NCBI GenBank assembly: GCA_014799925.1
Contig: JAAVHC010000051.1
Coordinates: forward strand, 1-41,127
Reading direction: 5' to 3'
DNA from: Oscillibacter sp.
Lineage (GTDB): Bacteria > Bacillota > Clostridia > Oscillospirales > Oscillospiraceae
Length of the DNA: 41,127 bases
A program made the position numbers and the translations under genes. Shown in pieces: positions 1 to 41,127 of the stretch. The notes under the pieces were generated by a model. That model did not search any database. It was given only the letters and a program-made list of their open reading frames with translations, and was not told the DNA's origin. Each line of letters opens with the position of its first letter. Position 1 is the first letter of the stretch.

Positions 1-15
1 CAGTAAAGTTTAGGG

Positions 16-133
16 CCGCCCTTTTCAAAGGGCGGTGGGTCCAGGCATTAGGCGGCCAAAGGCCGCCCCAGCCCTAAGCCGCGCAAAGCGCGGCCCACGG
101 GGCAAAGCCCTGGTGGGTTTGGGCGAAGCCCAA
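16..133. repeat. Cluster of five consecutive short hairpins
   Basis: Five inverted repeats follow one another in about 120 bases of non-coding DNA. They are CCGCCCTTT/AAAGGGCGG (16-35), GGCGGCC-AAA-GGCCGCC (51-67), GCCGCGC-AAA-GCGCGGC (78-94), GGGC-AAA-GCCC (100-110) and TTGGGC-GAA-GCCCAA (119-133). Four have an A-rich three-base loop. No open frame with a credible ribosome binding site covers them. They could be part of a larger repeat that starts before the window. The function is unknown. Confidence 0.75.
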
Positions 134-167
134 CACTTACTCGTTCTCAACCGCGTCGACTATAGGC

Positions 168-223
168 TAAGCTGCGCAGAAAAGAGCGGATTTAGCCGTC
201 CGCCCAGGACCTTTTCCTTTCAA
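168..223. repeat. 56-bp direct repeat, copy 1
   Basis: This 56-bp stretch recurs at 261-316 with four substitutions. The two copies lie 93 bp apart in the same orientation. Both contain the block GTCCGCCCAGGACCTTTT. It is non-coding as far as I can see. Confidence 0.8.
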
Positions 224-260
224 TTATAGGTATCAAGGGTTACCGTGCGGCAGGCTTAGT

Positions 261-316
261 TAAGCTGCGCAAAAAAGAGCGGAATTGGCCGTCCGCCCAG
301 GACCTTTTTCTTTCAA
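261..316. repeat. 56-bp direct repeat, copy 2, running into an AT-rich hairpin
   Basis: Second copy of the repeat at 168-223, with 52 of 56 positions identical. Its right end forms a 9-bp hairpin, CTTTTTCTT/AAGAAAAAG, at 304-323, followed by AGTATGAGG. Similar AT-rich hairpins followed by a GC-rich stretch recur near 24026 and 27067. Confidence 0.8.
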
Positions 317-345
317 GAAAAAGTATGAGGCGCCGCGAAACAGAG

Positions 346-373
346 ACCGGGCGGGGCCGCTGCCCCGCCCGGT
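346..373 (-). terminator. Terminator-like hairpin after upp
   Basis: A perfect 12-bp stem, ACCGGGCGGGGC/GCCCCGCCCGGT, with a 4-base loop lies 13 bases past the upp stop codon. The U-tract that follows on the minus strand is weak, so termination efficiency is uncertain. Confidence 0.65.
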
Positions 374-386
374 CATTCCGCGCCTG

Positions 387-1022
387 TTACTTCGTTCCGA
401 AAATCCGGTCTCCCGCGTCGCCCAGGCCGGGGACGATGTAGCCGCGCTCGTTGAGCTTCTCATCCACCGCGCCGCAGTAGATGTCCACGTCCGGGTGCTC
501 CTTCTGGATGCGCTCGATGCCCTCCGGAGCGGCCAGCAGGACCATCAGCTTGATGCTGGTGCAGCCGTACTCCTTCATGAAGCCGATGGCCGCGGCGGCG
601 GAGCCGCCGGTGGCCAGCATGGGGTCCACGATCAGAATGTCCCGCTCGGCCACGTCCTTGGGCATCTTGCAGAAGTACTTCACCGGCTCCAGGGTTTCCT
701 CGTCGCGGTACAGGCCGATATGGCCCACCCGGGCGGAGGGCACCATCCGCAGCACGCCTTCCACCAGACCCAGCCCCGCCCGGAGGATGGGCACCACGGC
801 GAACTTCTTCCCCTTGAGCGTGGGGGCCATGGTCCTGCAGATGGGGGTCTCCACCTCTTTTTCCTCCAGAGGCAGGTCGCGGGTGGCCTCGTAGGTCAGC
901 AGCATCCCGATCTCACTGACCAGCTCCCGGAAATCCTTGGTGGAGGTGTTTTTATCCCGGAGGATGGTCAGCTTGTGGGACAGCAGGGGATGGCTCACAA
1001 CATGGACTTTTTCATTGTACAT
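387..1022 (-). CDS. upp: Uracil phosphoribosyltransferase
   Basis: The 211-aa protein converts uracil and PRPP to UMP in pyrimidine salvage, in the cytoplasm. It has the usual family length and the PRPP-binding loop [14 protein letters not shown] near residue 130, along with the conserved [10 protein letters not shown] segment and the C-terminal uracil-binding [12 protein letters not shown] region. The ATG is preceded by AAAGGAG at good spacing. It is the last gene of a minus-strand run tsaE-tsaB-upp, 33 bases after the tsaB stop. A GC-rich hairpin follows its stop. The identification is secure on sequence motifs. Confidence 0.97.
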
Positions 1023-1055
1023 GGCGGTTCTCCTTTGTATTTTTGTGGCAGGATA

Positions 1056-1778
1056 TTACGAATTGGATTCAAATGCAGGTTGATTCTCCTTTTTCGCCGC
1101 CCGCTCCCGCTCCGCCTGACTCAGGCGGAGATACACCGGGGTCAGCTCCTGGGCGGACACGGCGCCGCCCGGCCAGAGACGCCAGGCCGCCAGGCCTACG
1201 CCCACGGCGCTCTGGAGCCGCAGATGAGCCGGGGCCAGCCGGCAGGGGAGGCCCCGCGACCCGAGGAAATCAAAACACAGCCGCGCTCCGTCGCCCACGA
1301 TGGTCAGCGGACCGTCCAGCTCCGCCAGGTCCCCGGCGGCCTCCTCCAGGGAGACGGCCCGGTCCTCCCGCAGGCGGGTCAATTCCCCGGCCTCCGCCCG
1401 GAACACGGCGTTGTAGATCTGCTGCCGCCGGGCGTCCATGGCGCACACGATGTTCCCCTCCAGGTGGGCCAGGGGCCAGGCCATGGCCTCCAGGGTGGAC
1501 ACGGGGACGCAGGGCTTCTCCGCCGCCCAGGCCAGACCCTTGACGGCGGCGGCGCCGATGCGCAGTCCGGTGAAGGACCCCGGCCCCGCCGCGACGGCGA
1601 CGGCGTCCATATCTTCGACGGACAGCTCGCTGTTTTTCAGCAGGTCCTCCACCATGGGCAGCAGGGTCCGGCTGTGGGTCAGGCCGGTGGCCTGCCACGC
1701 GGCGGCCAGGACCTCGCCGTCCGCCAGCACCGCGCAGGAGGCGGCCCTGGCGGAGCTTTCCAATGCCAGCAATTTCAT
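1056..1778 (-). CDS. tsaB: tRNA threonylcarbamoyladenosine biosynthesis protein TsaB
   Basis: A 240-aa member of the ASKHA-fold TsaB/YeaZ family, the non-catalytic partner of TsaD in making t6A37 of ANN-decoding tRNAs. The N-terminal LALESSARAASCAVL strand, the GLTHSRTLLPMVEDLL helix and the signature AVAAGPGSFTGLRIG near residue 65 are all present. The length is normal for the family. It starts 5 bases after the tsaE stop, so the two genes are surely co-transcribed and probably translationally coupled. The expected partner TsaD is not in the window. Confidence 0.95.
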   Translation of the reverse strand: MKLLALESSARAASCAVLADGEVLAAAWQATGLTHSRTLLPMVEDLLKNSELSVEDMDAVAVAAGPGSFTGLRIGAAAVKGLAWAAEKPCVPVSTLEAMAWPLAHLEGNIVCAMDARRQQIYNAVFRAEAGELTRLREDRAVSLEEAAGDLAELDGPLTIVGDGARLCFDFLGSRGLPCRLAPAHLRLQSAVGVGLAAWRLWPGGAVSAQELTPVYLRLSQAERERAAKKENQPAFESNS

Positions 1779-1783
1779 TCGCC

Positions 1784-2206
1784 TTATACTCCCTCAATGG
1801 TAATTTCCCGCCAGTCCTCGTGTTCCGGACACCGGGAAATGGTCACGGTGATCACCGGCTGCGGGAGCGCTCCGGCGATCCGTTCGCTCCACTCCACGGC
1901 GCATACGCCGCCGCGGGTCAGATAGTCCTCCCAGCCGATGTCAAAGAGCTCCTCCTCGCCCCCCAGGCGGTACATATCGAAGTGGAACAGGGGGATGCGT
2001 CCCTCGTATTCGTTCACAATGGTAAAGGTAGGGCTGGTGACCCGGCCCTGAAAGCCCAGGCCTCTGGCAAGGCCCCGGGTGAACGCGGTCTTGCCCGCGC
2101 CAAGATCGCCCAGATAGGCGACCACATCCCCGGCCCGCAGCCGGCGGGCAAGCAGTTCGCCCGCCTGTTCCGTTTCCATCTCGTGATGGGAGAGGAAGGT
2201 CTCCAT
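1784..2206 (-). CDS. tsaE: tRNA threonylcarbamoyladenosine biosynthesis ATPase TsaE
   Basis: The 140-aa P-loop ATPase belongs to the TsaE/YjeE family and works with TsaB and TsaD in t6A synthesis. The Walker A motif GDLGAGKTAFTRG sits near residues 34-46. The family segments SPTFTIVNEYEG, LFHFDMYRL and AVEWSERI follow. The start at 2206 is chosen because it has the AGAGG ribosome binding site and gives the standard length. An upstream in-frame ATG at 2380 would add 58 residues with no similarity to the family. An extended -10 promoter candidate lies at 2250-2258. Confidence 0.95.
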   Translation of the reverse strand: METFLSHHEMETEQAGELLARRLRAGDVVAYLGDLGAGKTAFTRGLARGLGFQGRVTSPTFTIVNEYEGRIPLFHFDMYRLGGEEELFDIGWEDYLTRGGVCAVEWSERIAGALPQPVITVTISRCPEHEDWREITIEGV

Positions 2207-2249
2207 AGCATTGTACCTCTTTCTCCGCCGCTGTGCGGCACATAAGATG

Positions 2250-2258
2250 ATTGTACCA
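2250..2258 (-). promoter_or_regulatory. Candidate extended -10 promoter for tsaE-tsaB-upp
   Basis: On the minus strand the sequence reads TGGTACAAT, an extended -10 element about 45 bases upstream of the tsaE start. No good -35 hexamer is seen at 17 bases, so this rests on the extended -10 alone. Confidence 0.4.
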
Positions 2259-2382
2259 TAAAATTCCAGGGGATAAAAGAGCTTTTTCAAAAAAGCCGGC
2301 CGCCGCGCGCATAATTTCCGCCGCGGCACGCAAACTATCCGCGGCAACACCCGAACACAACCGGAATAAGGAGGACACACAC

Positions 2383-2574
2383 ATGAGCAATTGCACCAAC
2401 AGCGGCTGCGCCTGCACGCCCAACCGCTCCATCCACTGCAGCGTCAATTCCTGCGCCCATCACTGCAAGAACGAGCAGTACTGCGGCCTGGACACCATTC
2501 AGGTGGGCACCCACGAGGCCAACCCCACCGTGAGCCAGTGCACCGACTGCGAGAGCTTCAAGCTGCTGCAGTAA
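2383..2574 (+). CDS. DUF1540 domain protein, small cysteine-rich
   Basis: The 63-aa protein is rich in cysteine, with motifs CTNSGCACTPNRSIHC, CAHHCKNEQYC and CTDC that match the DUF1540 family common in Clostridia and Bacilli. The cysteine spacing suggests a metal-binding fold, but no function is established. A strong AAGGAGG lies 8 bases before the ATG. The gene stands alone between tsaE, which is divergent, and the TauE genes. Its 3' flank carries two inverted repeats (2574-2597 and 2633-2650) and a 31-base dispersed repeat. Confidence 0.85.
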   Translation: MSNCTNSGCACTPNRSIHCSVNSCAHHCKNEQYCGLDTIQVGTHEANPTVSQCTDCESFKLLQ

Positions 2575-2597
2575 TGCTCATTCCAAAGGAATAAGCA
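2574..2597 (+). terminator. Hairpin overlapping the end of the DUF1540 gene
   Basis: An imperfect inverted repeat, ATGCTCATTCC with GGAATAAGCAT, begins at the last base of the stop codon. There is no U-run after it, so it may be an mRNA-stabilising or weak terminator hairpin. Confidence 0.4.
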
Positions 2598-2632
2598 TTG
2601 ATTCTGCGCGGCGTGTGACTCCGCGGCCAAAT

Positions 2633-2650
2633 GCCGGCCCCAGGGCCGGC
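2633..2650. repeat. Perfect 8-bp inverted repeat
   Basis: GCCGGCCC and GGGCCGGC flank a 2-base centre between the DUF1540 gene and the TauE genes. It could act as a terminator stem or a protein site. No U-tract follows. Confidence 0.5.
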
Positions 2651-2657
2651 GCTACAT

Positions 2658-2688
2658 ATTATTTCCGAGCTTTAAGGCCGGAAGCAAT
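2658..2688 (+). repeat. 31-base dispersed repeat, copy 1
   Basis: The 31 bases here match the reverse complement of 33351-33381 at 30 of 31 positions. Both copies lie 3' of a gene in the sense orientation: the DUF1540 gene here, pckA there. The core TTCCG...CGGAA can pair. It resembles a short REP-like intergenic element. Confidence 0.75.
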
Positions 2689-2706
2689 CATGAGAGGGGC
2701 CCTGGT

Positions 2707-3063
2707 ATGACGGACAAACGGAAAAATCAGATTGCCGGGATTGCCGGAGGCCTGGCCAGCGGCCTGTTCGGCGGCGGAGGCGGCATGATTTTGCTGCCGC
2801 TGCTGGTGAAATGGCGAAAGCTGGAGGACCGGAAGGCCTTCGCCACCTGCGTAGCGGTGATCCTGCCCATGTGCTGCGTGTCGGCGGTGGTCTATCTGTG
2901 GCAGGGGAGGCCGGAACCGGCGCTGCTGTGGCCCTATCTGGCGGGCGGCGTCGTGGGCGGCGTCATCGGGGGCATGAGCTTTGAAAAGGTGCCGGTGCGG
3001 ATATTGAAGGTGATCTTCGGGCTGTTTTTGCTCTATGGCGGGGTGAGATATCTGTTATGGTAG
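2707..3063 (+). CDS. TauE/SafE-type permease, first half-size subunit
   Basis: A 118-aa membrane protein with about three or four hydrophobic segments. It carries the glycine-rich GIAGGLASGLFGGGGGMILLPLL motif region typical of one repeat of the TauE/SafE (DUF81) permeases, which export sulfite or organosulfur anions. Full permeases have two such repeats in about 250 residues, so this is one half. A GAGAGGGG ribosome binding site precedes the ATG. The next gene overlaps its last codons and encodes the second half, so the two products probably assemble into one transporter. The substrate is not known. Confidence 0.85.
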   Translation: MTDKRKNQIAGIAGGLASGLFGGGGGMILLPLLVKWRKLEDRKAFATCVAVILPMCCVSAVVYLWQGRPEPALLWPYLAGGVVGGVIGGMSFEKVPVRILKVIFGLFLLYGGVRYLLW

Positions 3064-3434
3064 AGTGGATGCTTCCGTTTCTGGCGGCGCTGGCCACCGG
3101 CGCGCTGTCCAGCTGGGGCGTGGGCGGCGGGACGCTGCTGCTGGTGTGCATGACCCTGTTTCTGGGCGTGGGGCACCGGGAGGCCCAGACGATCAACCTG
3201 CTGTTCTTTCTCCCTACCGCGGGGATCAGCCTGTTTTTTCACCGGAAGAACGGTTTTCTGGACAAGGAGACCTGGAAGGAGGCCGCCCCGCCGGGCGCGG
3301 CGGCGGCGCTGGCCGGCGCGCTGATTTCCTTTGCGGTGGATGTGTCGCTGCTGCGGAAGCCCTTCGGGCTTTTCCTCCTGTACGGAGGAGCGTCGATGCT
3401 GCTCAGCGGAATAAAGAAGGGAGGCCGCCGGTAG
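3057..3434 (+). CDS. TauE/SafE-type permease, second half-size subunit
   Basis: A 125-aa membrane protein homologous to the preceding one. It has the repeat motif ALSSWGVGGGTLLLVCMTLFLG near residues 17-38, and its ending GLFLLYGGASMLLSG parallels GLFLLYGGVRYLL of the first protein. The ATG lies within the last codons of the upstream gene, a 7-bp overlap that implies translational coupling. Its stop codon sits inside an 11-bp perfect hairpin (3419-3444). It is most likely a heteromeric partner of the first half. Simple gene fission of a canonical two-repeat permease is the alternative reading. Confidence 0.85.
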   Translation: MVEWMLPFLAALATGALSSWGVGGGTLLLVCMTLFLGVGHREAQTINLLFFLPTAGISLFFHRKNGFLDKETWKEAAPPGAAAALAGALISFAVDVSLLRKPFGLFLLYGGASMLLSGIKKGGRR

Positions 3435-3444
3435 GCGGCCTCCC
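3419..3444 (+). terminator. Hairpin at the end of the TauE pair
   Basis: GGGAGGCCGCC and GGCGGCCTCCC form an 11-bp perfect stem around the stop codon, with a 4-base loop. It is a likely transcription stop or mRNA 3' end between convergent genes, though the T-tract is short. Confidence 0.6.
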
Positions 3445-3478
3445 TCGCTGCACGATTTCTCATCGTCTGAAATATTGT

Positions 3479-4903
3479 TTATGAATCATCCCTTTGATTC
3501 AATATATTTCTTACAATCCAGGCAATCATTGTTTTCCTTACTATTCTGCGATATTCCATATATTTATCCGAAAACTCTTCAAATATCGGATTCAAATATG
3601 GATTCAAGCTGAAATCAAATTCAAAAAACGAAAATTCTCCGGAATGAAATAATTTTGACCGTATTTCATACATGTCGTCAACATAACTTTTTTTAGCGGA
3701 TGGACAATATTCCTTCACAAACGCTGAATAACTCAATCCTTCTGCTTTTGCCAGGCTTTCAACGCTTGCGACTAAAAGCGCAATTTGGAAAGACGATGCG
3801 TTCATTCCAATTATGGCGCTCATATTGTATAGTCTGGAGCTGTTTCTGAAATATTTCTTCTTTTTATCGTCCAGGTTATCTATTCCCCTGAAATACGCTC
3901 TTATACATTTGGGAATTTGTATTTCCTGTCCAAAGAAGAAGAGGTCTTCCATGATTTCGTCCGCGTATTCCGGCTGGGATTTGGGAACTTTTTCTAATCT
4001 GTGCTTTTCAAATACTTCCTCGATATGTTTCGTATTTCCATAGCTTTGAATCAAATTCACATCACTGTCATCCGGAAATTTTATGGAAATGACCCCGCTG
4101 TCCAGGTTTTCTCCTTTTTTCGCGTCAGCCAGCGTGGTTAACCCATTCATATTATTTTTTATAACGAGATTTAATTCCCCGTCTACAAACGAAGTACGAT
4201 AACGTTCATGTGAGATATTTCTCTGACAATGTGCGTCAAAGGACAGCCTTGCAAAGTTGCGGTATATGGATTGCGGCTCATAAAAGCTGACGTCCAGTAA
4301 AACTGACAGATATCCGGCGAAATCAGCCACAATATTATATGCTCTCGCTCTTGCCTCCTGAATATTGGCAGCCTTTATTTTTACATCGAACGCCACAATT
4401 TGTTCCGTAAGAGGCTCTGATCTTTCCCCATGGCCAATCGCATGAAAAATCAGATTGCAATTTTTTAAATTAAATGAATACGTACCTTTTATAGGGTACG
4501 AATTGTACATCAGTTTGTAAATTCTTACCGTCTTGGGCTTATCATTTTCAGATCGGATTTCCTGAATGGACCTGTATATATCAAGATTCTCATAATAGTA
4601 TAATTTCACATCCATTGTGTAATCAGTCAAATCGTCCTCGCACTGATATATGCCTAACTTTACTTCATAAACAGTCTTTTCATCATACTCCAGCACTAAA
4701 TTCATCCTGACCTGGCTGTTACGCATATCATCTGAAAAATCTGCCGTCACGATAACATGTCCATTATCGTTCTTACTGGCATGAAAAACCTCGCACTTCT
4801 TATACAAAACATGTTTTACCAAATTAATTACATCTATTCCCTTGCAATCAATATCATTCAGTACTATGGGATAATGAATCCCTTCCGCAACGGCTTCATT
4901 CAT
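3479..4903 (-). CDS. AT-rich HEPN-domain protein, ApeA-like
   Basis: The 474-aa protein is probably soluble. Its C-terminal third contains a helical region with LLVASVESLAKAEG followed by MYEIRSKLFHSGEF. The R415-X4-H420 pair in this stretch is the HEPN ribonuclease signature, in the form seen in ApeA-like HEPN domains. The N-terminal two thirds are beta-rich and I do not recognise them with confidence. The start at 4903 has AGAGAGG upstream; an in-frame start at 4954 overlaps the LacI gene and lacks support. The gene is strikingly AT-rich and uses codons such as ATA and AAT freely, unlike all neighbours, which points to horizontal transfer. By analogy with ApeA it could be an antiviral RNase, but that is inference. 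Confidence 0.7.
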   Translation of the reverse strand: MNEAVAEGIHYPIVLNDIDCKGIDVINLVKHVLYKKCEVFHASKNDNGHVIVTADFSDDMRNSQVRMNLVLEYDEKTVYEVKLGIYQCEDDLTDYTMDVKLYYYENLDIYRSIQEIRSENDKPKTVRIYKLMYNSYPIKGTYSFNLKNCNLIFHAIGHGERSEPLTEQIVAFDVKIKAANIQEARARAYNIVADFAGYLSVLLDVSFYEPQSIYRNFARLSFDAHCQRNISHERYRTSFVDGELNLVIKNNMNGLTTLADAKKGENLDSGVISIKFPDDSDVNLIQSYGNTKHIEEVFEKHRLEKVPKSQPEYADEIMEDLFFFGQEIQIPKCIRAYFRGIDNLDDKKKKYFRNSSRLYNMSAIIGMNASSFQIALLVASVESLAKAEGLSYSAFVKEYCPSAKKSYVDDMYEIRSKLFHSGEFSFFEFDFSLNPYLNPIFEEFSDKYMEYRRIVRKTMIAWIVRNILNQRDDS

Positions 4904-4946
4904 CGGAATATTTCCTCTCTTTATATTTGTTTTGGCAGGCGGGAGC

Positions 4947-5954
4947 CTATTCAAGGACCCGGCAGGAGGACCTCTCGATAAGCGTCGGCGTGAGGATCCG
5001 ATGGGTATACCCCGCCAGCTCGCTCTGGATCTTATCCAGCAGGCTGTCCACCGCCACGGAGGCCAGCATCTTCATGGGCTGCTCGATGGTGGTCAGATTG
5101 ATGCGGGGGAGGCTGCTGTACCGGATGTTGTCAAAGCCCAGAAGGGATACGTCCTCCGGAATGCGGACGCCGCTCTCCTCCGCGGCCTCGATGATCCCCA
5201 GCGCGTTGGTGTCCGTGGCGGCGAAAATGGCGGTGAAGCGCCGCTCCTGGGCGAACAGCTGCTTGGCCAGCTGGTAACCGTATTTAATAGAAGTCAGGGG
5301 GAAGGTGTTGTTGCAGTACTGGGGCGTCAGGCCCAGGTCCTGACAGGCGGCGGCGTAGCCCTCGGACCGGAGCTGGTGGGTGGTGCTGCCCCGGCGGCGG
5401 CCAAAATACAGGATGGCCCGATGGCCCAGGCCGTAAAGGTATTCCACGCCGATGTACGCGCCCCGGTAATTGTCCACGGAGACATAGCTCTCCGGGACCT
5501 CCCGCAGGTTTTCCCCCACGAACACCGTGGGGAGGCGGGAGAGGTAGGGGCGCAGCTTCTCGTAGCTCTCCGGGCCGGAGGGCACCAGGATGATGCCGTC
5601 CACCTGCCGGCCGATCATCAGCTCGAACAGCTCCTTCTCCTGCTCCAGATCGCGGGAGGAGTTGCATAAAATGATATTGTATCCCCTGGCGCGGGCCTGG
5701 CGGTCAATGTGATACGCCAGCTCCGACATGAAGGGGTTGTTCACTCCCGTCAGGATCAGGCCCAGCAGCTTGGTGCTCTTCATCACCATGGCGCGGGCCA
5801 CGGTGTTGGCGGTGTAGTTCATTTCCTTGCATACCTGGAGGATGCGCTCCCGGGTGTCCACGCTGATTTCCGGACTGCCGGACAGGGCGCGGGAAACGGT
5901 GGAGTAGGACACACCGGCCGCTTTTGCTACATCTTTGATGGTCACATTCTTCAT
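4947..5954 (-). CDS. LacI-family transcriptional regulator
   Basis: The 335-aa repressor has an N-terminal helix-turn-helix, VTIKDVAKAAGVSYSTVSRALSG, with the hinge helix around TANTVARAM near residue 50. A periplasmic-binding-type sensor domain fills the rest. The ATG at 5954 is preceded by ACGGAGG. It is divergent from the four-HAD gene cluster, and a CG-centred palindrome lies downstream of the cluster promoter, so it most likely controls that cluster. The AT-rich HEPN gene follows on the same strand after 43 bases with no clear terminator, so it may share this transcript. The ligand cannot be deduced, although the family usually binds sugars or sugar phosphates. Confidence 0.93.
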   Translation of the reverse strand: MKNVTIKDVAKAAGVSYSTVSRALSGSPEISVDTRERILQVCKEMNYTANTVARAMVMKSTKLLGLILTGVNNPFMSELAYHIDRQARARGYNIILCNSSRDLEQEKELFELMIGRQVDGIILVPSGPESYEKLRPYLSRLPTVFVGENLREVPESYVSVDNYRGAYIGVEYLYGLGHRAILYFGRRRGSTTHQLRSEGYAAACQDLGLTPQYCNNTFPLTSIKYGYQLAKQLFAQERRFTAIFAATDTNALGIIEAAEESGVRIPEDVSLLGFDNIRYSSLPRINLTTIEQPMKMLASVAVDSLLDKIQSELAGYTHRILTPTLIERSSCRVLE

Positions 5955-5980
5955 ATGCCGACCTCCGTTACGAAAATAAT

Positions 5981-5995
5981 CCGAAACCTTTTCCG
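5981..5995. promoter_or_regulatory. Possible autoregulatory LacI-type site
   Basis: CCGAAACCTTTTCCG is an imperfect palindrome with GAAA and TTTTC arms, located between the regulator's promoter and its start codon. The arms resemble the AAACGTTT site at 6311, but the CG centre is lost, so assignment is tentative. Confidence 0.3.
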
Positions 5996-6002
5996 TAAAA
6001 TG

Positions 6003-6031
6003 ATTGTAAGGCTTGCCGCACGAAATTGCAA
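6003..6031 (-). promoter_or_regulatory. Promoter of the LacI-family regulator
   Basis: On the minus strand TTGCAA and TACAAT are separated by exactly 17 bases. The -10 element is about 50 bases before the start codon. Confidence 0.65.
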
Positions 6032-6261
6032 GAGCCATTTGCTCAAATTTGGATATTTTCTGTACTTATGCACAGTTTATAACGGGGAATATCCGTCAAA
6101 AAGACGGAAATTGACTAAAGACCGGAAGACTGCGGAGGATTGGCCGGAAGTTTTTCGAAAACATCAACGGAAGAACCGGGAATATTGCCGGAATCCAGTA
6201 AAAACAAAAGCATTTCCCGCGAGACGGGCAGCTTTTTCAATGGAGACAGCTGGGAACGCTG

Positions 6262-6290
6262 TTGACAAATCCAAAAAAATGAGGTACAAT
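6262..6290 (+). promoter_or_regulatory. Promoter of the HAD gene cluster
   Basis: A consensus -35 TTGACA and a -10 TACAAT are 17 bases apart, about 65 bases before the first HAD start codon. This is one of the strongest vegetative promoters in the window. Confidence 0.85.
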
Positions 6291-6310
6291 CTGGACATCG
6301 TAAGGAACGG

Positions 6311-6318
6311 AAACGTTT
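6311..6318. promoter_or_regulatory. Candidate LacI-family operator
   Basis: AAACGTTT is a perfect CG-centred palindrome, the hallmark core of LacI-family operators. It lies about 20 bases downstream of the -10 element of the HAD cluster promoter, a position suited to roadblock repression. The regulator is divergently encoded next door. Confidence 0.6.
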
Positions 6319-6355
6319 GAACCGACGAACGCCGGAGAAGGGAGGCGCGGGGGCG

Positions 6356-7120
6356 ATGATCCGGGGTGTTTTGTTTGATCTGGGCGGCACGCTGCATGTG
6401 ACCGATTCGCCGCCCGGGCGGGACGTATGGTTTGCCCGGCGGCTGCTGGACCGGCTGGAGGACTATGGCATCCGGCTGGATGTGCCGCCGGAGGTCCTGG
6501 CGGAGAAGCTCTATGAAAACGGGGAGGCGTACAAGCGCCACTCCGAAAAGGATCTGAGGGAGCTTCCCACGGCGGATATCTGGAACGACTGGTACCTGCG
6601 GGACTGGTCCATTGGCCGGGAAAAGCTGGCGCCCATAGCGGAAGAGCTGAGCTTTCTCTATGACTATGAGCGGCTGCGGCCGCTCCGCAGGCCCTACATA
6701 AGGGAAACGCTGGACGCTCTGCGGGCGCAGGGGATGAAGCTGGGGCTCATCAGCAATATCATCTCGCTGTCGGTGGCGCCCCACTTCCTGGCGGAGTACG
6801 GGGCCAGGGAGTATATGGACTGCATTGTGCTCTCCAGCGTCACGGGCATCCGGAAGCCGTCGCCGGACATCTTCCGGGCGGCGGAGCGGGAGCTGGACCT
6901 GAAGCCCGAAGAATTGGCCTATGTAGGCGATACGCTGTCGAGAGACGTGCTGGGCGCCAGGAACGCCGGATGGCGGCTGATGATTCAGATCAGGAGCGCC
7001 AGCGGAGCGAAACGGGATAAAGGGCTGGAGCATTCCGGCCTGGAGCCCGATTATATCATCCGGGAACTGAACGAGATCCCGGAAATCATCCGCAGGGAGA
7101 ACGAGGAGGAGAAGGAATGA
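6356..7120 (+). CDS. HAD-superfamily protein 1 of a four-gene array
   Basis: A 254-aa HAD-fold protein. Motif I is D8-L-G-G-T, with Gly where phosphatases have the second Asp. Motif II is LGLISN, motif III is the Lys in GIRKPSPDIF and motif IV is YVGDTLSRDVLGA. A helical cap lies between motifs I and II and includes IWNDWYL. The ATG at 6356 is preceded by AAGGGAGG; an upstream ATG at 6317 lacks a ribosome binding site. It is the first gene after the promoter and overlaps the next gene by 4 bases. It is the most diverged of the four paralogues. The substrate is unknown, and without the second Asp ordinary phosphatase activity is doubtful. Confidence 0.85.
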   Translation: MIRGVLFDLGGTLHVTDSPPGRDVWFARRLLDRLEDYGIRLDVPPEVLAEKLYENGEAYKRHSEKDLRELPTADIWNDWYLRDWSIGREKLAPIAEELSFLYDYERLRPLRRPYIRETLDALRAQGMKLGLISNIISLSVAPHFLAEYGAREYMDCIVLSSVTGIRKPSPDIFRAAERELDLKPEELAYVGDTLSRDVLGARNAGWRLMIQIRSASGAKRDKGLEHSGLEPDYIIRELNEIPEIIRRENEEEKE

Positions 7121-7848
7121 ACCGCAACATTGATACCATTTTCTTTGACGTGGGCGCCACGCTGCGATTCGTGGTGGAGGACGAGGAATTTTCCGCCGCC
7201 GCCGACAGGGCTCTGATGGAGCTGGTGGGCGCGGCGGAGCCTCACGACGTGTTTTTTGAGAAGCTGACGAAGAACTGGAAGGCCTACCGCAAATGGGCCA
7301 AGGATATTCTGCTGGACGTATCTGAAATGGAGCTGTGGCTGCAATATCTGCTGCCGGACTATCCTGCGGAGCGGGTCGCGCCTAACGCCGCCCGGCTGAC
7401 CCGGCTGTGGCGGGACCACGACGGCCGCCGCGTGCCCCATGACGACGTGAAGGAGACCCTGCGGGAGCTGAAGCGCCGGGGCTACAAGCTGGGCATCATC
7501 GCCAACACCATCACTGAAACCGAGATCCCCGACTGGATGTGCCAGGACGGCGTGGCGGACTGCTTCACCACCGTGATCCTCTCCTCCAAGGTGCGTCTGC
7601 GGAAGCCGGACCCGGCCATCTATCTGCTGGCCTCCCGGTGCATCGGCTCCCCGCCGGAGAACTGCTCCTACGTGGGCGACAACCCGGTGCGGGACGTGGA
7701 GGGCGCGGTGGACGCCGGCTATGGCAGCATGATCCTCTATGAGGACGCCGGCACTGCCGACCGGGAGGGCAAGGCCCCCACCGTTATGCCGGACTACCGG
7801 ATCAAGGCCATCCGGGAGCTGCTGGACCTGTTCCCGCCCCGGTCCTAG
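7117..7848 (+). CDS. HAD-superfamily protein 2 of a four-gene array
   Basis: A 243-aa HAD protein. Motif I reads D11-V-G-A-T, again with Gly at the second Asp position. Motif II is LGIIAN, so the usual Ser/Thr is Ala. Motif III is RLRKPDPAIY and motif IV is YVGDNPVRDVEGA. The cap region has YRKWA and MELWLQYLL, shared with proteins 3 and 4. The start overlaps the stop of gene 1 (ATGA), which implies coupled translation. With both motif I and motif II altered, it is the best candidate in the set for a binding or regulatory role rather than catalysis. Confidence 0.85.
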   Translation: MNRNIDTIFFDVGATLRFVVEDEEFSAAADRALMELVGAAEPHDVFFEKLTKNWKAYRKWAKDILLDVSEMELWLQYLLPDYPAERVAPNAARLTRLWRDHDGRRVPHDDVKETLRELKRRGYKLGIIANTITETEIPDWMCQDGVADCFTTVILSSKVRLRKPDPAIYLLASRCIGSPPENCSYVGDNPVRDVEGAVDAGYGSMILYEDAGTADREGKAPTVMPDYRIKAIRELLDLFPPRS

Positions 7849-7935
7849 GCGGACGGCCGGTTTCGCTCTGGAGCGCGGCGCAGGACCAGGGCGGCCGCGC
7901 GGCGGTGGAAATTTATTTCTGACTGAGGAAACATT

Positions 7936-8661
7936 ATGAAAAAGATTAAGGGCGTGTTTTTTGACCTGGGCGGGACCCTCCGCATCTTACATAAGGACGT
8001 GCCGGAGTACCGGGCCGCGGCCCGGAGGCGCATGGCGGAGCTGGCCGGCGCGGAGGACGTGGACGCCTTCATCGACATGGTGGAGGAGCGGTATCAGCCC
8101 TACCGGGACTGGGCCCTGTCGGAGAACAGGGAGTCCGGGGACTTCGAGCTGTGGGCCCGGTGGCTGCTGCCGGAGATGGACAGGGAGCGCACGGCGGCGG
8201 TGTGCCACGAGCTGACCTATCAGTACCGGCAGATCAAGGGGCGGCGGCATGTGGTGCCCGGCGGTTTGCAGGTCATCCGGGGGCTCTATGAGCGGGGCTG
8301 CCGGCTGGGCATCATCTCCAACCTGATCGGCGAAAACGAGATCCCCGACTGGCTCCGGGAGGACGGGCTGGCCCAGTATTTTGACGCGGTGGTGTTGTCC
8401 TCCGTGTGCCATATCCGCAAGCCGGACCCGAAAATCTATCAGATGGGCTGCGAGGAGCTGGGGCTGGAGCCGGGAGAGTGCGCCAGCGTTGCCGACAATC
8501 TGGACCGGGATATCACCGGGGCCAGGGCGGCGGGCATCGGGGCCAACATCCTGTTCATCAGTCCGGAGAAGCTGGCGAAGAAGACCATTACGGACGAGAA
8601 CCGGCCGGATTACATTGTGCATCAGTTCCCGGAGATCCTGGATCTTCCCATTTTGCAGTGA
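7936..8661 (+). CDS. HAD-superfamily protein 3 of a four-gene array
   Basis: A 241-aa HAD protein with motif I D10-L-G-G-T, motif II LGIISN, motif III HIRKPDPKIY and motif IV SVADNLDRDITGA, where the usual GD is AD. The cap has YRDWA and FELWARWLL. It is plainly paralogous to its neighbours on both sides. An 87-base spacer separates it from gene 2, and GAGGAAA serves as the ribosome binding site. The substrate is not predictable from the sequence. Confidence 0.85.
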   Translation: MKKIKGVFFDLGGTLRILHKDVPEYRAAARRRMAELAGAEDVDAFIDMVEERYQPYRDWALSENRESGDFELWARWLLPEMDRERTAAVCHELTYQYRQIKGRRHVVPGGLQVIRGLYERGCRLGIISNLIGENEIPDWLREDGLAQYFDAVVLSSVCHIRKPDPKIYQMGCEELGLEPGECASVADNLDRDITGARAAGIGANILFISPEKLAKKTITDENRPDYIVHQFPEILDLPILQ

Positions 8662-8678
8662 GAGGAACGGTACATCGT

Positions 8679-9410
8679 ATGGAAAAACAGATCAACACCA
8701 TTTTTGTGGACCTGGGGGACACCTTCCGGGTCATCCGCAAGGATGAGGCGTATCAGCGGGAGGCCAAGGAGACCATCACCCGGCTGCTGGGCGTGGACGA
8801 GGACCCCGTCGCGTTCTATCAGAACGTGATCGAGCCCCGGTATGACAAGTACCGGGAGTGGGCGCTGACCTTCTACTGCGAGGCTCCGGTGAAGGAGCTG
8901 TGGACCCGGTGGCTGGCCTATGATTACCCCAGGGAGCGGGTGGAGGCGGCGGCGGCCGAGATGACTTACGCCTACCGCAAGACCAAGGGAGAGCGGGTGG
9001 TCACCGACGGCGGCGTCGAGACCGTCAGGGAGTTGTACGCCAGGGGGTACACTCTGGGCATCGTCAGCGACCTGGTGGGCACCGAGGAGGTGGACGAGTG
9101 GCTGGACCACGACGGCCTGCGGCCCTATTTCAGGACCGTGCAGCAGTCCTCCGTGTGCCTCATCCGGAAGCCGCACCCGGCCATTTACTACTACGCCCTG
9201 GAGGAATGCGGGGCCGACCCCAGGCGGACCTGCTACGTGGGCGACAACCTGGCCCGGGACATTGTGGGCGCCAAGGCGGCGGGGCTGGGCATGACCATCG
9301 GGGTGCAGTACCCCGGCAAGAAGCCCCAGACCGTCACCGAGGAGAACAAACCGGACCGGTTTATCAGCCATTTCGCCCAGCTGCTGGATATTTTCCCGCC
9401 GCTGAAATAA
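8679..9410 (+). CDS. HAD-superfamily protein 4 of a four-gene array
   Basis: A 243-aa HAD protein. Motif I is D11-L-G-D-T, with Gly at the second Asp position and an Asp one residue later. Motif II is LGIVSD, motif III LIRKPHPAIY and motif IV YVGDNLARDIVGA. The cap has YREWA and KELWTRWL. The ATG at 8679 is 17 bases after the stop of gene 3 and has GAGAGGAA upstream; longer in-frame starts lie inside gene 3. The phosphoglycerate mutase gene follows after 15 bases, so it is likely in the same transcript. Confidence 0.85.
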   Translation: MEKQINTIFVDLGDTFRVIRKDEAYQREAKETITRLLGVDEDPVAFYQNVIEPRYDKYREWALTFYCEAPVKELWTRWLAYDYPRERVEAAAAEMTYAYRKTKGERVVTDGGVETVRELYARGYTLGIVSDLVGTEEVDEWLDHDGLRPYFRTVQQSSVCLIRKPHPAIYYYALEECGADPRRTCYVGDNLARDIVGAKAAGLGMTIGVQYPGKKPQTVTEENKPDRFISHFAQLLDIFPPLK

Positions 9411-9425
9411 AGGAGGCAGTTACAT

Positions 9426-10994
9426 ATGAGTGAACAGACGATTTCGCGGGGCGGCGAAGCGCTGGCCCAGGCGGTGGAGCGCGCGTATGCCCAGGGACAG
9501 ACCGATTACTACCTGGAGCCCCTGGCTCAGGTGGACGAGAACGGGGCCCCTGTCGGTAAGATCAGGGACGGCGACCAGGTGGTCTTCTGCTGCCGGAGAG
9601 GCGAGCGGGAGATCGAGCTGACCGACGCCTTCGTGGACCCCGCATTCCCGCATTTTGAGCGGGATTACATGAAGGACCTCAGCTTTGTCATCATGACCAT
9701 GTACCATGAGAAGTTCAAGGATCTGCCCATTGCCTTCGCGCCGGAAAAGGTGGTGAAGCCCCTGGCCCAGGTGGTAAGCGAGGCGGGACTGCGGCAGTTC
9801 CACTGCGCCGAGTCGGAGAAGTACGCCCATGTCACCTTTTTCTTCAACGGCGGCGAGAACCAGCCCTTCCCCGGCGAGACCGACCTGCGGGTCCCCTCCC
9901 CCAAGGGCATTCCCTTCGACCAGAAGCCGGAGCTGAGTCTGCCGGAGGTGGCGGAGAAGGTCATGGGGGCCGTGGACGAGGGCTATGAGTTCATTCTCAC
10001 CAACTTCGCCAACGGCGACGTGATCGGCCATACCTCCAACACGGAGGCGAAACTGGCCGCCGCCGCTGCCGTCAGCCAATACGTGGGCAAAGTGGCGGAA
10101 TACGCCAAAGAGCGCGGCTACGTGGTGGCCGTCACCGCCGACCACGGCAACATCGAGACATTATATAATAAGGAGGGCAAGCCCCACGTGGCCCATACCA
10201 CCAACCTGGTGCCCTTCGTCGTGCTGGACCCCCAGGGCAGGGAAGTCGCGCTGCGGGACGGACGGCTGGGGGACGTGGCCCCCACGGTGCTGGGCGTGCT
10301 GGGACTGGAGAAGCCGGAGGAGATGACCGGCGCCTCCCTCATTGAGACCGAGGGCTTCACCAATCAGAAGGTGATGCTCATCATTCTGGACGGCTGGGGC
10401 TACGGCACCGCCGACGATAAGGACGCCATCTATTCCGCCGACACCCCCGCCTGGGACGCCCTGCTGGCAAACTACCCCAACAGCAGGCTCCGGGCCTCCG
10501 GGGAGGACGTGGGGCTCCAGGCCGGGAAGCCCGGCAACTCCGAGGCCGGACACTCCAACCTGGGCGCGGGCCGCGTGGTGGCCCAGGACGACGTGCGCAT
10601 GGACCGCGCCATCCAGGACGGGTCCTTCAGGACCAACCCCGTGTTCCTGCGGGCCATCGCCAACGCGCGGGAGAACCATAAGCCCCTGCATCTGCTCAGC
10701 TACCTGACGGAGAAGTCCAGCCACGGGTGCATCGACTACCCCCTCATGCTGGTGGAGATGGCCGAGGGCGTGGAGGAAATCTATCTGCATATCATTTTTG
10801 ACGGCCGCAGCACCGAGCCGGGCTCCGCGCCCGCCATGCTCCGCGCGCTGGATAAGCGGCTGGAGAAGCTGGGCCGGGGGCGCGTTGTGGACGGCGTGGG
10901 CCGGGGCATCGCCCTGGACCGGGACGGCAACTACGCCAAAATTCAGAAGGCTTATGAGTGCATGACCCTGGGCAAGGGGACCCGGTATCGCTGA
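9426..10994 (+). CDS. Circularly permuted 2,3-BPG-independent phosphoglycerate mutase
   Basis: The 522-aa protein has every block of the iPGM (GpmI) family, but in swapped order. Residues 20-310 match the C-terminal half of a normal enzyme and residues 311-522 match its N-terminal half. B. stearothermophilus ligands map as follows: D12 to D322, nucleophile S62 to S372, H123 to H433, R153 to R461, R185 to R493, R191 to R499, R261/R264 to R58/R61, K336 to K132, D403 to D198, H407 to H202, D444/H445 to D239/H240 and H462 to H257. Spacing within each half is exact. The usually conserved D154 is S462. The break falls in the loop between YGEGPTYR-like and the next helix. AAAGGAGG precedes the ATG. 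It probably interconverts 2- and 3-phosphoglycerate, though a related substrate is possible. Confidence 0.9.
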   Translation: MSEQTISRGGEALAQAVERAYAQGQTDYYLEPLAQVDENGAPVGKIRDGDQVVFCCRRGEREIELTDAFVDPAFPHFERDYMKDLSFVIMTMYHEKFKDLPIAFAPEKVVKPLAQVVSEAGLRQFHCAESEKYAHVTFFFNGGENQPFPGETDLRVPSPKGIPFDQKPELSLPEVAEKVMGAVDEGYEFILTNFANGDVIGHTSNTEAKLAAAAAVSQYVGKVAEYAKERGYVVAVTADHGNIETLYNKEGKPHVAHTTNLVPFVVLDPQGREVALRDGRLGDVAPTVLGVLGLEKPEEMTGASLIETEGFTNQKVMLIILDGWGYGTADDKDAIYSADTPAWDALLANYPNSRLRASGEDVGLQAGKPGNSEAGHSNLGAGRVVAQDDVRMDRAIQDGSFRTNPVFLRAIANARENHKPLHLLSYLTEKSSHGCIDYPLMLVEMAEGVEEIYLHIIFDGRSTEPGSAPAMLRALDKRLEKLGRGRVVDGVGRGIALDRDGNYAKIQKAYECMTLGKGTRYR

Positions 10995-11024
10995 GAAGCC
11001 GCAAAGCGGTTGTGATCGGTCTGT

Positions 11025-11050
11025 CCCGCCGGCGTCCGGAAGCCGGCGGG
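11025..11050 (+). other. Hairpin between the mutase and mgtC-like genes
   Basis: CCCGCCGGC and GCCGGCGGG form a 9-bp stem 5 bases before the mgtC ribosome binding site. Without a U-tract it is more likely an mRNA structure affecting translation or processing than a terminator. Confidence 0.45.
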
Positions 11051-11068
11051 GCGAAAGGAGCAAATACG

Positions 11069-11794
11069 ATGTTATTAGTGGAATATCTCAACAATCAGTT
11101 CTCCATTGCGCAGAATCTGGACTTCTTTTTCCGGATCATCGTGGCCTGCCTGTGCGGCGCGCTGATTGGCGCGGAGCGGAGCAAGCGCTTCAAGGAGGCG
11201 GGCGTGCGCACCCATATCATCGTCTGCTGCGCGGCGGCGATCATGATGATCGTGTCCAAGTACGGCTTCGCGGACCTGACCTCGGAGGCCGGCAATTTCA
11301 ACGGCACCAGAGGGGCGGACCCTGCCCGTGTGGCGGCCCAGGTGGTCAGCGGCATCAGCTTTCTGGGCGCGGGCGTCATCTTTAAATACGGCAGCACGGT
11401 CAAGGGTCTGACCAGCGCCGCCGGATTGTGGGCTACCGCCGGCATCGGTCTGGCCATTGGCGCGGGCATGTATCCGCTGGGTATATTCTCCGCCGTCCTG
11501 ATCGTGATTCTGCAAATCCTGATGCACAAGTTTGTAGTAGGGGCGGACTCGCTTTCCAGCAACCACCTCGCGTTCACCATCCGCACGGAGATGGAGCTGC
11601 GGGAGATTATGGAAGCTTACGTAGGGGACAGCAGGATGCAGATCTCGGACGCGAAAATCGTCTATCATGACGACGGATTTGTAACCTACGACTTTATCCT
11701 GCGGCTGACCCGGGATATTTCCATCTCTGAGCTGACCCGCCTGCTCAAGTCTCATGGGGAGGTCCGGAGCGTCAGCGTCATCCCGGTCAGCTGA
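11069..11794 (+). CDS. MgtC/SapB family membrane protein
   Basis: A 241-aa protein with an N-terminal membrane domain of about four or five helices and a C-terminal soluble ACT-like domain. The family motifs GALIGAERSKRFKEAGVRTH near residue 30 and ISFLGAGVIFKYG near residue 98 are clear. MgtC-type proteins are linked to magnesium limitation and membrane potential or ATP homeostasis in other bacteria; the exact role here is unknown. AAAGGAG lies 8 bases before the ATG. It follows the permuted mutase gene on the same strand, and a long hairpin follows it. Confidence 0.9.
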   Translation: MLLVEYLNNQFSIAQNLDFFFRIIVACLCGALIGAERSKRFKEAGVRTHIIVCCAAAIMMIVSKYGFADLTSEAGNFNGTRGADPARVAAQVVSGISFLGAGVIFKYGSTVKGLTSAAGLWATAGIGLAIGAGMYPLGIFSAVLIVILQILMHKFVVGADSLSSNHLAFTIRTEMELREIMEAYVGDSRMQISDAKIVYHDDGFVTYDFILRLTRDISISELTRLLKSHGEVRSVSVIPVS

Positions 11795-11819
11795 CAGGAG
11801 AACTGAACAGCCTTTAAAA

Positions 11820-11848
11820 CCGCCTCCGGCTTGACAAGCCGGAGGCGG
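11820..11848 (+). terminator. Hairpin downstream of the mgtC-like gene
   Basis: CCGCCTCCGGCTT and AAGCCGGAGGCGG form a perfect 13-bp stem with a 3-base loop. The plus-strand flank lacks a strong T-run, while the minus strand has TTTTAAA, so the direction of termination is unclear. It separates the mutase/mgtC unit from hppA. Confidence 0.6.
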
Positions 11849-11929
11849 AACAAATCAAAGGGAAGAATAGCAGGGAGGAGGGAAATATTTTTAGCGCCGT
11901 CAAAACATAACTGTAAAGGAGAAAAGAAA

Positions 11930-14041
11930 ATGAATCAGTACTTTATCATCTTTTCGGCTTTGGGTTCCATCTGCGCGCTCCTGTTTGCCGTGTGCATGGC
12001 AAAGCGCGCCCTCTCGTTCTCGGAGGGCACCGAGCGGATGAAGAAGATCGCGTCCTTCATCCGCTCCGGCGCGAACGCCTATCTGCGGCGGCAGTACAGC
12101 GTCGTCCTGGTGTTTTTTGTGTGCATGTTCGCCATCCTGTGCGTGATGGCCGCTCTGCACTTCCTGACCTGGTTTGTGCCCTTCGCGTTTGTCACCGGCG
12201 GGTTCTTCTCCGGCCTCAGCGGCTTTGTGGGCATGAAGATCGCCACCGCCTCCAACGCCCGCACCGCCAACGCCTGTCAGCAGAGCCTGAACTCCGGCCT
12301 GAAGGTGGCCTTCTCCGCCGGAACGGTCATGGGCTTCACCGTAGTGGGCCTGGGCCTGCTGGACATCTCCGGATGGTACATCCTGCTCAAGTATGTGTTC
12401 CAGCTGCCTCTCAATGAGATCACCGCCGCCATGCTGACCTTCGGCATGGGCGCCAGCTCCATGGCCCTCTTCGCCCGCGTGGGCGGCGGCATCTTCACCA
12501 AGGCCGCCGATGTGGGCGCGGACCTGGTGGGCAAGGTGGAAGCCGGGATTCCCGAGGACGATCCCCGGAACCCCGCCGCCATTGCCGACAACGTGGGCGA
12601 CAACGTGGGCGACGTGGCCGGCATGGGCGCGGACCTGTACGAGTCCTACGTGGGTTCGCTGATCTCCTCCTGCTCCCTGGGCGTGATTGCTTTCGGGTAC
12701 ATTGACGCGGTGGACGACCTCAGCGCCTTTGCGGTGCCCATGCTGATCGCGGCGGTGGGCGTGTTGGCCTCCATCATCGGCTCCCTGCTGGTCCGCACCG
12801 GCGAGTCCACCGATCAGATGACCCTGCTGAAGGCCCTGCGCCGTGGCACCAACACCTCCGCTATTATCATCGCGGTGGCCGCGTTCCCCATTGTGTGGTT
12901 CCTGCTGGGCAGGGAGTACATCGGACTGTACGTCGCCATCCTCTCCGGCCTCTTTGCCGGGGTGCTGATCGGGCGGTTCACCGAGTACTACACCTCCGAC
13001 ACCTACGTGCCCACCCAGCACCTGGCGGCCTCCTCCGTCACCGGCACCGCCACCCTGGTCATCGACGGCCTGAGCCTGGGCATGCGCTCCACCATGCTGC
13101 CGGTGCTGACCGTCAGCGGATGCATCCTCATCGCGTACTACGTCTCTGGACTGGGCCTCACCGGCGCGGCCCATGACGCCATGGGCCTGTACGGCATCGC
13201 TCTGGCGGCGGTGGGCATGCTGTCCACCCTGGGCATCACCCTGGCCACCGACGCCTACGGCCCTGTGGCCGACAATGCCGGCGGCATCGCGCAGATGAGC
13301 GGCCTGGACCCCGTTGTCCGGGAGCGCACCGACGCGCTGGATTCTCTGGGCAACACCACCGCCGCCACCGGCAAGGGCTTTGCCATCGGCTCCGCCGCCC
13401 TGACGGCCCTGGCCCTCATCGCCTCCTATGTGGAGAAGGTCCGCACCCTGGCCCCGGACATGGCGCTGGATATGAGCGTCATGAATCCGGTGGTGCTGGT
13501 GGGCATCTTCGTGGGCGCCTGCCTGGCGTTCATCTTCGCGGCCATCACCATGGGCAGCGTGGGCAAGGCGGCTCACAGCGTGGTGCTGGAGGTCCGGCGG
13601 CAGTTCAAGGAGATCCCCGGCATCATTGAGGGGACCGCTGACGCGGACTTCGCCCGCTGCGTGGACCTCTGCACCAGGGCCAGCCTGAAGGAGATGGTGG
13701 TGCCCACTCTGATTGCCGTGGGCGTGCCCATTGTGGGCGGATTGCTGCTGGGGCCCGCGGGCGTGATTGGGCTGCTGTGCGGCGCCACGGCCTCCGGCTT
13801 CCTGCTGGCGGTGTTCATGTCCAACTCCGGCGGCAGCTGGGACAACGCCAAGAAGTACGTGGAGTCCGGCCATTACGGCGGCAAGGGGAGCAAAAACGAT
13901 AAGTCCGCCATCGTGGGCGACACCATCGGCGATCCCTTCAAGGACACCTCCGGTCCGGCCATCAACATCCTCATCAAGCTGCTGAGCATGGTTTCCATTG
14001 TATTCGCCACCGTGGTGGTCAATTTCCACGTATTCGGTTGA
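11930..14041 (+). CDS. hppA: Membrane-bound ion-translocating pyrophosphatase
   Basis: The 703-aa integral membrane enzyme hydrolyses PPi and pumps H+ or Na+ across the membrane. Around 15 hydrophobic helices are visible. The catalytic signature DVGADLVGKVEAGIPEDD with PRNPAAIADNVGDNVGD lies near residues 195-230. The motif GNTTAATGKG near residue 474 has Ala where K+-independent enzymes have Lys, so it should be the K+-stimulated type. The ion cannot be told from this reading. The ATG at 11930 has AAAGGAG upstream; an earlier in-frame start lies in the preceding hairpin. Anaerobes use this enzyme to recover energy from biosynthetic PPi. Confidence 0.96.
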   Translation: MNQYFIIFSALGSICALLFAVCMAKRALSFSEGTERMKKIASFIRSGANAYLRRQYSVVLVFFVCMFAILCVMAALHFLTWFVPFAFVTGGFFSGLSGFVGMKIATASNARTANACQQSLNSGLKVAFSAGTVMGFTVVGLGLLDISGWYILLKYVFQLPLNEITAAMLTFGMGASSMALFARVGGGIFTKAADVGADLVGKVEAGIPEDDPRNPAAIADNVGDNVGDVAGMGADLYESYVGSLISSCSLGVIAFGYIDAVDDLSAFAVPMLIAAVGVLASIIGSLLVRTGESTDQMTLLKALRRGTNTSAIIIAVAAFPIVWFLLGREYIGLYVAILSGLFAGVLIGRFTEYYTSDTYVPTQHLAASSVTGTATLVIDGLSLGMRSTMLPVLTVSGCILIAYYVSGLGLTGAAHDAMGLYGIALAAVGMLSTLGITLATDAYGPVADNAGGIAQMSGLDPVVRERTDALDSLGNTTAATGKGFAIGSAALTALALIASYVEKVRTLAPDMALDMSVMNPVVLVGIFVGACLAFIFAAITMGSVGKAAHSVVLEVRRQFKEIPGIIEGTADADFARCVDLCTRASLKEMVVPTLIAVGVPIVGGLLLGPAGVIGLLCGATASGFLLAVFMSNSGGSWDNAKKYVESGHYGGKGSKNDKSAIVGDTIGDPFKDTSGPAINILIKLLSMVSIVFATVVVNFHVFG

Positions 14042-14069
14042 TACTTTTTATGGGAGATTTATATCATCT

Positions 14070-14951
14070 ATGAACGCTTACGACCTTATGATCATTGGCC
14101 CCGCCACGCGGGACCTGAACATCGACTACACCGGGGCGGAGGACCGCTCCACCGGCGGCGCGGTGACCTTCTGCACCCCTGCCGCCACGGCGGCGGGAGC
14201 GAAGGTGTTCGCCGCCGTCAAGATTTCTCTCGACGACGGGGACATCATCGAGGGCTTCCGCATGTCTCCGGAGGACGTCGCCCTGCTGCCCTCCGAAAAG
14301 ACTACTCTGATGAAAAACGTCTACTTCACTCCCGACCGGGAGCGGCGGGACGCCAGCTGTCCCGCCCAGTCGGACCCCATCCTGCCGAAGGAGATTCCGG
14401 ACGTGAACTGCCGCCTCTACCATCTGGCGGGACTGCTCTATGGGGACTTCCCCAATGAGCTGATCGAGTTTCTGCACGGAAAGGGGCTGGTGTCCGCCGA
14501 CGTGCAGGGCTTTCTGCGGCACAACGAGGAGGGGAAGCTCTGCTTCCACGACTGGGCGGATAAGCTGAAATATCTGCCCTATATGGATTTCCTCAAAACC
14601 GACGCCGCCGAGGCGGAGATCCTCACCGGCCTCACGGACCGCGCGGCGGCGGCCAGACAGCTCTACGCCTGGGGGGCCAGGGAGATCGTGATCTCCCACA
14701 ATACGGAGATGCTGGCTTACGACGGCAGGGATTTGTTCACCTGTCCGGTAAAGGCCCGGAACCTCTCCGGGCGGACGGGCCGGGGGGATACCACCTTCGG
14801 CTCCTACCTGGCCATGCGGATGACCGGGGCCGGGATGGAGGAGGCTCTGCTGTACGCCACCGCCTGTGTGTCCCTGAAGATGGAGACGCCGGGGGTATTC
14901 ACCGGTACGCGGGCGGACGTAGAGAACTACATCCGGGAATTTTACCAGTAA
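14070..14951 (+). CDS. PfkB-family carbohydrate or nucleoside kinase
   Basis: A 293-aa ribokinase-fold protein. The N-terminal DLMIIGPATRDLNID strand and GGAVTFCTPAATAAGAKV segment match the substrate-binding start of the PfkB family. The second signature, GRTGRGDTTFGSYLAMRM near residues 233-250, carries the catalytic Asp in GRGD. The substrate is not evident; fructose-6-phosphate kinases and adenosine or inositol kinases share this fold. It begins 28 bases after hppA and may be co-transcribed with it. A strong bidirectional hairpin follows. Confidence 0.85.
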   Translation: MNAYDLMIIGPATRDLNIDYTGAEDRSTGGAVTFCTPAATAAGAKVFAAVKISLDDGDIIEGFRMSPEDVALLPSEKTTLMKNVYFTPDRERRDASCPAQSDPILPKEIPDVNCRLYHLAGLLYGDFPNELIEFLHGKGLVSADVQGFLRHNEEGKLCFHDWADKLKYLPYMDFLKTDAAEAEILTGLTDRAAAARQLYAWGAREIVISHNTEMLAYDGRDLFTCPVKARNLSGRTGRGDTTFGSYLAMRMTGAGMEEALLYATACVSLKMETPGVFTGTRADVENYIREFYQ

Positions 14952-14954
14952 ACG

Positions 14955-14985
14955 ACGCAGGGACGGGCAATGCCCGTCCCTGCGT
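14955..14985. terminator. Bidirectional terminator
   Basis: ACGCAGGGACGGG pairs with CCCGTCCCTGCGT around a short loop, followed by TTGTTACTCTTT. It lies between the convergent PfkB kinase and XRE regulator genes and can serve both. Confidence 0.75.
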
Positions 14986-14987
14986 TG

Positions 14988-15215
14988 TTACTCTTTGTTC
15001 TGGAATAATTTGTAGGGTTCCACGCCCAGCGCGTCGGCAATGGCAAAAACGGTGTCCAGTGATACCGCGCAATCAGCGTTTTCAATGCGGCTTAAATGAT
15101 TACGGCTGATGTCCGCAGCTTCACTTAACGCTAGTTGGGTTAATTTCCGCCGTTTGCGGTAGAAAGCAATATTTTGTCCGAGATTCCTATAATATGCTTC
15201 GTAAACAAGCTGCAT
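14988..15215 (-). CDS. Small XRE-family transcriptional regulator
   Basis: A 75-aa single-domain regulator. The helix-turn-helix is KLTQLALSEAADISRNHLSRIE near residues 24-45, followed by the usual IADALGVEPYKLF ending. Such proteins act as autoregulators in mobile elements or toxin-antitoxin loci. A GAGGGGGGAA ribosome binding site lies before the ATG. It is divergent from a 65-aa ORF, and an inverted repeat over the -35 element of that ORF's promoter (15285-15308) is a plausible binding site. The patch from here to 15927 holds only short genes and reads as accessory DNA. Confidence 0.88.
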   Translation of the reverse strand: MQLVYEAYYRNLGQNIAFYRKRRKLTQLALSEAADISRNHLSRIENADCAVSLDTVFAIADALGVEPYKLFQNKE

Positions 15216-15284
15216 GGATCATTCCCCCCTCGCCCTTTTATTTTATCCGGCAAGAAGGCACACGTAGTCAATTTGGAATATATT

Positions 15285-15308
15285 ATTTGCTACTTGTAAT
15301 ATAGCAAA
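15285..15308. promoter_or_regulatory. Candidate operator over a -35 element
   Basis: TTTGCTA (15286-15292) and TAGCAAA (15302-15308) form an inverted repeat that brackets the -35 hexamer TTGTAA. The nearby XRE regulator is the natural candidate to bind it. Confidence 0.45.
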
Positions 15309-15322
15309 ATGTGTGTTATAAT
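15294..15322 (+). promoter_or_regulatory. Promoter of the 65-aa ORF
   Basis: TTGTAA and TATAAT are separated by 17 bases, about 30 bases before the start codon at 15355. Confidence 0.7.
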
Positions 15323-15354
15323 TTGCATGCAATTTGATATTGAAGGAGAAGACC

Positions 15355-15552
15355 ATGACGGAGCTTGAACAGTACAAAAAAGCCTACGCGGTCCTGGTGG
15401 GCCGTGTGGACCGGGTAATCACCAATCTGGAGATCGTCAGCGGGGGTACGGACCAGGAAAGCGCGAATCTGGCCCTGGCCATGGGCGCGCTGACTGCCGC
15501 GCTCCGGGAAGCGGAGGAGATCTTTCTGGCCGAGGACCCGGAGGAAGAGTAG
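15355..15552 (+). CDS. Small protein of unknown function
   Basis: The 65-aa acidic protein is predicted to be mostly helical: MTELEQYKKAYAVLVG leads into repeated hydrophobic heptads and a charged end, EDPEEE. I do not recognise a family. A GAAGGAGA ribosome binding site and a promoter directly upstream support expression. A short hairpin, GGAGGC-TTC-GCCTCC at 15558-15572, follows the stop. The position between an XRE regulator and a toxin-like peptide suggests a small accessory module, but no function is claimed. Confidence 0.65.
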   Translation: MTELEQYKKAYAVLVGRVDRVITNLEIVSGGTDQESANLALAMGALTAALREAEEIFLAEDPEEE

Positions 15553-15582
15553 ATGGGGGAGGCTTCGCCTCCATTAACACGG

Positions 15583-15611
15583 TTGCATTTTGCCGAAAGC
15601 TGTGATATGCT
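15583..15611 (+). promoter_or_regulatory. Candidate promoter of the toxin-like gene
   Basis: TTGCAT and TATGCT lie 17 bases apart, and the -10 is preceded by TGA, giving an extended -10. It would give a leader of about 100 bases before the start at 15721. Confidence 0.55.
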
Positions 15612-15720
15612 GATATCAGGAAAGAAAGATCTTTCAGCGCTGCCAGTAACCATGCGGCGGTTGGCCTCTCCCATCCGGAGGGGACTTCTTGCCCCCTTCA
15701 CAGGAAAGGAGGGGGATGCC

Positions 15721-15813
15721 ATGCTGACGTTCTCAGATCTGTTTCAGTTCTGTCTGGTCATCATCGGTGTTTGCGGCCTGTTCATTCAGGTGTATAACGG
15801 CAAAAAGAAGTAA
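15721..15813 (+). CDS. Small hydrophobic holin-like toxin peptide
   Basis: The 30-residue peptide is one membrane helix (about residues 6-24) followed by a positively charged tail ending GKKK. Size, charge and layout fit the putative holin-like toxins of Gram-positive type I toxin-antitoxin loci. An unusually strong AAAGGAGGGGG ribosome binding site precedes the ATG at 15721. The frame stays open upstream to 15553, but those starts lack a binding site. A convergent antisense RNA with a perfect promoter overlaps its 3' end. Toxicity is inferred from family resemblance and arrangement. Confidence 0.75.
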   Translation: MLTFSDLFQFCLVIIGVCGLFIQVYNGKKK

Positions 15814-15892
15814 CCGCCCCTCCAGCCAAAGAGTGCGGTTACTTCTGTAACATAGCATAGAGGCTGACCGCTTACCGGCAGCGCCCTTTCTA
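15802..15892 (-). ncRNA. Candidate antisense antitoxin RNA
   Basis: A minus-strand transcript of about 90 bases is bounded by the consensus promoter at 15899-15927 and by a terminator. The terminator is the stem GAAGTAACCGC/GCGGTTACTTC (15807-15845) followed on the minus strand by TTTTT. The RNA would overlap the last codons and the 3' region of the toxin mRNA. It contains no ORF with a ribosome binding site. Type I antitoxin RNAs of Gram-positive bacteria have this convergent layout. Confidence 0.65.
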
Positions 15893-15898
15893 TATTTT

Positions 15899-15927
15899 AT
15901 TATAACCGCTGGGGTTTGGTTTGTCAA
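15899..15927 (-). promoter_or_regulatory. Perfect consensus promoter for the antisense RNA
   Basis: On the minus strand TTGACA and TATAAT are separated by exactly 17 bases, matching the sigma-A consensus at all 12 positions. No protein gene lies immediately downstream in this direction, which points to an RNA product. Confidence 0.85.
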
Positions 15928-15945
15928 CCCTGCGGTTTTTCCATT

Positions 15946-17349
15946 CTACACCTTCTTCTCAAAATACAAAAACGTCGCATCCTCCCCGGCGGGGCGCATA
16001 CAGCTCTCCAGCATCTTTTTCGATGCCGCGTTCTCATGGTAACACTTGCCCGCCAATCGGTACAGCCCCAGTGTGTAGAGGCTCCAGTCCGCCGCCCGGC
16101 GGTAGGCCTCGGCTCCGTAGCCATGCCCGGCGTACTCAGGCAGGATCCGGCACCCCAGCTCCGCGCCGCCCTTATAGTCGAACCGGTACAGCACCACTTC
16201 GCCGATGAATGTCCCGTCCAGCCGGATGGCGAAGTTCACCGCCCGCTTGTTTTGGAAATCCTCCCGGGCTGCGTTCAGAAAGTAGTCCTCCGTCAGCCCG
16301 CCTTTCAGATCGTCCCGGTAGTCGTAGCCCCACCAGCGGTTGCGCTCATCGTCCAGACACAGGCGGTTGTACGCCTCCCTGTCCTCCTTCCGGAGACCGT
16401 CCAGGATCAGCCGCTGGGTTTTCAGCATGGGGACGGTGTCCAGCCCGGACAGCTCGTTCCGGATCTGAACGCTGAGCTTTGCCCCCAGAAAAGCGGGGAG
16501 ATATTGCAGTTTGCTGGTCCGCAGGCCCTTGTCCCCGGCGTCGTCCTCCCGGTTGATCCAGGTCAGGCCCTGGCTGTGGGCGGCGGCGAAGGACTGGACC
16601 ATAAAGGGATACACCCCCTCGTACTGGGGCAGGGCCTTCTCAATATGGCACACCAGGGTGTCCCCGCAGACTTCCGCCAGGGCAATGGCGATGATCTTCC
16701 CGTCCAGCTCCACGCAGCCGGTCAGGGCCCATTCCTCACCCGTCCGCTCCATGATCCGCCGGGCGTAGCAGACCTCCATTTTGGCCTCCGCGTCCTCCTT
16801 GTTGAACACCTCATGAAACGCCCGCCAGAAGTCCTCCACCGCCTCATGGTCCGCGGGAGTCAGCTCCCGGTAGACGGCGTCCGGGTAGAGCTTGTGGAAT
16901 TTGTTGATATGGTTGCGCTGGCCGGAGTAGTGGCGGCCGGCGAAGGAGGACAGGGCCTCGGCGTGGTAAAAGTAGTCCTGCCACAAACGGTTGTTGTCCA
17001 CGGTAGTATAGGGGTAGCGCTTCAGCAGGCGGTCCCGCTCCGTATCCGGTACTACGCCATAGGACGGCGTCACGCCGTTTTCCAGGCACCAGACGTCGAT
17101 GTCGTCCAACGCCGCCTCCACGTCGCCCTCCCCCGGCAGGGGAATGGGAAAGTCAAACAGATCGCCATGGCGGACGCTGTGGTTGAGTATCACCAGACAG
17201 CCGTGGCTCTCGGCGAATTCCGGGCGCCAGTGGTCCCGCCACATGAGTTTCACCCCCAGGGAGTACTCGCACAGGCGGTAGGCGCACTGGCTGTAGTATT
17301 TGCGCAGCAGGGGGGAATATTGTTCGCTGATGGGTTTGAAGTCCAGCAT
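15946..17349 (-). CDS. DUF2156 and GNAT acetyltransferase fusion
   Basis: The 467-aa protein has two acyltransferase-type domains. Residues 1-300 resemble DUF2156 (the phosphatidylglycerol lysyltransferase C-terminal fold), with RNHINKFHKLYP and a WINREDDAGDKGLR segment typical of that fold. Residues 305-467 form a RimJ/RimL-like GNAT domain with TQRLILDGLRKED, the acetyl-CoA loop region ILPEYAGHGYGAEA and the NAASKKML ending. DUF2156 proteins usually lack the GNAT module, so the fusion is notable. The acceptor substrate is unknown. An AGAGAG sequence serves as a weak ribosome binding site. Confidence 0.8.
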   Translation of the reverse strand: MLDFKPISEQYSPLLRKYYSQCAYRLCEYSLGVKLMWRDHWRPEFAESHGCLVILNHSVRHGDLFDFPIPLPGEGDVEAALDDIDVWCLENGVTPSYGVVPDTERDRLLKRYPYTTVDNNRLWQDYFYHAEALSSFAGRHYSGQRNHINKFHKLYPDAVYRELTPADHEAVEDFWRAFHEVFNKEDAEAKMEVCYARRIMERTGEEWALTGCVELDGKIIAIALAEVCGDTLVCHIEKALPQYEGVYPFMVQSFAAAHSQGLTWINREDDAGDKGLRTSKLQYLPAFLGAKLSVQIRNELSGLDTVPMLKTQRLILDGLRKEDREAYNRLCLDDERNRWWGYDYRDDLKGGLTEDYFLNAAREDFQNKRAVNFAIRLDGTFIGEVVLYRFDYKGGAELGCRILPEYAGHGYGAEAYRRAADWSLYTLGLYRLAGKCYHENAASKKMLESCMRPAGEDATFLYFEKKV

Positions 17350-17418
17350 AAAACGGTTGCTCTCTTTCGTTCAGGAATTGATACAAATCCGGGTTTCATA
17401 TTTCCGGCATTGTCCGGT

Positions 17419-18282
17419 TCATTGGTCCACGATATGCACATTCAGATGGTGGTACGTCATGGTTACGCCGTCCTCGGCAAAGGCCTTGCGGATCTCCTCC
17501 AGGGACTTAAAATGCGCGTCCCAGTACTCCTCTGTTTTCGCCCAGAACCGGACGTGGTACTCGATGGAGCTGTCCCCGTAGGCGGTGAGCACCACCTGGG
17601 GCGCGGGGTCCGGGAGGATGTTGGGGGTGCGCTCCAGCGCCTTGAGGCAGGCTTTCCGGACGGCCTCCGGCTCATCGCCGTAGGAGGCGTTGATGGCGTG
17701 GTCCGCCCTCCGGACGCCCCGGACGGTGTAGTTGGTGATCTGCTCCGCCACCAGCTTGCTGTTGGGCAGCATCACCCGCTGGCCGCCGGGGGTGTCCAGC
17801 CTGGTGTGGGTCAGGGTGATTTCCGCCACCGTGCCTTCCCCCTCGCTGGTGGAGACGTAATCCCCCAGGGTGAAGGGCTTGGAGAACAGCAGCACCATGC
17901 CTCCGGCGATGTCGCCCAGCACGTCCTGGACCGCCAGGGATACCGCCAGCCCGAACACGCTGACCATCGCGATCAGGCTGGTCACGTCCACCCCCAGGCT
18001 CCCGGCCGCCATGAGGGCCGTCAGCACATACAGCAGGGCCTTCAGGCCCTTGCGGGCGTAGAACCGGACCCGCGGGTCCATGCCGGACCGTCCCAGCAGA
18101 CGGTCCGCCAGTCTCAGGATCAGACGCGCCGCCGCCAAACACACCAGCAGCAGGACCAGCGTGGACAGGGCGCGCTCCACCGTCAGTCCGCCCCAGCCCG
18201 CCTTCAGCCAGTCGCCGATTGATTTCCCGCCTCCGGAGGCCGCGTCCTCCAGCAGCGCGGCGGCGTCCGTGAATCCCTCCAT
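17419..18282 (-). CDS. Small-conductance mechanosensitive channel, MscS family
   Basis: A 287-aa channel protein with three N-terminal membrane helices. The pore-lining third helix is the glycine/alanine-rich stretch SLIAMVSVFGLAVSLAVQDVLGD near residues 100-122, followed by the beta domain with FSKPFTLGDYV and VMLPNSKLVAEQITNYT. A C-terminal alpha/beta vestibule domain completes the protein. It releases solutes on hypo-osmotic shock. The size matches the E. coli MscS class. It is divergent from the NCS2 permease. Confidence 0.95.
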   Translation of the reverse strand: MEGFTDAAALLEDAASGGGKSIGDWLKAGWGGLTVERALSTLVLLLVCLAAARLILRLADRLLGRSGMDPRVRFYARKGLKALLYVLTALMAAGSLGVDVTSLIAMVSVFGLAVSLAVQDVLGDIAGGMVLLFSKPFTLGDYVSTSEGEGTVAEITLTHTRLDTPGGQRVMLPNSKLVAEQITNYTVRGVRRADHAINASYGDEPEAVRKACLKALERTPNILPDPAPQVVLTAYGDSSIEYHVRFWAKTEEYWDAHFKSLEEIRKAFAEDGVTMTYHHLNVHIVDQ

Positions 18283-18400
18283 AGCGTCTGCCCATCCTTT
18301 CCGTATAATTTCCGCTTATCACCATATCATATTTTCGCCCACTTGAGAAGCCATAATTTATTTTTTGCCGTCTCCGGGGATTTTTCGGTGAAAATAGCAG

Positions 18401-18430
18401 GAAATTTTTGTTGAATTGCACAAAATTTTC
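18401..18430. other. Inverted repeat upstream of the NCS2 permease
   Basis: GAAATTTTTGT and ACAAAATTTTC pair at 10 of 11 positions around an 8-base centre, in the divergent region between the MscS and NCS2 genes. It may be an operator. No purine riboswitch core was found in the 269-base gap. Confidence 0.35.
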
Positions 18431-18551
18431 CAGCATGTTGTGGTTATGCTTTCCTTTTTGGCGGTTATCGTGTAAAATAGAAATCTCTCCCGGGCCGAGG
18501 GCAATTCCGCCCCCGGCCGAGGAAGAGATGTGAAAAAAGAGGAGGAGAAAA

Positions 18552-19871
18552 ATGGACAAATTCTTTAAGGTCTCCGAGCGGGGCAGCAGCATCCGCACCG
18601 AGATCGTAGGCGGCGTGACCACGTTCTTCGCCATGGCCTACATTATCTTCGTCAACCCTGGTATGCTCTCGGCCACCGGCATGGACTTCAACGGTGTCCT
18701 GCTGGCCACCTGCATCAGCGCGGCCATCGGCTGTTTCCTGACCGCCCTGCTGGCCAACGCCCCCTTCGCCCAGGCTCCCGGCATGGGTCTGAACGCTTTC
18801 TTCACCTATACCGTATGCTTCGGCATGGGGTACACCTGGCAGGAGGCTCTGGCCATCGTGCTGCTCAGCGGCGTCCTGTTCCTGATCATCGCGGTCAGCC
18901 CTCTGCGCAGCAAGATCATCTCTTCGATCCCCGCGTTCCTCAAGAGCGCCATTTCCGCCGGCATCGGCCTGTTCATCGCCTTCATCGGCCTGCTGAACGT
19001 GAGCCTGGTGGGCTTCGGCGGCGGCGTGCCCGCTTTGCAGTTCGTCACTGACGACGGCGTCAACACCGCCGGCATCCTGACCGTCATCGGCCTGCTCATC
19101 ACCGCCATTCTCATGGCCTATAAGGTCAAGGGCGCCATCGTCATCGGCATCGTCGTCACCACCATCATCGGCTTCCCCATGGGCCAGACGCATCTGCCCG
19201 AGGCCGTCACTCTGTCCGGCGTGTTCCAGTCCTTCGGCTCCGTGGCCTTCAAGCTGGACCTCGGCGGCGTCATGGCCAAGGGAATCCTGCCCCTGATCAC
19301 CGCCGTTATCAGCTTCGCGCTGGTTGACTGCTTCGATACCGTGGGCACCCTCATCGGCACCGCCAAGAACGCCGGTATGACCGACCGCCACGGCAACCTC
19401 CCCGGCGGTGACCGCGCCCTGATCGCCGACGCGGTCGCCACCTGCTGCGGCGCCTGCCTGGGTACTTCCACCGTCACCACGTTCGTGGAGTCCTCCACCG
19501 GCATTTCCGAGGGCGCGCGCACCGGCCTGAGTTCTATTGTGGTGGGCGTCCTGTTCCTGCTGGCCTGCCTGCTGGCTCCCGTGGCGGGGATCATTCCCTC
19601 CGCCGCCACCGCTCCCGCGCTGATTATCGTGGGCGTGCTGATGATCAAGGGCGCTACCGAGGTGAATTGGAGCGACTTCGAGGAGGCCTGCCCCGCTTTC
19701 CTGACCATCGCCATGATGCCCTTTGCTTACTCCATCTCCGATGGTATCGGCTTCGGGTTCATCAGCTACAGCATTATCAAGCTGGCCCGCGGCAAGGCCA
19801 AGGACGTTCCCGTGCTGGTGTATATCATCTCTGTTCTGTTCATCCTGAAGTATATCCTGACCAGCGTGTAA
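18552..19871 (+). CDS. NCS2-family purine permease (AzgA type)
   Basis: A 439-aa membrane transporter with 12-14 helices. The N-terminal SSIRTEIVGGVTTFFAMAY stretch and the NPGMLSATGMDFNGVLLATC segment are typical of the AzgA/PbuG branch, which carries adenine, guanine and hypoxanthine with protons. VDCFDTVGTLIGTAKNAGM and GTSTVTTFVESSTGISEGAR are the conserved substrate-site motifs. GGAGGAG precedes the ATG. The gene stands alone and ends in a strong bidirectional terminator. Confidence 0.95.
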   Translation: MDKFFKVSERGSSIRTEIVGGVTTFFAMAYIIFVNPGMLSATGMDFNGVLLATCISAAIGCFLTALLANAPFAQAPGMGLNAFFTYTVCFGMGYTWQEALAIVLLSGVLFLIIAVSPLRSKIISSIPAFLKSAISAGIGLFIAFIGLLNVSLVGFGGGVPALQFVTDDGVNTAGILTVIGLLITAILMAYKVKGAIVIGIVVTTIIGFPMGQTHLPEAVTLSGVFQSFGSVAFKLDLGGVMAKGILPLITAVISFALVDCFDTVGTLIGTAKNAGMTDRHGNLPGGDRALIADAVATCCGACLGTSTVTTFVESSTGISEGARTGLSSIVVGVLFLLACLLAPVAGIIPSAATAPALIIVGVLMIKGATEVNWSDFEEACPAFLTIAMMPFAYSISDGIGFGFISYSIIKLARGKAKDVPVLVYIISVLFILKYILTSV

Positions 19872-19885
19872 ATCCAAACTATAAA

Positions 19886-19920
19886 AATCGGGCCCCGGCG
19901 ATCTGCGCCGGGGCCCGATT
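19886..19920. terminator. Bidirectional terminator
   Basis: A 15-bp perfect stem, AATCGGGCCCCGGCG/CGCCGGGGCCCGATT, lies between the convergent NCS2 and SLH-protein genes. TGCTTCTTT follows on the plus strand, and a T-run on the minus strand, so it serves both. Confidence 0.85.
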
Positions 19921-19939
19921 GCTTCTTTGTCCGAATTCT

Positions 19940-21796
19940 TTACTGATCCCCGCCCAGATACCGGTACAGGAAGGTTACGATCTGTCCCCGGCTGCAAATG
20001 GCGTCGGGGGAGAAGACTCCGCTGCCGCTGCCGGCGGTAATGCCCTCCGCCGTCGCCCAGGCCACGGCGTATCTGTAGGGCGAGCCGTCGTCAATGTCGG
20101 AGAAAGAAACCTCGTATCCCACAGGGCAGCCGGCCAGCTGCCAGAGGTACGTCACCGCCATGCTCCGGGTACACAGGCCCGCCGCGCCGAAGGTCCCGCT
20201 GGGCACCATGCTGTTCTCATAGGCCCAGAGGGCCGCGCTGTAGTAGTAATGGTTGGGTGTTATATCGGTAAAGGGATTTTCCACCGATGGTTCCGGCTGG
20301 CCTACCGCGCGCCAGAGGAAAGTGAGGATCTCGCCGATGGTGCAGGGCCGGTCGGGGGAGAACTGCCCGCCGCCGGCGCCCGTGATGACGTCGTGGTCGC
20401 TGGCCCAGGTCACCGCCTGGGCGTACCAGGCGTCAGAGGACACGTCGGTGAAGGTGCCCACGCTGGCGGTTTCCCCCTCCGGGGCGGAGAGGCTGGCGGC
20501 GATGACGTCCTCCGTCAGGTATACCCGCCACAGGTCTCCGCGCTTCAGCCACAGATACCCCTCCCAGTGGAAAGCGCTTTCATACTCAAAGGGAATCAGC
20601 AGGTTTCCCTCCTGATCATACACGCCGCAGCTTCCGTCCTCCCGGTACATGACGGTCACGCCGCCGCTGAAGGGCAGCGCCCGGTCCGCTTCGGCGGTGA
20701 AGAGGATTCCGCCCCACCGGTCGATGACCTGCAGCTCCCGGTCCGACCGGCCCATGGCGGCGTCCTCGTGGAAGCTGCCGGCCTCGTCATAGACAAAACC
20801 GGTTATTCTGCGGCCATCCTGATTCACGTAGGCCCACCGGCCGTTCAGCAGCACCGCGCCCACGCCGTCCGAATAGGGCATCACGTCCTCGTATTCCGCG
20901 GGGACCACCATCTCCCCGTCCGGGCCGGCGAAGCCATAGCGGAGCTGCCCCCACTCATCCGCCAGCCCCACGGGGGCCAGCCCGTCGGAGAAGGGGCCCG
21001 CCGTGTCGAATCGGCTGTCCATTGTCTCCTCTCCGGCGTCGTCCCGGTAGCTCCACGCGCCGGGGGCGGCGGAAAACTGCCGGGTCAGGCCGGCCTCGTC
21101 CACTGTCCACTGTCCCTCTTCCGCCACGGCGATCCGGCCGTCCCGATAGCCGTTGACAAAATCCGCGTACGCGTCGGTCAGGGTGCAGACCTCATCCCCG
21201 GAGGTATCCACCACCAGATAGGTCAGCTCCGGCGGCTCCTCGTCCTCCTCTGCCTCCGTGCTCCGGACGGGGATGACCGCCAGCCCCTCGCTGAACCGGA
21301 TGCTTTCGTCCTCCAGCAGCTCCGCCTCCGGGAAGCAGGCCAGCTCCCGTCCGGTCCGGTCCAGCAGCACCAGCGTTCCCCCGCCGTCCACCGCGAAGGC
21401 CCGGCCCTCGCTGAAGGGGAAAGCGCGGCGGTACTGCATGGGGATGTTCAGGGTCCCGTCCGCGTCCACATAGCCGAAGCGTCCGCCCCGGAAGACCTCC
21501 GTCAGACCGCTCTCCCCCCGGACGGCGATCCACTCGCCGGAGAGGGAGACGGCGGCCATCCCGTCGTGGAAATCATCCGCGGCAGCGTAGGAGGGGGCCA
21601 GCAGCGGCGTGCCGTCTGCCCGGTAAAAACCGTACAGGCCGCCCTTTATCACGGTATAGATGCCGTCCTCCTGGCTGTACCCCGTCACTTCATCCAGACG
21701 CAGGCCGGCGATCTCCTCCACCGCAGCGGCGGCGGGGGCAGCCAGCCCCAGGCACAGCAGTCCTGCCAGTATCAGGATCAGCAGCTTCCTTTTCAT
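19940..21796 (-). CDS. Secreted WG-repeat protein with three SLH domains
   Basis: A 618-aa exported protein. Residues 1-25 are a signal peptide, MKRKLLILILAGLLCLGLAA followed by an AxA-type cleavage site. About 400 residues of WG-type repeats follow, seen as YGFYRADG, FGYVDADGT, WAYVNQDGR and CGVYDQEGN. Three SLH domains lie at about 445-618, starting FTDVSSDAWY, FTDITPNHYY and FSDIDDGSPY. SLH domains anchor proteins to cell-wall polymers, so this is a surface protein of unknown binding partner. The ATG at 21796 is chosen over a TTG two codons upstream because AAAGGA is 8 bases before it. Confidence 0.92.
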   Translation of the reverse strand: MKRKLLILILAGLLCLGLAAPAAAAVEEIAGLRLDEVTGYSQEDGIYTVIKGGLYGFYRADGTPLLAPSYAAADDFHDGMAAVSLSGEWIAVRGESGLTEVFRGGRFGYVDADGTLNIPMQYRRAFPFSEGRAFAVDGGGTLVLLDRTGRELACFPEAELLEDESIRFSEGLAVIPVRSTEAEEDEEPPELTYLVVDTSGDEVCTLTDAYADFVNGYRDGRIAVAEEGQWTVDEAGLTRQFSAAPGAWSYRDDAGEETMDSRFDTAGPFSDGLAPVGLADEWGQLRYGFAGPDGEMVVPAEYEDVMPYSDGVGAVLLNGRWAYVNQDGRRITGFVYDEAGSFHEDAAMGRSDRELQVIDRWGGILFTAEADRALPFSGGVTVMYREDGSCGVYDQEGNLLIPFEYESAFHWEGYLWLKRGDLWRVYLTEDVIAASLSAPEGETASVGTFTDVSSDAWYAQAVTWASDHDVITGAGGGQFSPDRPCTIGEILTFLWRAVGQPEPSVENPFTDITPNHYYYSAALWAYENSMVPSGTFGAAGLCTRSMAVTYLWQLAGCPVGYEVSFSDIDDGSPYRYAVAWATAEGITAGSGSGVFSPDAICSRGQIVTFLYRYLGGDQ

Positions 21797-21932
21797 ACTC
21801 AAAATCCTTTCTCAGTTGCGCGCGTATCCGAATCGGGCGAAAGGCGCCCTGTCATTGTTTACGCCAATTTTAACCGATAGCGGAGAAGATTGCAAGCGGT
21901 CCGGCCCAATCGTAATGGAATTGTTACATAAA

Positions 21933-21963
21933 ATACGCGCCGGTGAATTTCACCGGCGCGTAT
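21933..21963 (-). terminator. Terminator of the prmA-ycxB unit
   Basis: ATACGCGCCGGTG and CACCGGCGCGTAT form a 13-bp stem, followed on the minus strand by TTTTATG. It lies 28 bases after the stop of the YcxB-like gene. Confidence 0.8.
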
Positions 21964-21991
21964 CTGCCATTTTCATCCAATTTACCCTGTT

Positions 21992-22519
21992 TTATCCCAT
22001 CAGATGGAGCCGCCGCCTCTCGATGACGGCGCGGAAAAGGGTCCGCAGCCGCTCCGTGTCCGCGGCCGGGTCCTCCATCTGGGCCTTGGGTAGAATCCAG
22101 GCCTGCTGGTCCGAGAGGAACAGATAGAAGGCTTTCCGCGTCTCCCGGACCTGGACCAGGTGCTCAAAGGCCATTTTGGCGCGGTCTTTGCCCACGGTGA
22201 CATGGATGCCGAAGCCGTTGATCTCCGTGGACTGGACATAGCTCTCCCGTCCGGACAGGCGGACCTGCCGCTTCACCTTCCGACGGGTGGAGACGGCCAG
22301 CGTCAGCGCGGCAATTGCCGCGCCCGCCAGCGCCGCGCCCGCCGTCAGCGCCGCCCGCACCGGCAGAGTCAGCGCCAGATTGGCCGTATACAGCAGCGCC
22401 GCCAGCGCGCCCACCACGGCAAAGCCCGCCAGGCCCTTCCGCCAGTGCCGCAGCGTCAGGGACAGGTAGAAGTCCTGGGTTTCCCGTAATCCAATGGTAA
22501 AATCCCGGCAGTATGACAT
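21992..22519 (-). CDS. YcxB-like membrane protein
   Basis: A 175-aa protein with two adjacent hydrophobic helices (about residues 30-72) and a C-terminal domain of beta strands. The latter contains FEHLVQVRETRKAFYLFLSD and QAWILPKAQM, the pattern of the YcxB-like domain. Function is unknown for the family. AAAGGAGCG is its ribosome binding site. It lies downstream of prmA on the same strand and ends at a clear terminator. Confidence 0.75.
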   Translation of the reverse strand: MSYCRDFTIGLRETQDFYLSLTLRHWRKGLAGFAVVGALAALLYTANLALTLPVRAALTAGAALAGAAIAALTLAVSTRRKVKRQVRLSGRESYVQSTEINGFGIHVTVGKDRAKMAFEHLVQVRETRKAFYLFLSDQQAWILPKAQMEDPAADTERLRTLFRAVIERRRLHLMG

Positions 22520-22593
22520 GGGTTCGCTCCTTTCGCTCCGAGCTGCTCTATGTATTGGGGAACTGCGCTCCGCGGTCCGCTTCCGGGCGGAGC

Positions 22594-23547
22594 TCAGCGG
22601 CAGAGGAAGCTGTACCAGCCCTCGCTGTCATGAACCTCCTCCACGATAAAGCCCGCCGCCTCCAGGGCGGCGCGGACCTCCTCCGCCCGGCTGTCGATGA
22701 TCCCGGAGGTCAGAAACCGCCCGCCCTCCTTCATCCGTCCTCTGGCGGCGGGAGCCAGGGCGATGATCACGTCGGAAACAATGTTGGCCGCCACGATGTC
22801 GTATCCGGCGCCCATCTCCTTTTGCAGGCCGCTGTCGCTGAGCACGTCCCCGGCCCGGACGGTGTACCGGTCCCTGCCCACGCCGTTGAGGGCGGCGTTG
22901 GCATAGGCCACGTCCACGGCCTTCTCGTCAATATCGCAGGCAAAGGCGCTCTCCGCGCCCAGCAGCAGAGCGGCGATGGACAGGATCCCGCTGCCGCACC
23001 CCAGATCCAGCACCCGCATTCCCGGCCGGACCAGCTTCTCCAGGGCAGTGAGGCACAGGCGGGTGGTGGCGTGGCCCCCGGTGCCGAAGGCCAGGCCCGG
23101 ATTCATCCGCAGGGCCACCCGCTCCCCGGGGTCCGCCTCCTCCCAGTCGGGAATGACGATGAGCCGTTCCCCGATCTCCATGGGCTTGTAGAAGGCCTTC
23201 CAGTTGTTTTCCCAGTCCGCGTCCTCGATGCCGTCCATGGTCATCAGCAGGGGGGCGTACTCCGGGTGGGCCTCCTTCAGCCGGGCCAGCGCGATCCGCG
23301 CGGCGGCAACCTGGCCGAAGCCGGCCTCGTTCTCCTCCGCGTAGAAGGTGATCCGGCACTTTCCGGTCATGGACCGGTCCAGCGCCTCGTCCACGTAATC
23401 CCAGTACTGCGTGTTCTGTTCCAGAAAGCGGCGGAAGTCGGTTTCGTCCTCAATGACGAGGCCGTCGATGCCCAGGGCGCTGAGGGCGGCCTCCACCGGC
23501 TCCAGTCCGGCGGGAGACGTGTCGATATGGAGGGCAAGCCATTTCAT
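22594..23547 (-). CDS. prmA: Ribosomal protein L11 methyltransferase
   Basis: A 317-aa SAM-dependent enzyme that trimethylates ribosomal protein L11. The N-terminal substrate-recognition domain includes ENNWKAFYKPMEIGERLIV. The SAM motif VLDLGCGSGILSIAALLLGA sits near residues 180-199, and the catalytic-domain signature NIVSDVIIALAP follows. NPGLAFGTGGHATTRLCL is the family hallmark. GAAAGGAG precedes the ATG. Its upstream flank is a 545-base region with intergenic repeats. Confidence 0.96.
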   Translation of the reverse strand: MKWLALHIDTSPAGLEPVEAALSALGIDGLVIEDETDFRRFLEQNTQYWDYVDEALDRSMTGKCRITFYAEENEAGFGQVAAARIALARLKEAHPEYAPLLMTMDGIEDADWENNWKAFYKPMEIGERLIVIPDWEEADPGERVALRMNPGLAFGTGGHATTRLCLTALEKLVRPGMRVLDLGCGSGILSIAALLLGAESAFACDIDEKAVDVAYANAALNGVGRDRYTVRAGDVLSDSGLQKEMGAGYDIVAANIVSDVIIALAPAARGRMKEGGRFLTSGIIDSRAEEVRAALEAAGFIVEEVHDSEGWYSFLCR

Positions 23548-23634
23548 AGGCGGGACTCCTTTCTTATTTTGCGGCGCGGCGCGCCGAGGTCCTCTTCTGG
23601 TTCAATTCGCGCCGCACCGGCGCGGGAGCGTTAT

Positions 23635-23805
23635 GTACTTTTCCCACGAGGGAAAAGTACCAAAAGCTCGCTCAAGGGGCCCGCCCCCTTGAGAATCCCC
23701 GAATGTTTTGTTTATTTGCGCTACGACGTAACGGGTTTGGTTCTACCGACAGCACCGATCAGAACGCGCCGGATGGTTCGTCTACCCACGTGTTCTATTG
23801 ATAGC
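23635..23805 (+). repeat. Structured intergenic repeat, copy A
   Basis: A diverged copy of the element at 28080-28255. Blocks in order are a GTACTTTTCCC/GGGAAAAGTAC hairpin plus CAAAAG, a CTCAAGGGG/CCCCTTGAG hairpin followed by AATCCCCGAATGTT, then shared blocks around GTTTA, CGACG, CGGG, GCGCCGGA and TGTTCTATTG. The 23548-24092 gap holds no credible gene. The remainder up to 24025 has no feature I can name. Confidence 0.7.
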
Positions 23806-24025
23806 CAGAGGAAGCTAAGCCGCTGCTCCAATCGGTACACACCACCGCCGGGAGTACCCGAAGCAACACGGTAGGGAGTACCGATACCATCGTTGGGTAG
23901 CCGCTTCGCCCGGCAAACCGCGCCCGTAGTCCGGTTTAGCCCGGACAGACTACAGGACCCGCGCAAAACAAAATACCCCCGTAATAAATGAGGGATTCTT
24001 AAACCGTAGGTTTAAGTGATTTTTT

Positions 24026-24078
24026 GGATACTTTTTGTTCACACAAAAAGTATCCGAGGGCCTGGGGCGAGAAGCCCC
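24026..24078. repeat. Hairpin pair of the intergenic repeat type
   Basis: GGATACTTTTTGT and ACAAAAAGTATCC (24026-24055) form a 13-bp stem with loop TCAC. A second hairpin, CTGGGGC-GAGAA-GCCCCAG, follows. The order, an AT-rich ACTTTT hairpin then a GC-rich hairpin, repeats that of the elements at 23635 and 28080. It is just downstream of the minus-strand ThrE pair and might end that transcript. Confidence 0.6.
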
Positions 24079-24092
24079 AGAGGATCAAGGGA

Positions 24093-24530
24093 TCACCTTC
24101 CCCTGATCCTTCGGATCAATTGAAAAATCGCCGTAGGAAACAGCATCCCCACCGCCAGGGCCACGGCCAGCAGAACCGTCGTCAGCGCCTGACGGGAGAA
24201 GGCCTCCAGGTCATTCTGCATGAAATGCTGCATGGTCTGGTACAGGGACCCGCCGGGGATCAGGGGGATGGAGGCCGTGACGATAAAGAGCGTGGCCGGG
24301 CATTTGACCAGCCGGGCCAGGGTTTCCGCGTAAACCGTCAGAACCACCGACGCCACAAAGTACCGGACCACCTCCTGGTCCGTCGCCAGTCCCATCAGCA
24401 GATAGACGCCCCAGGCCAGCAGGCCGCCCAGACTGGCCAGCAGCAGCCGCTCCCGCTTCACGTGGAACAGCAGCGCGAAGCCCAGGGAGCCCACAAAGGC
24501 GGTGGTCAGCTGTATGATCATATCCGTCAT
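24093..24530 (-). CDS. Threonine/serine exporter, ThrE_2 (DUF3815) subunit
   Basis: A 145-aa protein with about five membrane helices. GSLGFALLFHVKRERLLLASLGG and the conserved CPATLFIVTASIPLIPGGSLY are the ThrE_2/DUF3815 signatures. In Firmicutes the ThrE exporter is often split into this small part and a larger DUF1212 part, and both occur here with an 11-base gap. The ATG at 24530 is preceded by GGAGGCGGAG; longer in-frame starts fall inside the upstream gene. Confidence 0.9.
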   Translation of the reverse strand: MTDMIIQLTTAFVGSLGFALLFHVKRERLLLASLGGLLAWGVYLLMGLATDQEVVRYFVASVVLTVYAETLARLVKCPATLFIVTASIPLIPGGSLYQTMQHFMQNDLEAFSRQALTTVLLAVALAVGMLFPTAIFQLIRRIRGR

Positions 24531-24541
24531 GCTCCGCCTCC

Positions 24542-25357
24542 TCACATCAGGCTCGCCGCCAGGGCGAAGCCGAAAGCGATGGTCAGCGCCAGCAGAACGG
24601 CCTCGATAAACCGCATCAGGCCGGAAATGGTGTTGCCGCTGAACATGTCCCGCAGGGAGTTGGTCAGCGCCACGCCGGGAATGAGCAGCATGATGTTGCC
24701 GATGGAGATCATGTCCGCGCTGTGCCCCAGACGGAGCTTCACCGCCAGCCCCGCCAGCAGGCCGCCCAGGCACGAGCACAGCAGCGCCGACAGGAAGGCG
24801 TTGGCCTCCGTCCGCCGGATCAGCCGGTCCAGATATTTCAGCACGACGCCAATGACTCCCGACGCCGCCGCGTCCAGCCAGCTCCCGCCGAAAAACAGGG
24901 AGAAGGAGGAGGAGATCAGGGCGTAGGTGAACAGCTGCACCCCGAAGCCATACTGGGGCGTGGACAGGATTTCCTCCAGCGCGGCCTCCGTCTCCGCCAG
25001 GCTCAGATGCCCGGCGCAGATTCTGCGGCTGAGCTGGTTGAGCTGCTCCAGACGGTGCAGGTTGTAGGACCCGCCGGTAATGCGCCGGGTCTGGGTCACC
25101 GCGCCGAAACGGCGGGCGTAGATGGTGACCACGATGCTGGAGGTAATGGTAAACACGTCGGCCCGCTCCGCGCCGAAGGCCAGGCAGAGCCGGCGGATGC
25201 TGTCCTCCACGCGGCTGACCTCGCCGCCGCTTTGCAGCATGTACTGGCCAATATCCAGCACACGGTACAGATATTCATTGGCCCGGTCGGCTTCCTCCAT
25301 CCGGGCAAGCCGGTCCAGCTCGTCCGGGGAGAAGAAATGGTAGGCGTGTTCTTCCAT
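24542..25357 (-). CDS. Threonine/serine exporter, ThrE (DUF1212) subunit
   Basis: A 271-aa protein. A soluble N-terminal region with GQYMLQSGGEVSRVEDSIRR and FTITSSIVVTI, the ThrE-type hydrolase-like motif, is followed by about five membrane helices. It pairs with the small ThrE_2 subunit downstream to form a threonine/serine exporter. The start at 25357 has CGGAG 8 bases upstream; an alternative 7 codons earlier has none. Confidence 0.92.
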   Translation of the reverse strand: MEEHAYHFFSPDELDRLARMEEADRANEYLYRVLDIGQYMLQSGGEVSRVEDSIRRLCLAFGAERADVFTITSSIVVTIYARRFGAVTQTRRITGGSYNLHRLEQLNQLSRRICAGHLSLAETEAALEEILSTPQYGFGVQLFTYALISSSFSLFFGGSWLDAAASGVIGVVLKYLDRLIRRTEANAFLSALLCSCLGGLLAGLAVKLRLGHSADMISIGNIMLLIPGVALTNSLRDMFSGNTISGLMRFIEAVLLALTIAFGFALAASLM

Positions 25358-25523
25358 AGCGGGTCTCCGTCGTATCATTTGGAAATATGGTTCCCGTGCT
25401 CCGGCGCGGGATAAAGATCACGAGGCAGAAATGATAGCTTCCCAGGTCGTTATATCAGACGGGAGGGGAAAATGCAAGGGATTCCTGGCGTCCTGTTTTT
25501 CGTCTCCACAGCCCCTTCCGCCG

Positions 25524-26171
25524 TCAGCGGACGACCTTCCGGATGTCCTCAATGCGCCCCAGCACCAGCAGGTGCTCCTCCTTGCGGAAGGCGTAGTCAG
25601 GGCTGAGATTGGGGACGATGACCTCGCCCCGCTTGACGGCAATGACGGTGAGATGGTACTTGACCCGGAAATTCAGCTCCTTCAGGCTCTTGCCGATCCA
25701 GCGGTCCATGGGCTCCAGCTCGTAGATGGAGTGATCGGCGGTCAGGGGGATGCAGTCGAAGATGCTGTCGGAGCTCTCGCTGACGGCCAGCCGGAGGGCG
25801 GCCTCCCGTTCGGGGTAGATGACATAGTCCGCGCCGTTGCGGAGCAGGAATTTGGCCTGCATGTCGTCGTCGGCCTTGCTGAACACCTTTTTCGCGCCCA
25901 GCTCCTTCAGCAGACTGGTAATTTGCAGGCTGCCGAGGACGCTGCTGTCTCCCAGGCAGACGAAGCAGGCGTCGAAGCTCTCCACGCTGAAGGAGCGGAG
26001 GACCTCCTCGTTGGTACAGTCTCCCACCTTCGCGCTGACCACCAGGGGGAGGATGTCCTCCAGCGTTTCGCCATTCTGATCCACCGCCATGACTTCGCAT
26101 TTTTGCTCCGCCAGGGCGCGGCAGAGGTGGTGGCCGAAGGAGCCCATACCGATGATGAGAAATGATTTCAT
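25524..26171 (-). CDS. KtrA/TrkA-type potassium uptake regulatory protein
   Basis: A 215-aa cytoplasmic RCK protein. The Rossmann motif IIGMGSFGHHLCRAL (residues 5-19) and the acidic VMAVDQNGE strand end define the TrkA_N domain. The TrkA_C domain follows from about residue 135 with YHLTVIAVKRGE. It would gate a KtrB-type potassium channel by binding nucleotides, and TrkA_C domains of this group can bind c-di-AMP. No KtrB gene is visible in the window. GAAAGAGG precedes the ATG. An unusual structured leader lies directly upstream. Confidence 0.9.
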   Translation of the reverse strand: MKSFLIIGMGSFGHHLCRALAEQKCEVMAVDQNGETLEDILPLVVSAKVGDCTNEEVLRSFSVESFDACFVCLGDSSVLGSLQITSLLKELGAKKVFSKADDDMQAKFLLRNGADYVIYPEREAALRLAVSESSDSIFDCIPLTADHSIYELEPMDRWIGKSLKELNFRVKYHLTVIAVKRGEVIVPNLSPDYAFRKEEHLLVLGRIEDIRKVVR

Positions 26172-26189
26172 ACTGCTTACCTCTTTCTT

Positions 26190-26274
26190 GCCGCGAGCCG
26201 CGGCAGGGGAGTTGGTCCTATTCGCCGCCCCGGGGCTTCCCGCCCCCGGACGCCCCCCGGATATCCTGCCGCGG
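26190..26274 (-). promoter_or_regulatory. Structured leader of the ktrA-type gene
   Basis: In the minus-strand RNA, CCGCGGCAGG (26274-26265) can pair with CCTGCCGCGG (26207-26198), enclosing about 57 bases with further GC-rich pairing. The 3' arm can instead fold locally as GCCGCG-GCT-CGCGGC just before the AGAAAGAGG ribosome binding site. These folds exclude each other, as in a translational switch. I could not match it to the c-di-AMP (ydaO) riboswitch core. Confidence 0.4.
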
Positions 26275-26310
26275 GCAAAAGCATCCAATCAAAAACCGAA
26301 CGTATCGAAT

Positions 26311-26345
26311 CATGCCGGAAAATAAGCCGGCAATTTTCCGGCATG
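26311..26345. repeat. 13-bp perfect inverted repeat
   Basis: CATGCCGGAAAAT and ATTTTCCGGCATG flank a 9-base centre in the 457-base gap between the ktrA-type gene and the small conserved gene. It could be an operator, or a terminator stem for the gene at 26629, though that gene is transcribed away from it. Confidence 0.55.
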
Positions 26346-26413
26346 CGCGGTACAAGAGGGCCGCGGGACATAAAGGCAGGACGTGAGGGACTCCTGCCTC
26401 CCCCACGTCCCTA

Positions 26414-26436
26414 TGCGGGAGGCCTGACCTCCCGCA
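26414..26436. repeat. Inverted repeat in the ktrA upstream gap
   Basis: TGCGGGAGG and CCTCCCGCA flank a 5-base centre. The rest of the gap up to 26628 has no credible gene or site that I can name. Confidence 0.5.
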
Positions 26437-26628
26437 CGGCAATAAGCCTGTATCATGCCCATTCTAGCAAACTTACACAGGTTTTTCAAGCATGAAATGC
26501 CACGATTAGAGATTTGTGCATGTCAATCCCACAACAGCACCGATAGACAACTTCTCATTATTTCTGGGAACTGCTCAGATGACATTGGTACGCTCCCTCA
26601 TCCCTTCTTCCTTCCAGAAGCGCGGTTT

Positions 26629-26955
26629 CTACTTTTTGTTCGATACCTTGACCGCCTCGACGCCGGTCACCGTGAGCTGCACGCCCTTCTGGGCGGCCAG
26701 CCTGTTCACCTGCGCCGCGATTTCCTCCTGATAGCTTTTCAAAAAGGCCAGGGCGATGGAATCCTTGACGTCCTGGGGCATGGCGTTGAGCATCATTTTC
26801 ATCGCGTCCGCCGGGAGGTGTCCCAGACCCTTGAGGGCCTGCGCCGCCTTGCTGTCCCCCTTGGAGCCTTGCAGCCGCTCCAGCACCGTCGGAAGGGCCT
26901 GCTGGGCCAGCCCGCCGTAGTCAATCTGGTCAATTTGGATCTTTACTTCAATCAT
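26629..26955 (-). CDS. Small conserved-looking protein of unknown function
   Basis: A 108-aa soluble protein, predicted alpha-helical through most of its length after an initial strand, MIEVKIQIDQIDYGG. It has no signal peptide or membrane segment and carries a lysine-rich C-terminus. I do not recognise a named family. GAAAGGAA lies before the ATG. It stands between the ktrA-type gene and serA on the minus strand, separated from serA by a 153-base gap that includes a 13-bp AT-rich hairpin, so it is probably a separate transcript. Confidence 0.7.
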   Translation of the reverse strand: MIEVKIQIDQIDYGGLAQQALPTVLERLQGSKGDSKAAQALKGLGHLPADAMKMMLNAMPQDVKDSIALAFLKSYQEEIAAQVNRLAAQKGVQLTVTGVEAVKVSNKK

Positions 26956-27066
26956 CTTGTGTTCCTTTCTCTGATATTATTGGACGATCACGAACAGAAA
27001 AGCCATGCGGCAGAAGCAGGCACTCCGCCGCATGGCCCATCGGGCAGGCAAAAGGTTTTTCTTTTG

Positions 27067-27096
27067 CATCTTTTCTTTGTTCACAAAGAAAAGATG
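27067..27096. repeat. AT-rich 13-bp hairpin after serA
   Basis: CATCTTTTCTTTG and CAAAGAAAAGATG pair around loop TTCA. It lies 13 bases past the serA stop and may end that transcript. The loop context GTTCACA recurs in the hairpin at 24026. Confidence 0.6.
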
Positions 27097-27108
27097 TTTC
27101 CCCGTAAC

Positions 27109-28020
27109 TTACTTCCCGAAATTCTCAATGATGTCCACGATCTCCGCCCCGATTCTCTGCTGGGCCTCCCTGGTGGCCGCGCCGATATGGGGGGTGCAGG
27201 AGACGTTGGGATGGGAGTAGAGCGCGGCGTTGGTGGCGGGCTCGTCGGCGTAGACGTCCAGACCGGCGGCGCGGACCTTGCCGGAGTTCAGGGCCTCCAG
27301 CAGGTCGTCCTCGTTGACGTTGTCGCCCCGGGAGGTGTTGATGAACACCACGCCGTCCTTCATCTTGTCGATGTTCTCCTTGCAGATGAGCTTCACGCCG
27401 TTCAGGCTGGGGGTGTGCAGGGAGATGAAGTCGGCGCGCTCCAGCAGCTCGTCCAGCTCCACGTACTTCATGCCCATCTGTTCCTCGATGCCGGGAACGT
27501 GGAAGATGTCCTGGGCAATGACCTCCATGCCGATGCCCTTGGCCATGCGGCCCAGGGCCTGGCCGATGCGGCCGAAGCCGATGATGCCCAGGGTCTTGCC
27601 GCCCAGCTCGAAGCCCTTGCCGTAGGCCTTCTTCTCCCACTTGCCCTCGCGCATGGTGTGGCCGGCCGCGGACAGGAACCGGGCGCAGGAGAACATGTGG
27701 CCCATGGCCAGCTCGGCCACGGAGTTGGAGGAAGCGCGGGGGGTGTTCTTCACCGTGATGCCCGCCTCCTCGGCGTGCTTCACGTCGATGTTGTCCACGC
27801 CCACGCCGCCGCGGATAATGAGCTTCAGGCTGCCGCCCCTGGCCTCGTCGATGTGGCCGGCGCGAACCTTGGTTGCGCTGCGCACCACCACCGCGTCGTA
27901 GTTTTTCAGGGCCGCGCCCAGCTCCTCGGGGGCGTAGAACTGCTCGGTCACTTCGTGGCCGTTCTTTTTCAGCTGTTCCAGGGCGGTTTTGTCCATACCG
28001 TCGGTAACAAGGATTTTCAT
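27109..28020 (-). CDS. serA: D-3-phosphoglycerate dehydrogenase, short form
   Basis: The 303-aa enzyme oxidises 3-phosphoglycerate to 3-phosphohydroxypyruvate with NAD+, the first step of serine synthesis. The Rossmann motif GFGRIGQALGRMAKGIG is near residue 148, with catalytic-region motifs NTPRASSNSVAELAMG, NTSRGDNVNEDDL and the His in HIGAATREAQ. It ends directly after the catalytic core and lacks the ACT or ASB regulatory domains of longer enzymes, so serine feedback through ACT is not expected. serC is upstream on the same strand, separated by 431 bases that hold an intergenic repeat. Confidence 0.93.
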   Translation of the reverse strand: MKILVTDGMDKTALEQLKKNGHEVTEQFYAPEELGAALKNYDAVVVRSATKVRAGHIDEARGGSLKLIIRGGVGVDNIDVKHAEEAGITVKNTPRASSNSVAELAMGHMFSCARFLSAAGHTMREGKWEKKAYGKGFELGGKTLGIIGFGRIGQALGRMAKGIGMEVIAQDIFHVPGIEEQMGMKYVELDELLERADFISLHTPSLNGVKLICKENIDKMKDGVVFINTSRGDNVNEDDLLEALNSGKVRAAGLDVYADEPATNAALYSHPNVSCTPHIGAATREAQQRIGAEIVDIIENFGK

Positions 28021-28079
28021 GATCGTATCGTCTCCTAATCGTTTTCTTTGTTTTGGTCTCCCTGCGGGGGACAGGGGAT

Positions 28080-28255
28080 GTACTTTTCTTGTTTCGCCAA
28101 GAAAAGTACCAAAAGAAGGCGACTTAGGGGGCTTCGCCGCCCTAAGAATCCCTAATGTTGTTTTTGTTTACCCTCCGACGATACCGGGATTGATTCTATC
28201 CCAATACCTTCGTTGGTGCGCCGGACTTCTGCGTTTATCCACTTGTTCTATTGGC
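28080..28255 (+). repeat. Structured intergenic repeat, copy B
   Basis: Diverged copy of the element at 23635-23805, in the same orientation. It has a 12-bp hairpin, GTACTTTTCTTG/CAAGAAAAGTAC, plus CAAAAG, then CTTAGGG.../...CCCTAAG followed by AATCCCTAATGTT. Further blocks are GTTTA, CGACGATACCGGGATTG, GCGCCGGA and TTGTTCTATTGGCAG. It lies between serC and serA, so it would be transcribed antisense in the ser mRNA. The rest of 28021-28451 shows no gene. Confidence 0.7.
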
Positions 28256-28451
28256 AGTCGTTGGGCGCTGCCCTGAAAATTCTGCGAAGACTGCACATAA
28301 TACAGCAACTCCCGCCATTTTCCAGAACATGGTTGAGGGAAGACAAACCTCCGCGTTATCACGTACGAAAGCAAGTCGAACCCCGGCCAGGTACCGGCCA
28401 GCACACCGGGCTGCTCAAAAGGTCGTGCAGGCGCACCTTGCCAATTGAATA

Positions 28452-29546
28452 TCAGCCGTTCTCGGCCTCGAACTTTTTCAGGAACTCCACCAGAGCCTCC
28501 ACGCCCTCCTTGGGCATGGCGTTGTAGGTGGAAGCCCGCAGGCCGCCCACGCTCTTGTGGCCCTTCAGGTTGTCGTACCCCGCGGCCTTGGTGGCGGCGA
28601 CGACCCTGGCGTCCAGCTCCTTGTCTCCGGTGACGAAGGGGATGTTCATCAGGGAGCGGAACTCCTTGTCGACCGTGCCCTTGAACATCCTGGAGCTGTC
28701 CAGGAAATCATACATGACCCTGGCCTTGTCGATGTTCAGCTTCTCCATGGCCTCCAGGCCGCCGATGCTCTTGAGGTACTTGAACACCTTGCCGCAGCAG
28801 TAGATGGCCCAGCAGTTGGGGGTGTTGTACATGGAGCCGTTGTCCGCGTGGGTCTTGTAGCTCATATACAGCGGGGTCCTGGGGTCCAGCTCGGCGTCGT
28901 CGCGGATGAGGTCCTCGCGGATAATGACCACCACCATGCCGGCGGGGCCCACGTTCTTCTGCACGCCCGCGTAGATAAGGCCGTAGTCGCTGACGTTGCA
29001 GGGCTTGGACAGGAACATGGAGCTCTGGTCGCTGACCAGCACGTGGCCCTTGGTATTGGGCAGCTTGTTCCAGGTCACGCCGTGGATGGTCTCGTTCTCG
29101 CAGATATAGACGTAATCGGCATTCTCCGGGATGTCCAGATCGTCGCAGTCAGGGACGTAGCAGTAGTTGCGGTCCTTGCTGGAGGCGACCACGTGAACAT
29201 CGCCGTACTTTTTGGCCTCGGCGATGGCCTTCTTGGACCACGCGCCGGTCTCCACGTAGCAGGCCACGCCGTTCTTCATCAGGTTCATGGGGATCATGGC
29301 GAACTGGAGCGTAGCGCCGCCCTGAATGAACAGCACCTTGTAGTTGTCGGGGATGTGCATCAGGTCCCGCAGGTCCTGTTCGGCCTCGTCAATGATCTGC
29401 TGATACACCGGGGAGCGGTGGCTCATTTCCATGACGCACATACCGGAGCCCCGGTAGTTCATCATCTCGTCCCGGATCTCCTCCAGGACGGGCTCAGGCA
29501 TGGTAGCCGGACCGGCGGAAAAATTATACGTACGGTTGTATTTCAT
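28452..29546 (-). CDS. serC: Phosphoserine aminotransferase
   Basis: The 364-aa PLP enzyme converts 3-phosphohydroxypyruvate and glutamate to phosphoserine. The N-terminal NFSAGPATMPEPVLEE, the phosphate-binding GGATLQFAMIPMNL and the PLP lysine in YAGVQKNVGPAG (about residue 198, as in E. coli SerC) are present. The family ending GLRASTYNAMPKEGVEAL is intact. AAGGAGG precedes the ATG and a good promoter lies upstream. It works directly with serA, next on the strand. Confidence 0.96.
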   Translation of the reverse strand: MKYNRTYNFSAGPATMPEPVLEEIRDEMMNYRGSGMCVMEMSHRSPVYQQIIDEAEQDLRDLMHIPDNYKVLFIQGGATLQFAMIPMNLMKNGVACYVETGAWSKKAIAEAKKYGDVHVVASSKDRNYCYVPDCDDLDIPENADYVYICENETIHGVTWNKLPNTKGHVLVSDQSSMFLSKPCNVSDYGLIYAGVQKNVGPAGMVVVIIREDLIRDDAELDPRTPLYMSYKTHADNGSMYNTPNCWAIYCCGKVFKYLKSIGGLEAMEKLNIDKARVMYDFLDSSRMFKGTVDKEFRSLMNIPFVTGDKELDARVVAATKAAGYDNLKGHKSVGGLRASTYNAMPKEGVEALVEFLKKFEAENG

Positions 29547-29602
29547 TGCTTTTTATCCTCCTTGTGTTCGGTTGAGAGGCTTCCTCTCTCCATCTGCCCC
29601 CC

Positions 29603-29631
29603 AGTATAATACAGCGCCGGCAAATAATCAA
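29603..29631 (-). promoter_or_regulatory. Promoter of serC
   Basis: On the minus strand TTGATT and TATACT are separated by 17 bases, about 57 bases before the serC start codon. I saw no T-box or other riboswitch in the leader. Confidence 0.7.
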
Positions 29632-29691
29632 CAGGCAAATTGAAAAAATTTCAGCCTGCCTAAAAAATTTTTTGGAGCAGCCCTGTAAACA

Positions 29692-29717
29692 GCCCCCGCC
29701 TCATCCGAGGCGGGGGC
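29692..29717 (-). terminator. Terminator after the M56 peptidase gene
   Basis: GCCCCCGCCTC and GAGGCGGGGGC form an 11-bp stem with a 4-base loop, 5 bases after the stop codon at 29723. TGTTTACAG follows on the minus strand. Confidence 0.75.
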
Positions 29718-29722
29718 AAAAA

Positions 29723-32700
29723 TCACCAGACACATAACACCCGGCAGGTAAAATCCTTCGGCCCGCCGGCGCCCTCGTAGCGGACGAAAATGGTCGTCTC
29801 GCCGGGAGTGACAGCGGTAACGACGCCGTTCTCGTCCACCTCCGCCACATCCGGGTCAGAGGATGTATAGTTCAGGGCATAGATTCCGGGAGCGTTCAGC
29901 AGTTGAATCCGGGAGGTGGAGCCTGCGCTGCGCAGGGTCATCTCGCTGGGGCTTGCGCTGACGCCGCCTGCCAGATCAGCCTCCAATTGGGAAATCGCCG
30001 CATCCCGGCTGGGCGCGTGCTCTCCGGACGGTTCGATATGGAAATACCACTCGCCGCGGAAAAGATCCAGCGCCGCATTCCGACGCGCCTCCGGCAGTTG
30101 CTCCAGCACCACGTAGGCAAACTGGCTGGGATTGAGGACGTACAGCCGGTAGAGCGTGTAGGCGTATCCCTCCGCCGGTGCGCCGTCCAGCCCCTCGGTA
30201 GCGGAGAGAAGATAGAGGTATTCCGCCGTGGTCATTTCACTGCCCCGCCGGTCGATGTACCGGTCAATAGCGCCCATGACATTTTCCACCACAGCCAACG
30301 ACCCGTCGCCGTCATCCATTCCGGCGTTCACGGCGGCCCGCGCAATGGCCTGCCAGTCCATATAGCTCATCAGCGGCAGCCACTCGCCGGCATCAGCGCC
30401 CTGCTGGACCTGCGCGGCGATCTCCTCCGCGTTATAGTAGATCTGCGGGTCCACATCGTCGTAGGGACCGAAATTGGTGAAAACATAGTGCGATCCGTTC
30501 CAGACGTAGAAGAAATCATGCCTCTTGCGGCCCAGCACCGTTTCCAGGTCCCTGTCCAGCACCGGCGTCTGGGCAAAGATATGGCCGTCATAGCCGTACT
30601 GCGCCGCCTCCTCCGCGGACAAAGGAAATGCGCGGCAGGTTTCCTCTCCGGCGCAGATGTTGGAAGCGCCGTCGGCGGACAAACAGTGCAGCCTGCCTTC
30701 ATGCTCAATGAGAGGATGCAGGCTCAGCAGATACTCCGCAATCTCTGGAGAAAACATCGTCTCCAGATACCCCCGCATGTCCGCGATGCTCTCAAAGAAT
30801 CCTACGGAAGGCCAGACGCCCTCCTCATCCTCAAAGATGCCGGCATATCTTTCGTGCATCCAGCCAAACTGGAAGGAGCTCCATTCGCTCCGGGCCTGTT
30901 CGTAGAGGTACAGGCCCTTTTTTTCCGCCAGCGTGAGGGTCGTGTCCGTACTATAGAACAGCGCCGCCTGCACCGTCACCCATCCTTCCGGCACGTAGTA
31001 CCAGTCTATGGTTTCATCATCGTTGTAAAGAACATACGGGTGACCGTCGTAGAAGGTAAACGGGCCAACCGTCACGCTCGCCCAGTAGGGATAATCCCCC
31101 ATCAATTCAGCCGAGCTGTCGCGGATATCCCGGACGATGTAGTCTGCCGCCGGGTGTTCCGCGGGCTTTGTCCACAGGCAGGCGCGGAAAGCCTCCTCCA
31201 GGGCGGAGAGCTCCCTCGCTGTCAGCGTCCCGTTGGCGGGCACGCCGGTCTTGCCGGTAAAGTGGTAGACGGCCTCTTCTTTGCCGCCCAAGGCATTCAG
31301 ACGCGTCAACGCCTCGTCCAGAATCTCCGTTCCATCGGTTCCGGTCGGGGCATAGTTCTCATCTCTGGGCGCATTACGGCAGCAGTCGCGGAACTCCTCA
31401 TAGATTGCCTGCCCGTTCCGGAGGACGTGGAAGGTCCCATAGTCGTCCTCCAGCCAGCACAGGCCGCCGGCCCAGATTGTGAAGTGCGCCATCTCGTTTC
31501 CCGTCTCATCCCGGAAGGAGGCGGTCACCGACCACACGTTGTCCCTGGTAAATTTCTCTGTTGTGCCGTCAAATTCAAATCCCTGATACAACTCCCACAG
31601 CCGGGAAACAACGTCCGGGTCCGTAACAGGACCAGGCCGGTACTGCGAGCTGAGCATCTCTCCCAGGTAGACGGCGGCGGGCGCTTCCGGAGCCTCCGGC
31701 GACACCCGCGCTCCCGGCGGCTCCTCCGCCTCCGCCTTCCCGCCGAAGGTACACACCGCCAGCAGGCAGGCCAGCGCCGCCACCAGCGCCAGGGTGATCT
31801 TCCGCATTCTGGGCCGCCTGACGATCAACGCGATCCGCTCCTTCATGGCCCGCTTTCCGGCGGTCATGGTGGTGGCGGTATGGAGCAGGGCGGCGGGATT
31901 CCGACTCCCGGACACCATGCCCAGCAGGGTCTGGCCGTAGTCGAGCCGCGCCTCCTCGCCCAGGCGGCGGAGAGCGGCGGCGTCACAGGCCAGCTCGCCG
32001 TCCCGGCGGCTCAGCGCCGCCGCCCACCAGACCAGCGGATTGTACCAGTGAATCACCAGACAGATACCGCGCAGAACAGACCACAGGTGGTCTCCGTGGC
32101 GGTAGTGGGCGTACTCGTGGGCCAGGATGTGCTCCGGATGCCGGACGCCCATGGCCGCCTCATTTAAATAGACGGCGGGCCGGAGCAGTCCGAACAGGCA
32201 GGGAGACGGAATCCCCTCCGCCTCATACACCGGCAGCTTCCCGGACCAGAGCGCGTCCGGCAGCGTCAGCAGCTTCCGGTTTTTCCGCAGCCGGAGGTAA
32301 AAAACGAGGTTCGAGACCACCAGCGCCCCGCCGGCGACTGTCATGCCGGTTTTCCAGACGACGCTCAACATGCTCTCCAACCGGCGTTCTTCCGGGGATT
32401 TCATCACAAAGCTTTTCGTAGGGCCGTCCGCCGGACGGGTTTCAAACGCGGCGGCGGGCCCATCCGCAGGCTGGATGACAAAATCGGCGGAAGGCCCGTC
32501 CGGAGCCGGAACGGGGTCCCCGGCAGAGGGACCGGCGGGGAGAGCAGCGGGTTCGCTTTGAATGGATACCCGCAGCTCCTCCGCGGCTCCCACCACGCTC
32601 ACCGGCGCGGGAAAAAGCGTCCCCGGGATCAGCAGCCGCGCCGCCGCCAGCAGCCACAGCGCGTACTGCACGTGGGGACTGATCCGCCCCCGCAGCGCCC

Positions 32701-32758
32701 GCCGCAGGATCACCAGCAGCAGGATCAGCACGGAGGAGGTCAGGATCATTTCCGTCAT
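29723..32758 (-). CDS. BlaR1/MecR1-type M56 metallopeptidase sensor with Big2-like end
   Basis: The 1011-aa membrane protein has the N-terminal M56 peptidase of BlaR1/MecR1. Zinc motif HEYAH is at 214-218 and the third ligand is the Glu in DGELACD near 255. About four membrane helices are present, the last near 328-348. The exterior part of some 660 residues has no penicillin-binding motifs (no SxxK/KTG set) and ends in a Big2-like immunoglobulin fold with SSDPDVAEVDENGVVTAVTPG. So it probably senses something other than beta-lactams and cleaves the partner BlaI repressor. The ATG overlaps the blaI stop by 4 bases. A proline/glycine-rich repeat (ADGP, about 85-113) interrupts the membrane domain. 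Confidence 0.88.
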   Translation of the reverse strand: MTEMILTSSVLILLLVILRRALRGRISPHVQYALWLLAAARLLIPGTLFPAPVSVVGAAEELRVSIQSEPAALPAGPSAGDPVPAPDGPSADFVIQPADGPAAAFETRPADGPTKSFVMKSPEERRLESMLSVVWKTGMTVAGGALVVSNLVFYLRLRKNRKLLTLPDALWSGKLPVYEAEGIPSPCLFGLLRPAVYLNEAAMGVRHPEHILAHEYAHYRHGDHLWSVLRGICLVIHWYNPLVWWAAALSRRDGELACDAAALRRLGEEARLDYGQTLLGMVSGSRNPAALLHTATTMTAGKRAMKERIALIVRRPRMRKITLALVAALACLLAVCTFGGKAEAEEPPGARVSPEAPEAPAAVYLGEMLSSQYRPGPVTDPDVVSRLWELYQGFEFDGTTEKFTRDNVWSVTASFRDETGNEMAHFTIWAGGLCWLEDDYGTFHVLRNGQAIYEEFRDCCRNAPRDENYAPTGTDGTEILDEALTRLNALGGKEEAVYHFTGKTGVPANGTLTARELSALEEAFRACLWTKPAEHPAADYIVRDIRDSSAELMGDYPYWASVTVGPFTFYDGHPYVLYNDDETIDWYYVPEGWVTVQAALFYSTDTTLTLAEKKGLYLYEQARSEWSSFQFGWMHERYAGIFEDEEGVWPSVGFFESIADMRGYLETMFSPEIAEYLLSLHPLIEHEGRLHCLSADGASNICAGEETCRAFPLSAEEAAQYGYDGHIFAQTPVLDRDLETVLGRKRHDFFYVWNGSHYVFTNFGPYDDVDPQIYYNAEEIAAQVQQGADAGEWLPLMSYMDWQAIARAAVNAGMDDGDGSLAVVENVMGAIDRYIDRRGSEMTTAEYLYLLSATEGLDGAPAEGYAYTLYRLYVLNPSQFAYVVLEQLPEARRNAALDLFRGEWYFHIEPSGEHAPSRDAAISQLEADLAGGVSASPSEMTLRSAGSTSRIQLLNAPGIYALNYTSSDPDVAEVDENGVVTAVTPGETTIFVRYEGAGGPKDFTCRVLCVW

Positions 32759-33138
32759 TGCCGCTCCCTCCTCGCCTTCTCCAGTACGGCGGACAGCTCC
32801 TCGATGTCCTCGTCGCTGAGCCCCCTGCCGTCCGCCAGAGTATTGACCATCATCCCCACGCTGCCCCGGTATACCCGGCGCAGCAGGGACTCCGTCTCCT
32901 CCAGCGCCGCCCGCTCCCTTGGGACGGCGGGTATGTACCGCCTGGCCCGGCCGCCCTCGGTATAGGCGACGGCCCCCTTGGCCTCCAGCCGCCCTACCAT
33001 GGTGACGATGGTGGACTTGCTCCAGCCGGTGTCGGGGCCCAGCTCCTTCACCAGCTCCATCAGCGTCCGGGGATGCTTCTCCCACAGCCGCTCCATAATC
33101 CGCCACTCCCCGGCGGAGAGAGAAATGGATTGGCGCAT
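32755..33138 (-). CDS. BlaI/MecI-family repressor
   Basis: A 127-aa winged-helix repressor. SAGEWRIMERLWEKHPRTLMELVKEL begins the DNA-binding domain and GWSKSTIVTMVGRLEAKGAV holds the recognition helix. The C-terminal dimerisation helices follow. The start at 33138 has AAGGAGG upstream; an in-frame start at 33282 would run through the promoter. It overlaps the M56 peptidase gene by 4 bases. Two direct-repeat operators flank its promoter, so it represses its own operon until cleaved. Confidence 0.94.
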   Translation of the reverse strand: MRQSISLSAGEWRIMERLWEKHPRTLMELVKELGPDTGWSKSTIVTMVGRLEAKGAVAYTEGGRARRYIPAVPRERAALEETESLLRRVYRGSVGMMVNTLADGRGLSDEDIEELSAVLEKARRERQ

Positions 33139-33166
33139 CGTTCCAATGCCTCCTTCACGCTTTTGG

Positions 33167-33180
33167 TTTACACTTGTCAA
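33167..33180. promoter_or_regulatory. BlaI-type operator, proximal
   Basis: TTTACACTTGTCAA; on the minus strand TTGACAAGTGTAAA, with the ACA-N2-TGT core of BlaI/MecI sites. It sits just after the -10 element. Confidence 0.65.
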
Positions 33181-33184
33181 ATAG

Positions 33185-33213
33185 AGACTATCACAGTGTT
33201 TTACATTTGTCAA
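33185..33213 (-). promoter_or_regulatory. Promoter of the blaI-M56 operon
   Basis: On the minus strand TTGACA and TAGTCT lie 17 bases apart. The -35 is embedded in the distal operator and the proximal operator begins just downstream of the -10. Confidence 0.7.
33200..33213. promoter_or_regulatory. BlaI-type operator, distal
   Basis: TTTACATTTGTCAA, identical to the proximal site at 13 of 14 positions and 33 bases away, about three helical turns. It overlaps the -35 hexamer. Confidence 0.65.
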
Positions 33214-33296
33214 CTGTTTTCTTCCGGCGGTCATGGATGAGTTTGATACTACGCATAGCCGGAATAAAAGAAAAGGCGGCATTGGATTGTCAAAAA

Positions 33297-33328
33297 GGGA
33301 CAGGACGCTCCGGCGTCCTGTCCCTTTT
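33297..33328. terminator. Strong bidirectional terminator
   Basis: GGGACAGGACGC and GCGTCCTGTCCC form a perfect 12-bp stem with loop TCCG. TTTT follows on the plus strand and TTTTT on the minus strand. It ends pckA transcription. Confidence 0.9.
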
Positions 33329-33350
33329 GCTGATTGATAAATATTACTTC

Positions 33351-33381
33351 ATTGCTTCCGGCCTTAAAGGTCGGAAATAAT
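33351..33381 (-). repeat. 31-base dispersed repeat, copy 2
   Basis: Reverse complement of 2658-2688 at 30 of 31 positions. It begins 7 bases after the pckA stop in the sense direction. In the plus-strand direction TTCCGGCCT/AGGTCGGAA folds into a 9-bp stem with one G-U pair. Confidence 0.75.
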
Positions 33382-33387
33382 AATCGC

Positions 33388-34992
<1,605 letters not shown>

Positions 34993-35049
34993 AGATGCGT
35001 TCCTCCTTATAAAAATGAAAAGTGGGTACATTCATTTTGGACTTGCTTT

Positions 35050-35078
35050 ATTTTACCCTTTTTTCAGCAGAAAGGCAA
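35050..35078 (-). promoter_or_regulatory. Promoter of pckA
   Basis: On the minus strand TTGCCT and TAAAAT lie 17 bases apart, about 60 bases before the start codon. Confidence 0.6.
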
Positions 35079-35268
35079 GAGAGAAGCGAACATAAATGAA
35101 TGAAATGGTCAAAACGATCAAATCGGGCCCCTGATAACCGGAAATAATTGGATAAATCATAGAGCAAACGGACGCTTTTTCCGAAAATTTCCGGGAGAAC
35201 CGTCCCCACGCAGACGCGCCCCGCCCTTCCGCGTCTCCACTTTCCGTTCAGAAGTCACGCAATCCGCC

Positions 35269-35297
35269 TTGAAACAGGAGAATGTTTGTGATAGAAT
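35269..35297 (+). promoter_or_regulatory. Promoter of the aldo/keto reductase gene
   Basis: TTGAAA and TAGAAT are 17 bases apart, with TGA before the -10, making an extended -10. The rest of 34993-35352 shows no gene. Confidence 0.7.
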
Positions 35298-35352
35298 CAA
35301 AATGGTAAATAAGCTTCCGGCAGGAGGCATGATATGGCGGAAGGAGAAAAAT

Positions 35353-36360
35353 ATGGAATACATCACTCTTGGCAAGACCGGCCTGCGGGTCTCCCGCCTG
35401 GGCCTGGGAGGCATCCCCATCCAGCGGGTGGACGCCGCGGCGGCCCGGGCGCTGCTGGACGCGGCGGAGGCCGCGGGGATCAGCTTCATTGACTCCGCGC
35501 GGGGCTACAGCGTCAGCGAGGAGCTCATCGGCCAGGCCATCGAGGGCCGCCGGGACAGGTTCGTCCTGGCCACCAAGACCATGAGCCGGGACAGGGATGG
35601 CATGGCCCGGGACATCGAGACCAGCCTGAAAAATTTCCGTACGGACTACATTGACCTCTATCAGGTCCACAACCCCAGTCTCCAGCAGCTGGAGCAGATC
35701 ACCTCCCCCGGAGGCGCGCTGGAGGCGCTGCGGGAAGCCAGGGAGGCCGGGAAGATCGGCCACCTGGGCCTCACCGCCCACTCCCCTGAGGTGTTCGCGC
35801 GCGCCCTGGAGCTTGACTGGGTGGAGACGGTCATGTTCCCCTATAACATCGTGGAAACCCAGGCCGCGGAGCTGATGGAGCGGGCCAGGGAAAAGAACGT
35901 CGGCTTCATCAACATGAAGTCCCTCTCCGGCGGAGCCATCGAGGACGCCCGCCTGGCCCTGCGCTTCGCCGCCGCCAACCCTAACGTATCGGTGGTGCTG
36001 CCCGGCATGTACGCCCCGGAGGAGGTGGAGCAGAACGCAGCCGCCGTGGCGGACACGTCCCCCCTGACGGAGGAGGAGCTGGCGCGGGCGGAGGCGCTGC
36101 GCCGCGAGCTGGGGACCAGCTTCTGCCGCCGGTGCGGCTACTGCGCCCCCTGCACGGCGGGCATCGACATCCCCAACAACTTCGTGTTCCACGGCTACCT
36201 CAGCCGCTACGGCCTGGCGGACTGGGCCAGAGGCCGGTACGGGGCCCTGGCCGCCCACGCGTCGGACTGCGTGGAATGCGGCGCCTGCGAGGAGCGGTGC
36301 CCCTATCAGCTCCCCATCCGGGAAATGCTGAAAAAAGTGGCGGCGGATTTCGGAATGTAA
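35353..36360 (+). CDS. Aldo/keto reductase with C-terminal iron-sulfur domain
   Basis: A 335-aa fusion of an aldo/keto reductase barrel and a ferredoxin-like tail. The AKR catalytic set D47, Y52, K75, H106 is in place (FIDSARGY, LATKT, LYQVHNP). The tail has CRRCGYCAPCTAGIDIP and CVECGACEERCP, two cysteine clusters that should hold two [4Fe-4S] centres. This class is common in anaerobes, but its substrates are mostly unknown. GAAGGAGAA precedes the ATG at 35353. It stands alone, with its own promoter. Confidence 0.93.
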   Translation: MEYITLGKTGLRVSRLGLGGIPIQRVDAAAARALLDAAEAAGISFIDSARGYSVSEELIGQAIEGRRDRFVLATKTMSRDRDGMARDIETSLKNFRTDYIDLYQVHNPSLQQLEQITSPGGALEALREAREAGKIGHLGLTAHSPEVFARALELDWVETVMFPYNIVETQAAELMERAREKNVGFINMKSLSGGAIEDARLALRFAAANPNVSVVLPGMYAPEEVEQNAAAVADTSPLTEEELARAEALRRELGTSFCRRCGYCAPCTAGIDIPNNFVFHGYLSRYGLADWARGRYGALAAHASDCVECGACEERCPYQLPIREMLKKVAADFGM

Positions 36361-36375
36361 GACGTCCCGCCGCAG

Positions 36376-36404
36376 TTGACATGCGTAAACCAGAATGATA
36401 TCAT
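36376..36404 (+). promoter_or_regulatory. Promoter of the polysaccharide deacetylase gene
   Basis: Consensus TTGACA and TATCAT lie 17 bases apart with an extended -10 (TGATATCAT), about 50 bases before the start codon. Confidence 0.8.
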
Positions 36405-36453
36405 TGAAACTGACATCCATCGTGTATTTCAATACTCAGGAGGCAATACCGCC

Positions 36454-37341
36454 ATGCAGCGTAGAAAATTGAGCTGGAAGGCTCCGGTCCTGATTTTTAT
36501 GATCCTTCTCTTCCTCTTCCAGGTGGGCCATCTGATCGGCCGTCACGGCGGCAGCGTGGGCCTGCCGGTGCTGATGTACCATCACTTCGCCCCGGAGGCC
36601 AAGGAGGGCACCGTGGTGACCCCCACCCGGTTCCGGGAGCAGATGACCGCCCTGAAGGAGGCGGGATACCACGCCGTCACCATCCCCCAGGTGATCGACT
36701 TCGTGGAAAACGGCACGGCCCTGCCGGACAAACCGGTGCTCATCACCATGGACGACGGCTACGGCAGCAACCTCGACGAGGCGGCCCCCATCCTGGAGGA
36801 GCTGGGCATGTGCGCCACCATCTTCGTCATCGGCATCAACGAGGGCGAGGTATACTATCCCCACTCCGGCGAGCCCATGTGGCAGGAGCGATTCGCCTTT
36901 GAGAAGGCCGCGCCCTGGGTGGAAAAGGGCGTCATCGACGTGCAGAGCCACACCTACGACATGCACCAGCTGGCCTCCTACGGCTACAGCGGCCGGGACG
37001 GCGTGCGGCGGCTGGAGGGCGAGAGCGACGAGGATTACCGGAACGCCATCCTGGGGGACGCGGAGGCCTTCCGCCAGCGGCGGGAGGGCCGGGTGGCAAC
37101 GGAGCTTCTGGCCGTGGCCTACCCCTTCGGCTACTATACCCAGGAGGCGGACGAGCTGCTGAAGGAGGCGGGGTATCAGGTGACCTTTACCATTGACGAG
37201 CGGCCCAACTGGCTGTCGGTGGGAGACGGCGCCTGCCTGCGGATGATGGGGCGGCTCAACGTCACCGACTGGATCAGCCCCGAAGGCCTGGTGAGTATGG
37301 TGGACCGGTATTCCAGCAGGTCCTTTATCCTCGGCAGCTGA
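36454..37341 (+). CDS. Membrane-anchored polysaccharide deacetylase
   Basis: A 295-aa protein with an uncleaved-looking N-terminal membrane helix (about residues 10-26) and an extracellular NodB-type domain. Metal and catalytic motifs are ITMDDGYGSN (DD pair), SHTYDMH (His pair) and AYPFGYY. It resembles the carbohydrate esterase 4 proteins that de-N-acetylate cell-wall glycans such as peptidoglycan. The exact polymer is unknown. CAGGAGG precedes the ATG at 36454; an upstream in-frame start overlaps the promoter and is rejected. Confidence 0.9.
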   Translation: MQRRKLSWKAPVLIFMILLFLFQVGHLIGRHGGSVGLPVLMYHHFAPEAKEGTVVTPTRFREQMTALKEAGYHAVTIPQVIDFVENGTALPDKPVLITMDDGYGSNLDEAAPILEELGMCATIFVIGINEGEVYYPHSGEPMWQERFAFEKAAPWVEKGVIDVQSHTYDMHQLASYGYSGRDGVRRLEGESDEDYRNAILGDAEAFRQRREGRVATELLAVAYPFGYYTQEADELLKEAGYQVTFTIDERPNWLSVGDGACLRMMGRLNVTDWISPEGLVSMVDRYSSRSFILGS

Positions 37342-37410
37342 CAGGAAACACGCGCGGCCCGACGGAAATTTCATTTCTGCGCTCAGGCGCAGGTTCAAAA
37401 GGAGACAGCT

Positions 37411-38691
37411 ATGAGCGATCATATTGATACTGTTTGCGTTCAGGGGGGATACGCCCCCGGCAGCGGCGAGCCCCGCCAGATCCCCATTATCCAGTCCACC
37501 ACCTTCAAATATGAGTCCAGCGCGGAAATGGGCAGGCTCTTTGACCTGGAGGCCGACGGCTACTTTTACAGCCGCCTGCAAAATCCCACCTGCGACCATG
37601 TAGCGGCCAAGATTGCCCAGCTGGAGGGCGGCACGGCGGCGATGCTCACCTCCTCCGGCCAGGCGGCCAATTTCTACGCCGTGTTCAACATCGCCTCCTG
37701 CGGGGACCACGTGGTGTCCTCCAGCTCCATTTACGGCGGCTCCTTCAACCTCTTCGCCGTCACCATGAAGCGCATGGGCATCGAGTTCACCTTCGTCTCC
37801 CCTGACTGCACCGGGGAGGAGCTGGAAGCGGCCTTCCGCCCCAACACCAAGGCGGTCTTCGGCGAGACCATCGCCAACCCGGCCCTGACGGTGCTGGATA
37901 TTGAGAAATTCGCCAGAGCCGCCCACAGTCACGGCGTGCCCCTCATCGTGGACAATACCTTCGCCACCCCCATCCTCTGCCGCCCCATCGAATGGGGCGC
38001 GGACATCGTGACCCATTCCACCACCAAGTACATGGACGGCCACGCCGCCGCCCTGGGCGGGTGCATCGTGGACGGCGGGAAGTTCGACTGGATGGCCCAC
38101 GCGGACAAGTTCCCCGGCCTCACCACTCCCGACGACAGCTACCACGGCGTGACCTACGCCGAGCGGTTCGGACTGAGCGGCGCGTTCATCACCAAGGCCA
38201 CCGCCCAGCTCATGCGGGACTTCGGCTCCATGCTCAGCCCCCAGAGCGCGTTCATCCTGAACCTGGGCCTGGAGAGCCTCCACGTCCGTATGGCCCGGCA
38301 CTGTGAAAACGGACGGGCCGTGGCGGAATATTTGCAGAATCATCCCAGGATTTCCTGGGTGCGTTACAGCGGACTGCCGGGCGACCCCTATTACGCGGCT
38401 GCGCAGAAGTACCTGCCGCTGGGCTCCTGCGGCGTGGTCAGCTTCGGCGTGAAGGGCGGCAGGAGCGCCGCCGAGACCTTCATGGCCCGCCTGCGGCTGG
38501 GAACCATCGCCACCCACGTGGCCGACGCCCGGACCTGCTGCCTGCATCCCGCCAGCTCCACCCACAGGCAGATGAACGACGCCGAGCTGGAGGCCGCGGG
38601 CGTGTCCCCAGACCTGGTGCGGCTCAGCGTGGGACTGGAGAGCAAAGAGGACCTGATCGCGGATCTGGAACAGGCGCTGGCGGCGGTGTAA
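37411..38691 (+). CDS. metY: O-acetylhomoserine sulfhydrylase
   Basis: The 426-aa PLP enzyme belongs to the Cys/Met metabolism family. It makes homocysteine from O-acetylhomoserine and sulfide. The PLP lysine is in VTHSTTKYMDGH, with the cofactor-binding SSGQAANF and DNTFATPILCRP motifs before it. The length and RLSVGLESKEDLIADLEQAL ending match MetY. metA is next, 72 bases downstream, and its product is the substrate, so the pair forms a direct sulfhydrylation route to methionine. AAAGGAGA precedes the ATG. A methionine gamma-lyase role is possible but less likely given the neighbour. Confidence 0.92.
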   Translation: MSDHIDTVCVQGGYAPGSGEPRQIPIIQSTTFKYESSAEMGRLFDLEADGYFYSRLQNPTCDHVAAKIAQLEGGTAAMLTSSGQAANFYAVFNIASCGDHVVSSSSIYGGSFNLFAVTMKRMGIEFTFVSPDCTGEELEAAFRPNTKAVFGETIANPALTVLDIEKFARAAHSHGVPLIVDNTFATPILCRPIEWGADIVTHSTTKYMDGHAAALGGCIVDGGKFDWMAHADKFPGLTTPDDSYHGVTYAERFGLSGAFITKATAQLMRDFGSMLSPQSAFILNLGLESLHVRMARHCENGRAVAEYLQNHPRISWVRYSGLPGDPYYAAAQKYLPLGSCGVVSFGVKGGRSAAETFMARLRLGTIATHVADARTCCLHPASSTHRQMNDAELEAAGVSPDLVRLSVGLESKEDLIADLEQALAAV

Positions 38692-38763
38692 GCGAAAGCC
38701 CGCGCGTCGGATAGAATAAAAGTACCGTTTTCGCGCCCCACCTCTTGAAAAAGGAGAATCGTC

Positions 38764-39732
38764 ATGCCCATCCGAATCCCCAACGAGCTGCCCGCCGCCA
38801 AGACCCTGAAGGATGAGAACATCTTCGTCATGTCCGAGCGGCGGGCCATCGCCCAGGACATCCGGCCTCTGAAAATTCTGCTGCTGAACCTGATGCCCAC
38901 CAAGATCGCCACCGAGACCCAGCTCAGCCGTCTGCTGTCCAACACGCCGCTCCAGGTGGAGCTGGAACTCATCGCTCCCCGCGACCACGTGCCCAAGAAC
39001 ACCCCCCAGGAGCATATGCTGGCCTTCTACCGGCACTTTGAGGATGTGAAGGGCAGCAACTACGACGGCCTGGTCATCACCGGCGCGCCGGTGGAGCACC
39101 TGCCCTTTGAGGAGGTAGAGTACTGGCCGGAGCTGTGCGAGATCCTGGAGTGGAGCAAGGAACACGTCCACTCCACCTTCCACATCTGCTGGGGGGCCCA
39201 GGCCGGGCTGTACTACCACTACGGAATCCAGAAGTACCCCCTGGAGAAGAAGCTCTTCGGCGTGTTCCCGCATATTGTGGAGCGCAAAAGCAACATGCTC
39301 TTCCGGGGCAGCGACGACGTGTTCATGGTGCCCCACTCCCGGCACACCACCATCCGCCGGGAGGACGTGGAGAAGGTCCCCCAGTTGAAAATCCTGGCCA
39401 CCTCTCCGGAGGCGGGCGTCTACGCCCTGTCCACGGAGAGCGGCCGTCAGATCTTCATCACCGGCCACTCGGAATATGACGCGCTGACACTGGAGCAGGA
39501 GTATCTGCGGGACAAGAATCTGGGCAAACCCATTGAGGTGCCTAAAAATTACTACCCCAATGACGACGATACCCAGCCGCCCCGCGTGACCTGGCGCTCC
39601 TGCGCCAACCTGCTCTACAGCAACTGGCTGAACTATTTCGTCTATCAGACCACGCCGTTCGACATCAGCGAGATCCGGGCGGCGGAAAGCGGGAATCCAC
39701 AGCAGGGCGCGCCGGAACGGGTTGACATGTAA
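38764..39732 (+). CDS. metA: Homoserine O-acetyltransferase (MetA type)
   Basis: The 322-aa enzyme activates homoserine for methionine synthesis. Nucleophile C142 is in HICWGAQA, and the H235/E237 pair is in GHSEYD. Residue 111 in GAPVEHL is Glu; studies of the family show Glu111 directs use of acetyl-CoA and Gly111 succinyl-CoA. So despite the usual succinyltransferase name this one should acetylate, in agreement with metY beside it. AAAGGAG precedes the ATG. A terminator hairpin follows. Confidence 0.95.
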
Positions 39733-39736
39733 AAAA

Positions 39737-39776
39737 GGAAAGGCCCTCCGAAACCATGCTTCGGAGGACCCTTTCC
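39737..39776. terminator. Bidirectional terminator
   Basis: GGAAAGGCCCTCCGAA pairs with TTCGGAGGACCCTTTCC with one bulge, between convergent metA and the small membrane protein gene. Confidence 0.7.
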
Positions 39777-39777
39777 G

Positions 39778-40053
39778 TTACAGCAGCCATGCCATCAGTC
39801 CCGCCGCCACAGCGGCCAGCCCGGCCAGCCAGTACCAGGCCGGTACCCGCTTCCAGAAGGGCGGCTTCGCGGTCTGGGTGGAGGCGCAGCTGCGGGCGAT
39901 CCGGCACGCCTCTCCCAGAACCTGCTGGGAGGTGACGCCTTCCTGTGAGAAGGCGTCGTTTTTCACAATGAAGATTGCCTGTTCAAACAGCTTCGGGTCG
40001 GGAGAATCTACTACAATGACCCGGCGGGAGATCCCTTTCACCAAGAGCGCCAC
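39778..40053 (-). CDS. Small tail-anchored membrane protein of unknown function
   Basis: A 91-aa protein with a soluble N-terminal part, FEQAIFIVKNDAFSQEG and a helix ASTQTAKPPFWKRVP, then one C-terminal membrane helix (WYWLAGLAAVAAGLMAWLL). The start is a GTG. The GTG at 40053 is only 4 bases after AAGGAG, so a second GTG at 40041 may be the true start, which would remove four residues. No family is recognised. It is divergent from the tRNA cluster. Confidence 0.65.
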   Translation of the reverse strand: MALLVKGISRRVIVVDSPDPKLFEQAIFIVKNDAFSQEGVTSQQVLGEACRIARSCASTQTAKPPFWKRVPAWYWLAGLAAVAAGLMAWLL

Positions 40054-40142
40054 TCCTCTCCTTATCCATGGGGTATTTCCATTGTTTCCCGGAGGAGAGA
40101 AATTTATACTCTAATTCTTTGTAAAAAATTGCGGTAAGGATA

Positions 40143-40171
40143 TTGACAAATAACCCGGTTCGTGCTATTAT
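40143..40171 (+). promoter_or_regulatory. Promoter of the tRNA cluster
   Basis: TTGACA and TATTAT are separated by 17 bases, about 50 bases before the first tRNA. Confidence 0.8.
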
Positions 40172-40221
40172 TTACAAGCTGACGATTTGCTGCGGTGAGA
40201 CGGTCAGGCCGAGTTCTGTAT

Positions 40222-40296
40222 GCGGGTGTAGCACAATGGCCAGGGCACCAGCCTTCCAAGCTGGGGATGCGAGTTCGATTCTCGTCACCCGCTCCA
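40222..40296 (+). tRNA. tRNA-Gly (TCC)
   Basis: Acceptor GCGGGTG/CACCCGC, anticodon loop CTTCCAA (TCC), T-arm GTTCGATTC, encoded CCA. Confidence 0.96.
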
Positions 40297-40301
40297 AATA
40301 C

Positions 40302-40378
<77 letters not shown>

Positions 40379-40409
40379 TTTTCCCAGTTTTTTTGGATAC
40401 CGTGTATCT

Positions 40410-40487
<78 letters not shown>

Positions 40488-40493
40488 GACAAG

Positions 40494-40529
40494 CAAGGGA
40501 TTGGGAGATAATCCCAATCCCTTGTTTTT
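40494..40529 (+). terminator. Terminator inside the tRNA cluster
   Basis: CAAGGGATTGGGA and TCCCAATCCCTTG form a perfect 13-bp stem followed by TTTTTC, a textbook Rho-independent terminator, between tRNA-His and tRNA-Gln. I find no good promoter before tRNA-Gln. Confidence 0.88.
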
Positions 40530-40558
40530 CCATTGAGCGGCGCTGCCGTTGTTTACAT

Positions 40559-40633
40559 TGGGGTGTCGCCAAGTGGTAAGGCACGGGACTTTGACTCCCG
40601 CATCCGCTGGTTCGAGTCCAGCCATCCCAGCCA
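40559..40633 (+). tRNA. tRNA-Gln (TTG)
   Basis: Acceptor TGGGGTG/CATCCCA, anticodon loop CTTTGAC (TTG), T-arm GGTTCGAGTCC, encoded CCA. Confidence 0.96.
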
Positions 40634-40636
40634 TTT

Positions 40637-40712
40637 GACTCGTTAGCTCAGTCGGCAGAGCAACTGCCTTTTAAGCAGTGGGTCCGGGGTTCGAATCCCC
40701 GACGGGTCACCA
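40637..40712 (+). tRNA. tRNA-Lys (TTT)
   Basis: Acceptor GACTCGT/ACGGGTC, anticodon loop CTTTTAA (TTT), T-arm GGTTCGAATCC, encoded CCA. It is the last tRNA of the cluster and borders a phage-type gene. Confidence 0.96.
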
Positions 40713-40715
40713 ATG

Positions 40716-40750
40716 AAAGCCCTTGGGCCGCAACGGCCTGAGGGCTTTTC
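40716..40750 (+). terminator. Terminator after tRNA-Lys
   Basis: AAAGCCCT...GGCCG and CGGCC...AGGGCTTTT form an imperfect stem ending in TTTT just past tRNA-Lys. Confidence 0.75.
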
Positions 40751-40800
40751 TGCCTCGTTGGTATTTTACTATTGTTAGTAACCCGGAAGTAACGACGCAT

Positions 40801-40840
40801 ATAAGCCCGCCCCAACCTGTTGGCTGGGGCGAAGCCTTAT
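40801..40840 (-). terminator. Terminator-like hairpin of the phage-type gene
   Basis: CGCCCCAACC and GGCTGGGGCG pair around TGTT, overlapping the stop codon of the minus-strand gene at 40837. The flanks ATAAG and CTTAT extend the stem. Confidence 0.55.
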
Positions 40841-41127
40841 TTCTCCGCGATATAGTGATAATACCGCTCCAGCTTGTGCGGCATGGCGTCCTTGTCGTCC
40901 AGAAACGCTTTTGCCATACACGCGTAGAGCTCCACGCTACCGGCGTTGGCCTTCTCAATTGCCTTGCAGTAGTCCGAATACATCATGTTCATCGCGGCGT
41001 AGAACATTACCGGATCACAGTCAATACTGTGCTTCTCCCGGACCTGCTCGGTCTGCTCCATCTTCCAGTGGCCGCCGTGCGTACCGTCGGCGTTTTCCAT
41101 ATCGGCAACCCAACGCATAACCTGATC
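40837..41127 (-). CDS. Phage-type protein, cut by the window edge
   Basis: At least 96 codons are open to the window end, so the N-terminus may lie outside; an internal ATG is at 41118. The sequence MENADGTHGGHWKMEQTEQV, then DCDPVMFYAAMNMMYSDYC and AKAFLDDKDAMPHKLERYYHYI, looks like a small protein I associate with Clostridial prophages (near structural or tape-measure gene regions); its function is unknown. It points toward tRNA-Lys, 124 bases away, and may mark one end of an integrated element. Confidence 0.7.
   Translation of the reverse strand, partial: DQVMRWVADMENADGTHGGHWKMEQTEQVREKHSIDCDPVMFYAAMNMMYSDYCKAIEKANAGSVELYACMAKAFLDDKDAMPHKLERYYHYIAEK

Follow-up and report, generated by a model that had tools for sequence, protein, structure and literature searches.

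A circularly permuted relative of phosphoglycerate mutase GpmI with a changed active-site pocket and a putative role in inositol-phosphate use in Clostridia

The phosphoglycerate mutase (PGM) GpmI moves a phosphoryl group within phosphoglycerate through a phosphoserine, as set out in the part of PMC5382265 drawn on here. According to the available part of PMC5931981, TM0415 converts inositol to myo-inositol monophosphate with pyrophosphate, and not ATP or ADP, as the phosphate donor, and its Km for myo-inositol is so high that the true acceptor in that pathway could be another compound. Here we analyze a locus with relatives of both proteins, located in the window, the whole stretch of 41,127 nucleotides from an Oscillibacter sp. 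contig (JAAVHC010000051.1, assembly GCA_014799925.1). An initial interpretation of this DNA from its letters (the sequence-only reading) had proposed that one gene encodes a GpmI with its two halves in reverse order. To our knowledge, a circularly permuted GpmI has not been described. A search of open-licence PMC on circular permutation together with phosphoglycerate mutase, iPGM/GpmI or the alkaline phosphatase superfamily gave no permuted GpmI among the titles and abstracts listed, and the main text of a PGM survey (PMC2964296) contains no term that starts with 'permut'.

The gene, here called cpGPM (9426..10994, + strand), encodes 522 amino acids in a single frame. In a residue alignment to the solved GpmI 1ejj, its residues 15-306 (9468..10343) correspond to the former C-terminal part (1ejj 218-509), and residues 314-522 (10365..10991) to the former N-terminal part (1ejj 4-214), which carries S372, the Ser nucleophile, as well as position 154, discussed below as D154S; the 7 residues between them (307-313; 10344..10364) link the old C- and N-termini. 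Both halves match 1ejj over nearly full length once the order is swapped. This bears out the sequence-only reading, both in the reversal of two GpmI halves within one 522-codon frame and in where it had placed the join and the new termini. With both parent parts, of common ancestry, present in swapped order in one frame, cpGPM is confirmed as a true circular permutation of the GpmI chain order.

Profile matches agree with this arrangement of parts. The GpmI model TIGR01307 scored 482.3 bits against a curated cut-off of 330.65, but in two stretches, and the longer GpmI model NF003897 gave 404, below its cut-off of 862. PF01676 matched at 197.3 bits and, with the metal ligands, places the protein in the metalloenzyme (alkaline phosphatase) superfamily. 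The reversed halves depart from the N-to-C order of the GpmI family, and the Pfam domain iPGM_N is itself divided by the new termini. Since cpGPM passes the NCBI GpmI model, automatic annotation would probably name it gpmI, a label under which neither the permutation nor the probable change of function would be visible.

A scan of GTDB genomes gave 79 loci from the best 80 of 572 confirmed stretches, and all near-locus counts in this work are based on this set. Of these loci, 64 (L004-L067, two of them from one genome) contained a permuted protein at 72-92% identity. Within these best 80 of 572 stretches, the permuted order was present in one frame and nearly full-length in 57 of the 64 near loci, the remaining seven being truncated or broken. 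The linker and the new termini were conserved in the near loci; linker length differed by about one residue between loci, and L050 lacked more of it. Titles of the near loci included Oscillospiraceae, Lachnospiraceae, Ruminococcaceae, Clostridia, Christensenella and similar names, and some isolate names mention rumen, omasum, ileum or faeces. In genome samples that overlap one another, the permuted gene was detected in 2/394 genomes at the order level and 2/391 at the class level, each time the window's genome and one more at 65% identity, and in 12/398 at the phylum level, the window's genome and eleven others at 42-45%. Ten of these eleven align in permuted order along almost all of the query; the eleventh is truncated. 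In all, 13 more distant carriers were identified, 12 of which are 93-100% complete.

An assembly join or frameshift, or a normal order of the same gene in relatives, had been named as grounds for doubting the permutation. The relatives lack the normal order in this gene, since the permuted order recurs in the near loci and in distant genomes at 42-65% identity, and many assemblies agree on its single frame. By their titles, most of the near relatives are metagenome assemblies; nothing was found in favour of an artefact. Given 57/64 loci in one frame (best 80 of 572), the 13 more distant genomes and the conserved linker and termini, assembly error was rejected, and we regard the probability of an assembly or annotation artefact as negligible.

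A tree was built from 67 permuted and 40 normal sequences (the latter being 1ejj plus 39 sequences close to the query, which do not sample GpmI in full), and in it the permuted ones formed one group with support 1.0. Trees of the single halves, with 64 and 66 permuted sequences, supported this group at 0.998 and 0.995. Repeat copies (L003, L083-L086), the seven truncated or broken near loci and normal genes split over two frames were left out. Because the permuted sequences group as one, whether whole or by half, the permutation is taken to have occurred once among the sequences compared here, with the halves inherited together. A fusion of halves from different sources was rejected, as each half sets the permuted group apart alike. 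Two normal-order gpmI genes were observed in tandem on one strand of a Parcubacteria assembly (L068:5926-7581 and 7630-9258), an arrangement that may resemble the one from which permutation by a duplication route would begin.

Equivalents of D12, S62, D403, H407, D444, H445 and H462 were kept in 56/56 near and 12 other permuted proteins (L045 and L054, lacking the motif used for rotation, are outside this residue table), and His123, Arg153, Arg185, Arg191, Arg261, Arg264 and Lys336 were kept in all 68. The proposal that metal ligands and the Ser nucleophile are retained is correct for every one of them, but it hides a change in the pocket. Position 154 is Ser in 68/68 permuted and Asp in 40/40 normal proteins, so that cpGPM lacks this pocket residue of GpmI. 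Besides D154S, the substitutions G121S, V122S, S124G, M189L, E231Y, N259C, F260R, P262G, A265E and T334S were fixed in 68/68 permuted proteins, and D299H and G437Y were present in 67/68; these 13 positions in all part the 68 permuted from the 40 normal proteins and are near-fixed in both sets. F260R adds a positive charge beside Arg261. Several of the changed positions presumably adjoin residues that hold the substrate in GpmI, and we assume that Asp154 of GpmI has a role in binding and proton transfer. The part of PMC5382265 on GpmI metal sites and mechanism available here gives no role for Asp154. A changed substrate with kept chemistry would be the simplest reading of the pocket changes, and loss of Asp154 together with gain of Arg260 would fit a ligand more highly phosphorylated than 3-phosphoglycerate. 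Because neither the family order nor Asp154 was found, cpGPM is, judged by sequence, a circularly permuted sister family of GpmI and not GpmI proper.

The sequence-only reading had treated the gene as a central glycolytic enzyme. It had also suggested looking for a second, normal gpmI in carriers, and such a gene is present in the window's genome (on contig C1, G000:C1; an apgM over its cut-off is on contig C81) and in most near genomes. Among the other 47 near genomes, 34 had both halves of a normal gpmI (several pieces in G062, G078 and G096), 11 had the permuted gene alone and 2 had a gpmI fragment besides. In those 13 without a full gpmI, dPGM was over the cut-off in 5 and apgM in G077; the gpmI fragment of G067 was its one other PGM trace, and no other PGM was over the cut-off in G064, G068, G069, G086, G098 and G102, which may be incomplete (in G069, apgM was matched in part, at 99.6 bits). 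Thus, another PGM was found in 41/47 other near genomes, or 42/48 counting the window's (one by a gpmI fragment only). The 13 more distant carriers had a normal gpmI in 10 cases and apgM over the cut-off in the other 3. Overall, dPGM (TIGR01258) was over the cut-off in 5 of 14 near genomes tested and in 0/13 more distant carriers. As other PGMs occur in most carriers, replacement of a lost gpmI by the permuted gene was rejected as a general case. These occurrences, the fixed D154S and an operon that points to inositol speak against the glycolytic assignment, and cpGPM is probably not the glycolytic mutase of the cell.

In the window, cpGPM is preceded on the + strand by four genes of the HAD family: HAD1 (6356..7120, motif I DLGGT, start chosen by us), HAD2 (7117..7848, DVGAT, by family match), HAD3 (7936..8661, DLGGT, by family match) and HAD4 (8676..9410, DLGDT, start chosen by us), the last lying 15 bp ahead of cpGPM. 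A LacI-family regulator is divergent on the - strand (4947..5954, with the start chosen at MKNVTIKD in an ORF that runs to 6038). A 491-aa ORF without a Pfam match (3479-4954, - strand) adjoins the LacI gene. Downstream on the + strand are genes for an MgtC-family membrane protein (11069..11794) and a membrane H+-pyrophosphatase (11930..14041), both assigned by family match, and a PfkB-family kinase (14070..14951, motif RTGRGD) whose closest solved relative is TM0415. The pyrophosphatase gene lies between cpGPM and the gene of this kinase, which resembles a pyrophosphate-dependent one, a possible pyrophosphate link.

This organization is conserved among the near loci, counted from the best 80 of 572 stretches and, at each position, over loci with enough sequence. 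A HAD gene was immediately upstream of cpGPM in 54/54 loci, with the order HAD1-HAD2-HAD3-HAD4 in 52/54 and a median gap of 15 bp; a LacI-family gene was upstream on the other strand in 36/38, and the PfkB kinase was downstream in 39/42, where L035, scored as a miss, does show the kinase. MgtC and membrane H+-pyrophosphatase genes were detected downstream in 26/64 and 29/64 loci, many of which are short on that side. Of six longer stretches, five (L112, L114-L117) encode an ABC transporter upstream, together with HAD0 and a small membrane protein, and the sixth stops short of the transporter. By the families seen in L112, the transporter consists of a permease, an ATPase and a solute-binding protein. 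The L112 solute-binding protein had no PDB match by sequence, and thus it does not directly support uptake of a phosphorylated compound. A motif I pattern whose third letter could be G or D matched 216/226 HAD ORFs of related loci; all of these 216 are of the DxG type (DLGGT, DVGAT, DLGDT, DMGGT), and none of them reads DxD. Because motif I reads DxG and not DxD, calling these HADs phosphatases is uncertain; they may not be ordinary phosphatases.

A LacI-type operator-like palindrome, CGGAAACGTTTGAA, was found by motif scan before HAD1 (6308..6321, + strand), and is the sole site with up to two mismatches in the 41-kb window. The motif was derived by comparing 45 intergenic stretches and then scanned over 64 loci. 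With at most one mismatch, the palindrome CGnAAACGTTTGAG was present once each in 46/64 near loci (best 80 of 572), about 2-3.3 kb before cpGPM and, where mapped, between LacI and HAD1; one crude block shuffle used as a control gave 0 sites. Searching the window alone for CG-centred palindromes, with no preset motif, gave nothing clear. The palindrome also resembles CcpA cre sites. The front of the transporter operon in L112, L114, L117 and L128 had weaker sites only (1-2 mismatches), and a shared regulon with that operon is not claimed for this reason.

The kinase and the genomic context both point to inositol. The cluster kinase matched TM0415 (1vk4, 5ysp) over residues 6-278 with an E value of 4e-39. 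With residue roles taken from the available part of PMC5931981, the myo-inositol contacts D11, N78, Q141 and R145 and the basic pyrophosphate residues K171, R229 and R232 of TM0415 are kept in 47/47 kinases, the window's included. RTGRGD, a form of the motif RXGRGD, was present in 47/47. Of the five-residue signature K171, F221, R229, R232 and M266, four were found in 47/47 kinases, and position 221 is Val (39) or Ile (8) of 47, not Phe as in TM0415. Within the same genus, iolD was matched in 5/5 genomes with cpGPM vs 1/20 without it (the one being a fragment below the cut-off), a comparison not corrected for relatedness in which many genomes are incomplete. Forty of 43 further cpGPM genomes also matched iolD, bringing the total to 45/48 carriers, uncorrected for relatedness, with 43 of 45 over the curated cut-off; this occurrence links cpGPM to inositol catabolism. 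In 9 carriers, iolD was on the same contig within about 6-20 kb of cpGPM. The transporter operon, a neighbour of cpGPM in other genomes, was found in the window's genome on a separate contig, C62 (L128, G000:C62:20000-38000, at 1336-13544 of that stretch), adjoining iolG, iolD and iolE, the last at 409 bits and over the cut-off.

More distant permuted proteins share the pocket signature and have surroundings different from those of the window's lineage. At 65% identity, L147 (G1223) keeps LacI, four HADs, MgtC and the RTGRGD kinase, and in L127 (G137) the stretch read shows a single clear HAD upstream and lacks a kinase. In L137, L138, L139, L142 and L146, permease and ATPase genes are directly before cpGPM (L143 is cut). 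In L142, a GntR-family gene and the genes for a cyclic 2,3-diphosphoglycerate synthetase relative (L142:3916-5253; 429.9 bits to 9sxb) and a solute-binding protein come before these two, and L137, L138, L139 and L146 have ORFs with like beginnings at the same places. The L142 solute-binding protein matched 8x1a first (named iron(III) binding protein), then 4r72-4r75 (named Fe3+ transport component), and also 6wce, a pyridoxal-phosphate-binding protein; its NCBIfam matches, to 2-aminoethylphosphonate binding proteins, were below the cut-off. We take 4r72-4r75 to be AfuA, a sugar-phosphate binder. In the part of PMC10690619 drawn on here, cyclic 2,3-diphosphoglycerate is described as exclusive to hyperthermophilic methanogens; bacterial L142 carries a close relative of its synthetase in an operon with an ABC transporter and a permuted GpmI. 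A second distant group consists of L140, L141, L144 and L145. Here, cpGPM is followed by a gene of the phosphoglucomutase family in L140, L141 and, judged by its beginning, L145, and no such gene was seen in L144. The L140 neighbour has PGM_PMM domains, with NCBIfam matches below the cut-off. A presumed RapZ-like gene is before cpGPM in L141, L144 and L145. No iolD or iolG match was found in the stretches read around the more distant relatives. Because these surroundings differ, the substrate may differ between lineages, or be a glycerate phosphate throughout; the permuted family probably handles more than one kind of organophosphate, or else one substrate common to these settings.

Taken together, cpGPM is best read as a GpmI paralogue that has been permuted and re-specialised and that, in this lineage, probably acts on inositol phosphates as a phosphatase or phosphomutase. 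For the window's lineage, we consider an inositol-phosphate substrate reasonably likely, with phosphatase and mutase activity about equally so. An old gpmI paralogue would have been permuted once and its pocket rewritten before the compared lineages split; the permutation, the tree group and the fixed changes are observed, and we infer the duplication route and the order of events. Because the two-metal, phosphoserine machinery is kept, S372 (Ser62 of GpmI) most likely still accepts phosphate: the two metals and S372 would take it from an organophosphate and then give it to water or another hydroxyl. With Asp154 gone, cpGPM may no longer return the phosphate to a glycerate hydroxyl, or may do so differently, which would favour either hydrolysis or transfer on a polyol ring that bears neighbouring phosphates. 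In such a pathway, an inositol phosphate would be imported, stripped or reshuffled in the cell by the HADs and cpGPM, and the resulting inositol would be passed to the iol pathway.

Other readings overlap with this one and with each other, and their probabilities need not sum to one. A second, ordinary PGM isozyme, permuted and still converting 3-PG and 2-PG, under LacI control, would be consistent with the retention of all catalytic and most phosphate-binding residues, with the TIGR01307 score, with the 6/47 near genomes that have no other PGM over the cut-off, and with the lineage in which cpGPM is beside a phosphoglucomutase-family gene. We nevertheless consider it unlikely, as D154S and the changes at 121-124 and 259-265 are fixed in 68/68 permuted proteins, another PGM was found in 42/48 near and 13/13 other genomes, and the operon includes HADs and an inositol-kinase-like gene. 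The synthetase relative, GntR-family gene and ABC transporter of the L142 operon, and the solute-binding protein matches (8x1a, 4r72-4r75, 6wce), would fit an enzyme that in all lineages acts as phosphatase or phosphotransferase on 2,3-bisphosphoglycerate or on phosphates feeding or draining cyclic 2,3-diphosphoglycerate, with an indirect inositol link. The gained Arg260 would fit a second phosphate. However, no such synthetase was recognised near the gene in the window's lineage, where inositol-linked genes are, and this role appears rather unlikely.

Less probable again is that the substrate of cpGPM is an intermediate of inositol breakdown that the kinase has phosphorylated (e.g., a phosphorylated inosose or sugar acid) and not an inositol phosphate itself. 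The kinase and cpGPM are neighbours on one strand, and the TM0415 Km, in the part of PMC5931981 mentioned above, leaves room for another acceptor; yet all four inositol contacts are invariant in 47/47 kinases. Returning to inositol phosphates as substrates, a bolder scheme, in our view rather improbable, would make cpGPM a permutation-made phosphomutase or phosphatase that works with four to five HADs and a reversible pyrophosphate-dependent inositol kinase, so that phosphate is turned into pyrophosphate and then into proton pumping. After stripping of imported inositol phosphates, cpGPM would move the last phosphate to a position accepted by the kinase, which would run backwards and conserve it as pyrophosphate; the membrane pyrophosphatase (nearby in 29/64 loci) would pump protons with that pyrophosphate.

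In the permuted family, an altered chain order and a remodelled active site occur together in nature and are deeply conserved, so that one can ask if permutation made new chemistry possible. Were the inositol-phosphate role true, it would offer an entry to intracellular inositol-phosphate use by uncultured rumen and gut Clostridia and, possibly, to a pyrophosphate economy. The portions of work on gut inositol and phytate pathways available here (PMC7618129, PMC12482443) do not mention a permuted GpmI or a HAD operon.

Compared with described systems, cpGPM is like GpmI (TIGR01307; 1ejj, 1o98) in having both halves, the two-metal site, the Ser nucleophile and the phosphate-binding Arg and Lys residues, but is unlike it in its reversed halves, D154S and ten other changes in 68/68 proteins, its genomic setting and its separate tree group. 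The cluster kinase resembles TM0415 in RXGRGD, K171/R229/R232/M266 and the four inositol contacts, differing at F221, and may be similar in function. The inositol and phytate pathways of gut Anaerostipes and Mitsuokella, as described in parts of PMC8355322, PMC7618129 and PMC12482443, likewise belong to anaerobic gut bacteria with inositol utilisation genes. In cpRAS GTPases (available part of PMC2430557), the motif order is rotated within a conserved fold, as it is in cpGPM, which has another fold and in which one Pfam domain, iPGM_N, is itself split.
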